A stretch of 64,000 bases of DNA, taken from the NCBI GenBank assembly GCA_009760855.2, contig WPIO01000101.1, positions 1,290,001 to 1,354,000 of the forward strand. Direction: 5' to 3'. Within the stretch, counting starts at the first letter, position 1; every line of letters starts with the position of its first letter. The notes beneath the pieces were generated by a model. That model was not told the DNA's origin, did not search any database, and was given only the letters and a program-made list of their open reading frames with translations. Shown piece after piece: positions 1 through 64,000 of the stretch. Source of the DNA: Cristatella mucedo (Eukaryota > Bryozoa > Phylactolaemata > Cristatellidae). The translations under genes and the position numbers were made by a program.

Positions 1-2383
1 GTAACCGCACTGCCAGTTTTTTAGCGATTGAGTGTACGCTGCCAACGATGCTCTCCTATTCTGGACTTGTCCCGGAAACCAATCAATGACGAATCGAGTA
101 ATAGCATCATTATGCCAGCACACCAAGCTACAGGGAACCAGCACTTGTAGCCGGTGAAACATTGTCAGCCCGGCTCCTGAAACAGCACAAGCTGCCTTGC
201 TCTTTTACTAGGATTTCAACCACCGTTCAATACTGTTTCCGGAATTATGACACGTCAAACTGACCTGCAGCTTCAACCGTTTCAGGCCTTTCTATTCCCC
301 AATCTTTCATATCTCTGGCACAATGCATTGCTATAATCCTTTTGGGATCCGAGACGGATCTTATAAAAGGAAAGACACCGCTGATAATAAGTCTTCATTA
401 CAAAGAAACTGTTGAAGCATAGTACAAGGACTTAATGTGAGGTCTTCGGTGATCGTTTTAGTGTACCGAGGCCATTCCCAAGTGTCCGGTTCTCCTTGAA
501 CAATGGCCTGGGCAATGTTGGCATTGTGCAACTTTATTTTGAAGCTTCAGTATATATTTCTTAAGCAGCTAAAGGTTATCTACACCTGTCTTTGTTTGCA
601 CAGTCAACTTAATCTGGGTTTTGAGTGATATGTATGAGTGGTAGATTTCTTTGTTTAATGTGTGCATGTCGAACAGCTAGCTGTCAGATCTAGATCTAGG
701 TTTGTACACAGCTCAAGTTTGGCCGTCTTTACAGTGCCTCGTTAGCCTTTCAAATCTCACAAGAATGAGCAAGAATTGGCTTTCTCTCTTACCTGCCCGA
801 TTTTTTGCTTAAAATAATATTGTCAAGTTGTACGCCTGTATCCTAGTCACTCAGATATACAGGTATAGCAAACCTACACCTACTGCTGTCTTTGTATTCC
901 AATAGCTTGTTAACTGTTCCATTCAGACATGGTCGAGTGAGGCAGCCTGTTAAAACCTGGTGGGCTAGCTAAAATGACTGAGCTGCAGTAGCAGGCACGG
1001 GCCTCGATCATATTAGGCTTTTGTGATCAGCTAGTCACGTTGTCACGAATTTTTTGCCAATGATGACCATCGGGTTGTAAGCTAGAGGCAGCTCCGGCAA
1101 ACAGATCGATGTAGCATCAGACAGAAACTACATTTCAATGCAGCCTCTGCAGCTAGACCCCTTTCCAAGTAACTTCCTATTGCATGATCTCACGTTGTCT
1201 GCTTAGGGCTATCGTAGGGTGCTACCAGAATCAATCTTTACAAAGAATTTCTGCAAAATTGATTAGCTAATAGTAGAATTAATGAATAAATGAATAGTAC
1301 TGAAAAATGGCTTCTATAAGTCAAAATCAATTGATCACAAATGTGATAAGTCAACAAAAGAATGAGCACACAGATATATGGCAGATTTGCTCTTCAATTG
1401 ACGTAATACCAAGAAATTCAACAACACTGAAGAAATATGGGATCCCCAGGTGCGGTACTAGTCAGGTGCGGTATTGCAACCCAGAGGCAGCTCCTGAATG
1501 ATACCGAAAATAGTACATGTAAAAAAGAATCACTTCTAGTACTTCCATCAATCACTTCTTTCAGAATGGCACTGCACCAGAGGCTAAAGAAGGTTCCCGA
1601 ATGTCACTTGACCTTGGACGGAATGGAATGACATGGTCGAGCGAAAGTGAGGAGCCGTACTGGTCCGTACAGGCGTGTGGGCCGACAGGCATCGGTCGGC
1701 CCACATGTCTGCCAATGCACGCGCGCGCTGCTGCTGCTGCGACATTGAGCTGCTACTACCCACGGCAGCGGTTGCAACTCCACTGGTCATAGTCACGAGA
1801 CATACAGCACAGCCACGTAGTTGATGCCGGCTATGGCCACGTAACAGCATGCACAGCCAAGTGACAAGGAGAAACAGCCACGAGGCACGAAGCAGTGCCG
1901 GCCGACCTAAGGCCATTGCATGCATGCAGAGAATTCGTTCGGGCTTCCGCTGGTGCAGCTGGTGCTTCCGAAGAGCTGAGCCGAGCGAAGAGCTGAGACG
2001 AAGAGCTGCGGCAGGTATGCAGTGCGAGTGCAGAGCCTCGCACGCGACAGGTCGCACCGAGCGCAGTCACGTGAGGGGGCTTCCTCCCAGCTAGCAGCTT
2101 TGCCGTAACGACACGCCAAAGGAGCTGCAGTTCACCTCATCACGGAGACGACGAGGCACCATTGCTGGTGTCTTCCATCGTGACTGTCGACGTTTCAGCC
2201 ATCACAGCGTAACCGACATCAGGGTCTCAGCACACACCTCACATGCTCGGACCCTGTACATGAAAGATGGCAATCAATCACCTCTGCAGCTGCAGATACA
2301 AAAACAATGCATCTGCTACTGCCAGGCAGCCATACAAATGCTAAATTTGACCCCTGCCAGTTTTCATAAGCCACAAAATGCGA
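1..2383. other. No gene recognised; GC-rich patch at 1640-2250
   Basis: No coding region, RNA gene or classifiable repeat was recognised. From about 1640 to 2250 the base composition turns GC- and CpG-rich. Open frames there on both strands (for example 1584-2057 minus) resemble no family I know and show no domain pattern. Confidence 0.4.
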
Positions 2384-3957
2384 ATATGCCTGGCTATTAC
2401 ATGCTAGGAAGTTCCAATATGGTTTTAGAGCTAATCACTCCACAGAGTCAGCATTGCTTCGGGTGTATAGCAACCTACTTAGGAATGCAGACTTAGGTAG
2501 AATCTCTCTGCTCATTTTACTCGATCTTTCGGCAGCTTTTGATTCGATCGATCACCAAGTCCTTCTTGAGCGCTTCTCATCTTGCCTGGGCATCACTGGC
2601 ACTGCACTGCGATGGTCCAGGTTCTATCTCAGTGTGAGACTCCAGAGTAATTATGTGAGTGGACAAAGACCACCCGAGGAACCTCTGAAATATGTGATAC
2701 CTCAGGGCTCCGTGCTTGGTTCCGTTCTTTTCACGGTTTATAGTTTCCTTCTTATCTATGCGATGGCCGGGCGCAATCTAGGCTTTCACTTCGATGCAGA
2801 TGACACTCAGTTGTACCTCTGCTTTGATCCCTCCCAGCACTCCAGCACGTCGAATGATCTCAACTCTCTTGCTGTAGGCATTGATGACATCCGCAAATAG
2901 ATGGCAGCTAACTTCCTTAAATGGAATGATGATAAAACCAACTAACTGGTAATGGGCAAACCAAGTGTGATTCGGAAATTGGAATGGCTTACGCTCAAAA
3001 CCGGCTCTTCCATCATATCTCATGTTGAATCAGCATGAAAGAAATATAGGTGTCATGTTCCAAAGTGACCTTTTATTAGACGACCACATCAGCTCCACAG
3101 TCACGCCTGCCTACTTTCAGCTACACAACATTGCTAAAATTCGTTTTTTTTAGACAGGAATGACAAATCAAAAATGGTTCATTCACATAACATTGCTAAA
3201 ATTCGGGCTTGTTTAGACATGGATGCCACATCTAAATTGGTCCATGCATATGTGACATCCTGTCGTGACTGCTGTAACTGATTGCTTGCTGGTCTACCAG
3301 CCAGTGTAATCAGGTGCTTACAGCTTGTGCAAAACTCCGCAGGCAGCGAGGCTTGTCGGTCGTGAGTGTCAGAGTTTACACACCACACCTTTTCTCGCCG
3401 ATCTGCACTGGCTCCCAGTCAAGCAACGCATTGACTTCAAGGGTCTGTCACTCACTGTCAGGTCCCTTCATTCCTTGGCTCCAGCCTATCTCTCAGATCT
3501 ACTCCCCCCACCAGGCCAAGCATAGTACTTTACATACATAGCCTTTCGGAATCCAAGAGTTTACAAATACCTCGTACAAACCTCAAATCCTTTGGAGACC
3601 GTGCATTTAGTTCGTATGCTCCCAAAGCCTGGAACTCCCTCCCGACCTGCGTCAGAACATCCCCTGACCTGACCACATTTAAAAAAACTTAAAAAACACC
3701 TATTTATGACAGCATTTAGTGGGTCCCTGTGATTCGTCCTTGATGTGCTTATGCGTCCTAACACTGTGCATGCTGCCACCAACCATACTTGCATGCTGAC
3801 CCTGTGCTTGTCACCATAACTATGTTATTCTTGTTGTTTATTGAGCATGCTACCACTAACTATTCGATCGTGCTCCTTTGGCAGCAAATGTAGAGCGCCT
3901 AGAAAGAGATTTAAGTTCTCTGGGTGCGCTATATCAAACGTATTATTATTACTATCA
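2384..3957 (+). mobile_element. LINE family A fragment (L2/CR1-type reverse transcriptase and 3' end)
   Basis: A decayed non-LTR retrotransposon. Near 2420-2560 the translation shows reverse transcriptase motifs (LLILLDLSAAFDSIDH), then PQGSVLGSVLF near 2705 and a DADDTQLYLCF block near 2795, where the catalytic motif normally reads YADD. After frameshifts the C-terminal part (WLPVKQRIDF, SYAPKAWNSLP) follows to about 3650. The 3' end at 3885-3957 carries the family tail GCGCCTAGAAAGAGATT, a GCGCTATATCAA-type segment and an ATT-rich end. The 5' half, including the endonuclease, is missing. Several stops and frameshifts make it inactive. The L2/CR1 placement rests on the RT motif style and the tail. 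Confidence 0.85.
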
Positions 3958-4011
3958 CTTGCTGGTTTGGTGCAATGTAAATACAGAGGGATCAGGCCAT
4001 TAGGCAGCTAT

Positions 4012-4180
4012 AATAATAATAACAATACACTTGATAAAGCCTCCTCAGAGAACTCAATCTCTCTCTAGGCGCTTTACATTTGCTGCAAAGGGAAACGCGA
4101 TTGAATTGTGAGTAATATCATGCTTGATAAACAACATGAATAACATGGTTAGGGGTGACATGCACAGGGTCTATGTCATA
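4012..4180 (-). mobile_element. LINE family A 3' tail, minus strand
   Basis: Starts with an AAT-rich stretch and a CTTGATAAAGC segment, then CTCTCTCTAGGCGCTTTAC, the reverse complement of the family A tail. Further into the element it has AACATGGTTAGGGGTGACATG, also present at 6740-6780, 52730-52750 and 60290-60310. Only the 3' untranslated part is present. Confidence 0.75.
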
Positions 4181-4194
4181 CACGGAAGCAAGTT

Positions 4195-4311
4195 CACCAT
4201 TCAATTGCATTTCCTTTGCAGCAAATGTAAAGCGCCTAGAAAGAGATTGAGTTCTCCGAGGGCGCTTTATCAAGTGCATTATTATTATTATTATTATTAT
4301 TATAAGTACCT
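4195..4311 (+). mobile_element. LINE family A 3' tail, plus strand
   Basis: TTGCAGCAAATGTAAAGCGC followed by AGAAAGAGATTGAGTTCTC and a (ATT)n end at about 4279-4302. It lies directly after the opposite-strand tail at 4012-4180, so the two form a tail-to-tail pair. A (AAT)n tract follows at 4403-4430. Confidence 0.75.
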
Positions 4312-5720
4312 TCGATTAGCAGTCATGGACCATCTGCCGGTGATGACTCGATCGAAATGGAGTACGGTTCGAAAGATTGATCGATTGCTACACAGTCAGA
4401 ATATAATAATAATAATAATAATAATAATAAGTAATACGAGAACTAATCTCTGTCTAAGCATAAAGACAACTGTCTCGTGACTGCTTCATCAGATGATAAT
4501 TCTTGGGAAATTAGGCAAGCGAGGTTAATGCTGTACAGCAGACAGCAGACAGGCCATATGACCTGGCGAAAATGCTATACTATTTTTGCAGACAGTATCG
4601 GCAAGCAGCGAATTTAAATAAAACTGACGACGAAAAATAATAAAACTAATCACAATTATATAAAAAAAATTAATACAGCTATTGTTACCTCGAGTTCGCA
4701 ACGCTCATGAGCTCAATTCAATCTCGCGAAGTTTATGAGCTCTTGCTAACACCGCGTGTCTTCGGTCGAACCAACCCTATGAAGCAATGATCTTTGAATT
4801 GCTCGGGCTGGTTTGCAGCAGCACACCTCGCTACTAACGCATCGTGTTAGTAGCCAAACTGCCAGAGATAATGACTATAAGAAGCCAGTTGCCTTCGTCG
4901 TATGGGGCGATAGGATTCGTCAAACGAATCGCCACGGCGAAGGGTATCAGCGATGCATAAACCGGGTACGTGGCTGTGAGTTCCATGTCCGAACGATAAT
5001 TTTGAGCATAAGTACAGGTCAGCGCTCCTATCTAAACGTTTACATTTTGCATCGGAGCATTTGGGGGTCTTTTCTTAAGATCAAGCTGTAAATACGGCCG
5101 TACAGCCATGCCAGCCGGAACCGAATATTCCTGCGATGGAATCAAGGCCACTGGAAGCCAAGGTTATCGCCAACGTTCCTAGCCAGTAGCGCCGGCTACG
5201 TAGCTCGGTTTGGTTGTTGCACTGTTGTGGCCGTGTGCAGCGTCGCTACAATTTTCATTGATGTCGCTGCTACTTTGTGTCTGGCGTCACATGTATGTCT
5301 GGCTTCTCCGTTCTCTCTATCTTAGCGACTCTCTCCAGCATTGCTGCTGCTTGTCTCAATCGACTGCTAGCTTTGCTTGCCGACTCAGCCAGATATTTCT
5401 TTGCAAGCGCAGCAGGCCTTTGTTAAGCACCATCATTTTCTTTTTAGAAAATGCAGATTCTGGTATTAGTATTTCGGAGCGAACAGCCAAGCAAATTTTT
5501 GGAGTCATTATCAGCCCTTCAGCTAGGCTATATAAGAATAAGAATAATGCATTTGTATCGAGCCCTTTGCAAACGGAATCTCTGCACTTTACAGATGCTG
5601 TAAAGAAAGCATGATCAAATGATTGGTGGTAAAATTTGCTATTCTCAGTAGGGTTAATGACCATCAATCTAGTGGATATGCTGTAGCTATCGGCTATTTG
5701 CTGGTAAGTTAGTTCAGCTA
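4312..5720. other. No gene recognised
   Basis: AT-rich in the first part, with a short (AAT)n tract at 4403-4430. Short open frames on both strands show no domain pattern. A small inverted repeat (GATTCGT, three-base loop, ACGAATC) lies near 4914-4930. Confidence 0.4.
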
Positions 5721-5803
5721 TTCCCTTTGCAGCAAATGTAAAGCACCTAGAAAGAGATTGAGTTCTCTGAGAGCGCTTTATCAAGTGCAGTATTATTATT
5801 ATT
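5721..5803 (+). mobile_element. LINE family A 3' tail
   Basis: A solo tail: TTTGCAGCAAATGTAAAGCA, the AGAAAGAGATTGAGTTCTCT block, GAGCGCTTTATCAAGTGCA and a short (ATT)n end. No coding part is attached, so it is an extremely 5'-truncated insertion. Confidence 0.75.
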
Positions 5804-6625
5804 CACGATCGTTATGCAGCTATGGCAATCAGCGCTAAAGCAGTGCGGTGGGCGTGTTTATTTTCTGAAAGGAAAGCTTAGGTCGTGTTATTGGTTTCGG
5901 ATCATGGTGATGCAGTGACACCTCTGAATCATGTCCATATTCTGTAGCTAGCTGCTAAACACGTGAGTTAAAAGTTTTTGCTAAAACTCCATCCGTTTCA
6001 ACAGTTTCAACATCATTTTCATCAACAGTATCTTTGTAATGGCGACCGGTTGGTTGGCAAAGCCGCCTCATAGACGGTCGATAGTTAAAATGCGATAAAC
6101 CAAAGTTTTTGAAAATATTGAGTGACCGCAGGACAACTGCTGTGGAACTGAGTACCTTGAGAGAATATCACCTCGGGTGGGGAACGATCAATTAACCTCT
6201 TGGGTGACCTTTCCACTGCTCTATTTAGCAAACTAAACTACTCTTCACTTGGCTTTCAAGACATAGCCAGCAAACATTATGCTGCTCCGGCTGGCTACGA
6301 GACTTGCAGGGGTCTAGGCAAGTAATCCTAATGATACTTCATATACTTTGACCAAAAAGAAATCTATTCGGCTTGTAGAACGGAGTTGACACTCGCAGGC
6401 GTTGAGTGCGATTATTACTAACTCGAGGACCGGGCTTTGTAGAACGGAGTTGACACTCGCAGGCGTTCCAGATCGGAGTTGGCCAACGAATCCATTGTCG
6501 TAGATCTTTAGATTTCTTGAGAACCGTCGCCAGCCACATTGCCAGCAGGAAAGGCTCGCTGCTGAAAGCCATCACAGCACAGACGAGCCATCTGCCGCTA
6601 AACAGTTACCAAGTAAGTATTTAAA
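5804..6625. repeat. Non-genic, with a 31-bp direct repeat (6373-6403 and 6437-6467)
   Basis: TTGTAGAACGGAGTTGACAC and the eleven bases after it recur 64 bp downstream, exact over about 31 bp. The rest of the stretch has no recognisable gene or element. Confidence 0.6.
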
Positions 6626-6792
6626 AATAATAATAATAATTCACTTGATAAAGCGCCCTCAGAGAACTTAATCTCTCTCTAGGCGCTTTACATTTGCTGC
6701 AAAGTGAAATGCGATTGAATGGTAAGTTAAATCATGCTTGAAAAACAAACAAAATGAATAATATGGTTAGGGTGACATGCACAGGGTCAGCA
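6626..6792 (-). mobile_element. LINE family A 3' tail, minus strand
   Basis: (AAT)n, then ACTTGATAAAGCGCCCTC and CTCTCTCTAGGCGCTTTAC, the reverse complement of the family tail, followed by the ATGGTTAGGGTGACATGCAC block of the 3' untranslated region. The coding region is absent. Confidence 0.75.
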
Positions 6793-6939
6793 TAAACAAG
6801 TTTCTTAATTGGATGCAAGGCAAGAGCCAAAGCCGTCACGAGTGTGCGGCCAGGCGTCCATCGAAGCCGGTCACCACCACTGAGCAGCAAGCACCAGCAG
6901 GCGAACTCGCTTTGGTCAGTGCGTGCTGCGACTATGGTT

Positions 6940-7205
6940 CTGCCTGCAGCAGCCAGAAGCTCGGCTGCTGCAGGCAGAATCTCGGCTGCTGCAGCCAGAA
7001 TCTCGGCTGCAGCAGCCAGAAGCTCGGCTGCAGCAGGCAGAATCTCGGCTGCTGCAGCCAGAATCTCGGCTGCAGCAGCCAGAAGCTCGGCTGCTGCAGG
7101 CAGAAGCTCGGCTGCTGCAGGCAGAATATCGGCTGCAGCAGCCGAGCTTCTGGCTGCTGCAGGCAGAAGCTCGGCTGCTACAGGCATAATCTCGGCTGCT
7201 GCAGG
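6940..7205. repeat. 21-bp minisatellite, about 12 units
   Basis: A GC-rich tandem repeat with unit close to AATCTCGGCTGCTGCAGSC plus two bases, in variants ending GGCAGAA or GCCAGAA. CTGCAG palindromes recur in each unit. Near 7135-7165 the unit order is locally inverted (GCTGCAGCAGCCGAGCTTCT). The unit is a multiple of three and lacks stop codons in most frames, so overlapping open frames of 88-193 codons appear on both strands. They encode 7-residue repeats rich in Ala/Ser or Cys/Ser. I see this as an array artefact rather than a gene. Confidence 0.9.
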
Positions 7206-7880
7206 GCACAGCTCGTCATTAGAAGGCGGCAAAAGCGGCACCCCGCGAAAAAGGCAATCACTAAGCAGCATGGACACAAATGCTCGACAACGCAGCTTTC
7301 AGGTAATAATGCAAACAAAAACAGAGCGCGGCTTCGAACTCCGGAGATACGCGGTTAGCGCCGATTAGCCCCGGCTGCCCTCCGTACACAGGCTGCTAAG
7401 ACAATAAGTAGGCGCCGGTCGATGGCGAAAGAGCTGGCCGTAGAAGCCACGTTTCACAGAAGCTGGGTTGGCAAGGCATGTCCGGCAGACCCGAAAAGTA
7501 ATAGTTACGCATCAAGGTAATAGTCTTGGATCAGCAAACCTACCCAAGATGGTAAGAATGTTCTCACAAAATTAAAAATACTGCCTACCTGAGCAATAGC
7601 TTCTTTAAATTCACGAAAGTGTCAGTACAGTCTGCCGGCTGCAGCCACGGTGAATTGGTATCCACCCATTTTTCCCAGCGTAGTAGCCCATAAAAAGATG
7701 TCTCGTCTTCAATTAAACAAATACCGAATGCAAATGCCACCCATGTGGTTTTGGCTATGTTTAAAGGTACTGAGCCCAATATGTTCTATGGTAGCAGATT
7801 TTTCTAGCAGTTCTATGGTCGCAGATTTCTCTATTATCGTGCAGCACGCCAATAAGTGGGGGGTAAATAATAGATAAATA
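7206..7880. other. No gene recognised
   Basis: Unique-looking sequence between the minisatellite and the first SINE. A short imperfect direct repeat (TCTATGGTAGCAGATTT and TCTATGGTCGCAGATTT) lies at about 7786-7828. No coding signal. Confidence 0.35.
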
Positions 7881-8038
7881 GCCGATTGAACAGCCTCTTT
7901 CATATAGCAACAGAAGAGCCTTTACGGCTATCACCACTGCTTGCAGTGGTGATAAAGTCTCACTACCGCAGGAATCGAACTCATGACCTCGGGACCGAGG
8001 TCGTAAAAGCAACAACCTTACCTAATGTGCTATCTAGT
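7881..8038 (-). mobile_element. tRNA-derived SINE, subfamily I, minus strand
   Basis: On the minus strand the element starts near 8038 with a box A-like segment (GCACATTAGGTAAGG), continues through CGACCTCGGTCCCGAGGTCA and a box B (GAGTTCGATTCC), and ends with TGATAGCCGTAAAGGCTCTT and a GAGGCTGTTCAATC-type 3' segment. RNA polymerase III boxes A and B at this spacing are the hallmark of tRNA-derived SINEs. It has no coding capacity. Confidence 0.8.
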
Positions 8039-8422
8039 AATGCCTCCAATCAATGAACAGAAATCTTGAACTGCAGCCGGCCTTTGGTAATTGAGATATC
8101 CGTTACTAAGGGGGCATCAATATAAATATGCCTACTTCCGGATTTATTGAGGTCAATGCTCAGAGCTCCTCCTGAGCAACAAGTTACTGACCGAAACACT
8201 ACTTCTTGATATTCAATGAAAGAATTTCATTCTTCAGTTATCTCCCAAAAATTTACAGTAGTTATAATAGCTACTGGCTGAAATGCATCGACCCGAGTCA
8301 CACGATGGAAAGCACAGCAAAACTTAGGGCCGAGAGTGCATGACGATATGGTACGGTGAGTCTTAAAATACGTTGATTGGATAGGTGCCTTCATTTAAGG
8401 ATTGAAGTATCGAAAAATACTA

Positions 8423-8583
8423 GCTGATTTAACAACCTCTTTTTATAGCGATAGAAGAGCCTTTACGGCTATCCCCACCGCTTGCAGCTGCAATAAAGGA
8501 TTGCCGACCACAGGATTCGAACCTAAGATATCGGGACCGAGGTCATAAAAAGTAACCACCTTATCTAGTGTGCCATCACGGCT
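8423..8583 (-). mobile_element. tRNA-derived SINE, subfamily I, minus strand
   Basis: Same family and orientation as the copy about 540 bp to its left, with a box A-like GGCACACTAGATAAGG, CGACCTCGGTCCCGATATC and a box B-like GGTTCGAATCCT on the minus strand, then the shared 3' body. Several substitutions distinguish the two copies. Confidence 0.8.
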
Positions 8584-9065
8584 GACCAACCATCTACCAG
8601 CCAGGTCTATTCCAGTTTTTTAACCAGCAACTTTGGCTATTTAAAGCAGTGTAACTAGACGCTGGAAAGTTCGCTAGGTCTTAATTTCTTAAGAATAAGT
8701 ATGAGAAATAATAAGTTTATGTAAATACAAGCTTCATTTTAAAATTTGTGAAATAACCCCTTGATCAAAATCTTGTGTGTTGAACTCATAGCTTGACTTG
8801 TAGACATGAGCCGGAGAGTGCGTGTGTCACTGCAAGCGTAGATGCTCAGGTAATGAGCATCTAGAAATAAAGTTAGACATTGTGACTATTTTTCGGACCA
8901 CCCCTGCGGTCAGCACTTGCCCTAGAGAAAAGCATGTGCATTTAAAGATAAAATATAACAATTAAGGTACATGGCCCGTGTCTCACCACCGAATCTTTTG
9001 TTTCGTGATCTATGTCTCACAGCCTTCTCTTCTATGTCGAAACACTATCAGCTATCTACATCGGC
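8584..9065. other. No gene recognised
   Basis: AT-rich sequence without coding or repeat signal that I can name. Confidence 0.35.
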
Positions 9066-9692
9066 CTAGCAAAAGATGTAGTATTTTTAAAACGTAGTAC
9101 TACAAAAACATGCCATCGGTAGCGGGGAGAATTGTGGCGTGACGATGGCGATTCGCCCTCCTCTTGCCGATACTTGAGCACTTTGCAATGAAGAGGTCAG
9201 ATCTAGGGATGTATCTGTTCTGCTACACTTTCCCAGAACCTTATTGAACTGCTCTTTTTTGTTCCAGTTTGATTGGCATCCTTACCTGAGATCGATTCAT
9301 TACTAATCATTATCATGGCTCCTATTCCGCGGTGGCTCCGTATGTGTTCGCAAAAGACGTTGCATTTGTATAACTTAGTACTAAAATACAATGCCATCTA
9401 GAGTGAGTGCTGTTGTGGCCGCGATGATGGTATTTCGGTCACTTCATGCTGAGACTTAAGCACTTTTCCGAGAAGAGGTCCGACTTGGGGATGTCTCTGT
9501 TCTGATCAGCTTTATCAGAAACCCATTGAGCGGCTCTTTCTTGCTCCGGTGCTTTCTCCCGTGTGCTTTGCCTGCTTACCTGACATCAATTCATTGCTAA
9601 TCAAATTCATGACTCTTACTCTCTGGCCGCCTCATATGTGTTCTTATATGCTGTTGAGAGCTTTTCAAGCATTACACATAGAGTGCCATCAA
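9066..9692. repeat. Diverged tandem repeat, period about 285 bp
   Basis: Two full units and the start of a third. The anchor ending in ATGCCATC occurs near 9112, 9393 and 9685 (spacing about 281 and 292). Between the first two anchors and after the second, the same order of words recurs: GACGATGG/GATGATGG, TTGAGCACTT/TTAAGCACTT, AGAAGAGGTC-like, GGGATGTATCTGTTCTG/GGGATGTCTCTGTTCTG, and TTCATTACTAATCA/TTCATTGCTAATCA. Divergence between units is substantial, so the duplication is old. Confidence 0.75.
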
Positions 9693-10814
9693 CCTTTAGT
9701 TTCTTTGGTGGCTGGTTGAAAAGCATCTGTATTAATATTTAGTTTTCTTGTGGCGCTATTCAAGCGAACAACTGCTTTTATTTATTATTTATTTTATTAT
9801 CATCTTTCTATTTATTATAATTACTATTAGAACTCACAAAGTTATTACGTACGAATCTGGTGGGCCACAACGGAGGGGCAAGTCCATTTGCCTCGCGATG
9901 GCCAGGAACGGCTCGCCCTAACATGCGAAAGTAACCTGGGTGGTAGCTTACCCTCAGTTCTGGGTCAGCAGGCCCAACCGTTGACTTTCGCTTCCTTGAA
10001 ATCGGTTCATCAGCTAATTCTGCCGCCAGCGATGTCGCATACAATAGTGGATTACCAGTTACTCCGCCGAACTCTTCTTCGTCAACTTCCGGGATGCATA
10101 AAGAGCATCTCCATTGCTCCTTATTGCAAACAATAATTTATTTAAGATGAAATTAAGTGAAACCAGAGTACCACTCTATTCAGCAGCTCCGGAAGGGCTG
10201 TCACACTTGCCTAAAGTAGTCGTACAGGAAAAAACCCGACAGATTCATCTACTCCTACCAACCCATACCAACAACATCCAAAAACTGAACGAAATGAATG
10301 TTTTTTTCAGTGTTCGCCACAAATTTTGATGTTTTAGTCCTCGAAGCAAGCCAAAAAAAACAGCACACAAGTTCTTAGCTATCTTAGCTAGAGTGAGTCC
10401 AAGTTCTACGAGCTTAGACTTGTTTCAGTTTTTCGACTTAATTAAAGTGTCTGACTGCTTAAATGCACTGCTCGAGAAGCATTTGATGAGATTTATCACC
10501 GAGTCTTTCCTGGGCAGCGAACTTCTTGCATAGGCATCGCAGGCCATAAACTGAAAATGTTCTGGTTAAATCCTGGTGTTTATCGCATTGTCATTCCAGA
10601 CTCTGGACTATAATTACGTAGGTCTAATTTTTCTGGCGGACAGATCGCCACAGCCATCTTTCACGTCCCATAGCACCTCTTTTAAATCCGGCATTCATTT
10701 GCTGGGTGCTGCCATACCTGTGTGTTTTAGGCTGCAGGCTTCCTCTTACCTCTTAGCGCCTTGAAATGAGACTTCAGGTTCTGATTCTTAACTAGGATGC
10801 CAAGCCATTTTTTA
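9693..10814. other. No gene recognised
   Basis: Contains a TTATT-rich stretch at about 9777-9830 and short random open frames. Nothing identified. Confidence 0.35.
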
Positions 10815-11200
10815 ATTCACGGTAATAATCACAATAACGATTACATATTTATATAGCACCCAGGGAGGCATACTTCTCTATCAGGACACTTCACATATGC
10901 TGGAACGCAAGCATGTCAATATGCTAGTGATATCATGCACATAGTCAGTGCCTTGCATAACATTCCATTACATTACACTAGAACACAAAAAACAAAGCTC
11001 GTTTAAGGAGCAAATACTGCAAGCAAGAGGGTTGATTTGTCTTATTAGATATTGTCACTGACAGTGGTTGACGTGATTTATGTGGGTATTGATTTTCCAA
11101 GCTGTGGGAGCGAACGAACTGAAAGCGCGTCTCCAAAGAAGTCAACGCTAGAGGTACAATTAAACTTCTTGAGTCAGAAGACGACGTATTTTGCAACGCC
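10815..11200 (-). mobile_element. Decayed LINE 3' part, minus strand
   Basis: Starts with AATAATCACAATAACGATTA and ATATAGCACCCAGGGAGG, a divergent reverse complement of the LINE tail (GCGCTATATAAA type). Words of the 3' untranslated region follow (GATATCATGCACATAGTCAG), then remnants of the ORF end near 11090-11190 (SHSLENQ-like). Strongly decayed. Confidence 0.5.
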
Positions 11201-11746
11201 TAATTAGGACATCAATATCATTAGGAGGCAGAACTAAGTGAAAAAATAGCAAAAGTAACAGACCTTTTGTACATCACCCAGCAAAAACAAAATCTCCATC
11301 TATCAAGAGAATCAATAATCAAGGGTCACTGACATGCACACATTAAGCTAAGACAAGCATTCAAAACCAAGCAAGTATAATGCTTTGGCCAGCTTGCTGA
11401 AGCAAAAATGACGGCAGCAAATATCACATCGGCAGCATCGCCTGCTTCCGTCAAAAAGGCTATCGCAGATCAGTTATTTCTATTTTATTTCCTTGAGAAT
11501 AGAGTTCAAATAATAGCAAGCTTTGAAGTCTACAGCTTCAGAAATCCTATCTAGTCAAAACAGAAAACTGCAAACAGTTCAGCCTGACAGCAGCTTCACC
11601 CAATAACAATATTTAGCACTACAGCAACATAACGACAAAGCGAAAGAGCATGCAGTTGCCCCTGATCCGAAGCAGTAGACTATTGCCGGTCTCCTAGTAG
11701 TAGGCTACCGAAGTTTCAAGCTTAGGTTCAGTTCGATCATCTAGAG
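11201..11746. other. No gene recognised
   Basis: AT-rich sequence with no coding or repeat assignment. It ends in the left target-site duplication (ATCTAGAG, 11739-11746) of the following transposon. Confidence 0.4.
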
Positions 11747-11932
11747 CAGCGGTTTTCAACCTTCCTAATGCCGCAACCCTTTAAATGCAGTTCCTCTTGT
11801 TTTAGCGGTTCCCAACCATAAAACTATTGTGTGCAACGTAGAAATGTGTGCTTTCCGATGGTCTTAGGCGACCCCCGTGAAAGGGTTGTTCGACCTCCAA
11901 AGAGGTGGCGACCCAAAGGTTGAGAATCACTG
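11747..11932. mobile_element. SPIN-like non-autonomous hAT transposon (186 bp)
   Basis: Terminal inverted repeats are CAGCGGTTTTCAACCTT at the left and CAGTGATTCTCAACCTT at the right, read inward (3 differences in 17). The element is flanked by an 8-bp direct repeat, ATCTAGAG and ATCTAAAG, matching both the 8-bp size and the nCTCTAGAn preference of hAT elements. Internal blocks (CCTAATGCCGCAACCCTTTA, CCAACCATAAAACTATT, CCGATGGTCTTAGGCGACCC, GTGAAAGGGTTGTTCGACC) match my recollection of the SPIN non-autonomous consensus across nearly its whole terminal regions. There is no coding capacity; it would need a hAT transposase in trans. Differences between the ends and between the duplications show it is not brand new. 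Confidence 0.9.
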
Positions 11933-12924
11933 ATCTAAAGCAATTCTCGGCTCGGTCAGTCCCCCCCCCCCGTAGATTCAAGTCGATACCCGTTTCGACC
12001 CGATGAGATACAGGACTTGATGACGGCTGGGCAGGAGCCGGCTTCAAGCGGCAATTGTGGATTACGGCTGACTGAATTACAGTGCAAGGATGGAAAAGCT
12101 CACGTTCAGAATGAAACGGATGACAGCTGCCAGACGATGCCGCCAGGTTAACTCAAAAAGGCCAAAATCAGCGAAGCCCTACGTAGAGGTCGATAGCAAC
12201 CCTACGTCAAGATGACCGGCAACATCGCGGTAAGGTAGCAACAGCAAGAAATAAAATGCGGCTATATCCGATCGGCGACTACGATGCGAGTGCTGACCAC
12301 ACGGCGAGGCCAGCTCAGCAGCTAAGCCAGTGAGCTTAGTAGCATGAGCGAAATTATTAAAAGTCCTGCTTACCTTGGCAAACGCAGCAGAACCTGAGAA
12401 GCGGTCACATTGAATACTGGCTTTCGTTCTGATTTTGCCGAGTTGAAGGCTGAGCCACTGAAAACTGAGGTTGATAGGGAACAGATATGACCAAGCAACG
12501 AGACTCAGCCGGCGCCGATTTAGAATGCTCAGCCGCCGAGGCTTTTGCTTGCAGAGAAATAGAGAGTGTGGAGCACTTTGGTCTGTTTGGGTGTGGGCCT
12601 GGAGGGTTCGCCGGGATGCCTCCACCGCCAGTACCGTCAGCTAGGAAGCCATGGATGGTCAGGAGACTGCTTGGTGGCGCTCACTCCCAGTGGCGGGCCG
12701 CAGAGCAGCCACAGTCGGCCACCACTCGGGCGCCTCCGAATCGCGAAAATTGAGAGAGAGAGCGAGAGGACAGAGGACCGGTACTTGTCGCAGAAAGCGA
12801 TCGGCTAGCCAGCAATTCGCTGTCGTGAGCACAGGCAGAGACGACGTTCGGTGAGGGTGTGCAGTGAAGCTGAGCAGAGCAGAGAGCGGGTGGAGCGTCG
12901 GCTAAGCGTGAGCTGACCGGTCAG
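11933..12924. other. No gene recognised; GC-rich from 12480
   Basis: Holds a C11 run (11961-11971). Open frames at 12179-12625 (minus) and 12487-12854 (plus) look like random translation of GC-rich DNA. The next expected DCC exons (rest of FN3-5, FN3-6, transmembrane segment) were searched by eye on the minus strand and not found. Confidence 0.35.
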
Positions 12925-13219
12925 GACGCCATCGTGTAATAGCGGCTGTCGGTCGAGCGATGGTTCGAGCCCAGGCTGTTGTCAAGCCACGTGGCGAGCA
13001 CTGCCGTTGCCGACAGGACAATGGCTTTCAGCTGAAGTGGAGGCGCCAGCTCACCTGCCGACGTGGAGCCGTCGCCGTCTTGGCGGCCTCGGCGACCGGC
13101 TGCTGCTGCTGCTGGTGCTGCTTCGCGGCTTCGTCGCGCGTGACCTGCGCCATTATCGGGGTTCCTTGTCCGGCACCGTTGTAGGCGAAAAAGCTGCAGC
13201 ACGTACGACTGTCCTGCCC
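12925..13219 (-). pseudogene. DCC/neogenin-like exon: end of FN3-4 and start of FN3-5, frameshifted
   Basis: On the minus strand an acceptor (GTACAG) opens at 13219. The translation begins GAGQSYVLQLF and then needs a frame change at a T5 run (13188-13192) to give AYNGAGQGTPIMAQVTRDE, the F-G strands of FN3-4 (vertebrate DCC has AFNNAGEGVPLYE here). A Gln/Ala-rich linker follows. A second frame change somewhere between about 13180 and 13040 restores the first frame for APPLQLKAIVLSATAV and WLDNS, matching the FN3-5 start of DCC (QAVALTHDAV, WADNS). The frame stops shortly after YYTMA near 12925; no clear donor was found there. Confidence 0.65.
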
Positions 13220-13453
13220 CTGTACTCGAACGAGGAAGCAGCACCTGAGAAAAACTCGCGTCAATCGAGGATGTCAGCAGCCTCGGCTGCTGCTGCTTCC
13301 GGCGCACGGCGAAATGAGTCGCTGGAGTCGAGGGCGCCGCCGGCCGCTTGCTTTCGCGGCGTCTTAAATATCTCGGACGGACGTCGAGACCGCTGCTGCT
13401 GCAGCAGCTGCTGCTGCCGCGACGGTGCCGCATCTTCGGCGAAGTGGGCGTAC

Positions 13454-13645
13454 TGAGATTCCTGATGGTATAGTGGCGATCCGTCAGCGCCAGCTCGACC
13501 CAGCGCTCGTCCGGCACGATTTCACCGTGGCCGAGCCGGTATCCTCGGATCATCACGTTTCCGGTTGGCGGCGCCCAATTGATGGCCATTTCGGAGGCGA
13601 ACGCTTTCGCCTGCATGGAGAGTGGCTTCCCGAGTGGCACGCTCT
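13454..13645 (-). pseudogene. DCC/neogenin-like exon: first part of FN3-4
   Basis: A clean 192-bp exon with acceptor GCGAGCAG and donor GTACGC. It joins the previous exon through a split codon (G|AG). It encodes ESVPLGKPLSMQ through INWAPP, MIRGYRLGHG and DRHYTIRNL. The DCC FN3-4 counterpart reads ESQVPDQPSSLH, MSWTPP, VVRGYIIGYG, QRYYSIERL; the RGYxxGxG feature is typical of this domain in DCC and neogenin. This exon has no lesion, and the joined reading into the next exon (NL|RAGQSYVLQL) keeps the domain length of DCC. Confidence 0.75.
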
Positions 13646-14223
13646 CTGCTCGCATCGACAAGAAAGAGCACCGCGTGCACAGGCTGGCTGCGTGCACAGA
13701 CCCGAAGCATCTCACAAAGCTCGAGATGCGAGTGCTGCTCCGCGGCGCCCGTCGACCTCGCCCCTCCAAACCCCCTCCACCACCAGCGCTGGACGGAGGA
13801 GGCGGCCACGTGCCTCGCGGGTGCTGCAGCAGCAGCAGCAGTGACCGTTGCGCATGTATAGCAGCTTCGTAGCACGACGACGGCGGCACACTGCCTAGGG
13901 TTTTTCTAGCGCTTTCGCTTGCCAGCCTAGGTCCCAGCCGGCTGTAATTTAGTTCTTCAAGTCGGCGGTCCGAAGGTGCGCCGTTACCTCTTTCACGAGG
14001 AGCCCGGTCTTTTTGCCGGCGAAAAGAAATCAGCATCGAATCGAACGCGGCCAAGATCGAGCTGGCATGGTTCATGCATGATTGCCACCCTCTGTTCTCG
14101 AGGATTGGGGACGAGCACGGCACGCGTTCAGTACGGTTCCCAGGCTGGGCGCTCACCCAGCGCCCACAATTCGCCAGAGGGCGCTTGCTGGCCACCGAGG
14201 CGCCCCCTGGCGTATGGGCTCAC

Positions 14224-14562
14224 CGTAGGTGCTGACGGCGAGCCACAAAGTGTAGTCGTACGTGCCGTTCAAGTTCGTGGCGGCTACCCGCACGACGTAG
14301 AACTCGCCCGAATCGAGGCCGACGATCTCGTACGAGCTCGCGTGCTGCCGTCAGTCGTGATCGTCTTGCCCGCAGCAGCGGCAGGCAAGGCTGCCGCCGA
14401 GGCGCCAGCCGGTGCCGGCCGGTCTCGATGCTTGTAGCGAAGCTTTTAGCCGGTGATGACGCAGTTCTGGCGGTCGTCGGGTGGGGGCTCCACCGCACCA
14501 GCACAGAATTATGGCCAGTCGCTTCCACGGTGAAGTTTCGGGGCGGGGCGGTGTGCCAGGCG
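14224..14562 (-). pseudogene. DCC/neogenin-like exon: whole FN3-3, two frameshifts and a stop
   Basis: Acceptor CGTTGCAG and donor GTGAGC bound a 339-bp exon. It reads APPRNFTVEATGHNSVLVRW, then loses one base in a C5 run (14483-14487) to continue PDDRQNCVITG, an in-frame TAA at 14446-14448 where DCC has Tyr (ITGYK), and KLRYKHRD. A further single-base loss near 14335-14345 leads to SYEIVGLDSGEFYVVRVAAT and LNGTYDYTLWLAVSTYG. Human DCC FN3-3 has QNVSLEV, IKVSW, ITGYKIRHR, YSFQVSAMTVNGTGPPSNW. Conservation between the lesions is good, so decay, if real, is recent. Confidence 0.75.
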
Positions 14563-15463
14563 CTGCAACGACACCTCGAGGTGGCAGGCAGCCGTTCAGG
14601 TTATCAAACAGCTAAAGTGAAAGCAAAAGTGGACCAAACAAGAAAGGCTAAAGCCTCGTTTAAACGGTGAGAATTACTTCTGCCCGATTTCTGTCCTCCT
14701 GCTAGTAGGAAGTTTACCCGGTCAGTTTTCTGTAAATCATCCTTCCTACTAATGCGGCACCCAGAGTGGTCACGGGAAAATTACCTTTGCTAGGAAGGTA
14801 GGAAGTAGCCATCCGAAATTGACTCCCGGGCGAATTTTGACCTTCCGATTATTGCCTTTATTGCCTCACTATCTGATTCCCATATGCCGAGCATATAGGG
14901 TCCCATATAAACAGCTACTCGCTTGGAAAGCTTCGACGTCCGCCAGTCGTGTTGTCCACCAGGTTTCTTCAATGCAATGAAGCAGGCGTGCCCTTGACGG
15001 CACCTATGACTAGTCGTTTCCTAAGTCTTGCTTTGAGTCTTGGCCAAGAGGCAGAATCGTGCTCGGCTGCCGAGTCTTCATTAAGTCTTCACAAAGCCTT
15101 GGACCATCGCTCAGTTTTGGTGACGTATGCACCGAAGACCCAAGTTGGACAGAAGCAGGAAGGAAGCAAGACTCGCCGTGTAAAGGGGGCCTCAAAAGTG
15201 AGCGAGGCAGAGGCTGGATAAAGAAAACTGCCTCGACCGTAGATGCATAGCTCTCCCACGAGGAGAGCAGTTAAGACAAGGGTGGCAGGCCTGAGTGACA
15301 GCGCCAGCTGAAGGCTGTTGCTAAGCCCTGGGGTTAGTCATGACGGGCCGGCGAGCTCGGAAGTGACCAGAAGTCTCCCCCCTTGACGGCCGCACAGCAA
15401 GGAAGTGCAGCGGAGGGAAAGGGCTGCCGACGCGGGCGGCCGGCAGCAGCGGCAGCTCCTCAC

Positions 15464-15638
15464 CAGTCGAGTGCGTTCGAACGTGCAGCTCCTCGCTGGG
15501 GACGCCCTGGCCTTCGCGTTAACGGCAGCCACCAGGATGTAGTAGTCGGTGTGAATCTGGAGCCGGTCGAGCAGTATGCCTATAGAGGTAACGTTGACCG
15601 ACTGCTCGCCAGCTTTCTGGCGGGCGTAGTAGTAGACA
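15464..15638 (-). pseudogene. DCC/neogenin-like exon: second half of FN3-2, one frameshift
   Basis: A 175-bp exon with acceptor TATACAG and donor GTGAGG. It encodes VYYYARQKAGEQSVNVTS, ILLDRLQIHTDYYILVAAVN, then a missing base near 15503-15515 (in the AAGGCCAGGG stretch of the minus strand) before GVPSEELHVRTHS. The EQ...V, L..L...T.Y, A.N, G.GV and V.T spacing follows FN3-2 of DCC (GKEQNIEVDG, YSLRFLAYNRYGPGV). The first half of FN3-2 was not located. Confidence 0.6.
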
Positions 15639-16010
15639 CTGTATAGAGTGGATTTTCAACAGCACATGTCTTCCGGCAGCAAAACATGTGCCATGCTGCT
15701 TAGGAGTGTCTTTCGTGCCTGCCGAAATGAGCGCAGACGGCAGCTTTTCTAATTTCACGCTACAACTACTGCTGCTGCCAAGTCTAGGGACGGAGTAGCA
15801 CGGACGAAAGCTGAAAGTCAGCTCCAGAAGAAAGTCGCCACGGCCGAACCACTTCGTTTGCAGCCGAGTGGGCGGGACGACAGAGGCTGCCTCAGATGCC
15901 ACTCGCCCGACCCACTTGGACGGCCTTGCTTCTATGGCCTTGCGAACCGTAGCGCTTACCCACACTTAGTACCCGCCAGCTTTCGCTTAGCTTTCGCTTC
16001 AGCTTCGGAC

Positions 16011-16098
16011 CTGTTGGCTGCGAAAAACAATGTCGCCATGCCACCCTCTCGTACGAACGTGTCCCACGGATGCATGACGAATTCCGGCGGGTTAGTGG
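16011..16098 (-). pseudogene. Ig half-domain exon, probably of the same DCC-like gene
   Basis: An 88-bp exon-like segment with acceptor GCTAGCAG and donor GTCCGA. It encodes TNPPEFVMHPWDTFVREGGM and ATLFFAANR, the A-B strands of an Ig domain (PPxF...P.D..V.EGG.ATL.C). The B-strand cysteine that forms the Ig disulfide is replaced by Phe (TTC). It lies upstream of the FN3-2 exon in transcription order, as Ig4 would in DCC. The second half of the domain was not found. Another Ig-containing gene is possible. Confidence 0.45.
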
Positions 16099-16256
16099 CT
16101 GCTAGCGGTCCGCACGGCAACACTGGATAGCACTCGGGTAATGGAAGCGTCATCTGCTTCGCAAGCCGACGCGAGTAGCAGGGACGATGCAAGCAGCGGG
16201 CAGCGACGATATAAACAGAGCCACCCCCACCAAAGCGAACTGCTGCAGATTACTAA

Positions 16257-17379
16257 GCACAATCTAGGCTTTCACTTCTATGCGGATGACACTCAGTTGT
16301 ACCTTTGCTTTGATCCCTCCCAACCTTCGAGCACCTCAAATTCTCTCAACTCACTTGCTGCATGTATTCATGACATCTGCACATGGATGGCAGCAAATTT
16401 TCTAAAACTGAACGATGATAAAACTGACTTACTAGTTATAGGCAAACCCAGTGTGTCACAAATTGGAAAGGCTGATGCTCAAAATTGGCTCTGCTAGCAT
16501 ATCTCCAGTTGAATCAGCTCGAAATCTAGGTGTCATGTTCCAAAGCGACCTCTCGTTAGACGACCACATCAGCTCCACAGTCAAATCTGCCTGTTTTTAG
16601 CTTCATAAAATTGCTAAAATTTGGGCTTGTTTAGATAAGGATACCACATCTAAGTTGGTCCATGCATTCGTGACACCCGGTCTCGACTTCTGCAACTCAC
16701 TGCTTACTGGCCTACCAGCATATGCGATCAGGCGATTGCAGCTGGTGCAAAACTCTGCAGCTAGGCTTGTCTGTCGTGGGCGTCGCATTTGCCTCATTAC
16801 TCCACTTCTCGCCGACCTGCACTGGCTCCCAGTCAAGCAACGGATTGACTTCAAGGTTTTGTCGCTCATTTTTAGGTCCCTTCATTCTTGGGCTCTGGCC
16901 TATCTCTCAGATCTATTCCCCCATCAGGCCAAGCATCGTACCATTCGCTTTTCGGAATCCAACAGTCTACTAATACCTCGTACAAACCTCAAATCCTTTG
17001 GAGACCACGCATTTAGTTCATATGCTCCCAAAGCCTGGAACTGACTCCCGACCTGGGTCAGAATATCCTCTGATCTGGCCACATTTAAAAAGAACTTACA
17101 ATCACACCTATTTAGGACAGCATTTAGTGGGCCCCTGTGATTCTTCCTTCATGTGCTTATGCGTGCTGACACTGTGCATGCTGCCACTAACCACATTTGC
17201 ATGCTGACCCTGTGCTTGTCACCCCTAACCGTGTTATTCATTTTTTTGTTTATCAAGCATGATATTACTCACCATTCAATTGCATTTCCCTTTGCAGCAA
17301 ATGTAAAGCGCCTAGAGAGAGATTGAGCTCCCTGAGGACGCTTTATCAAGTTTATTTTATTATTATTATTATTATTATT
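16257..17379 (+). mobile_element. LINE family A copy, 5'-truncated inside the reverse transcriptase
   Basis: The copy begins at HNLGFHFYADDTQLYLCFD (catalytic YADD present) and runs through MAANFLKLNDDKTDLL, then after one frameshift LVHAFVTPGLDFCNSLLTG, RLQLVQNSAARLVCRGRR, LLADLHWLPVKQRIDFKVLS and SYAPKAWN. The 3' untranslated region follows, and the tail AAATGTAAAGCGCCTAGAGA ends in (ATT)n at about 17361-17380. It is the best preserved family A copy here and gives the family its definition. It is 5'-truncated, as expected of target-primed reverse transcription, and inactive. Confidence 0.9.
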
Positions 17380-17380
17380 G

Positions 17381-18734
17381 TGCAGAACGTGAAAAAGACG
17401 CTTTGCTTCCCTGGCGCTGGGTCAAGCCATGCTCAGCTAAGCGCACGGTATGGTGGTGTGGTGTGGTATGGTGGCGTGGTATGGTGGCAACAGCAGGGTA
17501 CAGTGTCTACGCCATCGGCTGAGATCGCCTGCCTGACTGCCCCACTTCGGCTCTAGCGACAGTTGACACGAAAGTTGGGTGCACGCGAAGCGCGCGACTG
17601 CGGGCGATGGGACAGCCCGGACAGATGCCCGCGAAGATGCCGCGCCTGTGGCCGTCGCAGAAAAGGCAGAAAGCGAGCAAGCGAGCAGGCGCCTGCCGCT
17701 GGCTCTTAACTGAAAGTACAATAACAAGGGAACAGGAGGTCGCCGGATCGGACGACAGAAACCGCCGCCGCCGACAACCCGAGATTGGCGAAAGGAGAGA
17801 GGCGAGGTTACGCTGCCAGCGAGATGTTGTAACTATGACTACGCATGAGTAGCTCACCTTTCGCTGGTCCTCTGGCTGGTAAGAGACACGACGCGAGAAA
17901 CATCAGATAAACACGGACTGATAAGCAGTAGATGCATGCGTGCATTCTTTTCGCTTGCAACTCTGGCTTTTATAGGGTAAGCAAAGGTCAGCACAGATGT
18001 CATGATCGTTAGCGCTGCTCCTTAACAGGCACGCTCAAAGGTTGAGCTGCAATGACTCACCGACCCTCAGACGTCACTAAGACTGACTGCCTGTCCCTGT
18101 CGGGCACTTCATCGTTACCCTTCCACCAAGAGACAATCTTTGCCGCATTTACAAACGCAGTTAAAAAACTGGCTCGTCAAAAAAGCCTGCCTATCATTTT
18201 TTCATAATTCACTGCACAGTACAATGTTTGATTTAAACTATGGCGAGAGTGCATGCAGCAACTGCTTTTTCAAATTAGCAGATTATCTCTCCCGATGTGT
18301 TTCCCGTAAAACTCATCAAACTTGCTCCTTCCCTAACAGTACTATCAAAAAATAAAAAGGGCACAAAGTCATGGCTCCTTGGTGAGCCGCCTTGCACGTT
18401 CCTAAATTGGACTATCTAACGGTTGTCACACGGAATACGCCCGCCGTCAGCTGCGCTGACCGCGGACAGCGGCTAGCTTCTACTAGCTTCTGCTGCTCGA
18501 CTACTAGCGGCTATCTTCTGGACAGCTTCTACTCGTTGCATGCGCTACCTCAACGAAAACCACTCAGTCTGAGCCACCGCCGCCCGCGAGCCGACAGCAG
18601 CAGGAGCACGGCCGAAGTCCCACAGTCGCCCTCCAAGAGCGAAGAGTGGCTGCGCTTGGTTTTCTGAGCCACACCGTACTGCTTGCTGCCTTCGTCTTGT
18701 AGAAGCAGTAGAAGCAAAATGTCACAGCGTCATA
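17381..18734. other. No gene recognised; GC-rich at 17400-17860 and 18440-18700
   Basis: A TGGTA/TGGTG-rich run lies at 17448-17489. GC-rich patches have long open frames on both strands (17437-17857 minus, 17607-17852 plus), none recognisable. Confidence 0.35.
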
Positions 18735-18870
18735 GTTTCGGCAGCCTGAGTGGGGCAACCGACGTCGAGCTTCTGACGGCAATAATGCTGCCGTCGGCTT
18801 GCATCCTGTAGTCGGCATCGGGCCTGTCTTTGGCATCCACGGTAATGTCATTCATATCACACAGTGCTGC
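18735..18870 (-). pseudogene. Possible Ig-domain exon fragment of the DCC-like gene
   Basis: The minus-strand translation contains DAKDRPDADYRMQADGSII, which has the spacing of Ig C'-D-E strands in DCC (for example SDYFQIVGGSNL). No F strand with D.G.Y.C follows in any frame and splice borders are unclear. Position and strand fit an upstream Ig domain. Weak evidence. Confidence 0.25.
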
Positions 18871-18954
18871 TTGCTGCCTTCGTCTTGGGTTCCGCTTTGC
18901 TTTGCTTTGCATCCGTCTCGTCACTGGTCTCCGTTCTGTCGTCGGCTCACTCGA

Positions 18955-20155
18955 GCCGGTGCCACCGTACTCGAATCGTGAGCGTTCGGCAGCTACTGCA
19001 GCCCTCGGCCACGTTTTCTGGGCTTCCCTTCTTGTGGGAAAGGACGTGCATTCGAAATGGCCGATCGGCTTTGGGGCTTCGGCGAGGGCACTTTGCATGC
19101 GTGCGGCCGAGTGACGAGGCGGGGGTCTCATCTGCTGAGAGCTGAGATTCGACGGCGTCTGACTGGCCTGGCCCGATCACGTGAAATAGCTGCACCTCGC
19201 AGCCGTCGACATGAAGTCGGAGCCTCGACATGGTGGCCTCGGCTTCGACGAGCTGATTGCACAACGATCTGCAGCAATTTGAGCTCCAACTCGATCCTAC
19301 GAATCGCCGGCTGTGGCAGCGATGATTGGATGACCAGTCAGCAGGCAGCGGCTGTGGCAGCGATGATTGGATGACCAGTCGGCTCGAGCCCACGATGCTC
19401 GAGGCATGAGCAACAGCAACGCGAAATGCGCCTGCCTTTGAAGCAGCTGCCGCCTGGCGGCTAGCGGCTCCCTGGGTCGTCCATCGGCAAGTGCCTGACC
19501 AAATTGGGCGCGATCCGCACTGAGGGCTCCACGAGACCTGTGTCTGTCTCTGTCTCCACGAGGACTGAAAGCAAGCCACAGCCGTCAGTAGCCGAGCAGC
19601 CCCGGTGGCTTGAGGTGGCAGCCGTCCCGAATCCAGAACGGATTTTCGATGGAAGGAAACCCTGCTTCTCCCACGTACTGCTTTAGCTAGGAGCATTCGT
19701 TCAGCCAAGCGTTTACTGCGATAGATGGGTTTCCGTCGAAGAGCTCTGGTCTTGTCTGGCCTGTCGTAATGCCACAGGTATAGCTTAACCTGGTAAACAG
19801 GTGCAAGAAGGAAGCCACTTCCGACTGATAGACACGTGCTGAGCAATATTTGTAGTGCCTCAGGTAGGGCAGACGTTCGTTGTTCCAGGCTGCAAACCCT
19901 AAGCAAAAACCAGGGGTTTACGGCCTGGGTGTGACAGCGATGCTTGGGTCACATCTCCAGGTGTCTGACGAAGCTCTAGGTGTGGAACCAGTACCCCGGC
20001 TACCGTGCTCGAATCGCCGGCTTTCGGCTTTCTGCAGCCCTAGGCTACGTTTTCCCGGCTATCCTTGTTTTGGGCGTGCACGTGCTCGCCGTTCAGCTTT
20101 GGGGTGGGGCACCGGCACCTCTTGGCGTCCGGCCGAGCGACGGGAATGCGTTCTC
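18955..20155. repeat. Duplicated GC-rich segment (18955-19120 and 19985-20155)
   Basis: Both copies share, in order, ACCGT(A/G)CTCGAATCG, CTGCAGCCC, ACGTTTTC, CGTGCA, CTTTGGGG and GGCCGAG, about one kilobase apart in the same orientation. Identity is roughly two thirds. The minus strand of the left copy reads SPENVAEG...TIRVRW, reminiscent of an FN3 A-B strand; the right copy has a stop in that frame. Confidence 0.5.
19309..19380. repeat. Exact 31-bp tandem pair, period 41
   Basis: GGCTGTGGCAGCGATGATTG and the eleven bases following it recur after AGCAGGCAGC. The two copies are identical. Confidence 0.85.
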
Positions 20156-21839
20156 ACCGGCTACAAGCAGAGCTTCGATGGCGTCCAACGTCGATGGCCT
20201 CGTCTGATGGGATGGAATAGCTGCTTGCTGCGGTTGCATTCACAAGCTTTCATGTCGTAGCCGGCTCCGATCTGTTGGCGTCTTCTGCTTGGCGGCTTGG
20301 TAATGATGCGTAGCGATCAGGGTCCAGCTACGGTTTGTCAGTCATTGATTAACACAGCAGCATGTAATCAATGGTGCCGTGATGGTGCAACAGTGCTTCT
20401 ACCGTTTATTTAGGCTGCAGCTACTGACGAAAGGAGGGCGTCGGTATGAATAATTCGATGCAAAAATATATGCAGATGATGTTCCAACAGCAACAGGCCT
20501 CTCTGCAGCAGCAGCTGCTAAAAGAAGACAAGCTGGTAATCAGCTCCCCTGTGATTAATTCTGCCCTTTGTTTCATGCTTCTCGGTGCATTTGAGACCGC
20601 CCTACTTGTATATTGCCGAGGTCACTCATGTTTAACTTCTGCTAGGCGTCTGCTTGTAATATGTCAAACCATATGATATGTCACAATGGGATTTTTTCTC
20701 TCTGGCCTTCTACAGCTGTCCTGCTGCTGTCTGACTAGCAGCCTCTGTCCTATTCTCGGCGTGACTATCTGCAGTGCTCTGGTATGTCGTAGAAACTTAT
20801 TATATTAGAGCACTAGGCTTCGTACCGGGGACAAAGATGTTGTTTCATCGTCTGCCTAAGCCGACTAGGTAGCCCCAGGACCCTTTCACAACACCTGTCC
20901 ACCTCCCCTGTTTATCTTGTGAAGCTTGGTTTTGCATTCGCCCGGGAGCCACAAGTTTACTTGCTGCGTGAGCATTGCGACTGCGATTGTACTCTCGTCG
21001 ACCTGATCGAGTAGGCGGGTGAAAATTCGCACCAAAAGTGGACCCTCAAACTCCGCCAGCACAAATGCGACTTCGGAGCTGCAGCTATCCGGCTACCAGA
21101 AGCAGAGCTCAGTCGTTGAATTATATTGTATTGAATTAGATTGTATTCTGTAGACACGTGCTTTATTTTTCAGTGGCAAATGCTTATACTAGCACATTTT
21201 AAATGTGTTTAGTTAACTGCCCATATTTTGCTTGAAAATAAACTCACACAGATTATTCTATGCTTTCTCACTTACATATGTACCACTGCATCTGCTGTTT
21301 TCTGCTTTAAGTATCTTATGACAGCATCGTCTTTATGTGGTATATGTGATATCGATTATCTGTAGCATGAGAAAAAGCCATCTCAGAAATAAGCCCTTGG
21401 CTGTTTCAGGTAGTAGATGTGCATGCCTTGTGGCTTTGCAATGCAATGCATCTCGTATGTACTTGATTAAACACGCCATCTAAAAGCACTGTTACAGCAT
21501 CGATTTTTATAAGTAAATGCTGTGCTAGGCTGAGCACAATTGAGCCGAAACCTGTCGATTCGGGCATAACACAGCACGTTTGAGCAATGTATCATGCTAA
21601 GGAGTCTTAATTAATACTGCTTCTAAAAATTACTTCAATCAAAAATTAATTTAGTCTCTAGATGTACAAGTACGTGCACACTGGGAGGGCATCACGATCA
21701 GAGCATCACGATCATTATCTGAACGCTCTTCTACTGCTAGGCAAGCGAGGCTGTTAAATCAGCTGACCTTTATTCCGATCATTCAGTCCACGTTAAAAGC
21801 CGACCTTTTAGATAATGCGCAGGCTCTCTTTAGACTGCG
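20156..21839. other. No gene recognised
   Basis: GC-rich at first, AT-rich from about 20700. No domain, repeat or RNA signal identified. A short Gln-rich frame at 20446-20676 is compositional. Confidence 0.35.
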
Positions 21840-21929
21840 ATGGCTGAGGGCACAACACGTGACCTCTATGCCTGCATAGATAATGGCTGAGGGCACAACA
21901 CGTGACCTCTATGCCTGCATAGATAATGG
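21840..21929. repeat. 43-bp tandem duplication
   Basis: ATGGCTGAGGGCACAACACG and the rest of a 43-bp unit occur twice head to tail with no difference visible, so the duplication is recent. Confidence 0.9.
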
Positions 21930-22077
21930 AGGTAAAAAAGAACCGTATCAAGGCGACGTCTTACAGAGCGCATTGCATGTCAGCAGCATGCTTTTTTAGG
22001 TTTACTAGTTTGCATTTGCACTCATAGTTGAAACTAGACATTGAAATCCTAGAACTCGATTGCACTGGGGACACACA

Positions 22078-22183
22078 GGCATGCACGCATGCATACATAC
22101 ACGCATGCATACATACACGCATGCATACATACACGCACCCACACATACACCAACACATGCACACGCCTACACGAGGGTTCACA

Positions 22184-22235
<52 letters not shown>

Positions 22236-22236
22236 T
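22078..22236. repeat. Compound microsatellite: 16-bp ACGCATGCATACATAC units, then (CA)n
   Basis: Three 16-bp units (CATGCATACATACACG) are followed by irregular CA-rich sequence and a (CA)n run at about 22184-22232. Open frames of His/Thr or Cys/Val here are artefacts. Confidence 0.9.
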
Positions 22237-22485
22237 GCACAGGCACAGGAACCCACAAGCGCAAATGCAAGAACACACTGGGAAGTAATCAAATGAGATG
22301 ATCTATCAACGGAGATCGAGCTCTGGGGACGAGATGGGGCTATCGACTTAGGATTGCACGACTCTATGCTACTGTCAAGCTCGGGTTTGTAGTAGTGCTA
22401 GCTCTACACTAGGCCAAGACCTTGATGATGTCATTATGTTTACTGGACTAAAGCTTGCACCCTGGCATACTAATGGTGCACCTAG

Positions 22486-22660
22486 TTTTAGCCCAGTGTA
22501 ACTACGGTGCCAGCTCTTCTTCAGCTTGCTCTTCACGACCCAGGTCGTGGGTTCGAGCCCTTCAATGGGAAATCCTCAATTGCACACTGCAAGCGATGGT
22601 GGTAGCCGTTGAAGCTCTTCTGCCAACATATGGATGAGGCTATCGAATCAGCTACTCTAT
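22486..22660 (+). mobile_element. tRNA-derived SINE, subfamily II
   Basis: Starts TTTAGCCCAGTGTAACTACG, with CACGACCCAGGTCGTGGG, a box B GGGTTCGAGCCC, then the shared body GTAGCCGTTGAAGCTCTTCT and a GAGGCTATCGAATCAGCT end. Confidence 0.75.
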
Positions 22661-23739
22661 TTGCTGTTTTTTGTTTATTGATTACATAGGGTAAATCAAC
22701 TGCCAGCCAAGTAATGTTAAACGACAGTCACATTAAAGTAATTGATGCTCATACCGATTCGGCATTTTGCAGCCAGTGGAAGCTGCACTGAAGCGTGCTT
22801 GTCATTTTGTCCGAACTCAACACACAGCGATTCCATCCAGCACAGCTGCACTGGCGACGCCGTGAGCATTTGTCCATGGCCATGATGGCAGGTTAAAGGT
22901 CGAAAGGCCTGCCAGCACCGATCCATGCAGTGCAGCCTCTGGAGTACCCTGGAGCTGTGGAGCAAGAAGCAGCATCGTCAACCTGCAACTGCAGCCGCAG
23001 CGCCAATGGAGAGTTGGTAGCGATTTCGCAGAAGAGGATGCTTGCTGGGGGAGGGCATGCCTCCCGAGTGCTGGCAAAGTAAATAAAATCACAGCATCAG
23101 CTTTTCCAGAAACAAGAGAAGGCGAAAACCTGACTTCGTCGCCAGAATTCGCCGGCAAAGGTGCATCGGTTTCGTCGGGCACACTGGCACGACGCTGGTC
23201 GGTTGAAGCTCCAGATGCCGTGGCTTGGTTAGCACATATGGCTATAAGCTCGTGCTGGCAGGTAGAGCAAACCAGCCACAGGCAGGCCGAGGTAATTTAA
23301 CTGTCGCTCAGCAGGTGAAGGCAAGGCGGCCAGTGCTTAGCGAATTCTTCAAGTTGAGCCAGCTCCACGGCTCTCGCATTTCCACAGTATTGATTAGTCA
23401 TGTATCTGCTGCTGGCTTGCAGTTAGCGCAGCAGATAGGCCAATGCAGGGGGGTTAGAGGGGGTCAAGGTTCAGTCACAGCTGCCTTGCTGAACGTGCGG
23501 ACTTGCATACAATCCGAACCGCATGCACGGCTTAGCCAGGTTGCTGGGGGCTGCGGTCAATTTCGCCCGGCGCTCAGTGTCAAGCATTCAGCCAAGTGCT
23601 CTCTCGCTTGGAATGTAGGTTCAAGATCATTTGCTAATCCCGGATGCAAGCTTGGTGGTCTCGCGAGGCTCTCATGCAGAAAATCAGCGGTGGCACATCA
23701 AAAGCACGACGGCAAGAGGAGGCAGCAGCCAAAGCTTAC
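22661..23739. other. No gene recognised; GC-rich 22800-23720
   Basis: Open frames on both strands (22817-23182 minus; 23225-23851 plus, 208 codons) give no family match. The plus-strand frame has no signal or domain pattern, and overlaps an exon-like segment on the other strand. Confidence 0.35.
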
Positions 23740-23854
23740 TTGCCAGCATGCTGCCAATCAAGTAGGCAATTCCAGCCAATATGATAGCCAGGTTTATTGT
23801 GGCAGAATGTGCTGGATCGCAATCAATCAGCCAGAGCTCGCTGCTTCGTAGATA
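23740..23854 (-). CDS. Candidate exon encoding a membrane segment, unidentified
   Basis: On the minus strand, acceptor CTTGACAG and donor GTAAGC enclose 115 bp with one open frame. It encodes LWLIDCDPAHSAT followed by INLAIILAGIAYLIGSMLA, a hydrophobic stretch long enough for a transmembrane helix. I do not recognise the family and found no neighbouring exon. It is upstream of the DCC-like exons in that gene's direction, so it is unlikely to be the DCC transmembrane segment. Confidence 0.3.
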
Positions 23855-24062
23855 CTGTCAAGCAGAGGCGATGATAAGTCTGCAACACCGTAGATCTGGT
23901 ACGTCAGAAAGGGACTGCCAAGATGTGTCAGTGCGAATTTTCAGACAAATCCGAGCAGAAAGCAAACCTGCGTAATACCATAACTGTGCACAAAAAAAAA
24001 TGCTTACACAAACCCATATACTACATGATCATGTGTGTGCTTGCTCACACACACTTTATGCC

Positions 24063-24071
24063 CTCACACAT

Positions 24072-24132
<61 letters not shown>

Positions 24133-24175
24133 CACAGAAACACTAACACACTCATGCATGCATGCATGCCTATGC
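24063..24175. repeat. (CA)n / (CGCA)n microsatellite
   Basis: (CA)n from about 24070, a (CGCA)4 core near 24101-24120, and (CA)n again, followed by CATG repeats to about 24170. Confidence 0.9.
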
Positions 24176-24509
24176 ACACGAGAATGCACAGGGCTTGCTA
24201 ATGAACATGCATGCACAGGCACACAAGACAAGCAGGCATGCACATCCAAGCATAGACAAGTACATGCATACGTGAACAAGTATTCAGCAAGCACGAAACC
24301 TCTTAGATAGTCAAGAATTGTTGGAGCACAGCTGCATTTGCATCTTAGCCAGGCCGAAGCTGTATAAGCATGAAATGCAGCTGTGAGAGGATAAAAGTCA
24401 TTGTTGCCTATGCAGCCATAGCTGGACACATTCAGCTAATAATGAAAAGCGATGAAACACCTATTTGATGCTCGGCCTCTTCACAAAATGGCATCAAGGC
24501 CCATGGTGA

Positions 24510-24676
24510 GCCGTGATGGCACACTAGGTAAGGCGGTTGCTTTTCACGACCTCGGTCCCGAGGTCATGGGTTCGATTCCTGCGGTGGGCGATCCTTTATC
24601 GCCACTGCAAGTGGTAGTGATAGCCGTAAAGGCTCTTCTGTCGCTATACAAAAAGAGGCTGCTAAACCAGCTTGGA
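24510..24676 (+). mobile_element. tRNA-derived SINE, subfamily I, best preserved copy
   Basis: Head GTGATGGCACACTAGGTAAG (box A region), CACGACCTCGGTCCCGAGGT, box B GGGTTCGATTCCTGCGG, then CCACTGCAAGTGGTAGTGAT, AGCCGTAAAGGCTCTTCTG, a CTATACAAAAAGAGGCTGC segment and AACCAGCT. I used this copy as the subfamily reference. Confidence 0.85.
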
Positions 24677-24733
24677 TGAAAGAAAGTACAAATTGGCTAT
24701 TATGCCGTGCTGGACCCCACGGATCCCCTGCTC

Positions 24734-24767
24734 GCAGCCTCATTGCTAGTGCTCGCAATGAGGCTGC
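24734..24767. other. Perfect 13-bp inverted repeat
   Basis: GCAGCCTCATTGC, eight-base loop, GCAATGAGGCTGC. Would form a stable hairpin in DNA or RNA. No terminal repeats or flanking duplication were seen to make it a transposon. Confidence 0.8.
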
Positions 24768-25228
24768 CAGACAAATTCAGGCTAGTAAGCAGTAGCGAGT
24801 CATTTTGGACTTCATCCCAAGCTCATGCACACAGTGGTGGACGAGTCACCACTATCATGGCTGCTGATGTTGCTATCCAGTGCTTCGGCCTCACAAATAT
24901 GAGCTTTATTCGCAAGGATACAATGTTGCTGCACGTCTAGCTCAGTTTTATCTCCACACTCCTCACAAGCACAAGTACACACTCTCAAGTTAGAAGACCT
25001 CATACTCCAGATTGGCTCATCTGCCATCACTTCCCAGTCGCGTATCCGTAATATGGGCAGGTTATTCCGAGACGACATGTCATAGGATGAGCATGTTTCC
25101 TCCACTGTCGAATCGGCTTACTTTTAGCAGAGGAACAATGCTAAGATTAGAGGCTGCGTAGACAAGAGTACGGCAGCGGAAATAGTCCACCCGGGTACGT
25201 ACACACATTGAGTCTGAATTAACCATAG

Positions 25229-25353
25229 TACATTTGTATATGACCCTCAGAGAGCTCAATCTCATTCCAGGCACTTTGCATATGCCATGGAGGAAGCACG
25301 CCAATATGTTTCGCGATAAAATGCAGTGTCAGCACACGTAAGCTCAAAAATAT
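25229..25353 (-). mobile_element. Decayed LINE 3' tail, minus strand
   Basis: CCCTCAGAGAGCTCAATCTC and CCAGGCACTTTGCATATGCC are a divergent reverse complement of the family tail. The rest of this element continues beyond an inserted SINE at 25516-25720. Confidence 0.6.
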
Positions 25354-25515
25354 TAGCTAATTTGACAGCCTCTATTGAAGAGTGGCAGAAGAGCCTCAAA
25401 GACTGTCGCCATCGCTTACAGCGACATAAAAGGATAGCCCACCTTAGGATTCGAACCCATGACCTTGGAACCTCGGTCATGTAGATCAACCACCTTACCT
25501 AGTGGGCCATCACAG
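25354..25515 (-). mobile_element. tRNA-derived SINE, subfamily I, inside a LINE fragment
   Basis: Minus strand: GTGATGGCCCACTAGGTAAG, a CATGACCGAGGTTCCAAGG region, GGGTTCGAATCC (box B), and AGGCTCTTCTGCC near the 3' end. It splits a minus-strand LINE remnant into tail (25229-25353) and ORF-end (25516-25720) parts, so it inserted later. Confidence 0.75.
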
Positions 25516-25720
25516 GGACAAAGCGAATGCAGTGACAAAAAGGTACGTCTTTACATTCTTTTTAAATGGATTAAAACGAGGAAAAGTCGTGATGCCAGTC
25601 AGGAGCGAGTTCCTGGCTTTGGGAGCATGCGAAATAAATGCACTGCTTCCAAAGGGTTGACGTCTGAGGTTCGAGGGTCAGCTAAACGACTTATGTCAGA
25701 AGAGAGGGTGGTGAGGTACC
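25516..25720 (-). mobile_element. LINE ORF end, minus strand
   Basis: Reverse complement shows the family words for the C-terminal LINE segment: CGCATGCTCCCAAAGCCAG, equivalent to the SYAPKAWN block, with flanking sequence of the ORF end. Strongly decayed. Confidence 0.5.
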
Positions 25721-25857
25721 AAGCCTAATTGGTGAGTAGTTATGATAAGAAGGCTAGAACTACTGAAGTTCTACTAATTCGGGACTTCCTTACCATGGCG
25801 TTAATCGTATGCAGCTATTGCATAACTCAGCAGCACACCTGATCGGTCGTCCACAAC

Positions 25858-26580
25858 GTAGCTGCTAGATCGCAACACTGTCTGAGCAACACTGGCTCCC
25901 TATCAAGCACCGACTCAAATTTAAGATCCTCTCTGTGTCCTAAAGGTCGCCGCACTCGCTTGCACTAACCTTGACCTTTCCAGCATCGTTGCTCTTCCTC
26001 CTTCTCCTCCAGTGCCTCTCTGAACGCCAGCTCCTCGGCCTGCGATAGTCTCGCGGCTCCACTCCTCAGCATCTAGTCATCTCGCCATCCTTCGAACTAA
26101 ATTGAAATCCTTTGGTGATCAAGCCTTCAGCTCTCAGGCACATAGATTCTGAAAACTTGCTTTCAGCTACGGTACAGCCACCTGCAATGACCGTGCACGC
26201 ACCGCACCGCACCGTTCAGGTCTCTGCTAAAAGCACTTTGCTGCGGGCAGCTTTTCATTCACCCCCCGGTGAGCTTAACCATTTTGTTCCGTTGTGGTTT
26301 GCGTGCTTAGCCGTGTAGGATTCAGTGCTTGCTACAGGCCAGAGATCCTTCTAATCGGCGGCCTTGAGTGTCTTCGCATTGACTTTTGCACGTTTGCCGA
26401 AGCATGGTTCCTACCTGGTTAGGCACGCAAGTCTTGGTATGATACTTGTACGCCTTTGCAAGCATGTCAATGTATGATACAGTGAATTTCACCAAACCTT
26501 GGTTATAAATTTTCTTGCAGCGATTTTTGAAGCACCCAGGTATATATTCAGTTCTCTAATGGCGTTGGACAAAGGACCTA
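25858..26580 (+). mobile_element. Decayed LINE 3' part, plus strand
   Basis: CTGAGCAACACTGGCTCCC and TATCAAGCACCGACTCAAAT encode the LSEQHWLPIKHRLKFKILS block, the LINE equivalent of LHWLPVKQRIDFKVLS. AAATCCTTTGGTGATCAAGC near 26106 is the SFGD block. A diverged tail (GAAGCACCCAGGTATATATT) ends near 26580. Confidence 0.6.
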
Positions 26581-27409
26581 TTATAGTGGTAATACCAATA
26601 ATAGTAAGACTAAAAATCATTTTTAGCGATACCTCTGTGACAGTGATAGCCTCAGCCACCTCAGCAAACTGACGGTGAATTGCAACTCGACGGTCACACA
26701 GTAGGGCAAAACTTGAAAACGAGGGCATGAAAAACTCGAAAACGAGAGTATAAACGTGATTGGATAATTGAAAGTGGGTCGCATACCAGCCAGCGTTGCA
26801 GCGGAGTTGCTTCATTCAGGACATACTGCAACACACGGCTGCCCAGTCGTCAGGTCCTTCTTAATAACGGTAGGCACCAGAGCGGAATCGACGGAGTCGT
26901 CCCAGAACAAAAGGGCTCAGAAGTTTCAGCTCGCGAGCGGCTGAGGCCATGCGCCTGCGCCGAACCTACCGTTTAGCAAGCGCACGTGCTGCCGTAGCGT
27001 CAGCGGAGATAACTGACTGGTGAGACGCAATTATCGAACTTTGGTGGCTGCGAACAAGGAGTCGGAGGGGCAGCATCTAGTAGGAGCAGCGAAATGTGCA
27101 TTGGCTACCTAGCTTTTGGCGCTTCTCAGTCAAGTCTAGTAATTAATGTGAAAACAGAGTTTTTATTGGTAGTTGAAAAATAAGTGGGCAACATAATATC
27201 TACATTTTTACTGCTACTGCATTTTTCAATTTAATCGGAATACTTGAATAATTTTAAATCAATGCGTCTTTAATGCTCAACTTTGTTTCAAAGCACGGTA
27301 TCAACCGCCTTCTTAAAAGTCAGCAGCCTCTTGTGCTTTATCGTCCAGCGTTGTACATTGCGATACGTGTGCTACTAAAGTGCGTGTTCTTATAATTAAT
27401 TAGTTTATG
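26581..27409. other. No gene recognised
   Basis: No coding or repeat signal that I can assign. Confidence 0.35.
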
Positions 27410-27490
27410 CGCATTCCCTTTGCCTATTTGAAGTGCTCAGAAAAGGATTAAGGTCTCTTTCGGCCCCTTGCAATATTTCATCACTACTAT
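27410..27490 (+). mobile_element. Diverged LINE 3' tail
   Basis: ATTCCCTTTGCCTATTTGAA, GTGCTCAGAAAAGGATTAAG and GCCCCTTGCAATATTTC follow the pattern of the family tail, with many substitutions. Confidence 0.5.
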
Positions 27491-27631
27491 TGCGCAGAAT
27501 TTCTGTTAATTCTCCATGCATAAGTGGGTAGAAAAAAGCGCACCGAGAAAAAAGGGATTTTTCCATAACCACGTTTATTGTTAAAAGTAAGCTAAAGAAG
27601 ATAGTATATAAGAATTTCTCTCGTTAGCGAG

Positions 27632-27854
<223 letters not shown>

Positions 27855-27954
27855 CACCTACTGACGGCGGGTTGATAGTACAGCAGACAGGCCGTGTCTC
27901 GTTTTTCGGGTTTTGTGTGCTGAAGTTGTGCCACGTCGCTGGACTCACTTCTAT

Positions 27955-28035
27955 TCCAGCACAATTAAAGTGCCTAGACAGATTTAATTCTTTTAGGGGG
28001 CTGTAAAAAGTGTCTTGTTACAATTATTACCATTG
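27955..28035 (+). mobile_element. Diverged LINE 3' tail
   Basis: AATTAAAGTGCCTAGACAGA, TTTAATTCTTTTAGGGGGC and TGTAAAAAGTG resemble the LINE tail in order and spacing; the end is AATTATTACC. Confidence 0.5.
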
Positions 28036-28235
28036 GCAGTTGTCGCTTTTCGGCGTTCGGTATCTCATGGCAGGCAGCCTCTACTTTTTTGCATCCGCCG
28101 CTAGAGGTCACTCTCACGGTATCAACTGTTTACGGGTCGTCAAGGACGCGATGGCGCATCAGTCGTGGGAGGTTTCCCCTACTAGCCTGAACCCACGTAC
28201 GGCATGCAGCTGCGATCTCCGAACGCAGCTGCCCT

Positions 28236-28300
28236 TGGATCCTAGCCCAGGGGTAAGGCGCTCGTGGGTTCGAGTCCTGCCACCGGCGATCCCGTACTGC
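28236..28300 (+). mobile_element. Internally deleted SINE head, subfamily II
   Basis: TAGCCCAGGGGTAAGGCGCT is followed almost at once by CGTGGGTTCGAGTCCTGCC, so boxes A and B are closer than in other copies. The shared 3' body is missing. Confidence 0.5.
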
Positions 28301-28449
28301 CAATTGCCAATTGCCAAGAGCTTCCGCCGAAAGACGCCAACTCGCGGGGGGGGGGGGGGTCGCGAACACGCCACACGGGGAACGTGGAATTTACAAGTTG
28401 TGGTTTTAGTTAATTGATTACACTGCCCCTGATCGCTGTACGAGTGGGC

Positions 28450-28629
28450 TGTGACACTCGATGTGGTTAGCAGCCGGGCCGTGCGATTAGTTGTTTGTTT
28501 TGCCAATGGAGTCGGGGGACTCCGGTGGGCGAGAGGGGCGAAGAGAGTTGTGCTTCGCCCTGCTCCGTGTGTAGGAGGAATAAACTGGTGGTGTTGCTCA
28601 TCGGCTGGCGTTTTGTGCCATTCTCGACA
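28450..28629 (+). mobile_element. Possible short LTR, uncertain
   Basis: The 180-bp segment starts TGTGACACTCG and ends TCTCGACA, has an AATAAA at about 28580, and is followed by non-coding then open sequence. Size and TG...CA ends fit short Ty3-type LTRs, but I see no second LTR, no convincing primer-binding site and no target duplication. Confidence 0.2.
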
Positions 28630-29104
28630 ATAATTCGGGCTACACAAGTCACAACAATGAGCGTGCTATCCAGCTCCGCTCGGGCCTTGGGCACTCGTGG
28701 CCTTGCGTTCGTGGCCACATCGCCGGAGCACGCCTGCAACCATCCAGGTGCACAAGTCGGCGAGACCGGGAGCCTCCAACACCACGACTTACTCGGCCAA
28801 CTTCTCCTACCCAAGAGCCCCGGTGACCCCTTGTCACCATACGTGCCATAGGTGAGACCCCGGCCTAGCCGGTGACCCTTAATGCATAACAGCTGTCCTG
28901 TCCCAGCCAACCGAACCTAGCCTGGTTACATGGTTAGATGCGGCAAATTTGGCGAAATGCATAACAGAGGTTATAAATAAACAATAAAACACATTTATGG
29001 CGCCATCAGAAAACTAAAGCTCTTCTTAGAGAAAGAAGTACGGGTATTTCTACTGATTTGAACGATTTCAGCACGCTGAAGTGAATTAAGAGAATGCTAT
29101 AAGA
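28630..29104. other. No gene recognised
   Basis: Overlapping open frames at 28467-28910 (minus) and 28495-28851 (plus) are in GC-rich DNA without recognisable domains. Confidence 0.3.
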
Positions 29105-29560
29105 AGCATGCGAATTTATAGCTTCGTTTCAACTGCCAAGTCAATGGGATATCGTGCTGTCAATCGGCAGAAAGTTCCATGCTTTGGGAGCATACAAACT
29201 ATAGAATTATCTCGACAGGATTTGAGGTTAGTTAGAGAGACTACGCTTAAGGACCAGAATTGGAAAGAGAGAGTAGTCAGAGGCGAATTCCGAGGAGTAA
29301 GTAGTTCCGATATAGGTAAGCCGGAGCAGAAGAACGCATTGAGTGACAGGACCTCGACAGTCGATGTGTCCGCTGATGGGGGCAAGCACTTGCAGGTCGG
29401 CGAGAATTGGTGCTATGTGCGACAACTGCTTCGTTCATGTCACGAAAGCCTGTCTGCAGAGTTTTTCGCCAACCGCAAGCTTCTGATTGCACTGGCAGAC
29501 TTAACAGGAGCGATTAAAAGGAGTCTGGTCGAAATTTCACAAGTGCACAAATAGACGAAC
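29105..29560 (-). mobile_element. LINE C-terminal fragment, minus strand
   Basis: The minus-strand translation reads ASAIRSLRLAKNSADRL, the counterpart of AYAIRRLQLVQNSAARL in the better LINE copy at 16.7 kb, and ends near 29165 with MLPKHGTF, a frameshifted version of the YAPKAWN block. The 148-codon open frame on the plus strand (29108-29554) is its shadow. Confidence 0.6.
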
Positions 29561-29788
29561 ATGGCTGTGGCATTCTTATCTGAGCAGGCTCGAAGTTTTG
29601 CAACTTCGTGTAGCTGCAAGTTGGTAGACTCGACTGTCGAGCTGACGAGACAACAATTCGTCTACTAAAAATCACCGAGCCGAAATCAATTCCCAGTCCA
29701 GGGTCGTCTCTGTACGGGATTCCATCGCCGGTTCCACGATGAGCTAACGCCACTGACCAGCCTCGCCGGCCGTTCCGTCCGCCCTCGC

Positions 29789-29846
29789 AGCCCCTTGCAG
29801 CCCCTCCCAGGAAGAGGCCCCTTGCAGCCCCTCCCAGGAAGAGGCT
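29789..29846. repeat. 28-bp tandem pair
   Basis: CCCTTGCAGCCCCTCCCAGG plus AAGAGGC occurs twice in a row, in the GC-rich region upstream of GTPBP2. Confidence 0.85.
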
Positions 29847-30389
29847 CGTTTAGGCGCGGCACCGTCCGGTCGGCGGAGTGCGGACCGACCATCAAAACGC
29901 TCGCCCGAGATGCATGGTCGAGCGAAGCTGCTGCGAAATAATGCCTGACCGAGCAGAGACGAACAGCGCAAAAGACGAACAGCGAAAGTCACATTGACTG
30001 CGTCTAGATGGGGGCGGGTAAATGAGCGCCAGCGCTTCCATCCTTCGAAGTTGCATTGACCCACAGGCTCTAGAAACTTTACATCCGCCGCTATAGCCAT
30101 AAGTTTGAAACGGGAGGCTGTGTAGCGCTGCGCGCCTTCGCAGTCGTGCTCGAGAGCGAAAAGCCGAGTACAAGCGTCGCCTGCTGGCGCGACGTGCTAC
30201 GAGTCGGGTAGTTCCCCGGGCGGTCCGGGGGGGGGGGGGGGGGATCGCGACTTCGGCCTTGACCTAGGCGACCAGTGTTTGCAAACGTTTTCATCAGCCG
30301 CGAGACGCCGCCGCTGTAGGCGGTGGCTACGTCACCCCTTCGCTTCATTCCTATCGCTGCTTTTGAAGCTATTTTCTAGAGACCTTTAG
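29847..30389 (+). promoter_or_regulatory. GC/CpG-rich upstream region of GTPBP2 with a G17 tract
   Basis: This stretch has no recognisable gene and lies immediately before the first coding exon. It is GC- and CpG-rich and contains an uninterrupted run of 17 G (30227-30243), 147 bp before the ATG. TATA-less GC-rich promoters are usual for housekeeping genes; calling it a promoter is inference from position. An AG directly precedes the ATG, so a splice from a further upstream non-coding exon is possible. Confidence 0.35.
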
Positions 30390-32758
30390 ATGGAGTCTCC
30401 GACGGCGGTCGTCTCACTTTTGAACGCTGGCTGTGTGGCCGGCTCGCCGAGTAGGCTGTGCCCGTTACCACCCGAGGTGAGTGCCTGCTGGCTTGCGAGC
30501 GCGCTGCAGCCGCTCAATATCGTACGCATTCCGGCATCTGCAGTTGATTTTGCATGCGTTCCCGCGCTGTAGATCGAAGAGGGCAATATTGAATACAAGG
30601 TAAGGGCGTAGCTTTGACTGCGTAGTTTCTCTAAATCGCGGCTCCGCCCCGAGTTCCTTCACTGAGGCGTTCCTCCTCTGTCTCTGTCGAAGCGCATTCT
30701 GAAATTTCAGCTGAAGCTCGTCAGCCCGACTCACACTCGCTTTGAGCACCTTGTAACTCAGATGAAGTGGCGTCTGCAGGAAGGTGCCGGGGAGGCCATT
30801 TACGAAATCGGCGTGGAAGACCGGGGCGTGTTGACCGGGCTGACTGCCGCTGAAATGACCGCGTCGTTGGAAACGCTGCAGAAAATGGCCGAAAGGTACT
30901 CCAGCTGACCGTCATCGGAATTGAGAGCAGTTTCACTTGGGCGGGTGTAACTGTTTGTGCCCACGGATGTTGCATTACAGACGGGAGTCTTGTCGGCTGC
31001 TTGTATCGCACCCGAGAGAGCCGCGAGTAAGCGCTGCTAAAACCACCCTCTGTGGGTTGGATGCGTGCTTTGTTAACGCGTGTTGAAAACTCCGGAAAAC
31101 TAGCCGCTCCGGAAAACTAGCCGTTCGCACAAATCGCAGTGCCGGTAGCTTGCACCAAGCCTCGAATGCTTGCCAATACTGGTCGAACCAGCAGCTCCAA
31201 GCAGGCGGCTAAGAGGTCATAACCCCAGGCGTGAGTCGGCGTGCTTTATATATCGCTTTATGTTCGATGGTTCGAGACAGCATCTTTATATGGCTGGAAA
31301 TTAACTAGCCGAGAATCTCAATCGCCTTGTGTTTGCTACGGCAGATTATGGGGCAGACGTAATCTAGGTCCGAAAACGCCTGCCATCGGCTCAATGCACG
31401 GTCAAACATTGGCTGCTCGATTCAGTGGGCTTTCGGTGTGACTGCAAGCTCTTTTCTGCAGCATCGTCGGTTGGCCAAGTTTGAATAATACTTGAGCAAG
31501 GATGTTTGACAAAAGACCGTGCTAAGTCGTAGTGCAATTATTCGGTTGCCATTGTGTCGTTTAGGTGACCCTGTTGTCGTCGGTCACCCATGCATCGTTG
31601 CTGGCCGATCTTGCGAAAAGTGAAGGCGGTCCCTTGACGATTTGACGGTTTTCAAAATGTTAAGTGGTTTGAAAAAATTGCTCCAGGTGCTCATTCGAGT
31701 TGTCATAACGAGACATCGGTTTTTCGATGAGCGCCGATTAGGATTATAGTCACCCGAATCGCTTACGTGTAATGGCAGCAGCTGTATGCAGCGCTGCATT
31801 TCGGCAGGATAGGACGTGCTGCTGTTCCACTAGTCGGCTGCTGCCGGATCATATGCTATCTGTGATGAATGTGCAGAATAAAGGTTGGCAGATTCAACGT
31901 TTGTGTAGTGGGCAGAAGGGCTGCAGGGGCCGTCACACCCGCTTTGGGCAGGCAACAAAGAATTGTCTACTGCAGAATTTGTACTCAGGACCAAGGGTCG
32001 TAAAGTTCGGCGCCTCACCCCAAGGCCAAGACATCAGATCTGCAGCGACGCTTCATTCGCAGTGACTCTCGGTAGCTGTAGTGCCTAGCATTCCTGGGGG
32101 GGGGGGGTGTGGATACCCTGTCGGACGTCCTCAGCTGGCTTGTGCATGGTCATTCGGCATGCTGTCTGCAAGCAGTATGCATTGTCGAACAGCCGTCTCG
32201 GCAGTACTTTGGACTGGCCGGAATGGGCCTATTATCAAGATTTCCCGACTCCACTTTCGTGTTTCGAGATATTTGGTGTTCAACTTGGAACAATAGACAC
32301 TCAAGGGAGTGCTCGTGTGGCCCACCGCCCAGCCCCACTGCTCCAGATGACTAAACGAGCAGCACGCTGTATGTGCGGCTGCCGTTGGCTTTTTTCCAAG
32401 TCGTTTTTGCCTCCGTGCCAGCGTCTGCCGGGTTTGCAGGCTGGGCGCATCCGTGACCGTACTGAGCCGGGTGTCCGTGCAGCCTCTGGACTCGGAGGAG
32501 CTGGACTCCAGTCCTGCTCGCCTCGCTGCCGAGGTGCTCGTGCGTAAGGTTCCCGACGACCAGCAGGTGAGCATGGACGATCGCGTCCGACATGCGTTTG
32601 GCTACTGATTGGTACTGCTTGGTATTGCTTACTACTTCTTGCTACTCTTGGTGACTGCTACTACACACACCAGTGCTGCTTTTCTTAGGATCTGTGTGCT
32701 AGCTGAACCGTCGGCTGGCCTTATATAGCCCGAAACATCAAAGCATGTACCTCAGCTC

Positions 32759-32819
<61 letters not shown>

Positions 32820-35800
32820 AATGAACAGTGATGCAAGGCGTAGTTTCGGTGCTAATGTTTTGACTGTTTGACTGCTATTTTACTTTTTGACTGTGTGTGT
32901 GCGCATGCTTGCGCCAGATATAATGTTACCAGTCGTGTTTGATCAGTAATTGAGATAGCCGGAGGAAGATTCTGGATGCTTTTGCAATGAATCACGTGTA
33001 GTGATGGCTTGCTGAATATTTATCATCACATAGTTATTTGAATTCAATGTGTCGTTGTATCATACAATATAATGATCTAACAATACCACCTGCTCCTCGG
33101 CTCCAGACGTCTTGCGGGTCCTCATGGGATTGCAAATCGTGTGGCAAAAGGGCCTTCGGTTCTTATGCGCCAAAAGTTTGGAACTCGCGGCTAGCTTCTG
33201 CCACCATATGCATGATCATTTAATTCTAAACTAAATACGCATGAATGCGCCCCAGAGAACCTTTTTCCTGTCTGCTTTGTCTGTGCATGATTCAGTGTAT
33301 ATCATTAGCCAGGTTTCCTACAAACGAGTTGCACTGTCTTTTGTGTTTTTGTATGCTTGTCCAAGCCTGACGCTTTGTGCTTTTGCATGCTTGTTAAGCA
33401 TTACGTGTTGCTGGTCACGAACTCTTGGTCATTGTGTCTCTTGCAGCAACCTGTGAAGCACCAAGTTGATTCTTGTAGGGTGCTATGCAAACAATTGATC
33501 ATTCTTATCTATGATTTGTGGCAGTGCGACTGAAGCCGCTTGTGGCCGCCAGGCAGCACATGCCACCGCTATGCCTTTGGTGCCGCCTCCGTCTTGTGCT
33601 CACATGTTTCTCGTTGCTCCTCATCTAGTTCATCGACGTCCGGATAGCCGTTCTGGGCAACGTGGACGCCGGGAAGAGCACACTGCTCGGTGTGCTGTCC
33701 AGGGGTGAGCTGGACAACGGCAAGGGCGAGGCTCGGCTGAACCTGTTCAGACACCTGCATGAAATACAGACCGGCCGCACGTCCAGCATCAGCCACGAGA
33801 TCATCGGCTTCGGCTGCGACGGCCAGGTCTGTGTTGCCAGACCCGCCTCCTCGGTCGCCTTTACCCTGTGCTGCCACAGTCGCATGTCTGCTCTGCCACC
33901 GATGCAAGCCACTTCACACAGGCACGTTTTCTGACTTTCACGGATCATGCGCTGCTTTCGTTTTCAGGTGCTGAACTTCAGCAACTCCAAGACATCGGAG
34001 GATATCTGTGCAAACTCCTCCAAGGTGATTCACTTCATCGATGTTCCCGGACATCACAAGTATCTGAAGACGGCCATGTTTGGCATGACAGGGCACGCAC
34101 CACACTTCGCTATGCTTGTCATCAGCGCCAGCACGGGCGTTGGTAAGTCCACCACCCGGACTCGCTGGTCTGCTTCTGCTGCCGCCGCTGCATGAGACGC
34201 ACAGAGACCTTCAGTCGGCTGCATAATATTGTGCTTCAGCAGCTGCTGCTGCCAGTCTGTCGCACAGTCTGCTGCTGCCAGTCTTGCACGAAATTGAGCG
34301 ATCGAAGAAAAGCTGCATGCACTGCTTTGAAAAGCAGCGGCCACTTTTGTGTCAAGACTCATATCCTCTATGACGCCTCACTTCTGTAGCCGGAACTGCG
34401 AAAGAGCACCTGGGCATGGCACTGTGCCTTCACGTGCCCATATTCATCGTGGTGAGCAAGGTCGACTTGTGCCGGCAGAGTGGCGCCGCAGCGTGCCTGG
34501 AGCGTGTGCACGGTCAGCTCAAGTCCATGCTGCAGCTGCCCGGCTGCCGCCGCACCTCGCAGCTCGTCAACACCGAGTCGGACGCCATCGCTGCGGCCTG
34601 CAACTTCAACCAGGGCCTGTTAGTACTGTGTGTGAAGGCTGCTGCTGCTGCGCAGGCACCTGCGTGAGAACCCACGTGACCACATGAACCGTTGCAGCGT
34701 GGCTGGGCCTTCAGTGCTTCGTCCACGACCGGGTTGCTACCGGGGCTGTGGTAGTACCGCGTACCGTCGATCAATCCCGTCTGCCGACTTGGACTCATCG
34801 TATCGCGCCTATCAGTCTGCTTTCTTCCGCCTGGCACCAATCCGCCTTGCTGCTTGCCGCTCAGCCGGGCCATAAGCTCATTTTGCATAGTGGTCCGTCT
34901 CTTCGGCAGGATTGTTCCCATATTTACCGTGTCCAGCGTTACTGGCCATAACATAGACGTGCTCCTGAAGTTCTTGAATCTCCTACCGTCGTCGTGCAAC
35001 GCGACGGAGCAGCAGAAGCTGATGCAGCAGCCTGCCGAATTCCAGGTGAACTGCCGGCAAATTGCCACATCTGCTTTGTGTCTCTCTTTCCACATCCCCT
35101 TTCAGCTGTGTGTAGAATCGATTAGCTGCTGATCAAACATGTAGAGTCATCTCAGCCTCATCCCGCGAGCGAGCGAAGTCACTCGATTGCTTGATTTCAC
35201 CTTTAATTTAGTTTGGCATCTCACCGGGCGCATGGTCCGCTGGCTGCCCCCTCACAGCAGCAGCAGCAGCAGCATCATCAGCAGCACTCTTTGATTGCAG
35301 ATCGACGAGGTGTTCTCAGTCCCCGACGTCGGCTCCGTGGTGTCCGGCACACTGAGAAGGTGGGATCTGCTGCAGGCCGAGCCTGAGCACTGCCGCCATG
35401 TTAGGGCACGCCGCTACGGTTACCTGTTGTTTCTGCTTCAGGGGAGTGATATCAGTTGACGGAACACTGTGGCTAGGGCCCGTAGAAGGGCGGTTTGTTA
35501 AAGCCAAGGTGCTCTCGATTCACCGAAACCGGCTACCGTGCCGAGTTGTCCAGGCGAGCCAGGCCGCGGCCATATCATTCAGGGTGATAGAGCATGATGG
35601 ATCAGACTTCCCGCTTCGGAAGGTGAGTAAGGTCAAGCAGGCTGCGTGGCCTTCGGTGGCTCGATGACCTCTGACCTCTTGGTTTAGTTGGCATCTTTTT
35701 GTTTCAAAACTCACTAAGCAGGAGTGACGGTGCCTCGTCCGCAAGTCGTGCATGTGTTGGCCCCTGAGGGCATGGGGGTGCACAGCTATTTTTCAGAGGT

Positions 35801-37301
35801 GCTAGGCTTGACGTTGGTGAGTCAGTGACAGGACTGACCGTTTTCCGGGTTGTGTCGATCCGATGAGGGATGCAGTTCCCAGTTTCCCCTGGCGCAGCAG
35901 TGCCAGAGAGAGTGAAAGCTAGCTCCAATACTGGACTGCAGTGCAACGCTTACAGCTTCAAACTTGTTGCTGCCTACCTCTGCTTCACATGATTGCACTG
36001 CATCGCGGTTGCCTAAAAAATGATGCACAATAGAAAAAAAGAGTGGGGAGAAATAAAAGAGAGAAGATTGAGTAACTGAGCGAGAGAGAAAGTGAAGTCT
36101 TGCATACCAGTGTATGAGTGAGAGCAAAGCACAGCCAAGCAACACATATATGCTGAAGATGACCGGATGACTGACTGTGCCTCTGAAGATGCCCGGAGAC
36201 TGACTGGGCCGTCGTGGGGAACTGGCCTGCTGTGCTGCAGCAAACTCCTCTGCAGACGGTTTCAATCACAACGAACTGAAGCGAAATCCTTTGGCACGTC
36301 ACGTTGATGGGCAACCTTGTCCCCACTCTTTCATATTGGACATGTTCTTTCCACTCTCTCCTCTCCACCTGTCTCACATTCTCCTCTCTTTCTTCCCCTT
36401 TTGCTCTCTTCTTTTATTTCCCATCCTTCTCTCACTCACCCCCCTCTCCCTTTCCGTGTCTGTCTTTCCACCAAAAAATTCTCTCTCTCGCTCAAGCGTT
36501 CAATCTGCCTCCACATTCTATGTATTGTATTTTTTTTTAGTGAAGACAATGTCTACCCTCACGATTCAGAGCATAAGCCTTTTGCAGTTGCTGCAATTTC
36601 GTAGTAGTTCTTGAGTATGTCGTCATTTCTTGTAACAGCAGGGCCGGGAGTACCTGGATGTGACTTGGGTATTCCTAAAAGAATCTGCTTGTTCTTGTGG
36701 GAGTTTTTCATCATTAGAGATCAAGAATCTGTCTGCTCCTAGAGCTGTCTCATTTCCACTGCTTTAGTGACCACCTCCGTGAATGTAAACCATTCAAATA
36801 TCCGTTAGTTTTCCGACGTGGGTCTTGAAGCTGTAAGAGCATCGTTTGGTCTTCCCAGTCAGCATCAATAATCCTTCCACCCCCAGAACAACCCGTCGAG
36901 CCACTGCCTGTTGCACCAAATGCAACTTTAACGTGCAGGGGATGGTGCTACTATCAACCACGAACTCGGAGGGTGTGGAGGATCAGCCGGTAGCGACCCG
37001 GACGTTTGCTGCTGAAGTCGATCTTCTGTTTCACAACGAGAGCATCAGGAAGGGCTTCCGGTGTACGGTGAACGTCGGCAGTGTGTGCCAGATGGCCACC
37101 ATCGGAGAAATGAGCAAAGACGAACTGCAAACGAACGACCGGGCTCGTGTTCACTTCCACCTAGAACGGCAGGCTGAGTACATCGTATGTGGAGCAAGGC
37201 TGCTATTCAGACAGGGCCTGACTCGCGGCGTAGGCCAAGTGACTCAAACAATGCAAGATGGTATCTCAAAACGTGATGACGTGAACCACGCCGATCGCTG
37301 A
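30390..37301 (+). CDS. GTPBP2: GTP-binding protein 2 (GTPBP1/GTPBP2 family translational GTPase), 11 coding exons
   Basis: Exons: 30390-30476, 30573-30599, 30711-30895, 32440-32566, 33629-33826, 33968-34142, 34390-34618, 34910-35045, 35301-35359, 35442-35622, 36939-37301. All introns are GT-AG and the joined frame is open for 588 codons (human GTPBP2 is about 600). The GTPase domain has G1 GNVDAGKST (152-160), G3 DVPGH (233-237), G4 SKVD (289-292) and G5 near SSV (351-353). RTSSIS supplies the switch I Thr. Domain II ([13 protein letters not shown]) and domain III ([25 protein letters not shown]) follow. HHKYL and QGLTRGVG-type wording favour GTPBP2 over GTPBP1. The family is EF1A-like and cytosolic; in mouse GTPBP2 works with Pelota in rescue of stalled ribosomes. 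A TAG stop lies in frame just before the ATG. The N-terminus is shorter than in vertebrates. Introns 3 and 4 carry repeats. Confidence 0.95.
30573..30599 (+). CDS. GTPBP2: 27-bp microexon of GTPBP2
   Basis: Nine codons, IEEGNIEYK, between acceptor GCGCTGTAG and donor GTAAGG, with both flanking introns in phase 0. The peptide matches the conserved EDGNIEYK of vertebrate GTPBP2, which leads straight into LKLV, as it does here. Confidence 0.9.
32761..32816. repeat. (GA)n microsatellite in GTPBP2 intron 4
   Basis: About 28 GA units in the intron between 32567 and 33628. Confidence 0.95.
33085..33500 (+). mobile_element. LINE 3' fragment in GTPBP2 intron 4
   Basis: AAGGGCCTTCGGTTCTTATG with GCGCCAAAAGTTTGGAACTC encode the [10 protein letters not shown] block of the LINE C-terminus. 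It is followed by 3' untranslated sequence and a degraded tail (GTGAAGCACCAAGTTGATTC, GTAGGGTGCTATGC). It has the same orientation as the gene and ends about 130 bp before exon 5. Confidence 0.65.
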
Positions 37302-37565
37302 AGCCGGTCGTTACATGCGTTTGCAAAAATATTGCGGTTCTTTGTGCATAACTTTTTTTTATTGTTGAGACAACGATCTACTGAATGATGCCTGAAGACT
37401 GGCCGGTGTGTGTGAAGCCCTTCGTAGCTTAGTTACGGCTCTTCATTATTCTGCTACTTGTGCAGTCATTCGACGTCAGTAGCTGTCGTCCTGACTATTT
37501 TGTTGTATAGTCGAGTTTAATACAGTGCACTCTTCGTGGCGTTTTTCGTTCAAGAGCTATCGTGA

Positions 37566-37571
37566 AATAAA
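37566..37571 (+). terminator. Polyadenylation signal AATAAA for GTPBP2
   Basis: Canonical AATAAA 265 bp after the stop codon, the first clear signal downstream. Confidence 0.7.
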
Positions 37572-37784
37572 GCCTTAAGAATGAAGCCGTGGCGGCTTGT
37601 CGTAGTTGCTGACTATTAGCCTGACAATCCCACCACTTCTAATGCCTTGTTTGTGAGGTTCGAGCAGCATTCGGAACAGTAGATTTCGCAGCCCCTCAAT
37701 AAGCTAGGATTTCGCCGGGGATGGGGAGGGCTAAATGCCCCAACTCAAGCAGGCAATCGTACAATATTTGTGGTGGCAATGTTT

Positions 37785-38075
37785 CTAGGTGCTCTCACTA
37801 CAAATTGACAACTACTCTTATGTTGCCGACTATGGTGCATCATTTCCAGCGGTCCTGAGCTGCTACTACTTCCATGCTACTCACTACCTCGAACTGCTCT
37901 CCCGACTCTTCTATGCTTTCCACTTTCTCCTTGTTGCACGAGATGAAGTCTATTGGCTACCGAATGCGTACCGAAAGCCGCTTAGACTGTTCGTGCACTA
38001 TACAAAAACTCCTGTGTAACACCCACATAGTCTTTGTGGTTTGTGGAGTTATAGATGGAGATACATTACATTACG
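37785..38075 (+). mobile_element. LINE family B 3' end
   Basis: Shares with the family B copy at 57360-57610 the words GCGGTCCTGAGCTGCTACT, ATGCTACTCACTACCTC, GGCTACCGAATGCGTACCGA, ACACCCACATAGTCTTTGTGG and GAGATACATTACATTAC. Non-coding part only. Confidence 0.75.
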
Positions 38076-38911
38076 ACAACATCCTCTTTCCAAGCAGCAG
38101 AAGCTGGATGCAGCTTCTTGGTTTTCAGTGTTTTGCCTTCGTACGTGTCAACTGGTGTATAACGAGAGCACGAGGCCTCGTATCAGCTTTGTTGGAAGAG
38201 ATTGAGCAGCAACCAGACCTGCTAAATGTAAGTGGGAGACGACAACTAGGGAAAGTATGTCGCTAATGGCCACTAAATGAATTAACAAAAGCCACACGCA
38301 GGTCCGCAGTTGGCTCATCTGACAACTCGAGATGAAGTCGCTAATTACTTAGGTAATTGCTTGACACCACTGCCTGGCTATTCAATCGCACCCTGGATGC
38401 CAGTAGACTGCTCCGATAGTCAGTATTTCTATCAATGCACTCGATGAGGCACAGTACAGACAATACATAGCAAGCATATATATATATAATGCATTTAGAT
38501 GAATAAATATCTGATGAACTGTGAACAGTTGTTAGCAATGCTAGGCCCACAGACGCTTGTAGATTGCGGTATATAATTCGGAAGCAGCACTAAGTAGGCC
38601 TTGCGTGTCACCTTTGCCGATGCCTATTTTAAAATGTGGTACTCATCTGTCCGATGCCCTTTATTCTCTTCAAAGTGCTGGCATTTCAGCTTTTAAGGCT
38701 TGTAAATGCAGTTACAGGAATTTGGTCTACCTGCTATCTAAACCCTTTAGATGTGGGTATTCACAGTTGTTTTAGCATGCTGGAAGCCAATGCTCCTTCA
38801 ATGCCGTTACGTCTAGTTTGAAAAGTCGATGCTGAAAAGACACAAAGTTTTACGTACCTGCTTCATTATAGCAAAGCCGCCATTCGCACTAAACCTGAGT
38901 GCACACTGCTT
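38076..38911. other. No gene recognised
   Basis: Contains a short (AT)n at about 38476-38488. No coding signal. Confidence 0.35.
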
Positions 38912-39035
38912 GGCCTTAGCTCAGTGGTAAGAGGCCAACACCTTCATGCTCAACCGTTTTTGAGTTCGCATTGGTGAGCCATTTGCAGTCACCATTCTAC
39001 TGGTCTCATGGACAGCTGACTACAATATCTGACAG
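38912..39035 (+). mobile_element. tRNA-like SINE fragment, uncertain
   Basis: GGCCTTAGCTCAGTGGTAAG has the form of a tRNA D-arm/box A. A weak box B (GAGTTCGCATTGG) lies at about 38961. It lacks a foldable acceptor stem, so not a tRNA gene; the downstream GCTGAGAAACCAGCT end resembles the SINE 3' segment only loosely. Confidence 0.3.
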
Positions 39036-39714
39036 GCTGAGAAACCAGCTGTATGGTGCAAACGAGACATGCTGACTGATGCTGCTTGTGTCCCACGTTC
39101 GGTGTGCTGACAATCCTTGTGATCAACTACTGTCATCCACACCCACTCCCTGTCTACCCACTCCAGCCTGCCCTAGTACCACCGATGATATGTATTTCGA
39201 AGTCTTCGGTGCGGGTCCTTGGCTACTTTACATCCACAATTTCTGCTGCTTGCGTTTCTTGCTGGCCCAACCAATCCACAATAACAGCTCTGGGTGGGTA
39301 GGTTTTAAATAGTAGTCATACCTGCACCTCTTTGACCACGATTTCCGAATGCCCCATTTATGGTATCAGCATTAAATCGAAAGTAACCCGAGTTCCGAGT
39401 AATCACAAAAACGGAACGAATCTCGTCAGCCACACCGTCTTTTCGTCACCACCCCACGCCCCCAGAACTGCGCATGCTTCATCACGAACGTCTTCGGGTG
39501 ACCGCACTAGTCCTCCGGAGGGCGGCAACACCTTGTTTGAGGATTTGCCTTACAGACACCGGTTGCAAGACAAGTCGCCGTCGGCCGAGCCGGCGTCGAA
39601 AGCATGTGGAAATTCTCACGTTTTGCTTTTGCGTATCGAGCAAGCAAGGACTCGGAGTTCGGTCGCTATGCCGCTATGCCGACGGAGCTGCATCGCTGGG
39701 GCATCAAAAGGCAA
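39036..39714. other. No gene recognised; 3' flank of COA8
   Basis: The open frame at 39332-39787 (plus, 151 codons) has no recognisable domain and runs into the COA8 3' untranslated region on the other strand. Confidence 0.3.
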
Positions 39715-39720
39715 TTTAAT
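39715..39720 (-). terminator. Candidate polyadenylation signal ATTAAA for COA8
   Basis: On the minus strand ATTAAA lies about 220 bp past the COA8 stop. It is the commonest variant of AATAAA. No AATAAA was seen closer. Confidence 0.45.
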
Positions 39721-39940
39721 TCGAGGCTGCCAGCATCCATTCGGCGTCGACCATGCTGGCACCGGCCTGATTCAGTCTGATCGGTAATGCAGTGGCAGCT
39801 GGTCTCGCGTATAGGCTACCTCGCTGCAGTCAATACAGGCCCGCGTCGACGAGCGGGCTTGCCTCCGAGTCAATACCGCACGAGCCCCGACGACAAAAAG
39901 CTCTGACGTCGCAGACGGCTGGGCGAGCCGACGGTCGGGG

Positions 39941-45619
<5,679 letters not shown>

Positions 45620-46055
45620 CCATTGGCGTAGCGACTGAAACTAGGAAACGCAACCAACCAACGTCGGTGCATCGGCAAGCTTCAACATGGGCCCACCGAG
45701 AGTTCAAGGTGATTGCCTCGTTGTGGCTGTCGAGCAGAAGCTCAAGACCTCGACCCGCCCTTCTGTAGATACCTGCTGCCCGGTGCAGGCCGCGGCGGAC
45801 TAGCCGCCCAATCTCGTCGTTCTCAGTGGCTGCAACTACGAACAAATACTTCTGGTAAGTTTTCTGCACAGCACTGCGCGCGTCTGAAAAATTAGCTTTT
45901 GTGATGTCGAAGATTTCGCGGTACTCCGTACGGAGCTCCTGCAGTCCTGCGACATCGTAGCCCGCCCCAATCGGGGCGGGGGGGGGGGGGGGTGGACGGC
46001 TGCGGCGGCGACGGTTGTGCTGCAGACCTGACTGTGACTCCAGAATCATCCACAC

Positions 46056-46486
46056 ATGCCTGCAATTCTCGTTCTCGTCTTGGTGTGCTTCATCGGCCAG
46101 TTTCTTTGTTGATCAGCCCGGTTCTTTGTTTTCCGCTACATTGGTGCTTAGGGTGGGTTGGACAAGCTACCTAATTACTCGGCTCCTTCGTCAGCTTGGT
46201 ATACTGGCCGTGTTAGAACGGTTACCTGCCGCCGATAGCTAAACCTCACGGGCGCTGATGTGCCTTTTGAGGTCCGTCAGAAAAGTGCAAAGGAACTAGC
46301 TTGGAATGCCAAATGGCAAGAGCAAAGAGAAGTTCGCATGAAGTAGTCGGCACCAATCCTGCAGCCGCTGCCGCTAAGAAACCAGCTACGATACGATGTC
46401 AATATCTGTGTTTGGAAGAATTCCTTACTATGAAAACTGATGCCGGTAGCTATGTTCCCAATTGCACCATTCGGCTTTGTGAATGA
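46056..46486. other. No gene recognised
   Basis: Nothing assignable. Confidence 0.3.
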
Positions 46487-46625
46487 TTAGCCAAGCATTA
46501 AGGCGCTGGAACTTCAAATCCCGGGTTGGTTCAAGTCCTAGAGCAGGCGTTCTGCATTTCCCGTTGCAAGCGGGATGGAAGCCTACGTCTTTTCAATCAG
46601 CCGATCTTTGTATTCTTATAGATTA
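46487..46625 (+). mobile_element. tRNA-derived SINE, diverged
   Basis: TTAGCCAAGCATTAAGGCGC, GGGTTGGTTCAAGTCCTAG (box B-like) and TGCAAGCGGGATGGAAGCC follow the order of subfamily II but are heavily substituted. Confidence 0.5.
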
Positions 46626-46667
46626 GGAGAGACCGGCTTAAGCGCTTCTGCATGATACCCTGCGATA

Positions 46668-46748
46668 CAGCAAATATAAAGCGCCCGGAAAGAGATTGAG
46701 TTCTCTGAGGGGGCTTTATCAAGTGCATTATTATTATTATTATTAATT
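46668..46748 (+). mobile_element. LINE family A 3' tail
   Basis: AGCAAATATAAAGCGCCCGG, AAAGAGATTGAGTTCTCTGA, GGGGCTTTATCAAGTGCA and (ATT)n. Solo tail. Confidence 0.8.
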
Positions 46749-48048
46749 TTATACACGATGCCTGTGAATAGAGCTGTCAAGCAGTCTTGTTTTTATACTT
46801 GTTCGTCAGTCAGAAGAGCTAAAAGTATTTGTAGTATTTAGGTTTTGTTTGGATCTCTTCATGGATTTTCTTACTGTGTATTAGGGGAATTGACAATTTT
46901 TTTTATCTAATGCCGTCATCCCTAAAGTCACCTTCGCCGTTGATCGCAATGGAGGGACATGGAGTTTTTTGGTCAGAAGGTCTTGCTTTCTTGGATATAT
47001 TTGAGTTACCCTGGACTTATATGCTCAGGTTTTTTATGACGGCTTTCCTTAGAAGGTGGGAAGTGAAGAAACGGGAGAGTGTCCTTTCTCTTATTGCCTC
47101 CGAAAGCCATAGCTAATTGTATCTGTTACAAGCTCATTAGCCTTTGTAGCTCTAGCTCTGCACGACTAGGTGAGAGTGTGCCGCTGATTGTTTCAAAAGA
47201 GGCAGTAGGCTTCATTGCACGACATGCTGCTAAGCACCGGCAGCCAATATGTACTAGGTTATAAGTTTTGTATACACGAACCCGTTTGACAGCATACCTG
47301 GGCAAGGAGACGCCTAGCAAAAGCGTAACCCCAGAATGGGTGCTTTCCGGCTTGCACGTGCGTCATACTGACTCTGCGGCCTGGACATCTGACGTCCATT
47401 GACTTCTAGCAAGGTACTTGAAAGATGGCTCAATAGAGCATTTGATTACTACGACAGTTGAGACAAACACTAGAATTGTCAGTGCTCTTAGGGTGCTCTG
47501 GCCTGCAAACAAGTATCGATTAAAGCTTAATTGCAAGTCCATTTCAGAATGGACTAGCGGAAGACTGCCTGCGGGCTTGTAGCACACTTCAGCGAGTTTA
47601 ATATTGACCCGTGCAGCTACAGCAGCAGCAGCAGCTGCTGCTGCTGCTGCCGATGTAACTCTAGGCACGGACTTGGGTCTAGGTCTTCAGCTAGCGACAG
47701 GCGGAGAAAGAAACCAGGCATATTCGAGAGAGCCTCCCGACCCCGAGATAGAAACACTGGGATTCTGGTGCCCTTGCATGCCAGGTTACGTCGAGAAGCT
47801 AATATTAGTGCTTAGGGCCAACTCAGAAGTAGCTGAAGGAGGTGCAGAGCCCCATGGTTAGTCAATAGCTTGCTATGGTCATTCGCACCCGATAGAGGGG
47901 CAATCAAGGAGCTGGCTGCTCATATTTGCGGCTCAAAAGCTTAGAACTCAAACGCTGTGCCGGTTTCTGCTTGGAAACAAACTAATGTTAGTGGCATCGA
48001 CTTTGATCCGGTAAATCACCTAGACTTTGAGCCCAGTCCAGAGAAACT
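46749..48048. other. No gene recognised
   Basis: Holds a (CAG)4/(CTG)5 palindromic stretch at about 47622-47651, whose open frames (poly-Ala) are compositional. Confidence 0.35.
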
Positions 48049-48049
48049 C

Positions 48050-48133
<84 letters not shown>
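48049..48133. repeat. (TA)n microsatellite, about 42 units
   Basis: Perfect TA repeat of about 85 bp, self-complementary and able to form a cruciform. Confidence 0.95.
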
Positions 48134-48135
<2 letters not shown>

Positions 48136-48609
48136 GCAGGAGTGGTCACGGCTTTCTTTGTGCAGTAATAGATGGAGAGTTCGAGCAGACGAGTAGCAAT
48201 TTTCCGGCCACCTGCTGCAAACTTAGAGTGAACGAGGATTATTTTTACTTTTGCTCTTGGCAGGGCTGCATCCTACTAAATGAGCAACCAGACATTACAT
48301 TCAGGCTCGTTTCTGCATCTACAGCCCACCAGAAATCGCGATTTTTGACATGAATTCCCATAAGCAATGGCCAGATACGTGCACGTTTGCATAAAATAGA
48401 GACCCTGAGTTTTTCAAATGACACTTGTGCCCGCACGGGTAGGTCTCTCGTGGATAGTCTCACCCCATCGCCATGCCCGAAAGTTAAATATTTCCCAATA
48501 ATTGTTACACGAATCAGTGGACAATCAGTAGTGCTCGGTTTTTCACATGCTAGGCACATGGGACTTCATATGACGGTCAGGAATTTGCATGGGCGTCGGT
48601 TGCTACATA
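48134..48609. other. No gene recognised
   Basis: No assignable feature. Confidence 0.3.
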
Positions 48610-48760
48610 GTCTTGGCCTAGGGGATAAGGTGCATGCGTGTCACTACCCCAATCGTAGGTTCTAGATCTCCGGAAAGTAATTGTTCATCGCCAGCTGCAA
48701 GCTGGAGTGATGGCCACTAAGGTTCTTCTGGAATTGTATAAATGAGGCCGTTGAATCAGA
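48610..48760 (+). mobile_element. tRNA-derived SINE, diverged subfamily II
   Basis: TTGGCCTAGGGGATAAGGTG, a decayed box B (AGGTTCTAGATC), CCAGCTGCAAGCTGGAGTGA, TGGCCACTAAGGTTCTTCTG and GAGGCCGTTGAATCAG. Confidence 0.65.
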
Positions 48761-48954
48761 CGGACTTTACTTTTGACGTTTACTTTTAATTTACTTTTCG
48801 AGTGCAAGCAATTTCTGAAAATTTAATAGGTCTTCACTGGCGAACGAAGCTATTGAAAAGAGATCAAAGCGGACCTACCAAACTGTCCGCATGATTCTAG
48901 ATCAAGACCATGCTAGCAGCTACAAAAGGTATATGCTGCTGAAAATAGTCCAAA

Positions 48955-49260
48955 GAACATGTAAGAAACTCCATCTGCAGTGTCACAAAATCACAAGGGT
49001 CTAAATAAGTTGCTTTTGAGCTGAAGAGTTGCCTAAGCATGGTGTACTCACAGCCTCAGTGGCATGCCCAATCAACGGCTATCCAGTCGCGTTTGCCTCA
49101 CGCACTAAACGCAAAGTGAGACACATTGGTAAGTCTGGTGGGCTGTCGAGCTGGTAAGTAGCAAAGCAGTGGCAGGAGAAAATGCAACAAAGGAAAGGAA
49201 CTGGCAATTCGAAGTGCCAGGGCTAGCGAGAAGGTAGCAGCATTGCTTAAGTGTCGTCTT
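48955..49260 (-). mobile_element. LINE family B-like 3' end, minus strand
   Basis: CAAAATCACAAGGGTCTAAA, GTGTACTCACAGCCTCAG, GTTTGCCTCACGCACTAAAC, GCAAAGTGAGACACATTGG and GTAAGTAGCAAAGCAGTGG align in order with the family B minus copy at 42160-42370, with many changes. Confidence 0.5.
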
Positions 49261-49495
49261 GGCTTGAGTTCATCAGTCTCGGACCTGAAAAGCAAACTTA
49301 TCTGTCACCTGCGATTTTAATAGCCTCAGAGAAAGGATGGAAATCTATTACAGCTATTGTGCTGCCCAGAGAGGACCCGATGGTATGGGTGATACTAACA
49401 AAAATGATATTTGAGTCGGATGAAGAGCGACGTATTTTGCCAATATTTCCTGCAATGTAGAGAGGCCATCCAATGTCTGGATAGAGGCGAAAGGA

Positions 49496-49650
49496 TATAG
49501 AGATAGAGATAGATAGATAGATAGGTAGATAGGTAGACAGACAGATAGATAGATAGATAGCTAGATAGCTAGATAGATAGACAGATAGATAGACAGATAG
49601 ATAGATAGGTAGATAGGTAGACAGACAGATAGATAGATAGACAGATAGAC

Positions 49651-49681
<31 letters not shown>

Positions 49682-49706
49682 CAGATAGATAGCTAGATAG
49701 CTAGAC

Positions 49707-49785
<79 letters not shown>

Positions 49786-49790
49786 GAGAG
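49496..49790. repeat. (GATA)n microsatellite with GGTA, GACA and GCTA variants
   Basis: About 290 bp. The right 60% is nearly pure (GATA)n; the left part has a repeated pattern of GGTA and GACA interruptions (49523-49540 and 49607-49628), showing higher-order duplication. Flanked by GA-rich sequence to 49850. Confidence 0.95.
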
Positions 49791-50590
<800 letters not shown>

Positions 50591-52160
50591 AACTAGCTAG
50601 CTTATCACCATGGCCACGCCATTTCTGCACGTGCCTTCTGCACGTACTTCAAATCTCATCTTCTAATCGCAGTGCACGGGTCTTGACCATTGTCTGCTCG
50701 TCTGCTCACTCGGACACTCTTGCATGCACTCATACCTACCTACCTACACCGTGCAGAGACACAGTGCACACACTCACAAACAGACAATAAGAGACACAAA
50801 CCGACACACACATACACTCGCACATGCACTCACACTCGCACATGCACACATATGCACGTACACATACTTATGCACACACAAACACTCGATAACAGACACA
50901 GATACACACACACACACACACACACACACACGTACATGCTCATACTCACACTACTATGTGCACATGCACACGTGACCGCGCACACGTAGGCACGTGCTTG
51001 CACTATGTAGAGCTGCTGCCGCTGACAGCAATGCTGCATATGCTGCTGCTCCCAACTTGCTTTGACTTGCAGCAGCAGCAGAAGCATCTACTGCTGCTGC
51101 AAATCAAAGCAGTCAGTTCCTGGCCACATCACGAGTTTTCAAATTGCGTCCACATTTAGATACTCACACATGAGCGTATAGATTTTCCTCCCTGCTCGGG
51201 CAGGTCGTAATTGGTTTGCTATAGAAATTTCTCAGGCTTCCGGATTGCAAATAGCTAGGCAGTCTTTGGCTGACCGGTCGAAATCCGCTGCTCTGTAATT
51301 GGCTGCCGCCCCGCCACCAAGAGGAAAGCGCTTGTCGTACGCAGGCGTTCTAAAAACCGGCTGCACACCATATCTGCAGCTTCCTGCTGCTGCTCAATCC
51401 TCAGTCCCGGCGGGCGGCCTGGCCTAAGCGTGCTGGCCCACGGTGGCGTCTCTGGAGTGGGTGGTTCGCTATCCTCGTGGCTCAGCCGCTATGTGTCTTC
51501 GAGTGCGCTCGAAGCACCCGCATCACCATTGCCCCCTCCTGCTAGTTAGTGCACGGCAGATAGGCAAGAGGAAATGAGGTAAGGCTAGCAAGGACTTGAC
51601 TGATGTCGCAATCATCCCGACAGCGGCTGCAGCAGCAGCGCTACTCGCACTCCCTCACGAGGTGGTGCTGCAGAGGCTTGGCTTGGCCCGCCCCCTGCTG
51701 GCTGTCCCGATCAGGAGTGACTCGCCAACCGACAAGGAATTGAAGATAGTAGGACCCATTGAAGCCCTCGCTCGGCCTCAGTGCTGCTAGCTGACCGAAA
51801 ACGCCGACGCTGCATTCGGATCGCTGAACCTCAATTCAGGAGACACCCTGCAGCGTTCGTTGCAGTGCTTTTTCCAGTTGGCGATCTCTGCCCTCGAAGT
51901 GTGCCACGCTGCTGGCGGGTGCTCTGCACAGCTGCAGTGAGCTGCTGCTGTTTCAGCTCCCGGTGAGAATGTTCCCTTGATCGCATGTACACGGCGGCGG
52001 CAGCGCTCTGAGGGCGAGGAGGCATGCCCATCAGCTAAGGCCGATACTTGGTCGATTTGTATCGTTGTGGCTTCCTCCTGCGTGAGTCTCACAATGTCAC
52101 ACGGGAAGTTGTAGCAACGGCCGGGCAAAGCGCAGCGGCTTCTTCTTCGGGTGTCTGCCG
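50591..52160. other. No gene identified; CA-rich then GC-rich
   Basis: CA-rich to about 50990, with (CA)n at 50904-50931. CAG/CTG-rich at 51000-51100 with self-complementary stretches. GC-rich from 51300 to 52150 with open frames on both strands (51596-51790 plus, 51787-52128 minus), none recognised. This GC-rich stretch could contain 5' exons of the gene at 52293. Confidence 0.35.
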
Positions 52161-52167
52161 GGTATCT

Positions 52168-52169
<2 letters not shown>

Positions 52170-52213
<44 letters not shown>
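52170..52213. repeat. (CT)n microsatellite
   Basis: About 22 CT units, 80 bp upstream of a coding exon. Together with a T-run it makes a long pyrimidine tract before the acceptor. Confidence 0.95.
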
Positions 52214-52216
<3 letters not shown>

Positions 52217-52292
52217 CGTTAGTGCTGAGTCACTAGCTGGTCCATCCTCTGGTACAGAGAGCCACTGAGTCGGCAACTTTTTTTTTTTACAG

Positions 52293-52420
52293 CCCTTGCG
52301 ATGACCTCTCGAACCGAGGGCAAGCCTACGGCGGCGGCAGTCGTTGGCGGTGCCGACGAGGCTGGTGGCCCAGTGGATGGCACCGATGTACAGCTGATGA
52401 TCAACCATGTCCAGAATGAG
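52293..52420 (+). CDS. First coding exon of an unidentified gene (ATG at 52301)
   Basis: Strong acceptor (T-run followed by ACAG at 52289-52292) and donor (GAG|GTAAGA after 52420). The ATG is 8 bp inside the exon and opens exactly 40 codons in phase 0. The N-terminal 27 residues are Ala/Gly-rich and low in complexity (AAAVVGGADEAGGP); the last part, DGTDVQLMINHVQNE, looks like the beginning of a helical domain. I do not recognise the family and did not find the next exon downstream in the window. The position of the acceptor means there is a 5' untranslated exon further upstream, probably in the GC-rich region before 52150. Confidence 0.5.
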
Positions 52421-52664
52421 GTAAGAGGAAGAGGCTTGCACTGTTTGGTCGAGACTCACTTTCGCATTCTGCCTCCGCCTTCTGAGCAAGATGACGGTGG
52501 CAGAAGACCGATCCTTTGCAATGTTGGCAAAACCAATCTCATGATACTTTGGAATGCTGCATCAGCATAGATTGTGAGGTAACCGGTTCCTATTCGTATA
52601 CTTCAGGAACCTCGACTGATAACTCGGCTCTCATAATGTTCGTGGGAGATGAAGCTCTGCTTGA
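52421..52664. other. Intron of the unidentified gene
   Basis: No further exon seen. Confidence 0.3.
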
Positions 52665-52785
52665 GATAATAATAAAATAATAAAAGGAAACACGATCGAA
52701 TGGTCAATGGTATCACGCTTGATTAATAACATGGTTAGGGGTGACATGCACAGGGTCAGCATGCATTGTGGTTAGTGAATTATAA
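52665..52785 (-). mobile_element. LINE family A 3' untranslated fragment, minus strand
   Basis: ATAATAATAAAATAATAAAA, CACGATCGAATGGTCAATGG, TAACATGGTTAGGGGTGACA and TGCACAGGGTCAGCATGCA match the minus-strand copies at 4100-4180 and 60240-60330; the hairpin-like tail itself is missing. Confidence 0.65.
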
Positions 52786-53163
52786 TGACTAGGCACTAGT
52801 TGTGTTATAATCTGGCCGATGTAGGCATGCCAACGGGTCACCATTGTAAGAAGCCGCTGCATATTCGGACAGCTGTGCAGCAGCTGCAACTCTCTCGTTT
52901 TGTTTTACAAACTGACATCGTGAAGTAGCTTTCTGAGTTTTCTACCGATTTGCCTGCTCCCCAAGTCGACAGCCCTTCTTTCTTTGGTATTTTTTTATAT
53001 GTGCACGTGCTTGCATCCGTACACGTATGTATGTCTATGCATGCAAATACAGCTTAAGGTTGTGCCTAGGAGCAGTCAGCATTAATATAGACTTCTTGGT
53101 ACAAGGCATGAATTAAAGATTCCACATAAGTGCCCCCTTTATAAGTCGGCACTTTACTGGTAC
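52786..53163. other. No gene recognised
   Basis: Nothing assignable. Confidence 0.3.
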
Positions 53164-53207
53164 AGCAGGAGCAGCAGGAGCAGCAGCAGCAGCAGCAGCA
53201 GCAGCTG
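53164..53207. repeat. (CAG)n trinucleotide repeat
   Basis: AGCAGGAGCAGGAGCAG then about nine CAG units. Not in a supported coding exon. Confidence 0.9.
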
Positions 53208-53370
53208 TAGCTGCCTGAAACCTGAAAGCTCTTTGGAGGTACATTTGATTTGTTTACGATAATTGGGATTAATGCACAATACTTTTGCAGCGACTACTTA
53301 AGCATTAGCTGCAAAGTGGCTGCATGACTTCTAAGGAATTGACTTCAGCCGATACCACTGCTGTTAGCTC
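53208..53370. other. No feature
   Basis: Spacer between the CAG repeat and the SINE. Confidence 0.3.
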
Positions 53371-53522
53371 GCTTTAGCCCAGGAGGTAATGTGCTCACTA
53401 TTCACGGCCCAGATCCTGGATTCGATTCCTGCGGTAGGCAATTCTGTATCACCTGCTGACGGTGGTGGAGATAGCTGTAATAGGTCTTCTGCTGCCATGT
53501 AAATGATGCTGTTTAATCAGCT
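53371..53522 (+). mobile_element. tRNA-derived SINE, subfamily II, well preserved
   Basis: GCTTTAGCCCAGGAGGTAAT, TGCTCACTATTCACGGCCC, box B GGATTCGATTCCTGCGGTAG, GATAGCTGTAATAGGTCTTC and GATGCTGTTTAATCAGCT. Confidence 0.8.
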
Positions 53523-55176
53523 AAGCTTATTTTTTTATCATAGTTTTGGTTATACAACATTTGCCACCAATGCGCCTGAAATGCTAATTTAATTGGCTTT
53601 GGTTCCCCTTGCTTTTTTGCCTGCCAGTGAGCTCCAATGCTTCAAGAGATTTTTAATAGCTAGCTGTCAACAGCAAAACTCCGAGACTGCATTCTAAAAC
53701 ATTGTAGTTAGAGATAGGTATCCCGAGAAGGCAAGCTTCCGGCTACTGCCGTGTAGCACTAGAATTTGCTAAAAACAAATACCACACGACCCTGGTCATG
53801 CTAAGTTTTTGAAGATATCGATTTATTACTATAATAAGAATCAATAAGCGCCTATTTCGAATGTCCTGCCCTAAGACTGCAGCTTAATGGCTCATTTCTG
53901 GCAACGGTTTTTTTCGGTAAATAGATGCTGTGGCAACTGCCAATTACAGAAAACATCAGCTTCCGATAGGCGAACTCCCTGACCTCAGCTGGGAGGGGAG
54001 GGCAGGCTGCAACATGCATAAGATTAGGCTTCAGCATTGACAATTAATGAGCAGTCCAACAGAGGTCGGCCGACCCAAGCTGGTCGGGTCTGCCAAAACC
54101 TGTCGGGTCGGCTGCTACACTAGTTGCTCGTTGCCTCACCAATGGCTCGACCTTATGATTGAGGTTGCTGCTCGGTTTAAGTCCAATCGAACCGTTCGAT
54201 TTGCTCCTCTGCTTTGACCGGCTTCGGTCGGAGGAAGGTTTGAGCTTTCAGCTACCACCAATGATGGATGTACCAGACTAGCGACGGCAGAGCATGACTG
54301 GCTATTGACTGCAGAGCCGTGATTACAGCTAGCACTGGGGGGGGGGGGGAGGGAGGCTGCGATGATCGTGAGCTCAGCCGCGCTCGTCGATGGCTCCGAG
54401 ATCGTGAGCAGGAACTGCTTGACGTCGAATTGTTGTCCGACGAAGGCTGCTTCCACTGCCGGCGGCTCACCGGTACCTTGAGGGAAATCGTGGTGTAACG
54501 GTGTCTTGGCCACAAATGCCAGTCAGCGGGCTTCTGTCGGAGCAATGAACGTAAGAAGGAATTGTAGACTCAGTTTGAACCTAAATTTAATACCGTAAAT
54601 GGATAGACTTGTCGCGATGGCGCATGCTTGTCTGTGAGCTTACGACTCGGTGTGGCTGCTCTGTGAGATCAGTACTATGGCCGACCTGCTGCCGGGTCTT
54701 GGCCTGCCATTCGGAATCCGCATTCATTACAGATTTGAAGCAGAGCGTTTGCAGCCTTGAGCTTGGTTTCCCTCTCCACGGGCCCCGGATGTGAGAGCCC
54801 GGTGAACTGGTCGATGCCTCATTCTCATCCCCACTGAGCTGCTGGCTGCCGTGGCAGCTGCCAGCACGAGTAGTGCCCTAGTCGCCTGTGCTGGCTGGGG
54901 GGCTGGCGGATGTGGAAGGAAGCCTATTAGCTAGCAAACCTCACACTGGCACTCTGCCGAGGTCGCATCGATCCGTCGTGGCAGGCAGAGGCTCGGCGAC
55001 TCTGGCCGTGGTGGTGGTGCCCGCATGATAACGTGGGCATCACTTGGTGCCCTCCTAGTCCCAGCATCACGTTGCACTCTGCCAATCAAGCATCGAGCAA
55101 TGAGCGTGTGCAATGCATCTGTGTATGTTAGAGTCGGTGTTCGCCTAAGGAAAACGTAAAGTAAATTAAGGATCGA
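53523..55176. other. No gene recognised; GC-rich 54040-55060
   Basis: A G13 run lies at 54337-54349. The minus frame at 54136-54513 contains AAFVGQQFDVKQFLLTISEP, which looks protein-like but matches no family I can name and has no firm splice borders. Confidence 0.3.
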
Positions 55177-55326
55177 TCGCCGAAGAGGCTTAATTTGCAG
55201 TGGGGGAAGAGCCTTGACTGACGTTGCTTTCACCTTGCTTGCTAGGGGCAATACAGAATTGCATGCTGTAGGGCTTGAGCCCACGACCTGGGTCGTGAAG
55301 TGTGAGCCCTTCACCCCTAGGCAAAG
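55177..55326 (-). mobile_element. tRNA-derived SINE, subfamily II, minus strand
   Basis: Minus strand: CTTTGCCTAGGGGTGAAGGG, TCACACTTCACGACCCAGGT, CGTGGGCTCAAGCCCTAC (box B region), and AAGGCTCTTCCCCC near the 3' end. Diverged. Confidence 0.65.
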
Positions 55327-55354
55327 TTCCGACTTTGTACGTGTGCTTGTGTGA

Positions 55355-56259
<905 letters not shown>

Positions 56260-57620
56260 TGCCTGCCTGCTGATGTATTCCATGCACTTGAAACGATTGA
56301 TAATAACGATCGGTCTGACAGTTGAGGCACTGGCCTGGTTTAAATCGTACTTGTCTGGTCGTGTTCAATCCGTGTCGTGTGGGGGTCAGGTCTCACACAC
56401 GAGACTGGTCACCTGTGGAGTCCGTCAAGGGTCTGTACTCGGTCCCTTGCTGTTCTCCATTTATACTCAACCTCTGGGAAAAGTGATTAAGGCTCATGGA
56501 AAAGGATATCACTTTAATGCTGACGATACTCATCTGCATTAGTATTCAAACCGTCGGAATCTGCTGCAGCAACTGAGAAACTGAATGCTTGCCTTGCCGA
56601 CATTCGATCCTGGATGTCAGAAAACTTCCTTAAACTAAATGACGATAAAACCGAACTGCTGAGCATAGGACACCCCAAGCGTGTGGCTGGATACAAGGCT
56701 TTGCTCTTCTAATAGGTGATGCTGTTGTGCAACCATCACCACGTGCTCAAATTTTAGTTGTAGTTTTCGGCAGCTGCCTCAATTTTAAAAGCTTCATTCA
56801 GAAGACTGCTTCTATGGCTAGACATCACGTCCGATCCCTATATAAGATTATGAGCTATCTTCCACAGTGGCTTGCAAAAATTTAACTAGCTCCTTAGTTC
56901 TGTCTCGAATTGATTATTGTAATTCCTTTTTGGCTTGGCTAATAAAGAAAGCAACTAGGCCACTGCAGCTGACTATGAATATGGCTGCAAGGCTAGTCTT
57001 CAAGTCCCAGAGGTTTGAGCATGTGTCTCCTTTGCTAAAAGAGCTAGGATGGATGCCGGTTGAGCAACGGATACAGAGAAAAGTTCTTACGCTGACCCAC
57101 AAGGCCCCCCACGGCTTGGCTTTTTCGTACCTAGCTGAACTGCTGCACCAGTGTCAGCCTCTTCGCACCCTCAAGTCCTGTGTGGGCAATAAATTAGCTG
57201 TTCCATTCCTCCACCTAAAGACCGTTGGTGAGATTAAGTTCTCTGAGGGTGCTTTATCAAGTGTATTACTATTATTGGTGACAGAAGCTTTAGCTCTGCA
57301 GGTCCTAGACTGTGGAACTCGCTTCCACAATTCTTACGCAACAACAACTACTCTCCAACTGCCGACTATGGCACATCTTTTTCAGCGGTCCTGAGCTGCT
57401 ACTTCTATGCTACTCACTACCTCAACTGCTCTCCTGACTCTGCTATGCTTCCCACTTTCGCTTTGTTTCGTGAGACGAAGTCTTTTGGCTACCGAATGCC
57501 TACCGAAAGCTGCTTAAGGTGTGAGTTCGCTATACAAAACTCTCCTGCATAACATCCACATAGTCTTTATGGCTTTGTGGAGTTACAGACGGAGATACAT
57601 TGCATTACATTCCATACCGA
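56260..57620 (+). mobile_element. LINE family B copy (reverse transcriptase to 3' end)
   Basis: Reverse transcriptase parts in order: ALAWFKSYLSGRVQSVSCGG, GVRQGSVLGPLLFSIYTQPL, KGYHFNADDTHLH (catalytic motif NADD instead of YADD), then after frameshifts FLKLNDDKTELL-type sequence. SLVLSRIDYCNSFLAWL and LVFKSQRFEHVSPLLKELGW, MPVEQRIQRKVLTLTHKA follow. The GDRSFS...LWNSLP block is split by a 43-bp insertion at 57232. The 3' part (57360-57610) matches 37785-38075 and 42105-42425. L2/CR1-type; 5'-truncated and inactive. Confidence 0.85.
57232..57274 (+). mobile_element. 43-bp LINE family A tail inserted in family B
   Basis: GATTAAGTTCTCTGAGGGTG, CTTTATCAAGTGTATTACTA and TTA are the last bases of the family A tail. 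The insert is flanked by TTGGTGA on both sides (57225-57231 and 57275-57281), a 7-bp target-site duplication. Removing it restores the GDRSFS block of family B. Confidence 0.8.
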
Positions 57621-58139
57621 CCCGGGCCACCTACATGCTTGGAGGGAGACGGTCACGTGACTGAGTATGTTTCAGCAGCACCCATTTATTTCATTTTTTG
57701 CTGGCTTCCAGCCTGCTGTTAGTGGTCATAAATGAACAGCTTCAATGATTATGTGCGTAGCGATAGAGAGATCCAGACAACATCAAAGAGTATCTAAGGC
57801 AGTGGGGCCAAGGATTCCTTTGAACTTCCGGGAAGCGCCAGATACTCAGCTGTAGGCTGCACGGTAGCAAGCACTAGATTGCTTTGCTCAAGGCTGTGCT
57901 TCATTCAAAGCGCTTCGGCCAGTTCTGCCGTGACTCCGAAAACTCCTACTCAGCTGCATCTAATCTCAATTGAGTCACGGCAGTGGCACATAGGCCATCG
58001 ATCATAGGCAATCATATAACTCATAGGCCGCTGTCACTTTCCTCAGCAACAAAATGCAGTTTTATGAATCTCCAGTTGCTGATATCAGTGGGGTGTGGTC
58101 ATGCTCCAAAATATGCATTAAAAAAAGCTAACAATTAAC
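57621..58139. other. No gene recognised
   Basis: Nothing assignable. Confidence 0.3.
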
Positions 58140-58340
58140 AGATGAGTGGAATAGGTAATTCCAATACGTATGCTGGAGTAACATAATAAAGGGACGTACA
58201 AGTGAGTGATGGGTTCGTTAAGTCGACGAGCCGCTTGATGGGGAGCCTGCATAGGTCGAAGAGAAGAAGACATGATGACATGGTTGCGATGTCCACGACA
58301 GACAAGCCTCGTCACAGAGTTTTTCCATCAAGTGTTAGTA
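58140..58340 (-). mobile_element. LINE fragment, minus strand, uncertain
   Basis: The minus-strand translation contains TRLVCRGHRNHVIMSS, close to ARLVCRGRRICLITPLL in the LINE at 16.7 kb. The rest is not alignable by eye. Confidence 0.4.
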
Positions 58341-59344
58341 TGTTCTTGCACAGGCAGAATAATCTGAAAGTTATAGGGATGGAATGTAACAACATGTATG
58401 GACTAGCTTGTTTGTAGCAGGAGCAGTTTATTTAATATTTTTGTTACTGAGCTTACCTACCACAAGGAGACCATCATTCACCAGTTGGCTCTTAAATTAA
58501 ATGAGCACATTTCACAAGAAATGAATCGAGTCTCTACGTAGGTCCTATTACCTGCAGATTTTCAGCATCGGAAGCCATGACGAACAAAGAGAACTGCATT
58601 TCACTATTTAAAATGCCTGTATTGCTCAAACACACCTCTGCGTAGTCGGTTTTGGCTAGCTTCAAACAGATTTATAGGTACAGAAACAGCGAGAGTTTAC
58701 ACAATAAATTACGATTTTCCGTTGATGGCAGAGCAGAGGTTTCGAAGACAAGGAAGATAAGACAAACGCACAGCAAGACATCAGCAATGACTGCTGCTTC
58801 TGTCACTTGCAATCTGCAGATAATAGTATGCACTTGCACAGAAAATGCATAAACCGTATTTGTCACGTGTGTGTTCGTGCGGCACTGTCTAATTTCACAG
58901 CTGATCTTGTTTTTCGGGAGTTTTTTTGTTTCCACGTTGAGTTTGGGACCCATTCAATCAGGACAAGCCATTTAATCCATCAGAAAATGAATCTGGATAA
59001 CTTGCCAGCGAGCGTATCTTTCTTTTTAAACGCACCCATGCCAAACAATTGTTAGAGGAAGTTAAGAAAAACGCTGGCCGTAAAAGTGAGTTGTGAAAGC
59101 TTTCATGAATGCAAAGAGGCTGTGCATATAAGGAGTTATTAAACTAAATATTGCAGCTCAGCTTGTGGCCCATTCTCCTTGCATTGCTATCCAGTATTCA
59201 GCAGAAGCTGCTAAGATGTGCAGCGCTTACCAAGAAGCATCGATTGGAGTATTCGGCAATAAATATATTTCTTTGAGTGTGAGCAGGTGTCCTATCTGTA
59301 AGGCGGAGAGATGCTTTGCCTGCCTCCTCAGAGGGAGAGCTAGG
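58341..59344. other. No gene recognised
   Basis: AT-rich, short random frames only. Confidence 0.3.
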
Positions 59345-59502
59345 GGGAAGGCACCTAGTTTTTTCACAGTAAGTATATAACAATGGAGGCGTTGTTCTAA
59401 TACATTCAAAAAGGTAGCTGTATTTTCCCACTTCTCCACAGGCACAATATTCTCGACTTTTGCAGCAATAGCAGCGTAATAGCGACTTCGCAGGACCACT
59501 AC
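59345..59502 (-). CDS. Unidentified protein-like frame
   Basis: Minus strand: VLRSRYYAAIAAKVENIVPV and EKWENTATFLNVLEQRLHCY, with an even composition. A GTATATAA-type stretch or the TTACTGTG region may end it; borders are unclear. It could be an exon or part of a transposase. Weak evidence. Confidence 0.2.
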
Positions 59503-59639
59503 ATTGTAACTGCCCCTCAGCTGAAAACAGCTATCAAGCTACTCATTAAACAGCTGCCCCTTGATTGTGAAAACCTGAGTAGCTTTCGTCCAATCCCATC
59601 TGTTATTCGACTCGTGAACAAGTTTTAGCCCAGCAGGTA

Positions 59640-60115
59640 GATAATGCTTACATTTTATGCAGATATCACAAAGCCGTACCTATGTCTTGATACCTCCCTA
59701 CCTTCCAGAACGTCAAACTCTCTCAACTTTCACGCTGCATGTTTTTCTGACATTTTCCGCTAGGATGACTATACAATTTCTCAAATTTAATGACAAAATG
59801 AAATTACTATCCACAGGCAAACCTTGTAGAGATTGCAAAACTTGACCCTCTAATTAGATGCGGCCAGCATATCTCTTGTAGCATCTGGACAAAATCTGGG
59901 TGTTCTGTTCCAAAACGATCTTTTACTAGACGACCACGTCGCCTCCACAGTCAAGTCTTTCTACTTTCAGCTTCACAATTTCTGAAATTCAGGCCTGATT
60001 GTACAGGAATACTGCATCCAAGGTGGTCCATGCAATTGTGACATCCCTTCTCGACTTCTGCAAGTCACTACTCACACGTCTCCTGGCCTGTACGAAAAAA
60101 AACATAGACACTTAT
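59640..60115 (+). mobile_element. Decayed LINE ORF fragment
   Basis: RTSNSLNFHAACFSDIF, then LGVLFQNDLLLDDHVASTVK (counterpart of LGVMFQSDLSLDDHISSTVK) and FYFQLHNF, interrupted by several stops and frame changes. Confidence 0.7.
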
Positions 60116-60164
60116 TGCAAAAATCTGCTTCAATAATTGTCTGTCGCTAGCATTGCAGTTGCTA

Positions 60165-60478
60165 CAACATAATAATAATACATTTGATTTAGCTCCCTCA
60201 GAGAACTCGATCTCTTTCTAAGCACTTTACATCTGCTGTAAGGAAAGCATGATCGAATGGTCAGTGGTAGCGTGCTCAATGACAACAAGAATAACATGGT
60301 TAGGGGTGAAATACACAGGGTCAGCATGCAAGTGTGGTTAGTGGCAGCATGCATAAGCACATACAGAAAGAATCACATGGACCCACTAAATGCTGTCATA
60401 AATAGATGCTTTTTTAGTTTCTTTTTAAATGTGGTCAAGTCAGCAGATGCCGCGACGCAAGTCGGGAGTGAATTCCAG
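60165..60478 (-). mobile_element. LINE family A 3' end, minus strand
   Basis: AATAATAATACATTTGATTT, the reverse tail CGATCTCTTTCTAAGCACTT, AACATGGTTAGGGGTGAAAT, then CAGCATGCATAAGCACATAC and the end of the ORF near 60440-60478. It sits between two plus-strand LINE fragments, apparently inserted into them. Confidence 0.75.
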
Positions 60479-60950
60479 GCTTCACTTTCACCAAACTATT
60501 GGCTCCACATCAAGCGACGTATCGAGTTCGAATGTTCTGCCACTTGCTTTTAGGTTCTTTTATCTCTGGCTAGCCTACATATTCAAGCTACTTTCCAATC
60601 AGGTCCGGCATCGCACGACCCATTCTTCTGACCCAAGTAGTTTTGTTGTGCCTCTAATAAACCTCAGATCCTATGGAGACAGTACTTGCAGTTCGTATGC
60701 TACCGGGTAGAACTCACTCCCAACTAACTTCACGTAATCCCGTACTTGATGGCCTTGAAAAAGAAGCTTGAAGCTCACCAGCGTTTGCTGTGCATGCAGG
60801 AATTGCTCTCTGTGGGCTTGTTTTCGGTGACGGTGTGCATACAATCAGTAAGCAATTGATGTAGTTCCTGTACAGCTCGTATGAAGTGTCTAGAAAGGAA
60901 TTAAGTTCTCTTAAAGCCCTGTACAAGTGTCTTATCATAATTTTTATTGT
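60479..60950 (+). mobile_element. LINE C-terminal and 3' fragment
   Basis: Frames give YWLHIKRRIEFE (LHWLPVKQRIDF block), LRSYGDSTCSSYATG (SFGDHAFSSYAPKAW block). The tail CGTATGAAGTGTCTAGAAAG, GAATTAAGTTCTCTTAAAGC closes at 60950. It is likely the other half of the element at 59640-60115, separated by the minus-strand insertion. Confidence 0.7.
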
Positions 60951-61049
60951 TATTAATTACATCCGTTAATCAAATATTGCTAGTATGATTCAATCAGTGG
61001 GTTTGCCATGACCTTCTGAGTAAAGCTGATCAGGATAGGGCCTCTCTGC

Positions 61050-62460
<1,411 letters not shown>

Positions 62461-62599
62461 ATAACCCGTGTGGGCACCTTATATTACAGGAAGTGCCTTC
62501 GGTAGGTCACGCGTGCATTATACAGTAAGCCGACGGCCCTGTTGTAGAGGAATCGAGAAAAACTGAGCCCTTTCAGGGGTGGGGTTTCAGCTAAGACAA

Positions 62600-62830
62600 A
62601 TAATAATTAAACATTTGTATAGTTCCCGCAGAGAACTGAATATATTTCTAGGCACTTTACATTAATCACCAAGCGGGAAAGTGAAGCAATCACAAAATCT
62701 TTACCACGTAACGAATCTTTGCATATCCAAACATCACGTCTTGACTACACATACTGCAGCCATGACTACGACGCATCAAACTCAGGCCACATCCATGCAG
62801 GCATGCTCAATGGTTATGCATGATTCTGTG
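62600..62830 (-). mobile_element. LINE 3' end, minus strand
   Basis: AATAATAATTAAACATTTGT, then CCCGCAGAGAACTGAATATA, TTTCTAGGCACTTTACATTA are the reverse of a LINE tail; 3' untranslated words follow to about 62830. Confidence 0.6.
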
Positions 62831-63639
62831 TCCACCCTGGGACTACATTGCACGAACTCGCTTCAAACCTGCCATTGAAAACGTCCCAGATCATCGTATG
62901 AAGGCAGAATGCTCGCCAGGTTGCCAAACTACCATAATAACATATAGAAGACTGTCTTCGGCGAAGCTTTGCCCGAATTGCTGCATACCTCATCCACAGT
63001 ACGACAACGCTTCCCCGTGAAGCTTGAATTGTGAGGCTCCCTCCAGAGGCAGTTGTTGCCCTGTTGGCAACGGCTGGAGTAATGTCCTTCTAGATTCCGT
63101 CGGTGTACAGTGGGCCCTCCAGTCGCTAGATCTCAGCGCTGGCACTCAGGCCCGTAGCGAGGATTTTGCCTGTCGGGGGAGATAAAGCCTGATCTTGAGC
63201 GGTCAGCGCCGGATGAAGCGAGAAGCGCTCAGTGTAAAAATGTCTGGCTCGTCGAGTTCTATTCGTCAGCAGAAAGACAGCAATTCAAAAACGACGATTT
63301 TTATCACGAAAGTTCGCAGCGGCTGGCCAGATGCAAGGCTCGATCGGGAAAACTGAGCCTATTTTTTTCGAGAAATAGCTCAAGATTTATGGCTGATTTG
63401 GGACAAACACTGGTGCCTTCTTCGGGCGCCCCGCAGAGCACATGTGCACGCCCGGAGCAGCCTTCTGCGCCGATTCTCCTCTTTCTGCCACGAGTCTGCG
63501 CCATATCGGATGCTGCCGCCGACGGCGCGCTAATTTTGTCAGGATCTTCGTTCTCACTACCAGCGATACTAGCCAGGCGAGCACTGGCGCCGCGATTCCG
63601 TATTTCCTGCATAATTTTTACAGACCGGGGGGGGGGCAA
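62831..63639. other. No gene recognised; GC-rich 63020-63610
   Basis: Open frames at 63304-63705 (minus) and 63389-63655 (plus) without recognisable domains. A G10 run at 63627-63636. Confidence 0.3.
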
Positions 63640-63799
63640 TGAAGTTACCGGGTAATGTTTCCAAGAACTTGCAAACCAATTCCATTGCGTTGTTAAGAAC
63701 ACCATTGCTAACGTCTTTTATATCGTCATTATAGCCAACCATAGCCTTCATGCTTTCGTTGAGCTCTTGGGCACATAGTTCTTCAGATTGCTTCGACAT
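63640..63799 (-). CDS. Unidentified acidic open frame with ATG at 63799
   Basis: Minus strand: MSKQSEELCAQELNESMKAM, VGYNDDIKDVSNGVLNNAME, LVCKFLETLPGNF, a helix-prone, acidic sequence with no low complexity. It then reaches the C10 run at 63636-63627, after which two frames are open, one continuing QEIRNRGASARLASIAGSEN. Could be the start of a gene or transposon protein. Family not recognised. Confidence 0.3.
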
Positions 63800-64000
63800 G
63801 ATTCTGACGGTGCTGCTCCTGAATCAGGTCAATGGCGTTTTAGACTTCGAAATGGTATACTTGTTTGAACAGCTATCCATAAAATTAATAATTAATTGCG
63901 ATTCTACTTGCCGAAATTCGGTGACCCGGGTTACCGCCATCGGGCTCATATGCCCCCACCCCCATCGGTCCGCCATAGCACCCGAGGGTTCTAGAAAACT
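63800..64000. other. No feature
   Basis: Nothing assignable in the last 200 bases. Confidence 0.3.

Follow-up and report, generated by a model that had tools for sequence, protein, structure and literature searches.

A probable SPIN non-autonomous hAT element and its internal-deletion forms in an invertebrate genome

SPIN (Space Invaders) is a classic example of a transposon that has moved horizontally among distantly related animals. The locus studied here raises the question of whether a short stretch with inverted ends is a copy of SPIN and, if it is, how such an element came to reside in the genome of its host. The window, i.e. the whole 64-kb stretch of DNA that was analysed, is G000:C2:1290001-1354000 of a 572-Mb assembly with 688 contigs, and this assembly was the genome searched.

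The element in the window and its dispersed family

An earlier note had described a 186-bp SPIN-like hAT element with inverted ends, an 8-bp target duplication and two internal blocks resembling SPIN, and each of these parts was recovered. The element occupies positions 11747..11932 on the forward strand, is 186 bp long, belongs to a local 187-bp subfamily and has no coding capacity. Its terminal inverted repeats of 17 bp, CAGCGGTTTTCAACCTT on the left (11747..11763, forward strand) and CAGTGATTCTCAACCTT on the right (11916..11932, written on the reverse strand), are identical at 14 of 17 positions. The flanking target-site duplications, ATCTAGAG (11739..11746) and ATCTAAAG (11933..11940), are of the nnnTAnnn type and agree at seven of eight bases, and both of the previously quoted internal blocks lie inside 11747-11932. 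We read this stretch as a decayed, non-autonomous SPIN element of the Buster group within the hAT superfamily, with a probability of about 0.93. It is the sole SPIN copy within the window. A generic repeat finder reported nothing between positions 11600 and 12100 of the window, because its thresholds miss the ends of the element.

The element is not a chance arrangement, since its sequence is dispersed through the genome. With a 202-bp stretch of the window as the query, at least 40 copies on 32 contigs were scored, these being the best 40 of 1818 first-look candidates, and the 39 copies besides that of the window had E-values from 3.5e-53 to 4.6e-48. All 40 were fetched for the construction of a consensus, which is 187 bp long. 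Divergence, which the earlier note had proposed as a measure of age, has a mean K2P of 0.070 and a range of 0.033-0.140 when taken from this consensus. Because the 40 copies were selected as those most similar to the one in the window, these figures lean low and describe a non-random sample. The copy in the window is the most diverged of them (87.6 % identity, K2P 0.14), and the other 39 range from 0.033 to 0.116. At most 39 of the 40 copies are independent, since L036 and L037 (G000:C653) share one insertion: they lie 54 kb apart with flanks that are 98 % identical over 796 bp, and are a single insertion that was duplicated along with its surroundings in a segmental duplication. A sample of 20 stretches of 10 kb, placed arbitrarily and adding up to 200 kb, contained no SPIN copy; this would be expected if the genome has at most a few thousand copies, but not if the copy number were very high. 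An exact search with one 20-base SPIN block in viral and genomic contig collections returned 0 matches.

The flanks of the dispersed copies show the same kind of duplication as those of the window element. The 8-bp flanks agree at six or more of eight positions in 31 of the 40 copies and at seven or more in 25, whereas these levels are reached in 11.3 % and 3.6 % of cases, respectively, when left flanks are paired at random with right ones; the observed agreement is favoured, since the match between flanks was one of the criteria by which the script set the boundaries. The motif count covers the 27 of 40 copies that are cleanly delimited, having flanks that agree at six or more of eight positions and a first base pair that can be recognised; the other 13 were left aside. 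On either side, 25 of the 27 have T as the fourth base of the duplication and 26 have A as the fifth. The 8-bp nnnTAnnn duplication that marks SPIN as a Buster-group hAT element is therefore found in this family. The nnnTAnnn motif is given as the Buster signature in passages of two papers (PMC3499496, PMC3517528), the first of which also includes SPIN in the Buster family, and the local family shares this motif with TcBuster and other Buster-group hAT transposons as described there (PMC3499496).

Several other features were observed in the window. Two exon-like stretches on the reverse strand (12930-13049 and 13449-13625) resemble fibronectin type III domains of neogenin/DCC, and a further one (40285-40422, reverse strand) resembles COA8, the cytochrome c oxidase assembly factor 8. 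A 21-bp tandem repeat is present in 12.5 copies at 6944-7205, where a 63-bp unit scores too and several frames are open. Long simple-repeat tracts lie at 27629-27853 (GA), 44238-44387 (CA), 49507-49789 (AGAT), 50377-50581 (AGAC) and 55348-55470 (TG).

Identity as SPIN and longer forms

All SPIN comparisons in this work are based on a provisional SPIN_NA consensus rather than a database record, which we take as the reference. It was first used after the local 187-bp consensus had been built. Against this provisional tetrapod sequence, the 187-bp consensus agrees at 79 of 81 positions at the 5' end and at 85 of 85 at the 3' end, so that both terminal blocks are shared; for the window copy, the agreement is 70 of 82 columns in the 5' part and 79 of 89 in the 3' part. 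The inverted repeats CAG(C/T)GGTTCTCAACC and the terminal SPIN_NA blocks by which SPIN was to be recognised are thus both present, as judged by the provisional reference. The local 187-bp form differs from the provisional SPIN_NA in that 145 bp of interior are missing from it and 21 bp in mid-element are private to it, and the fourth base of the local consensuses is T, not C.

The missing interior was found elsewhere in the genome. A query of 150 nt of the provisional interior gave 40 scored matches from 108 candidates, with identities of 83-94 %. This search is not circular because the interior query resembled nothing among the loci fetched earlier: in the window and in all 71 previously fetched loci, its 145-nt core gave chance matches only, the best with an E-value of 0.038. 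Hence, the interior of the provisional SPIN_NA occurs in the same genome as the short form. Twelve of the 40 interior-bearing copies were fetched. Six are complete from end to end and measure 312-327 bp, one (L080) has no recognisable left end, and the remaining five match in their 5' part only within the fetched stretch, four of them sharing a longer interior. In the consensus of the twelve, 299 of 308 ungapped columns are identical to the provisional SPIN_NA, so that the form of about 320 bp resembles it in the interior, while differing by three gaps of 3, 5 and 7 columns (15 in total). The local family also shares its 8-bp nnnTAnnn duplications with SPIN_NA. Over the 5' 219 positions, the twelve copies diverge from their own consensus by a K2P of 0.067-0.261 (mean 0.113). 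Two of the four copies with the longer interior were traced further and measure 642 bp and 498 bp; they had no significant match to TcBuster. When their extra interior was searched for in the genome, all 13 candidates scored as matches. The family therefore comprises at least three forms with internal deletions, which measure 187 bp, 312-327 bp and about 500-640 bp.

Both ends and the interior fit the provisional SPIN_NA, and these sequence comparisons support reading the window element as SPIN itself, beyond the SPIN-like label of the earlier note. Alternatively, it might be another hAT MITE, either of the Buster group or Charlie-like, that has SPIN-like ends by shared ancestry. Another Buster-type family in this genome, 2.7 kb long, does have ends (CAGGGGTGTCCAAC) that loosely resemble those of SPIN. 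However, a SPIN_NA interior was found in the genome, outside the window element, at up to 94 % identity per copy, about 97-100 % of the columns in the alignments of the two local consensuses with the provisional SPIN_NA are identical, and none of the hAT families seen here fits the element better. This alternative is accordingly considered very unlikely.

The host genome and its mitochondrion

As SPIN is best known from vertebrates, the SPIN-bearing contigs could in principle be vertebrate or other contamination of the assembly. The nature of the host can be read from a mitochondrial contig (C688, L071) of 21,008 bp, with 44 % G+C in the part read. The fetched part carries COX3, K, A, N, ATP6, COX1, I, ND3, S and G; an L predicted between ATP6 and COX1 is doubtful (tRNAs by ARAGORN). 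The COX1 frame is open in codes 4, 5, 9 and 13 and continues from ATP6 in code 14. In the vertebrate code (code 2), it is broken by AGA/AGG, which excludes that code. On this ground, a lamprey, which base composition and repeats had initially suggested as the host, was rejected. Reading AGG as Ser in NNMSFWLLPP and ATA as Met in VGMDVDTRAYFT, AITMLLTDRN and AGMPRRYSDYPD fits code 5 alone of these codes, and the ascidian, echinoderm and flatworm codes are excluded by these COX1 residues, which are presumably conserved. The host is an invertebrate, and mitochondrial code 5 is the best fit. The COX1 sequence and the gene blocks COX3-K-A..N and I-ND3-S look, in our estimation, lophotrochozoan, nearest to molluscs, phoronids or their kin. 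Searches for the mollusc haemocyanin domain PF14830 and the annelid erythrocruorin linker PF16915, which were run without a positive control, gave no match.

Besides C688, nuclear copies of COX1 were observed as 16 matches on 12 contigs with identities of 71-98 %. Among them are a copy at G000:C166:4375452-4376472 (94 %) and matches on C549 (91 %), C111 (82 % over 82 bases) and C442 (71 %). C166, C111 and C442 carry both SPIN and nuclear COX1 copies, although only C166 of these three has a long and close COX1 copy, and the matches on the other two are weaker. The presence of invertebrate COX1 copies on SPIN-bearing contigs makes contamination unlikely. In addition, the concern raised in the earlier note that the family might be confined to contaminant contigs is not borne out, as the 40 copies are spread over 32 contigs, the longest of which is 24.8 Mb. 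Contamination is thus judged to be even less probable than a different hAT family, and SPIN is taken to reside in the genome of the invertebrate host.

Entry into the lineage and the source of the transposase

In this invertebrate host, the non-coding SPIN consensus shares about 97 % identity with the provisional vertebrate SPIN_NA. Neutral DNA is unalignable after more than 500 million years, and the similarity between hosts is far above that of neutral host DNA, as far as the provisional vertebrate consensus can tell. If that reference is accurate, SPIN must have entered the invertebrate lineage by horizontal transfer. Vertical inheritance from a bilaterian ancestor, for which no supporting point was found, can practically be dismissed in view of this identity of about 97 % in a non-coding consensus and of the K2P of 0.033-0.261 between the fetched copies and the local consensuses. 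If neutral sequence is assumed to change at 1-4e-9 per site per year, a K2P of 0.07-0.11 would correspond, very roughly, to 17-110 million years.

SPIN also occurs in Lymnaea and in a planarian; a shallow literature search found no paper that states either occurrence. Passages of two papers describe SPIN non-autonomous elements in Rhodnius prolixus and interpret them as horizontal transfer (PMC11614815, PMC6542046). These elements, SPIN_NA_12_RP and SPIN_NA_13_RP, are likewise non-autonomous and hosted by an invertebrate, a likeness that is one of description and not of sequence. Another paper (PMC11008031) refers in one passage to SPIN in squamates, and in passages of PMC3621081, PMC5791352, PMC5331948 and PMC3513734 the name appears solely in the reference lists. 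Each added invertebrate host narrows the possible transfer routes, and if the present host is aquatic and does not feed on blood, an account based purely on blood feeders would be weakened. The complete SPIN_NA copies, the shorter and longer forms and the many datable insertions make the date and number of entries testable. A tentative scenario, which we hold to be somewhat less probable than its opposite, is that SPIN invaded a phylum or class from which it had not been reported before, at about the period of the vertebrate invasions, and bred at least three deletion subfamilies before its transposase died out.

The short form keeps just its two terminal parts, which would be what the transposase recognises. 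An autonomous SPIN copy may have provided, in trans, the transposase that bound these ends and excised the element, which would then have been inserted at an nnnTAnnn site, with repair of the 8-bp staggered gap giving rise to the duplication. Internally deleted SPIN copies may subsequently have been amplified within the lineage.

No hAT transposase with the same ends, for which the earlier note had suggested a search, was found among the elements fetched: Buster-type elements are present in the genome, but the seven that were fetched of 69 do not have SPIN ends. These 69 are the scored matches from 889 candidates to a provisional TcBuster protein sequence, and 65 of them contain stops. This protein sequence had no match in the PDB and is in this respect unvalidated. 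The seven fetched copies (L064-L070) form one 2.7-kb Buster-type hAT family with pairwise identities of 93.5-95.8 %. Its left end is that quoted above in six of the seven, L070 being cut there, and the matching right end is present in all seven; this family shares the Buster group with SPIN and differs from it in its ends. None of the 69 TcBuster matches or of 75 weaker hAT-dimerisation matches lies within 40 kb of an interior-bearing SPIN match. On C653, the short SPIN copy L037 and a member of the 2.7-kb family (L067) are about 2.8 kb apart, as separate elements.

A search of the genome with the hAT dimerisation domain PF05699 scored 150 of 766 candidates and gave 138 matches, of which 55 share one score and represent a very young hAT family with an open frame of 640 aa. 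As a partner for SPIN, this family was rejected, as its three fetched copies (L061-L063) carry TAGGGCTGTACCGG at their ends and do not match the SPIN consensus. Over about 3.1-3.2 kb, the identity among these three copies is 98.4-99.6 %, and one 8-bp duplication, GTGTCAAC, was seen at L063. The family with the 640-aa frame was probably active recently or is still active.
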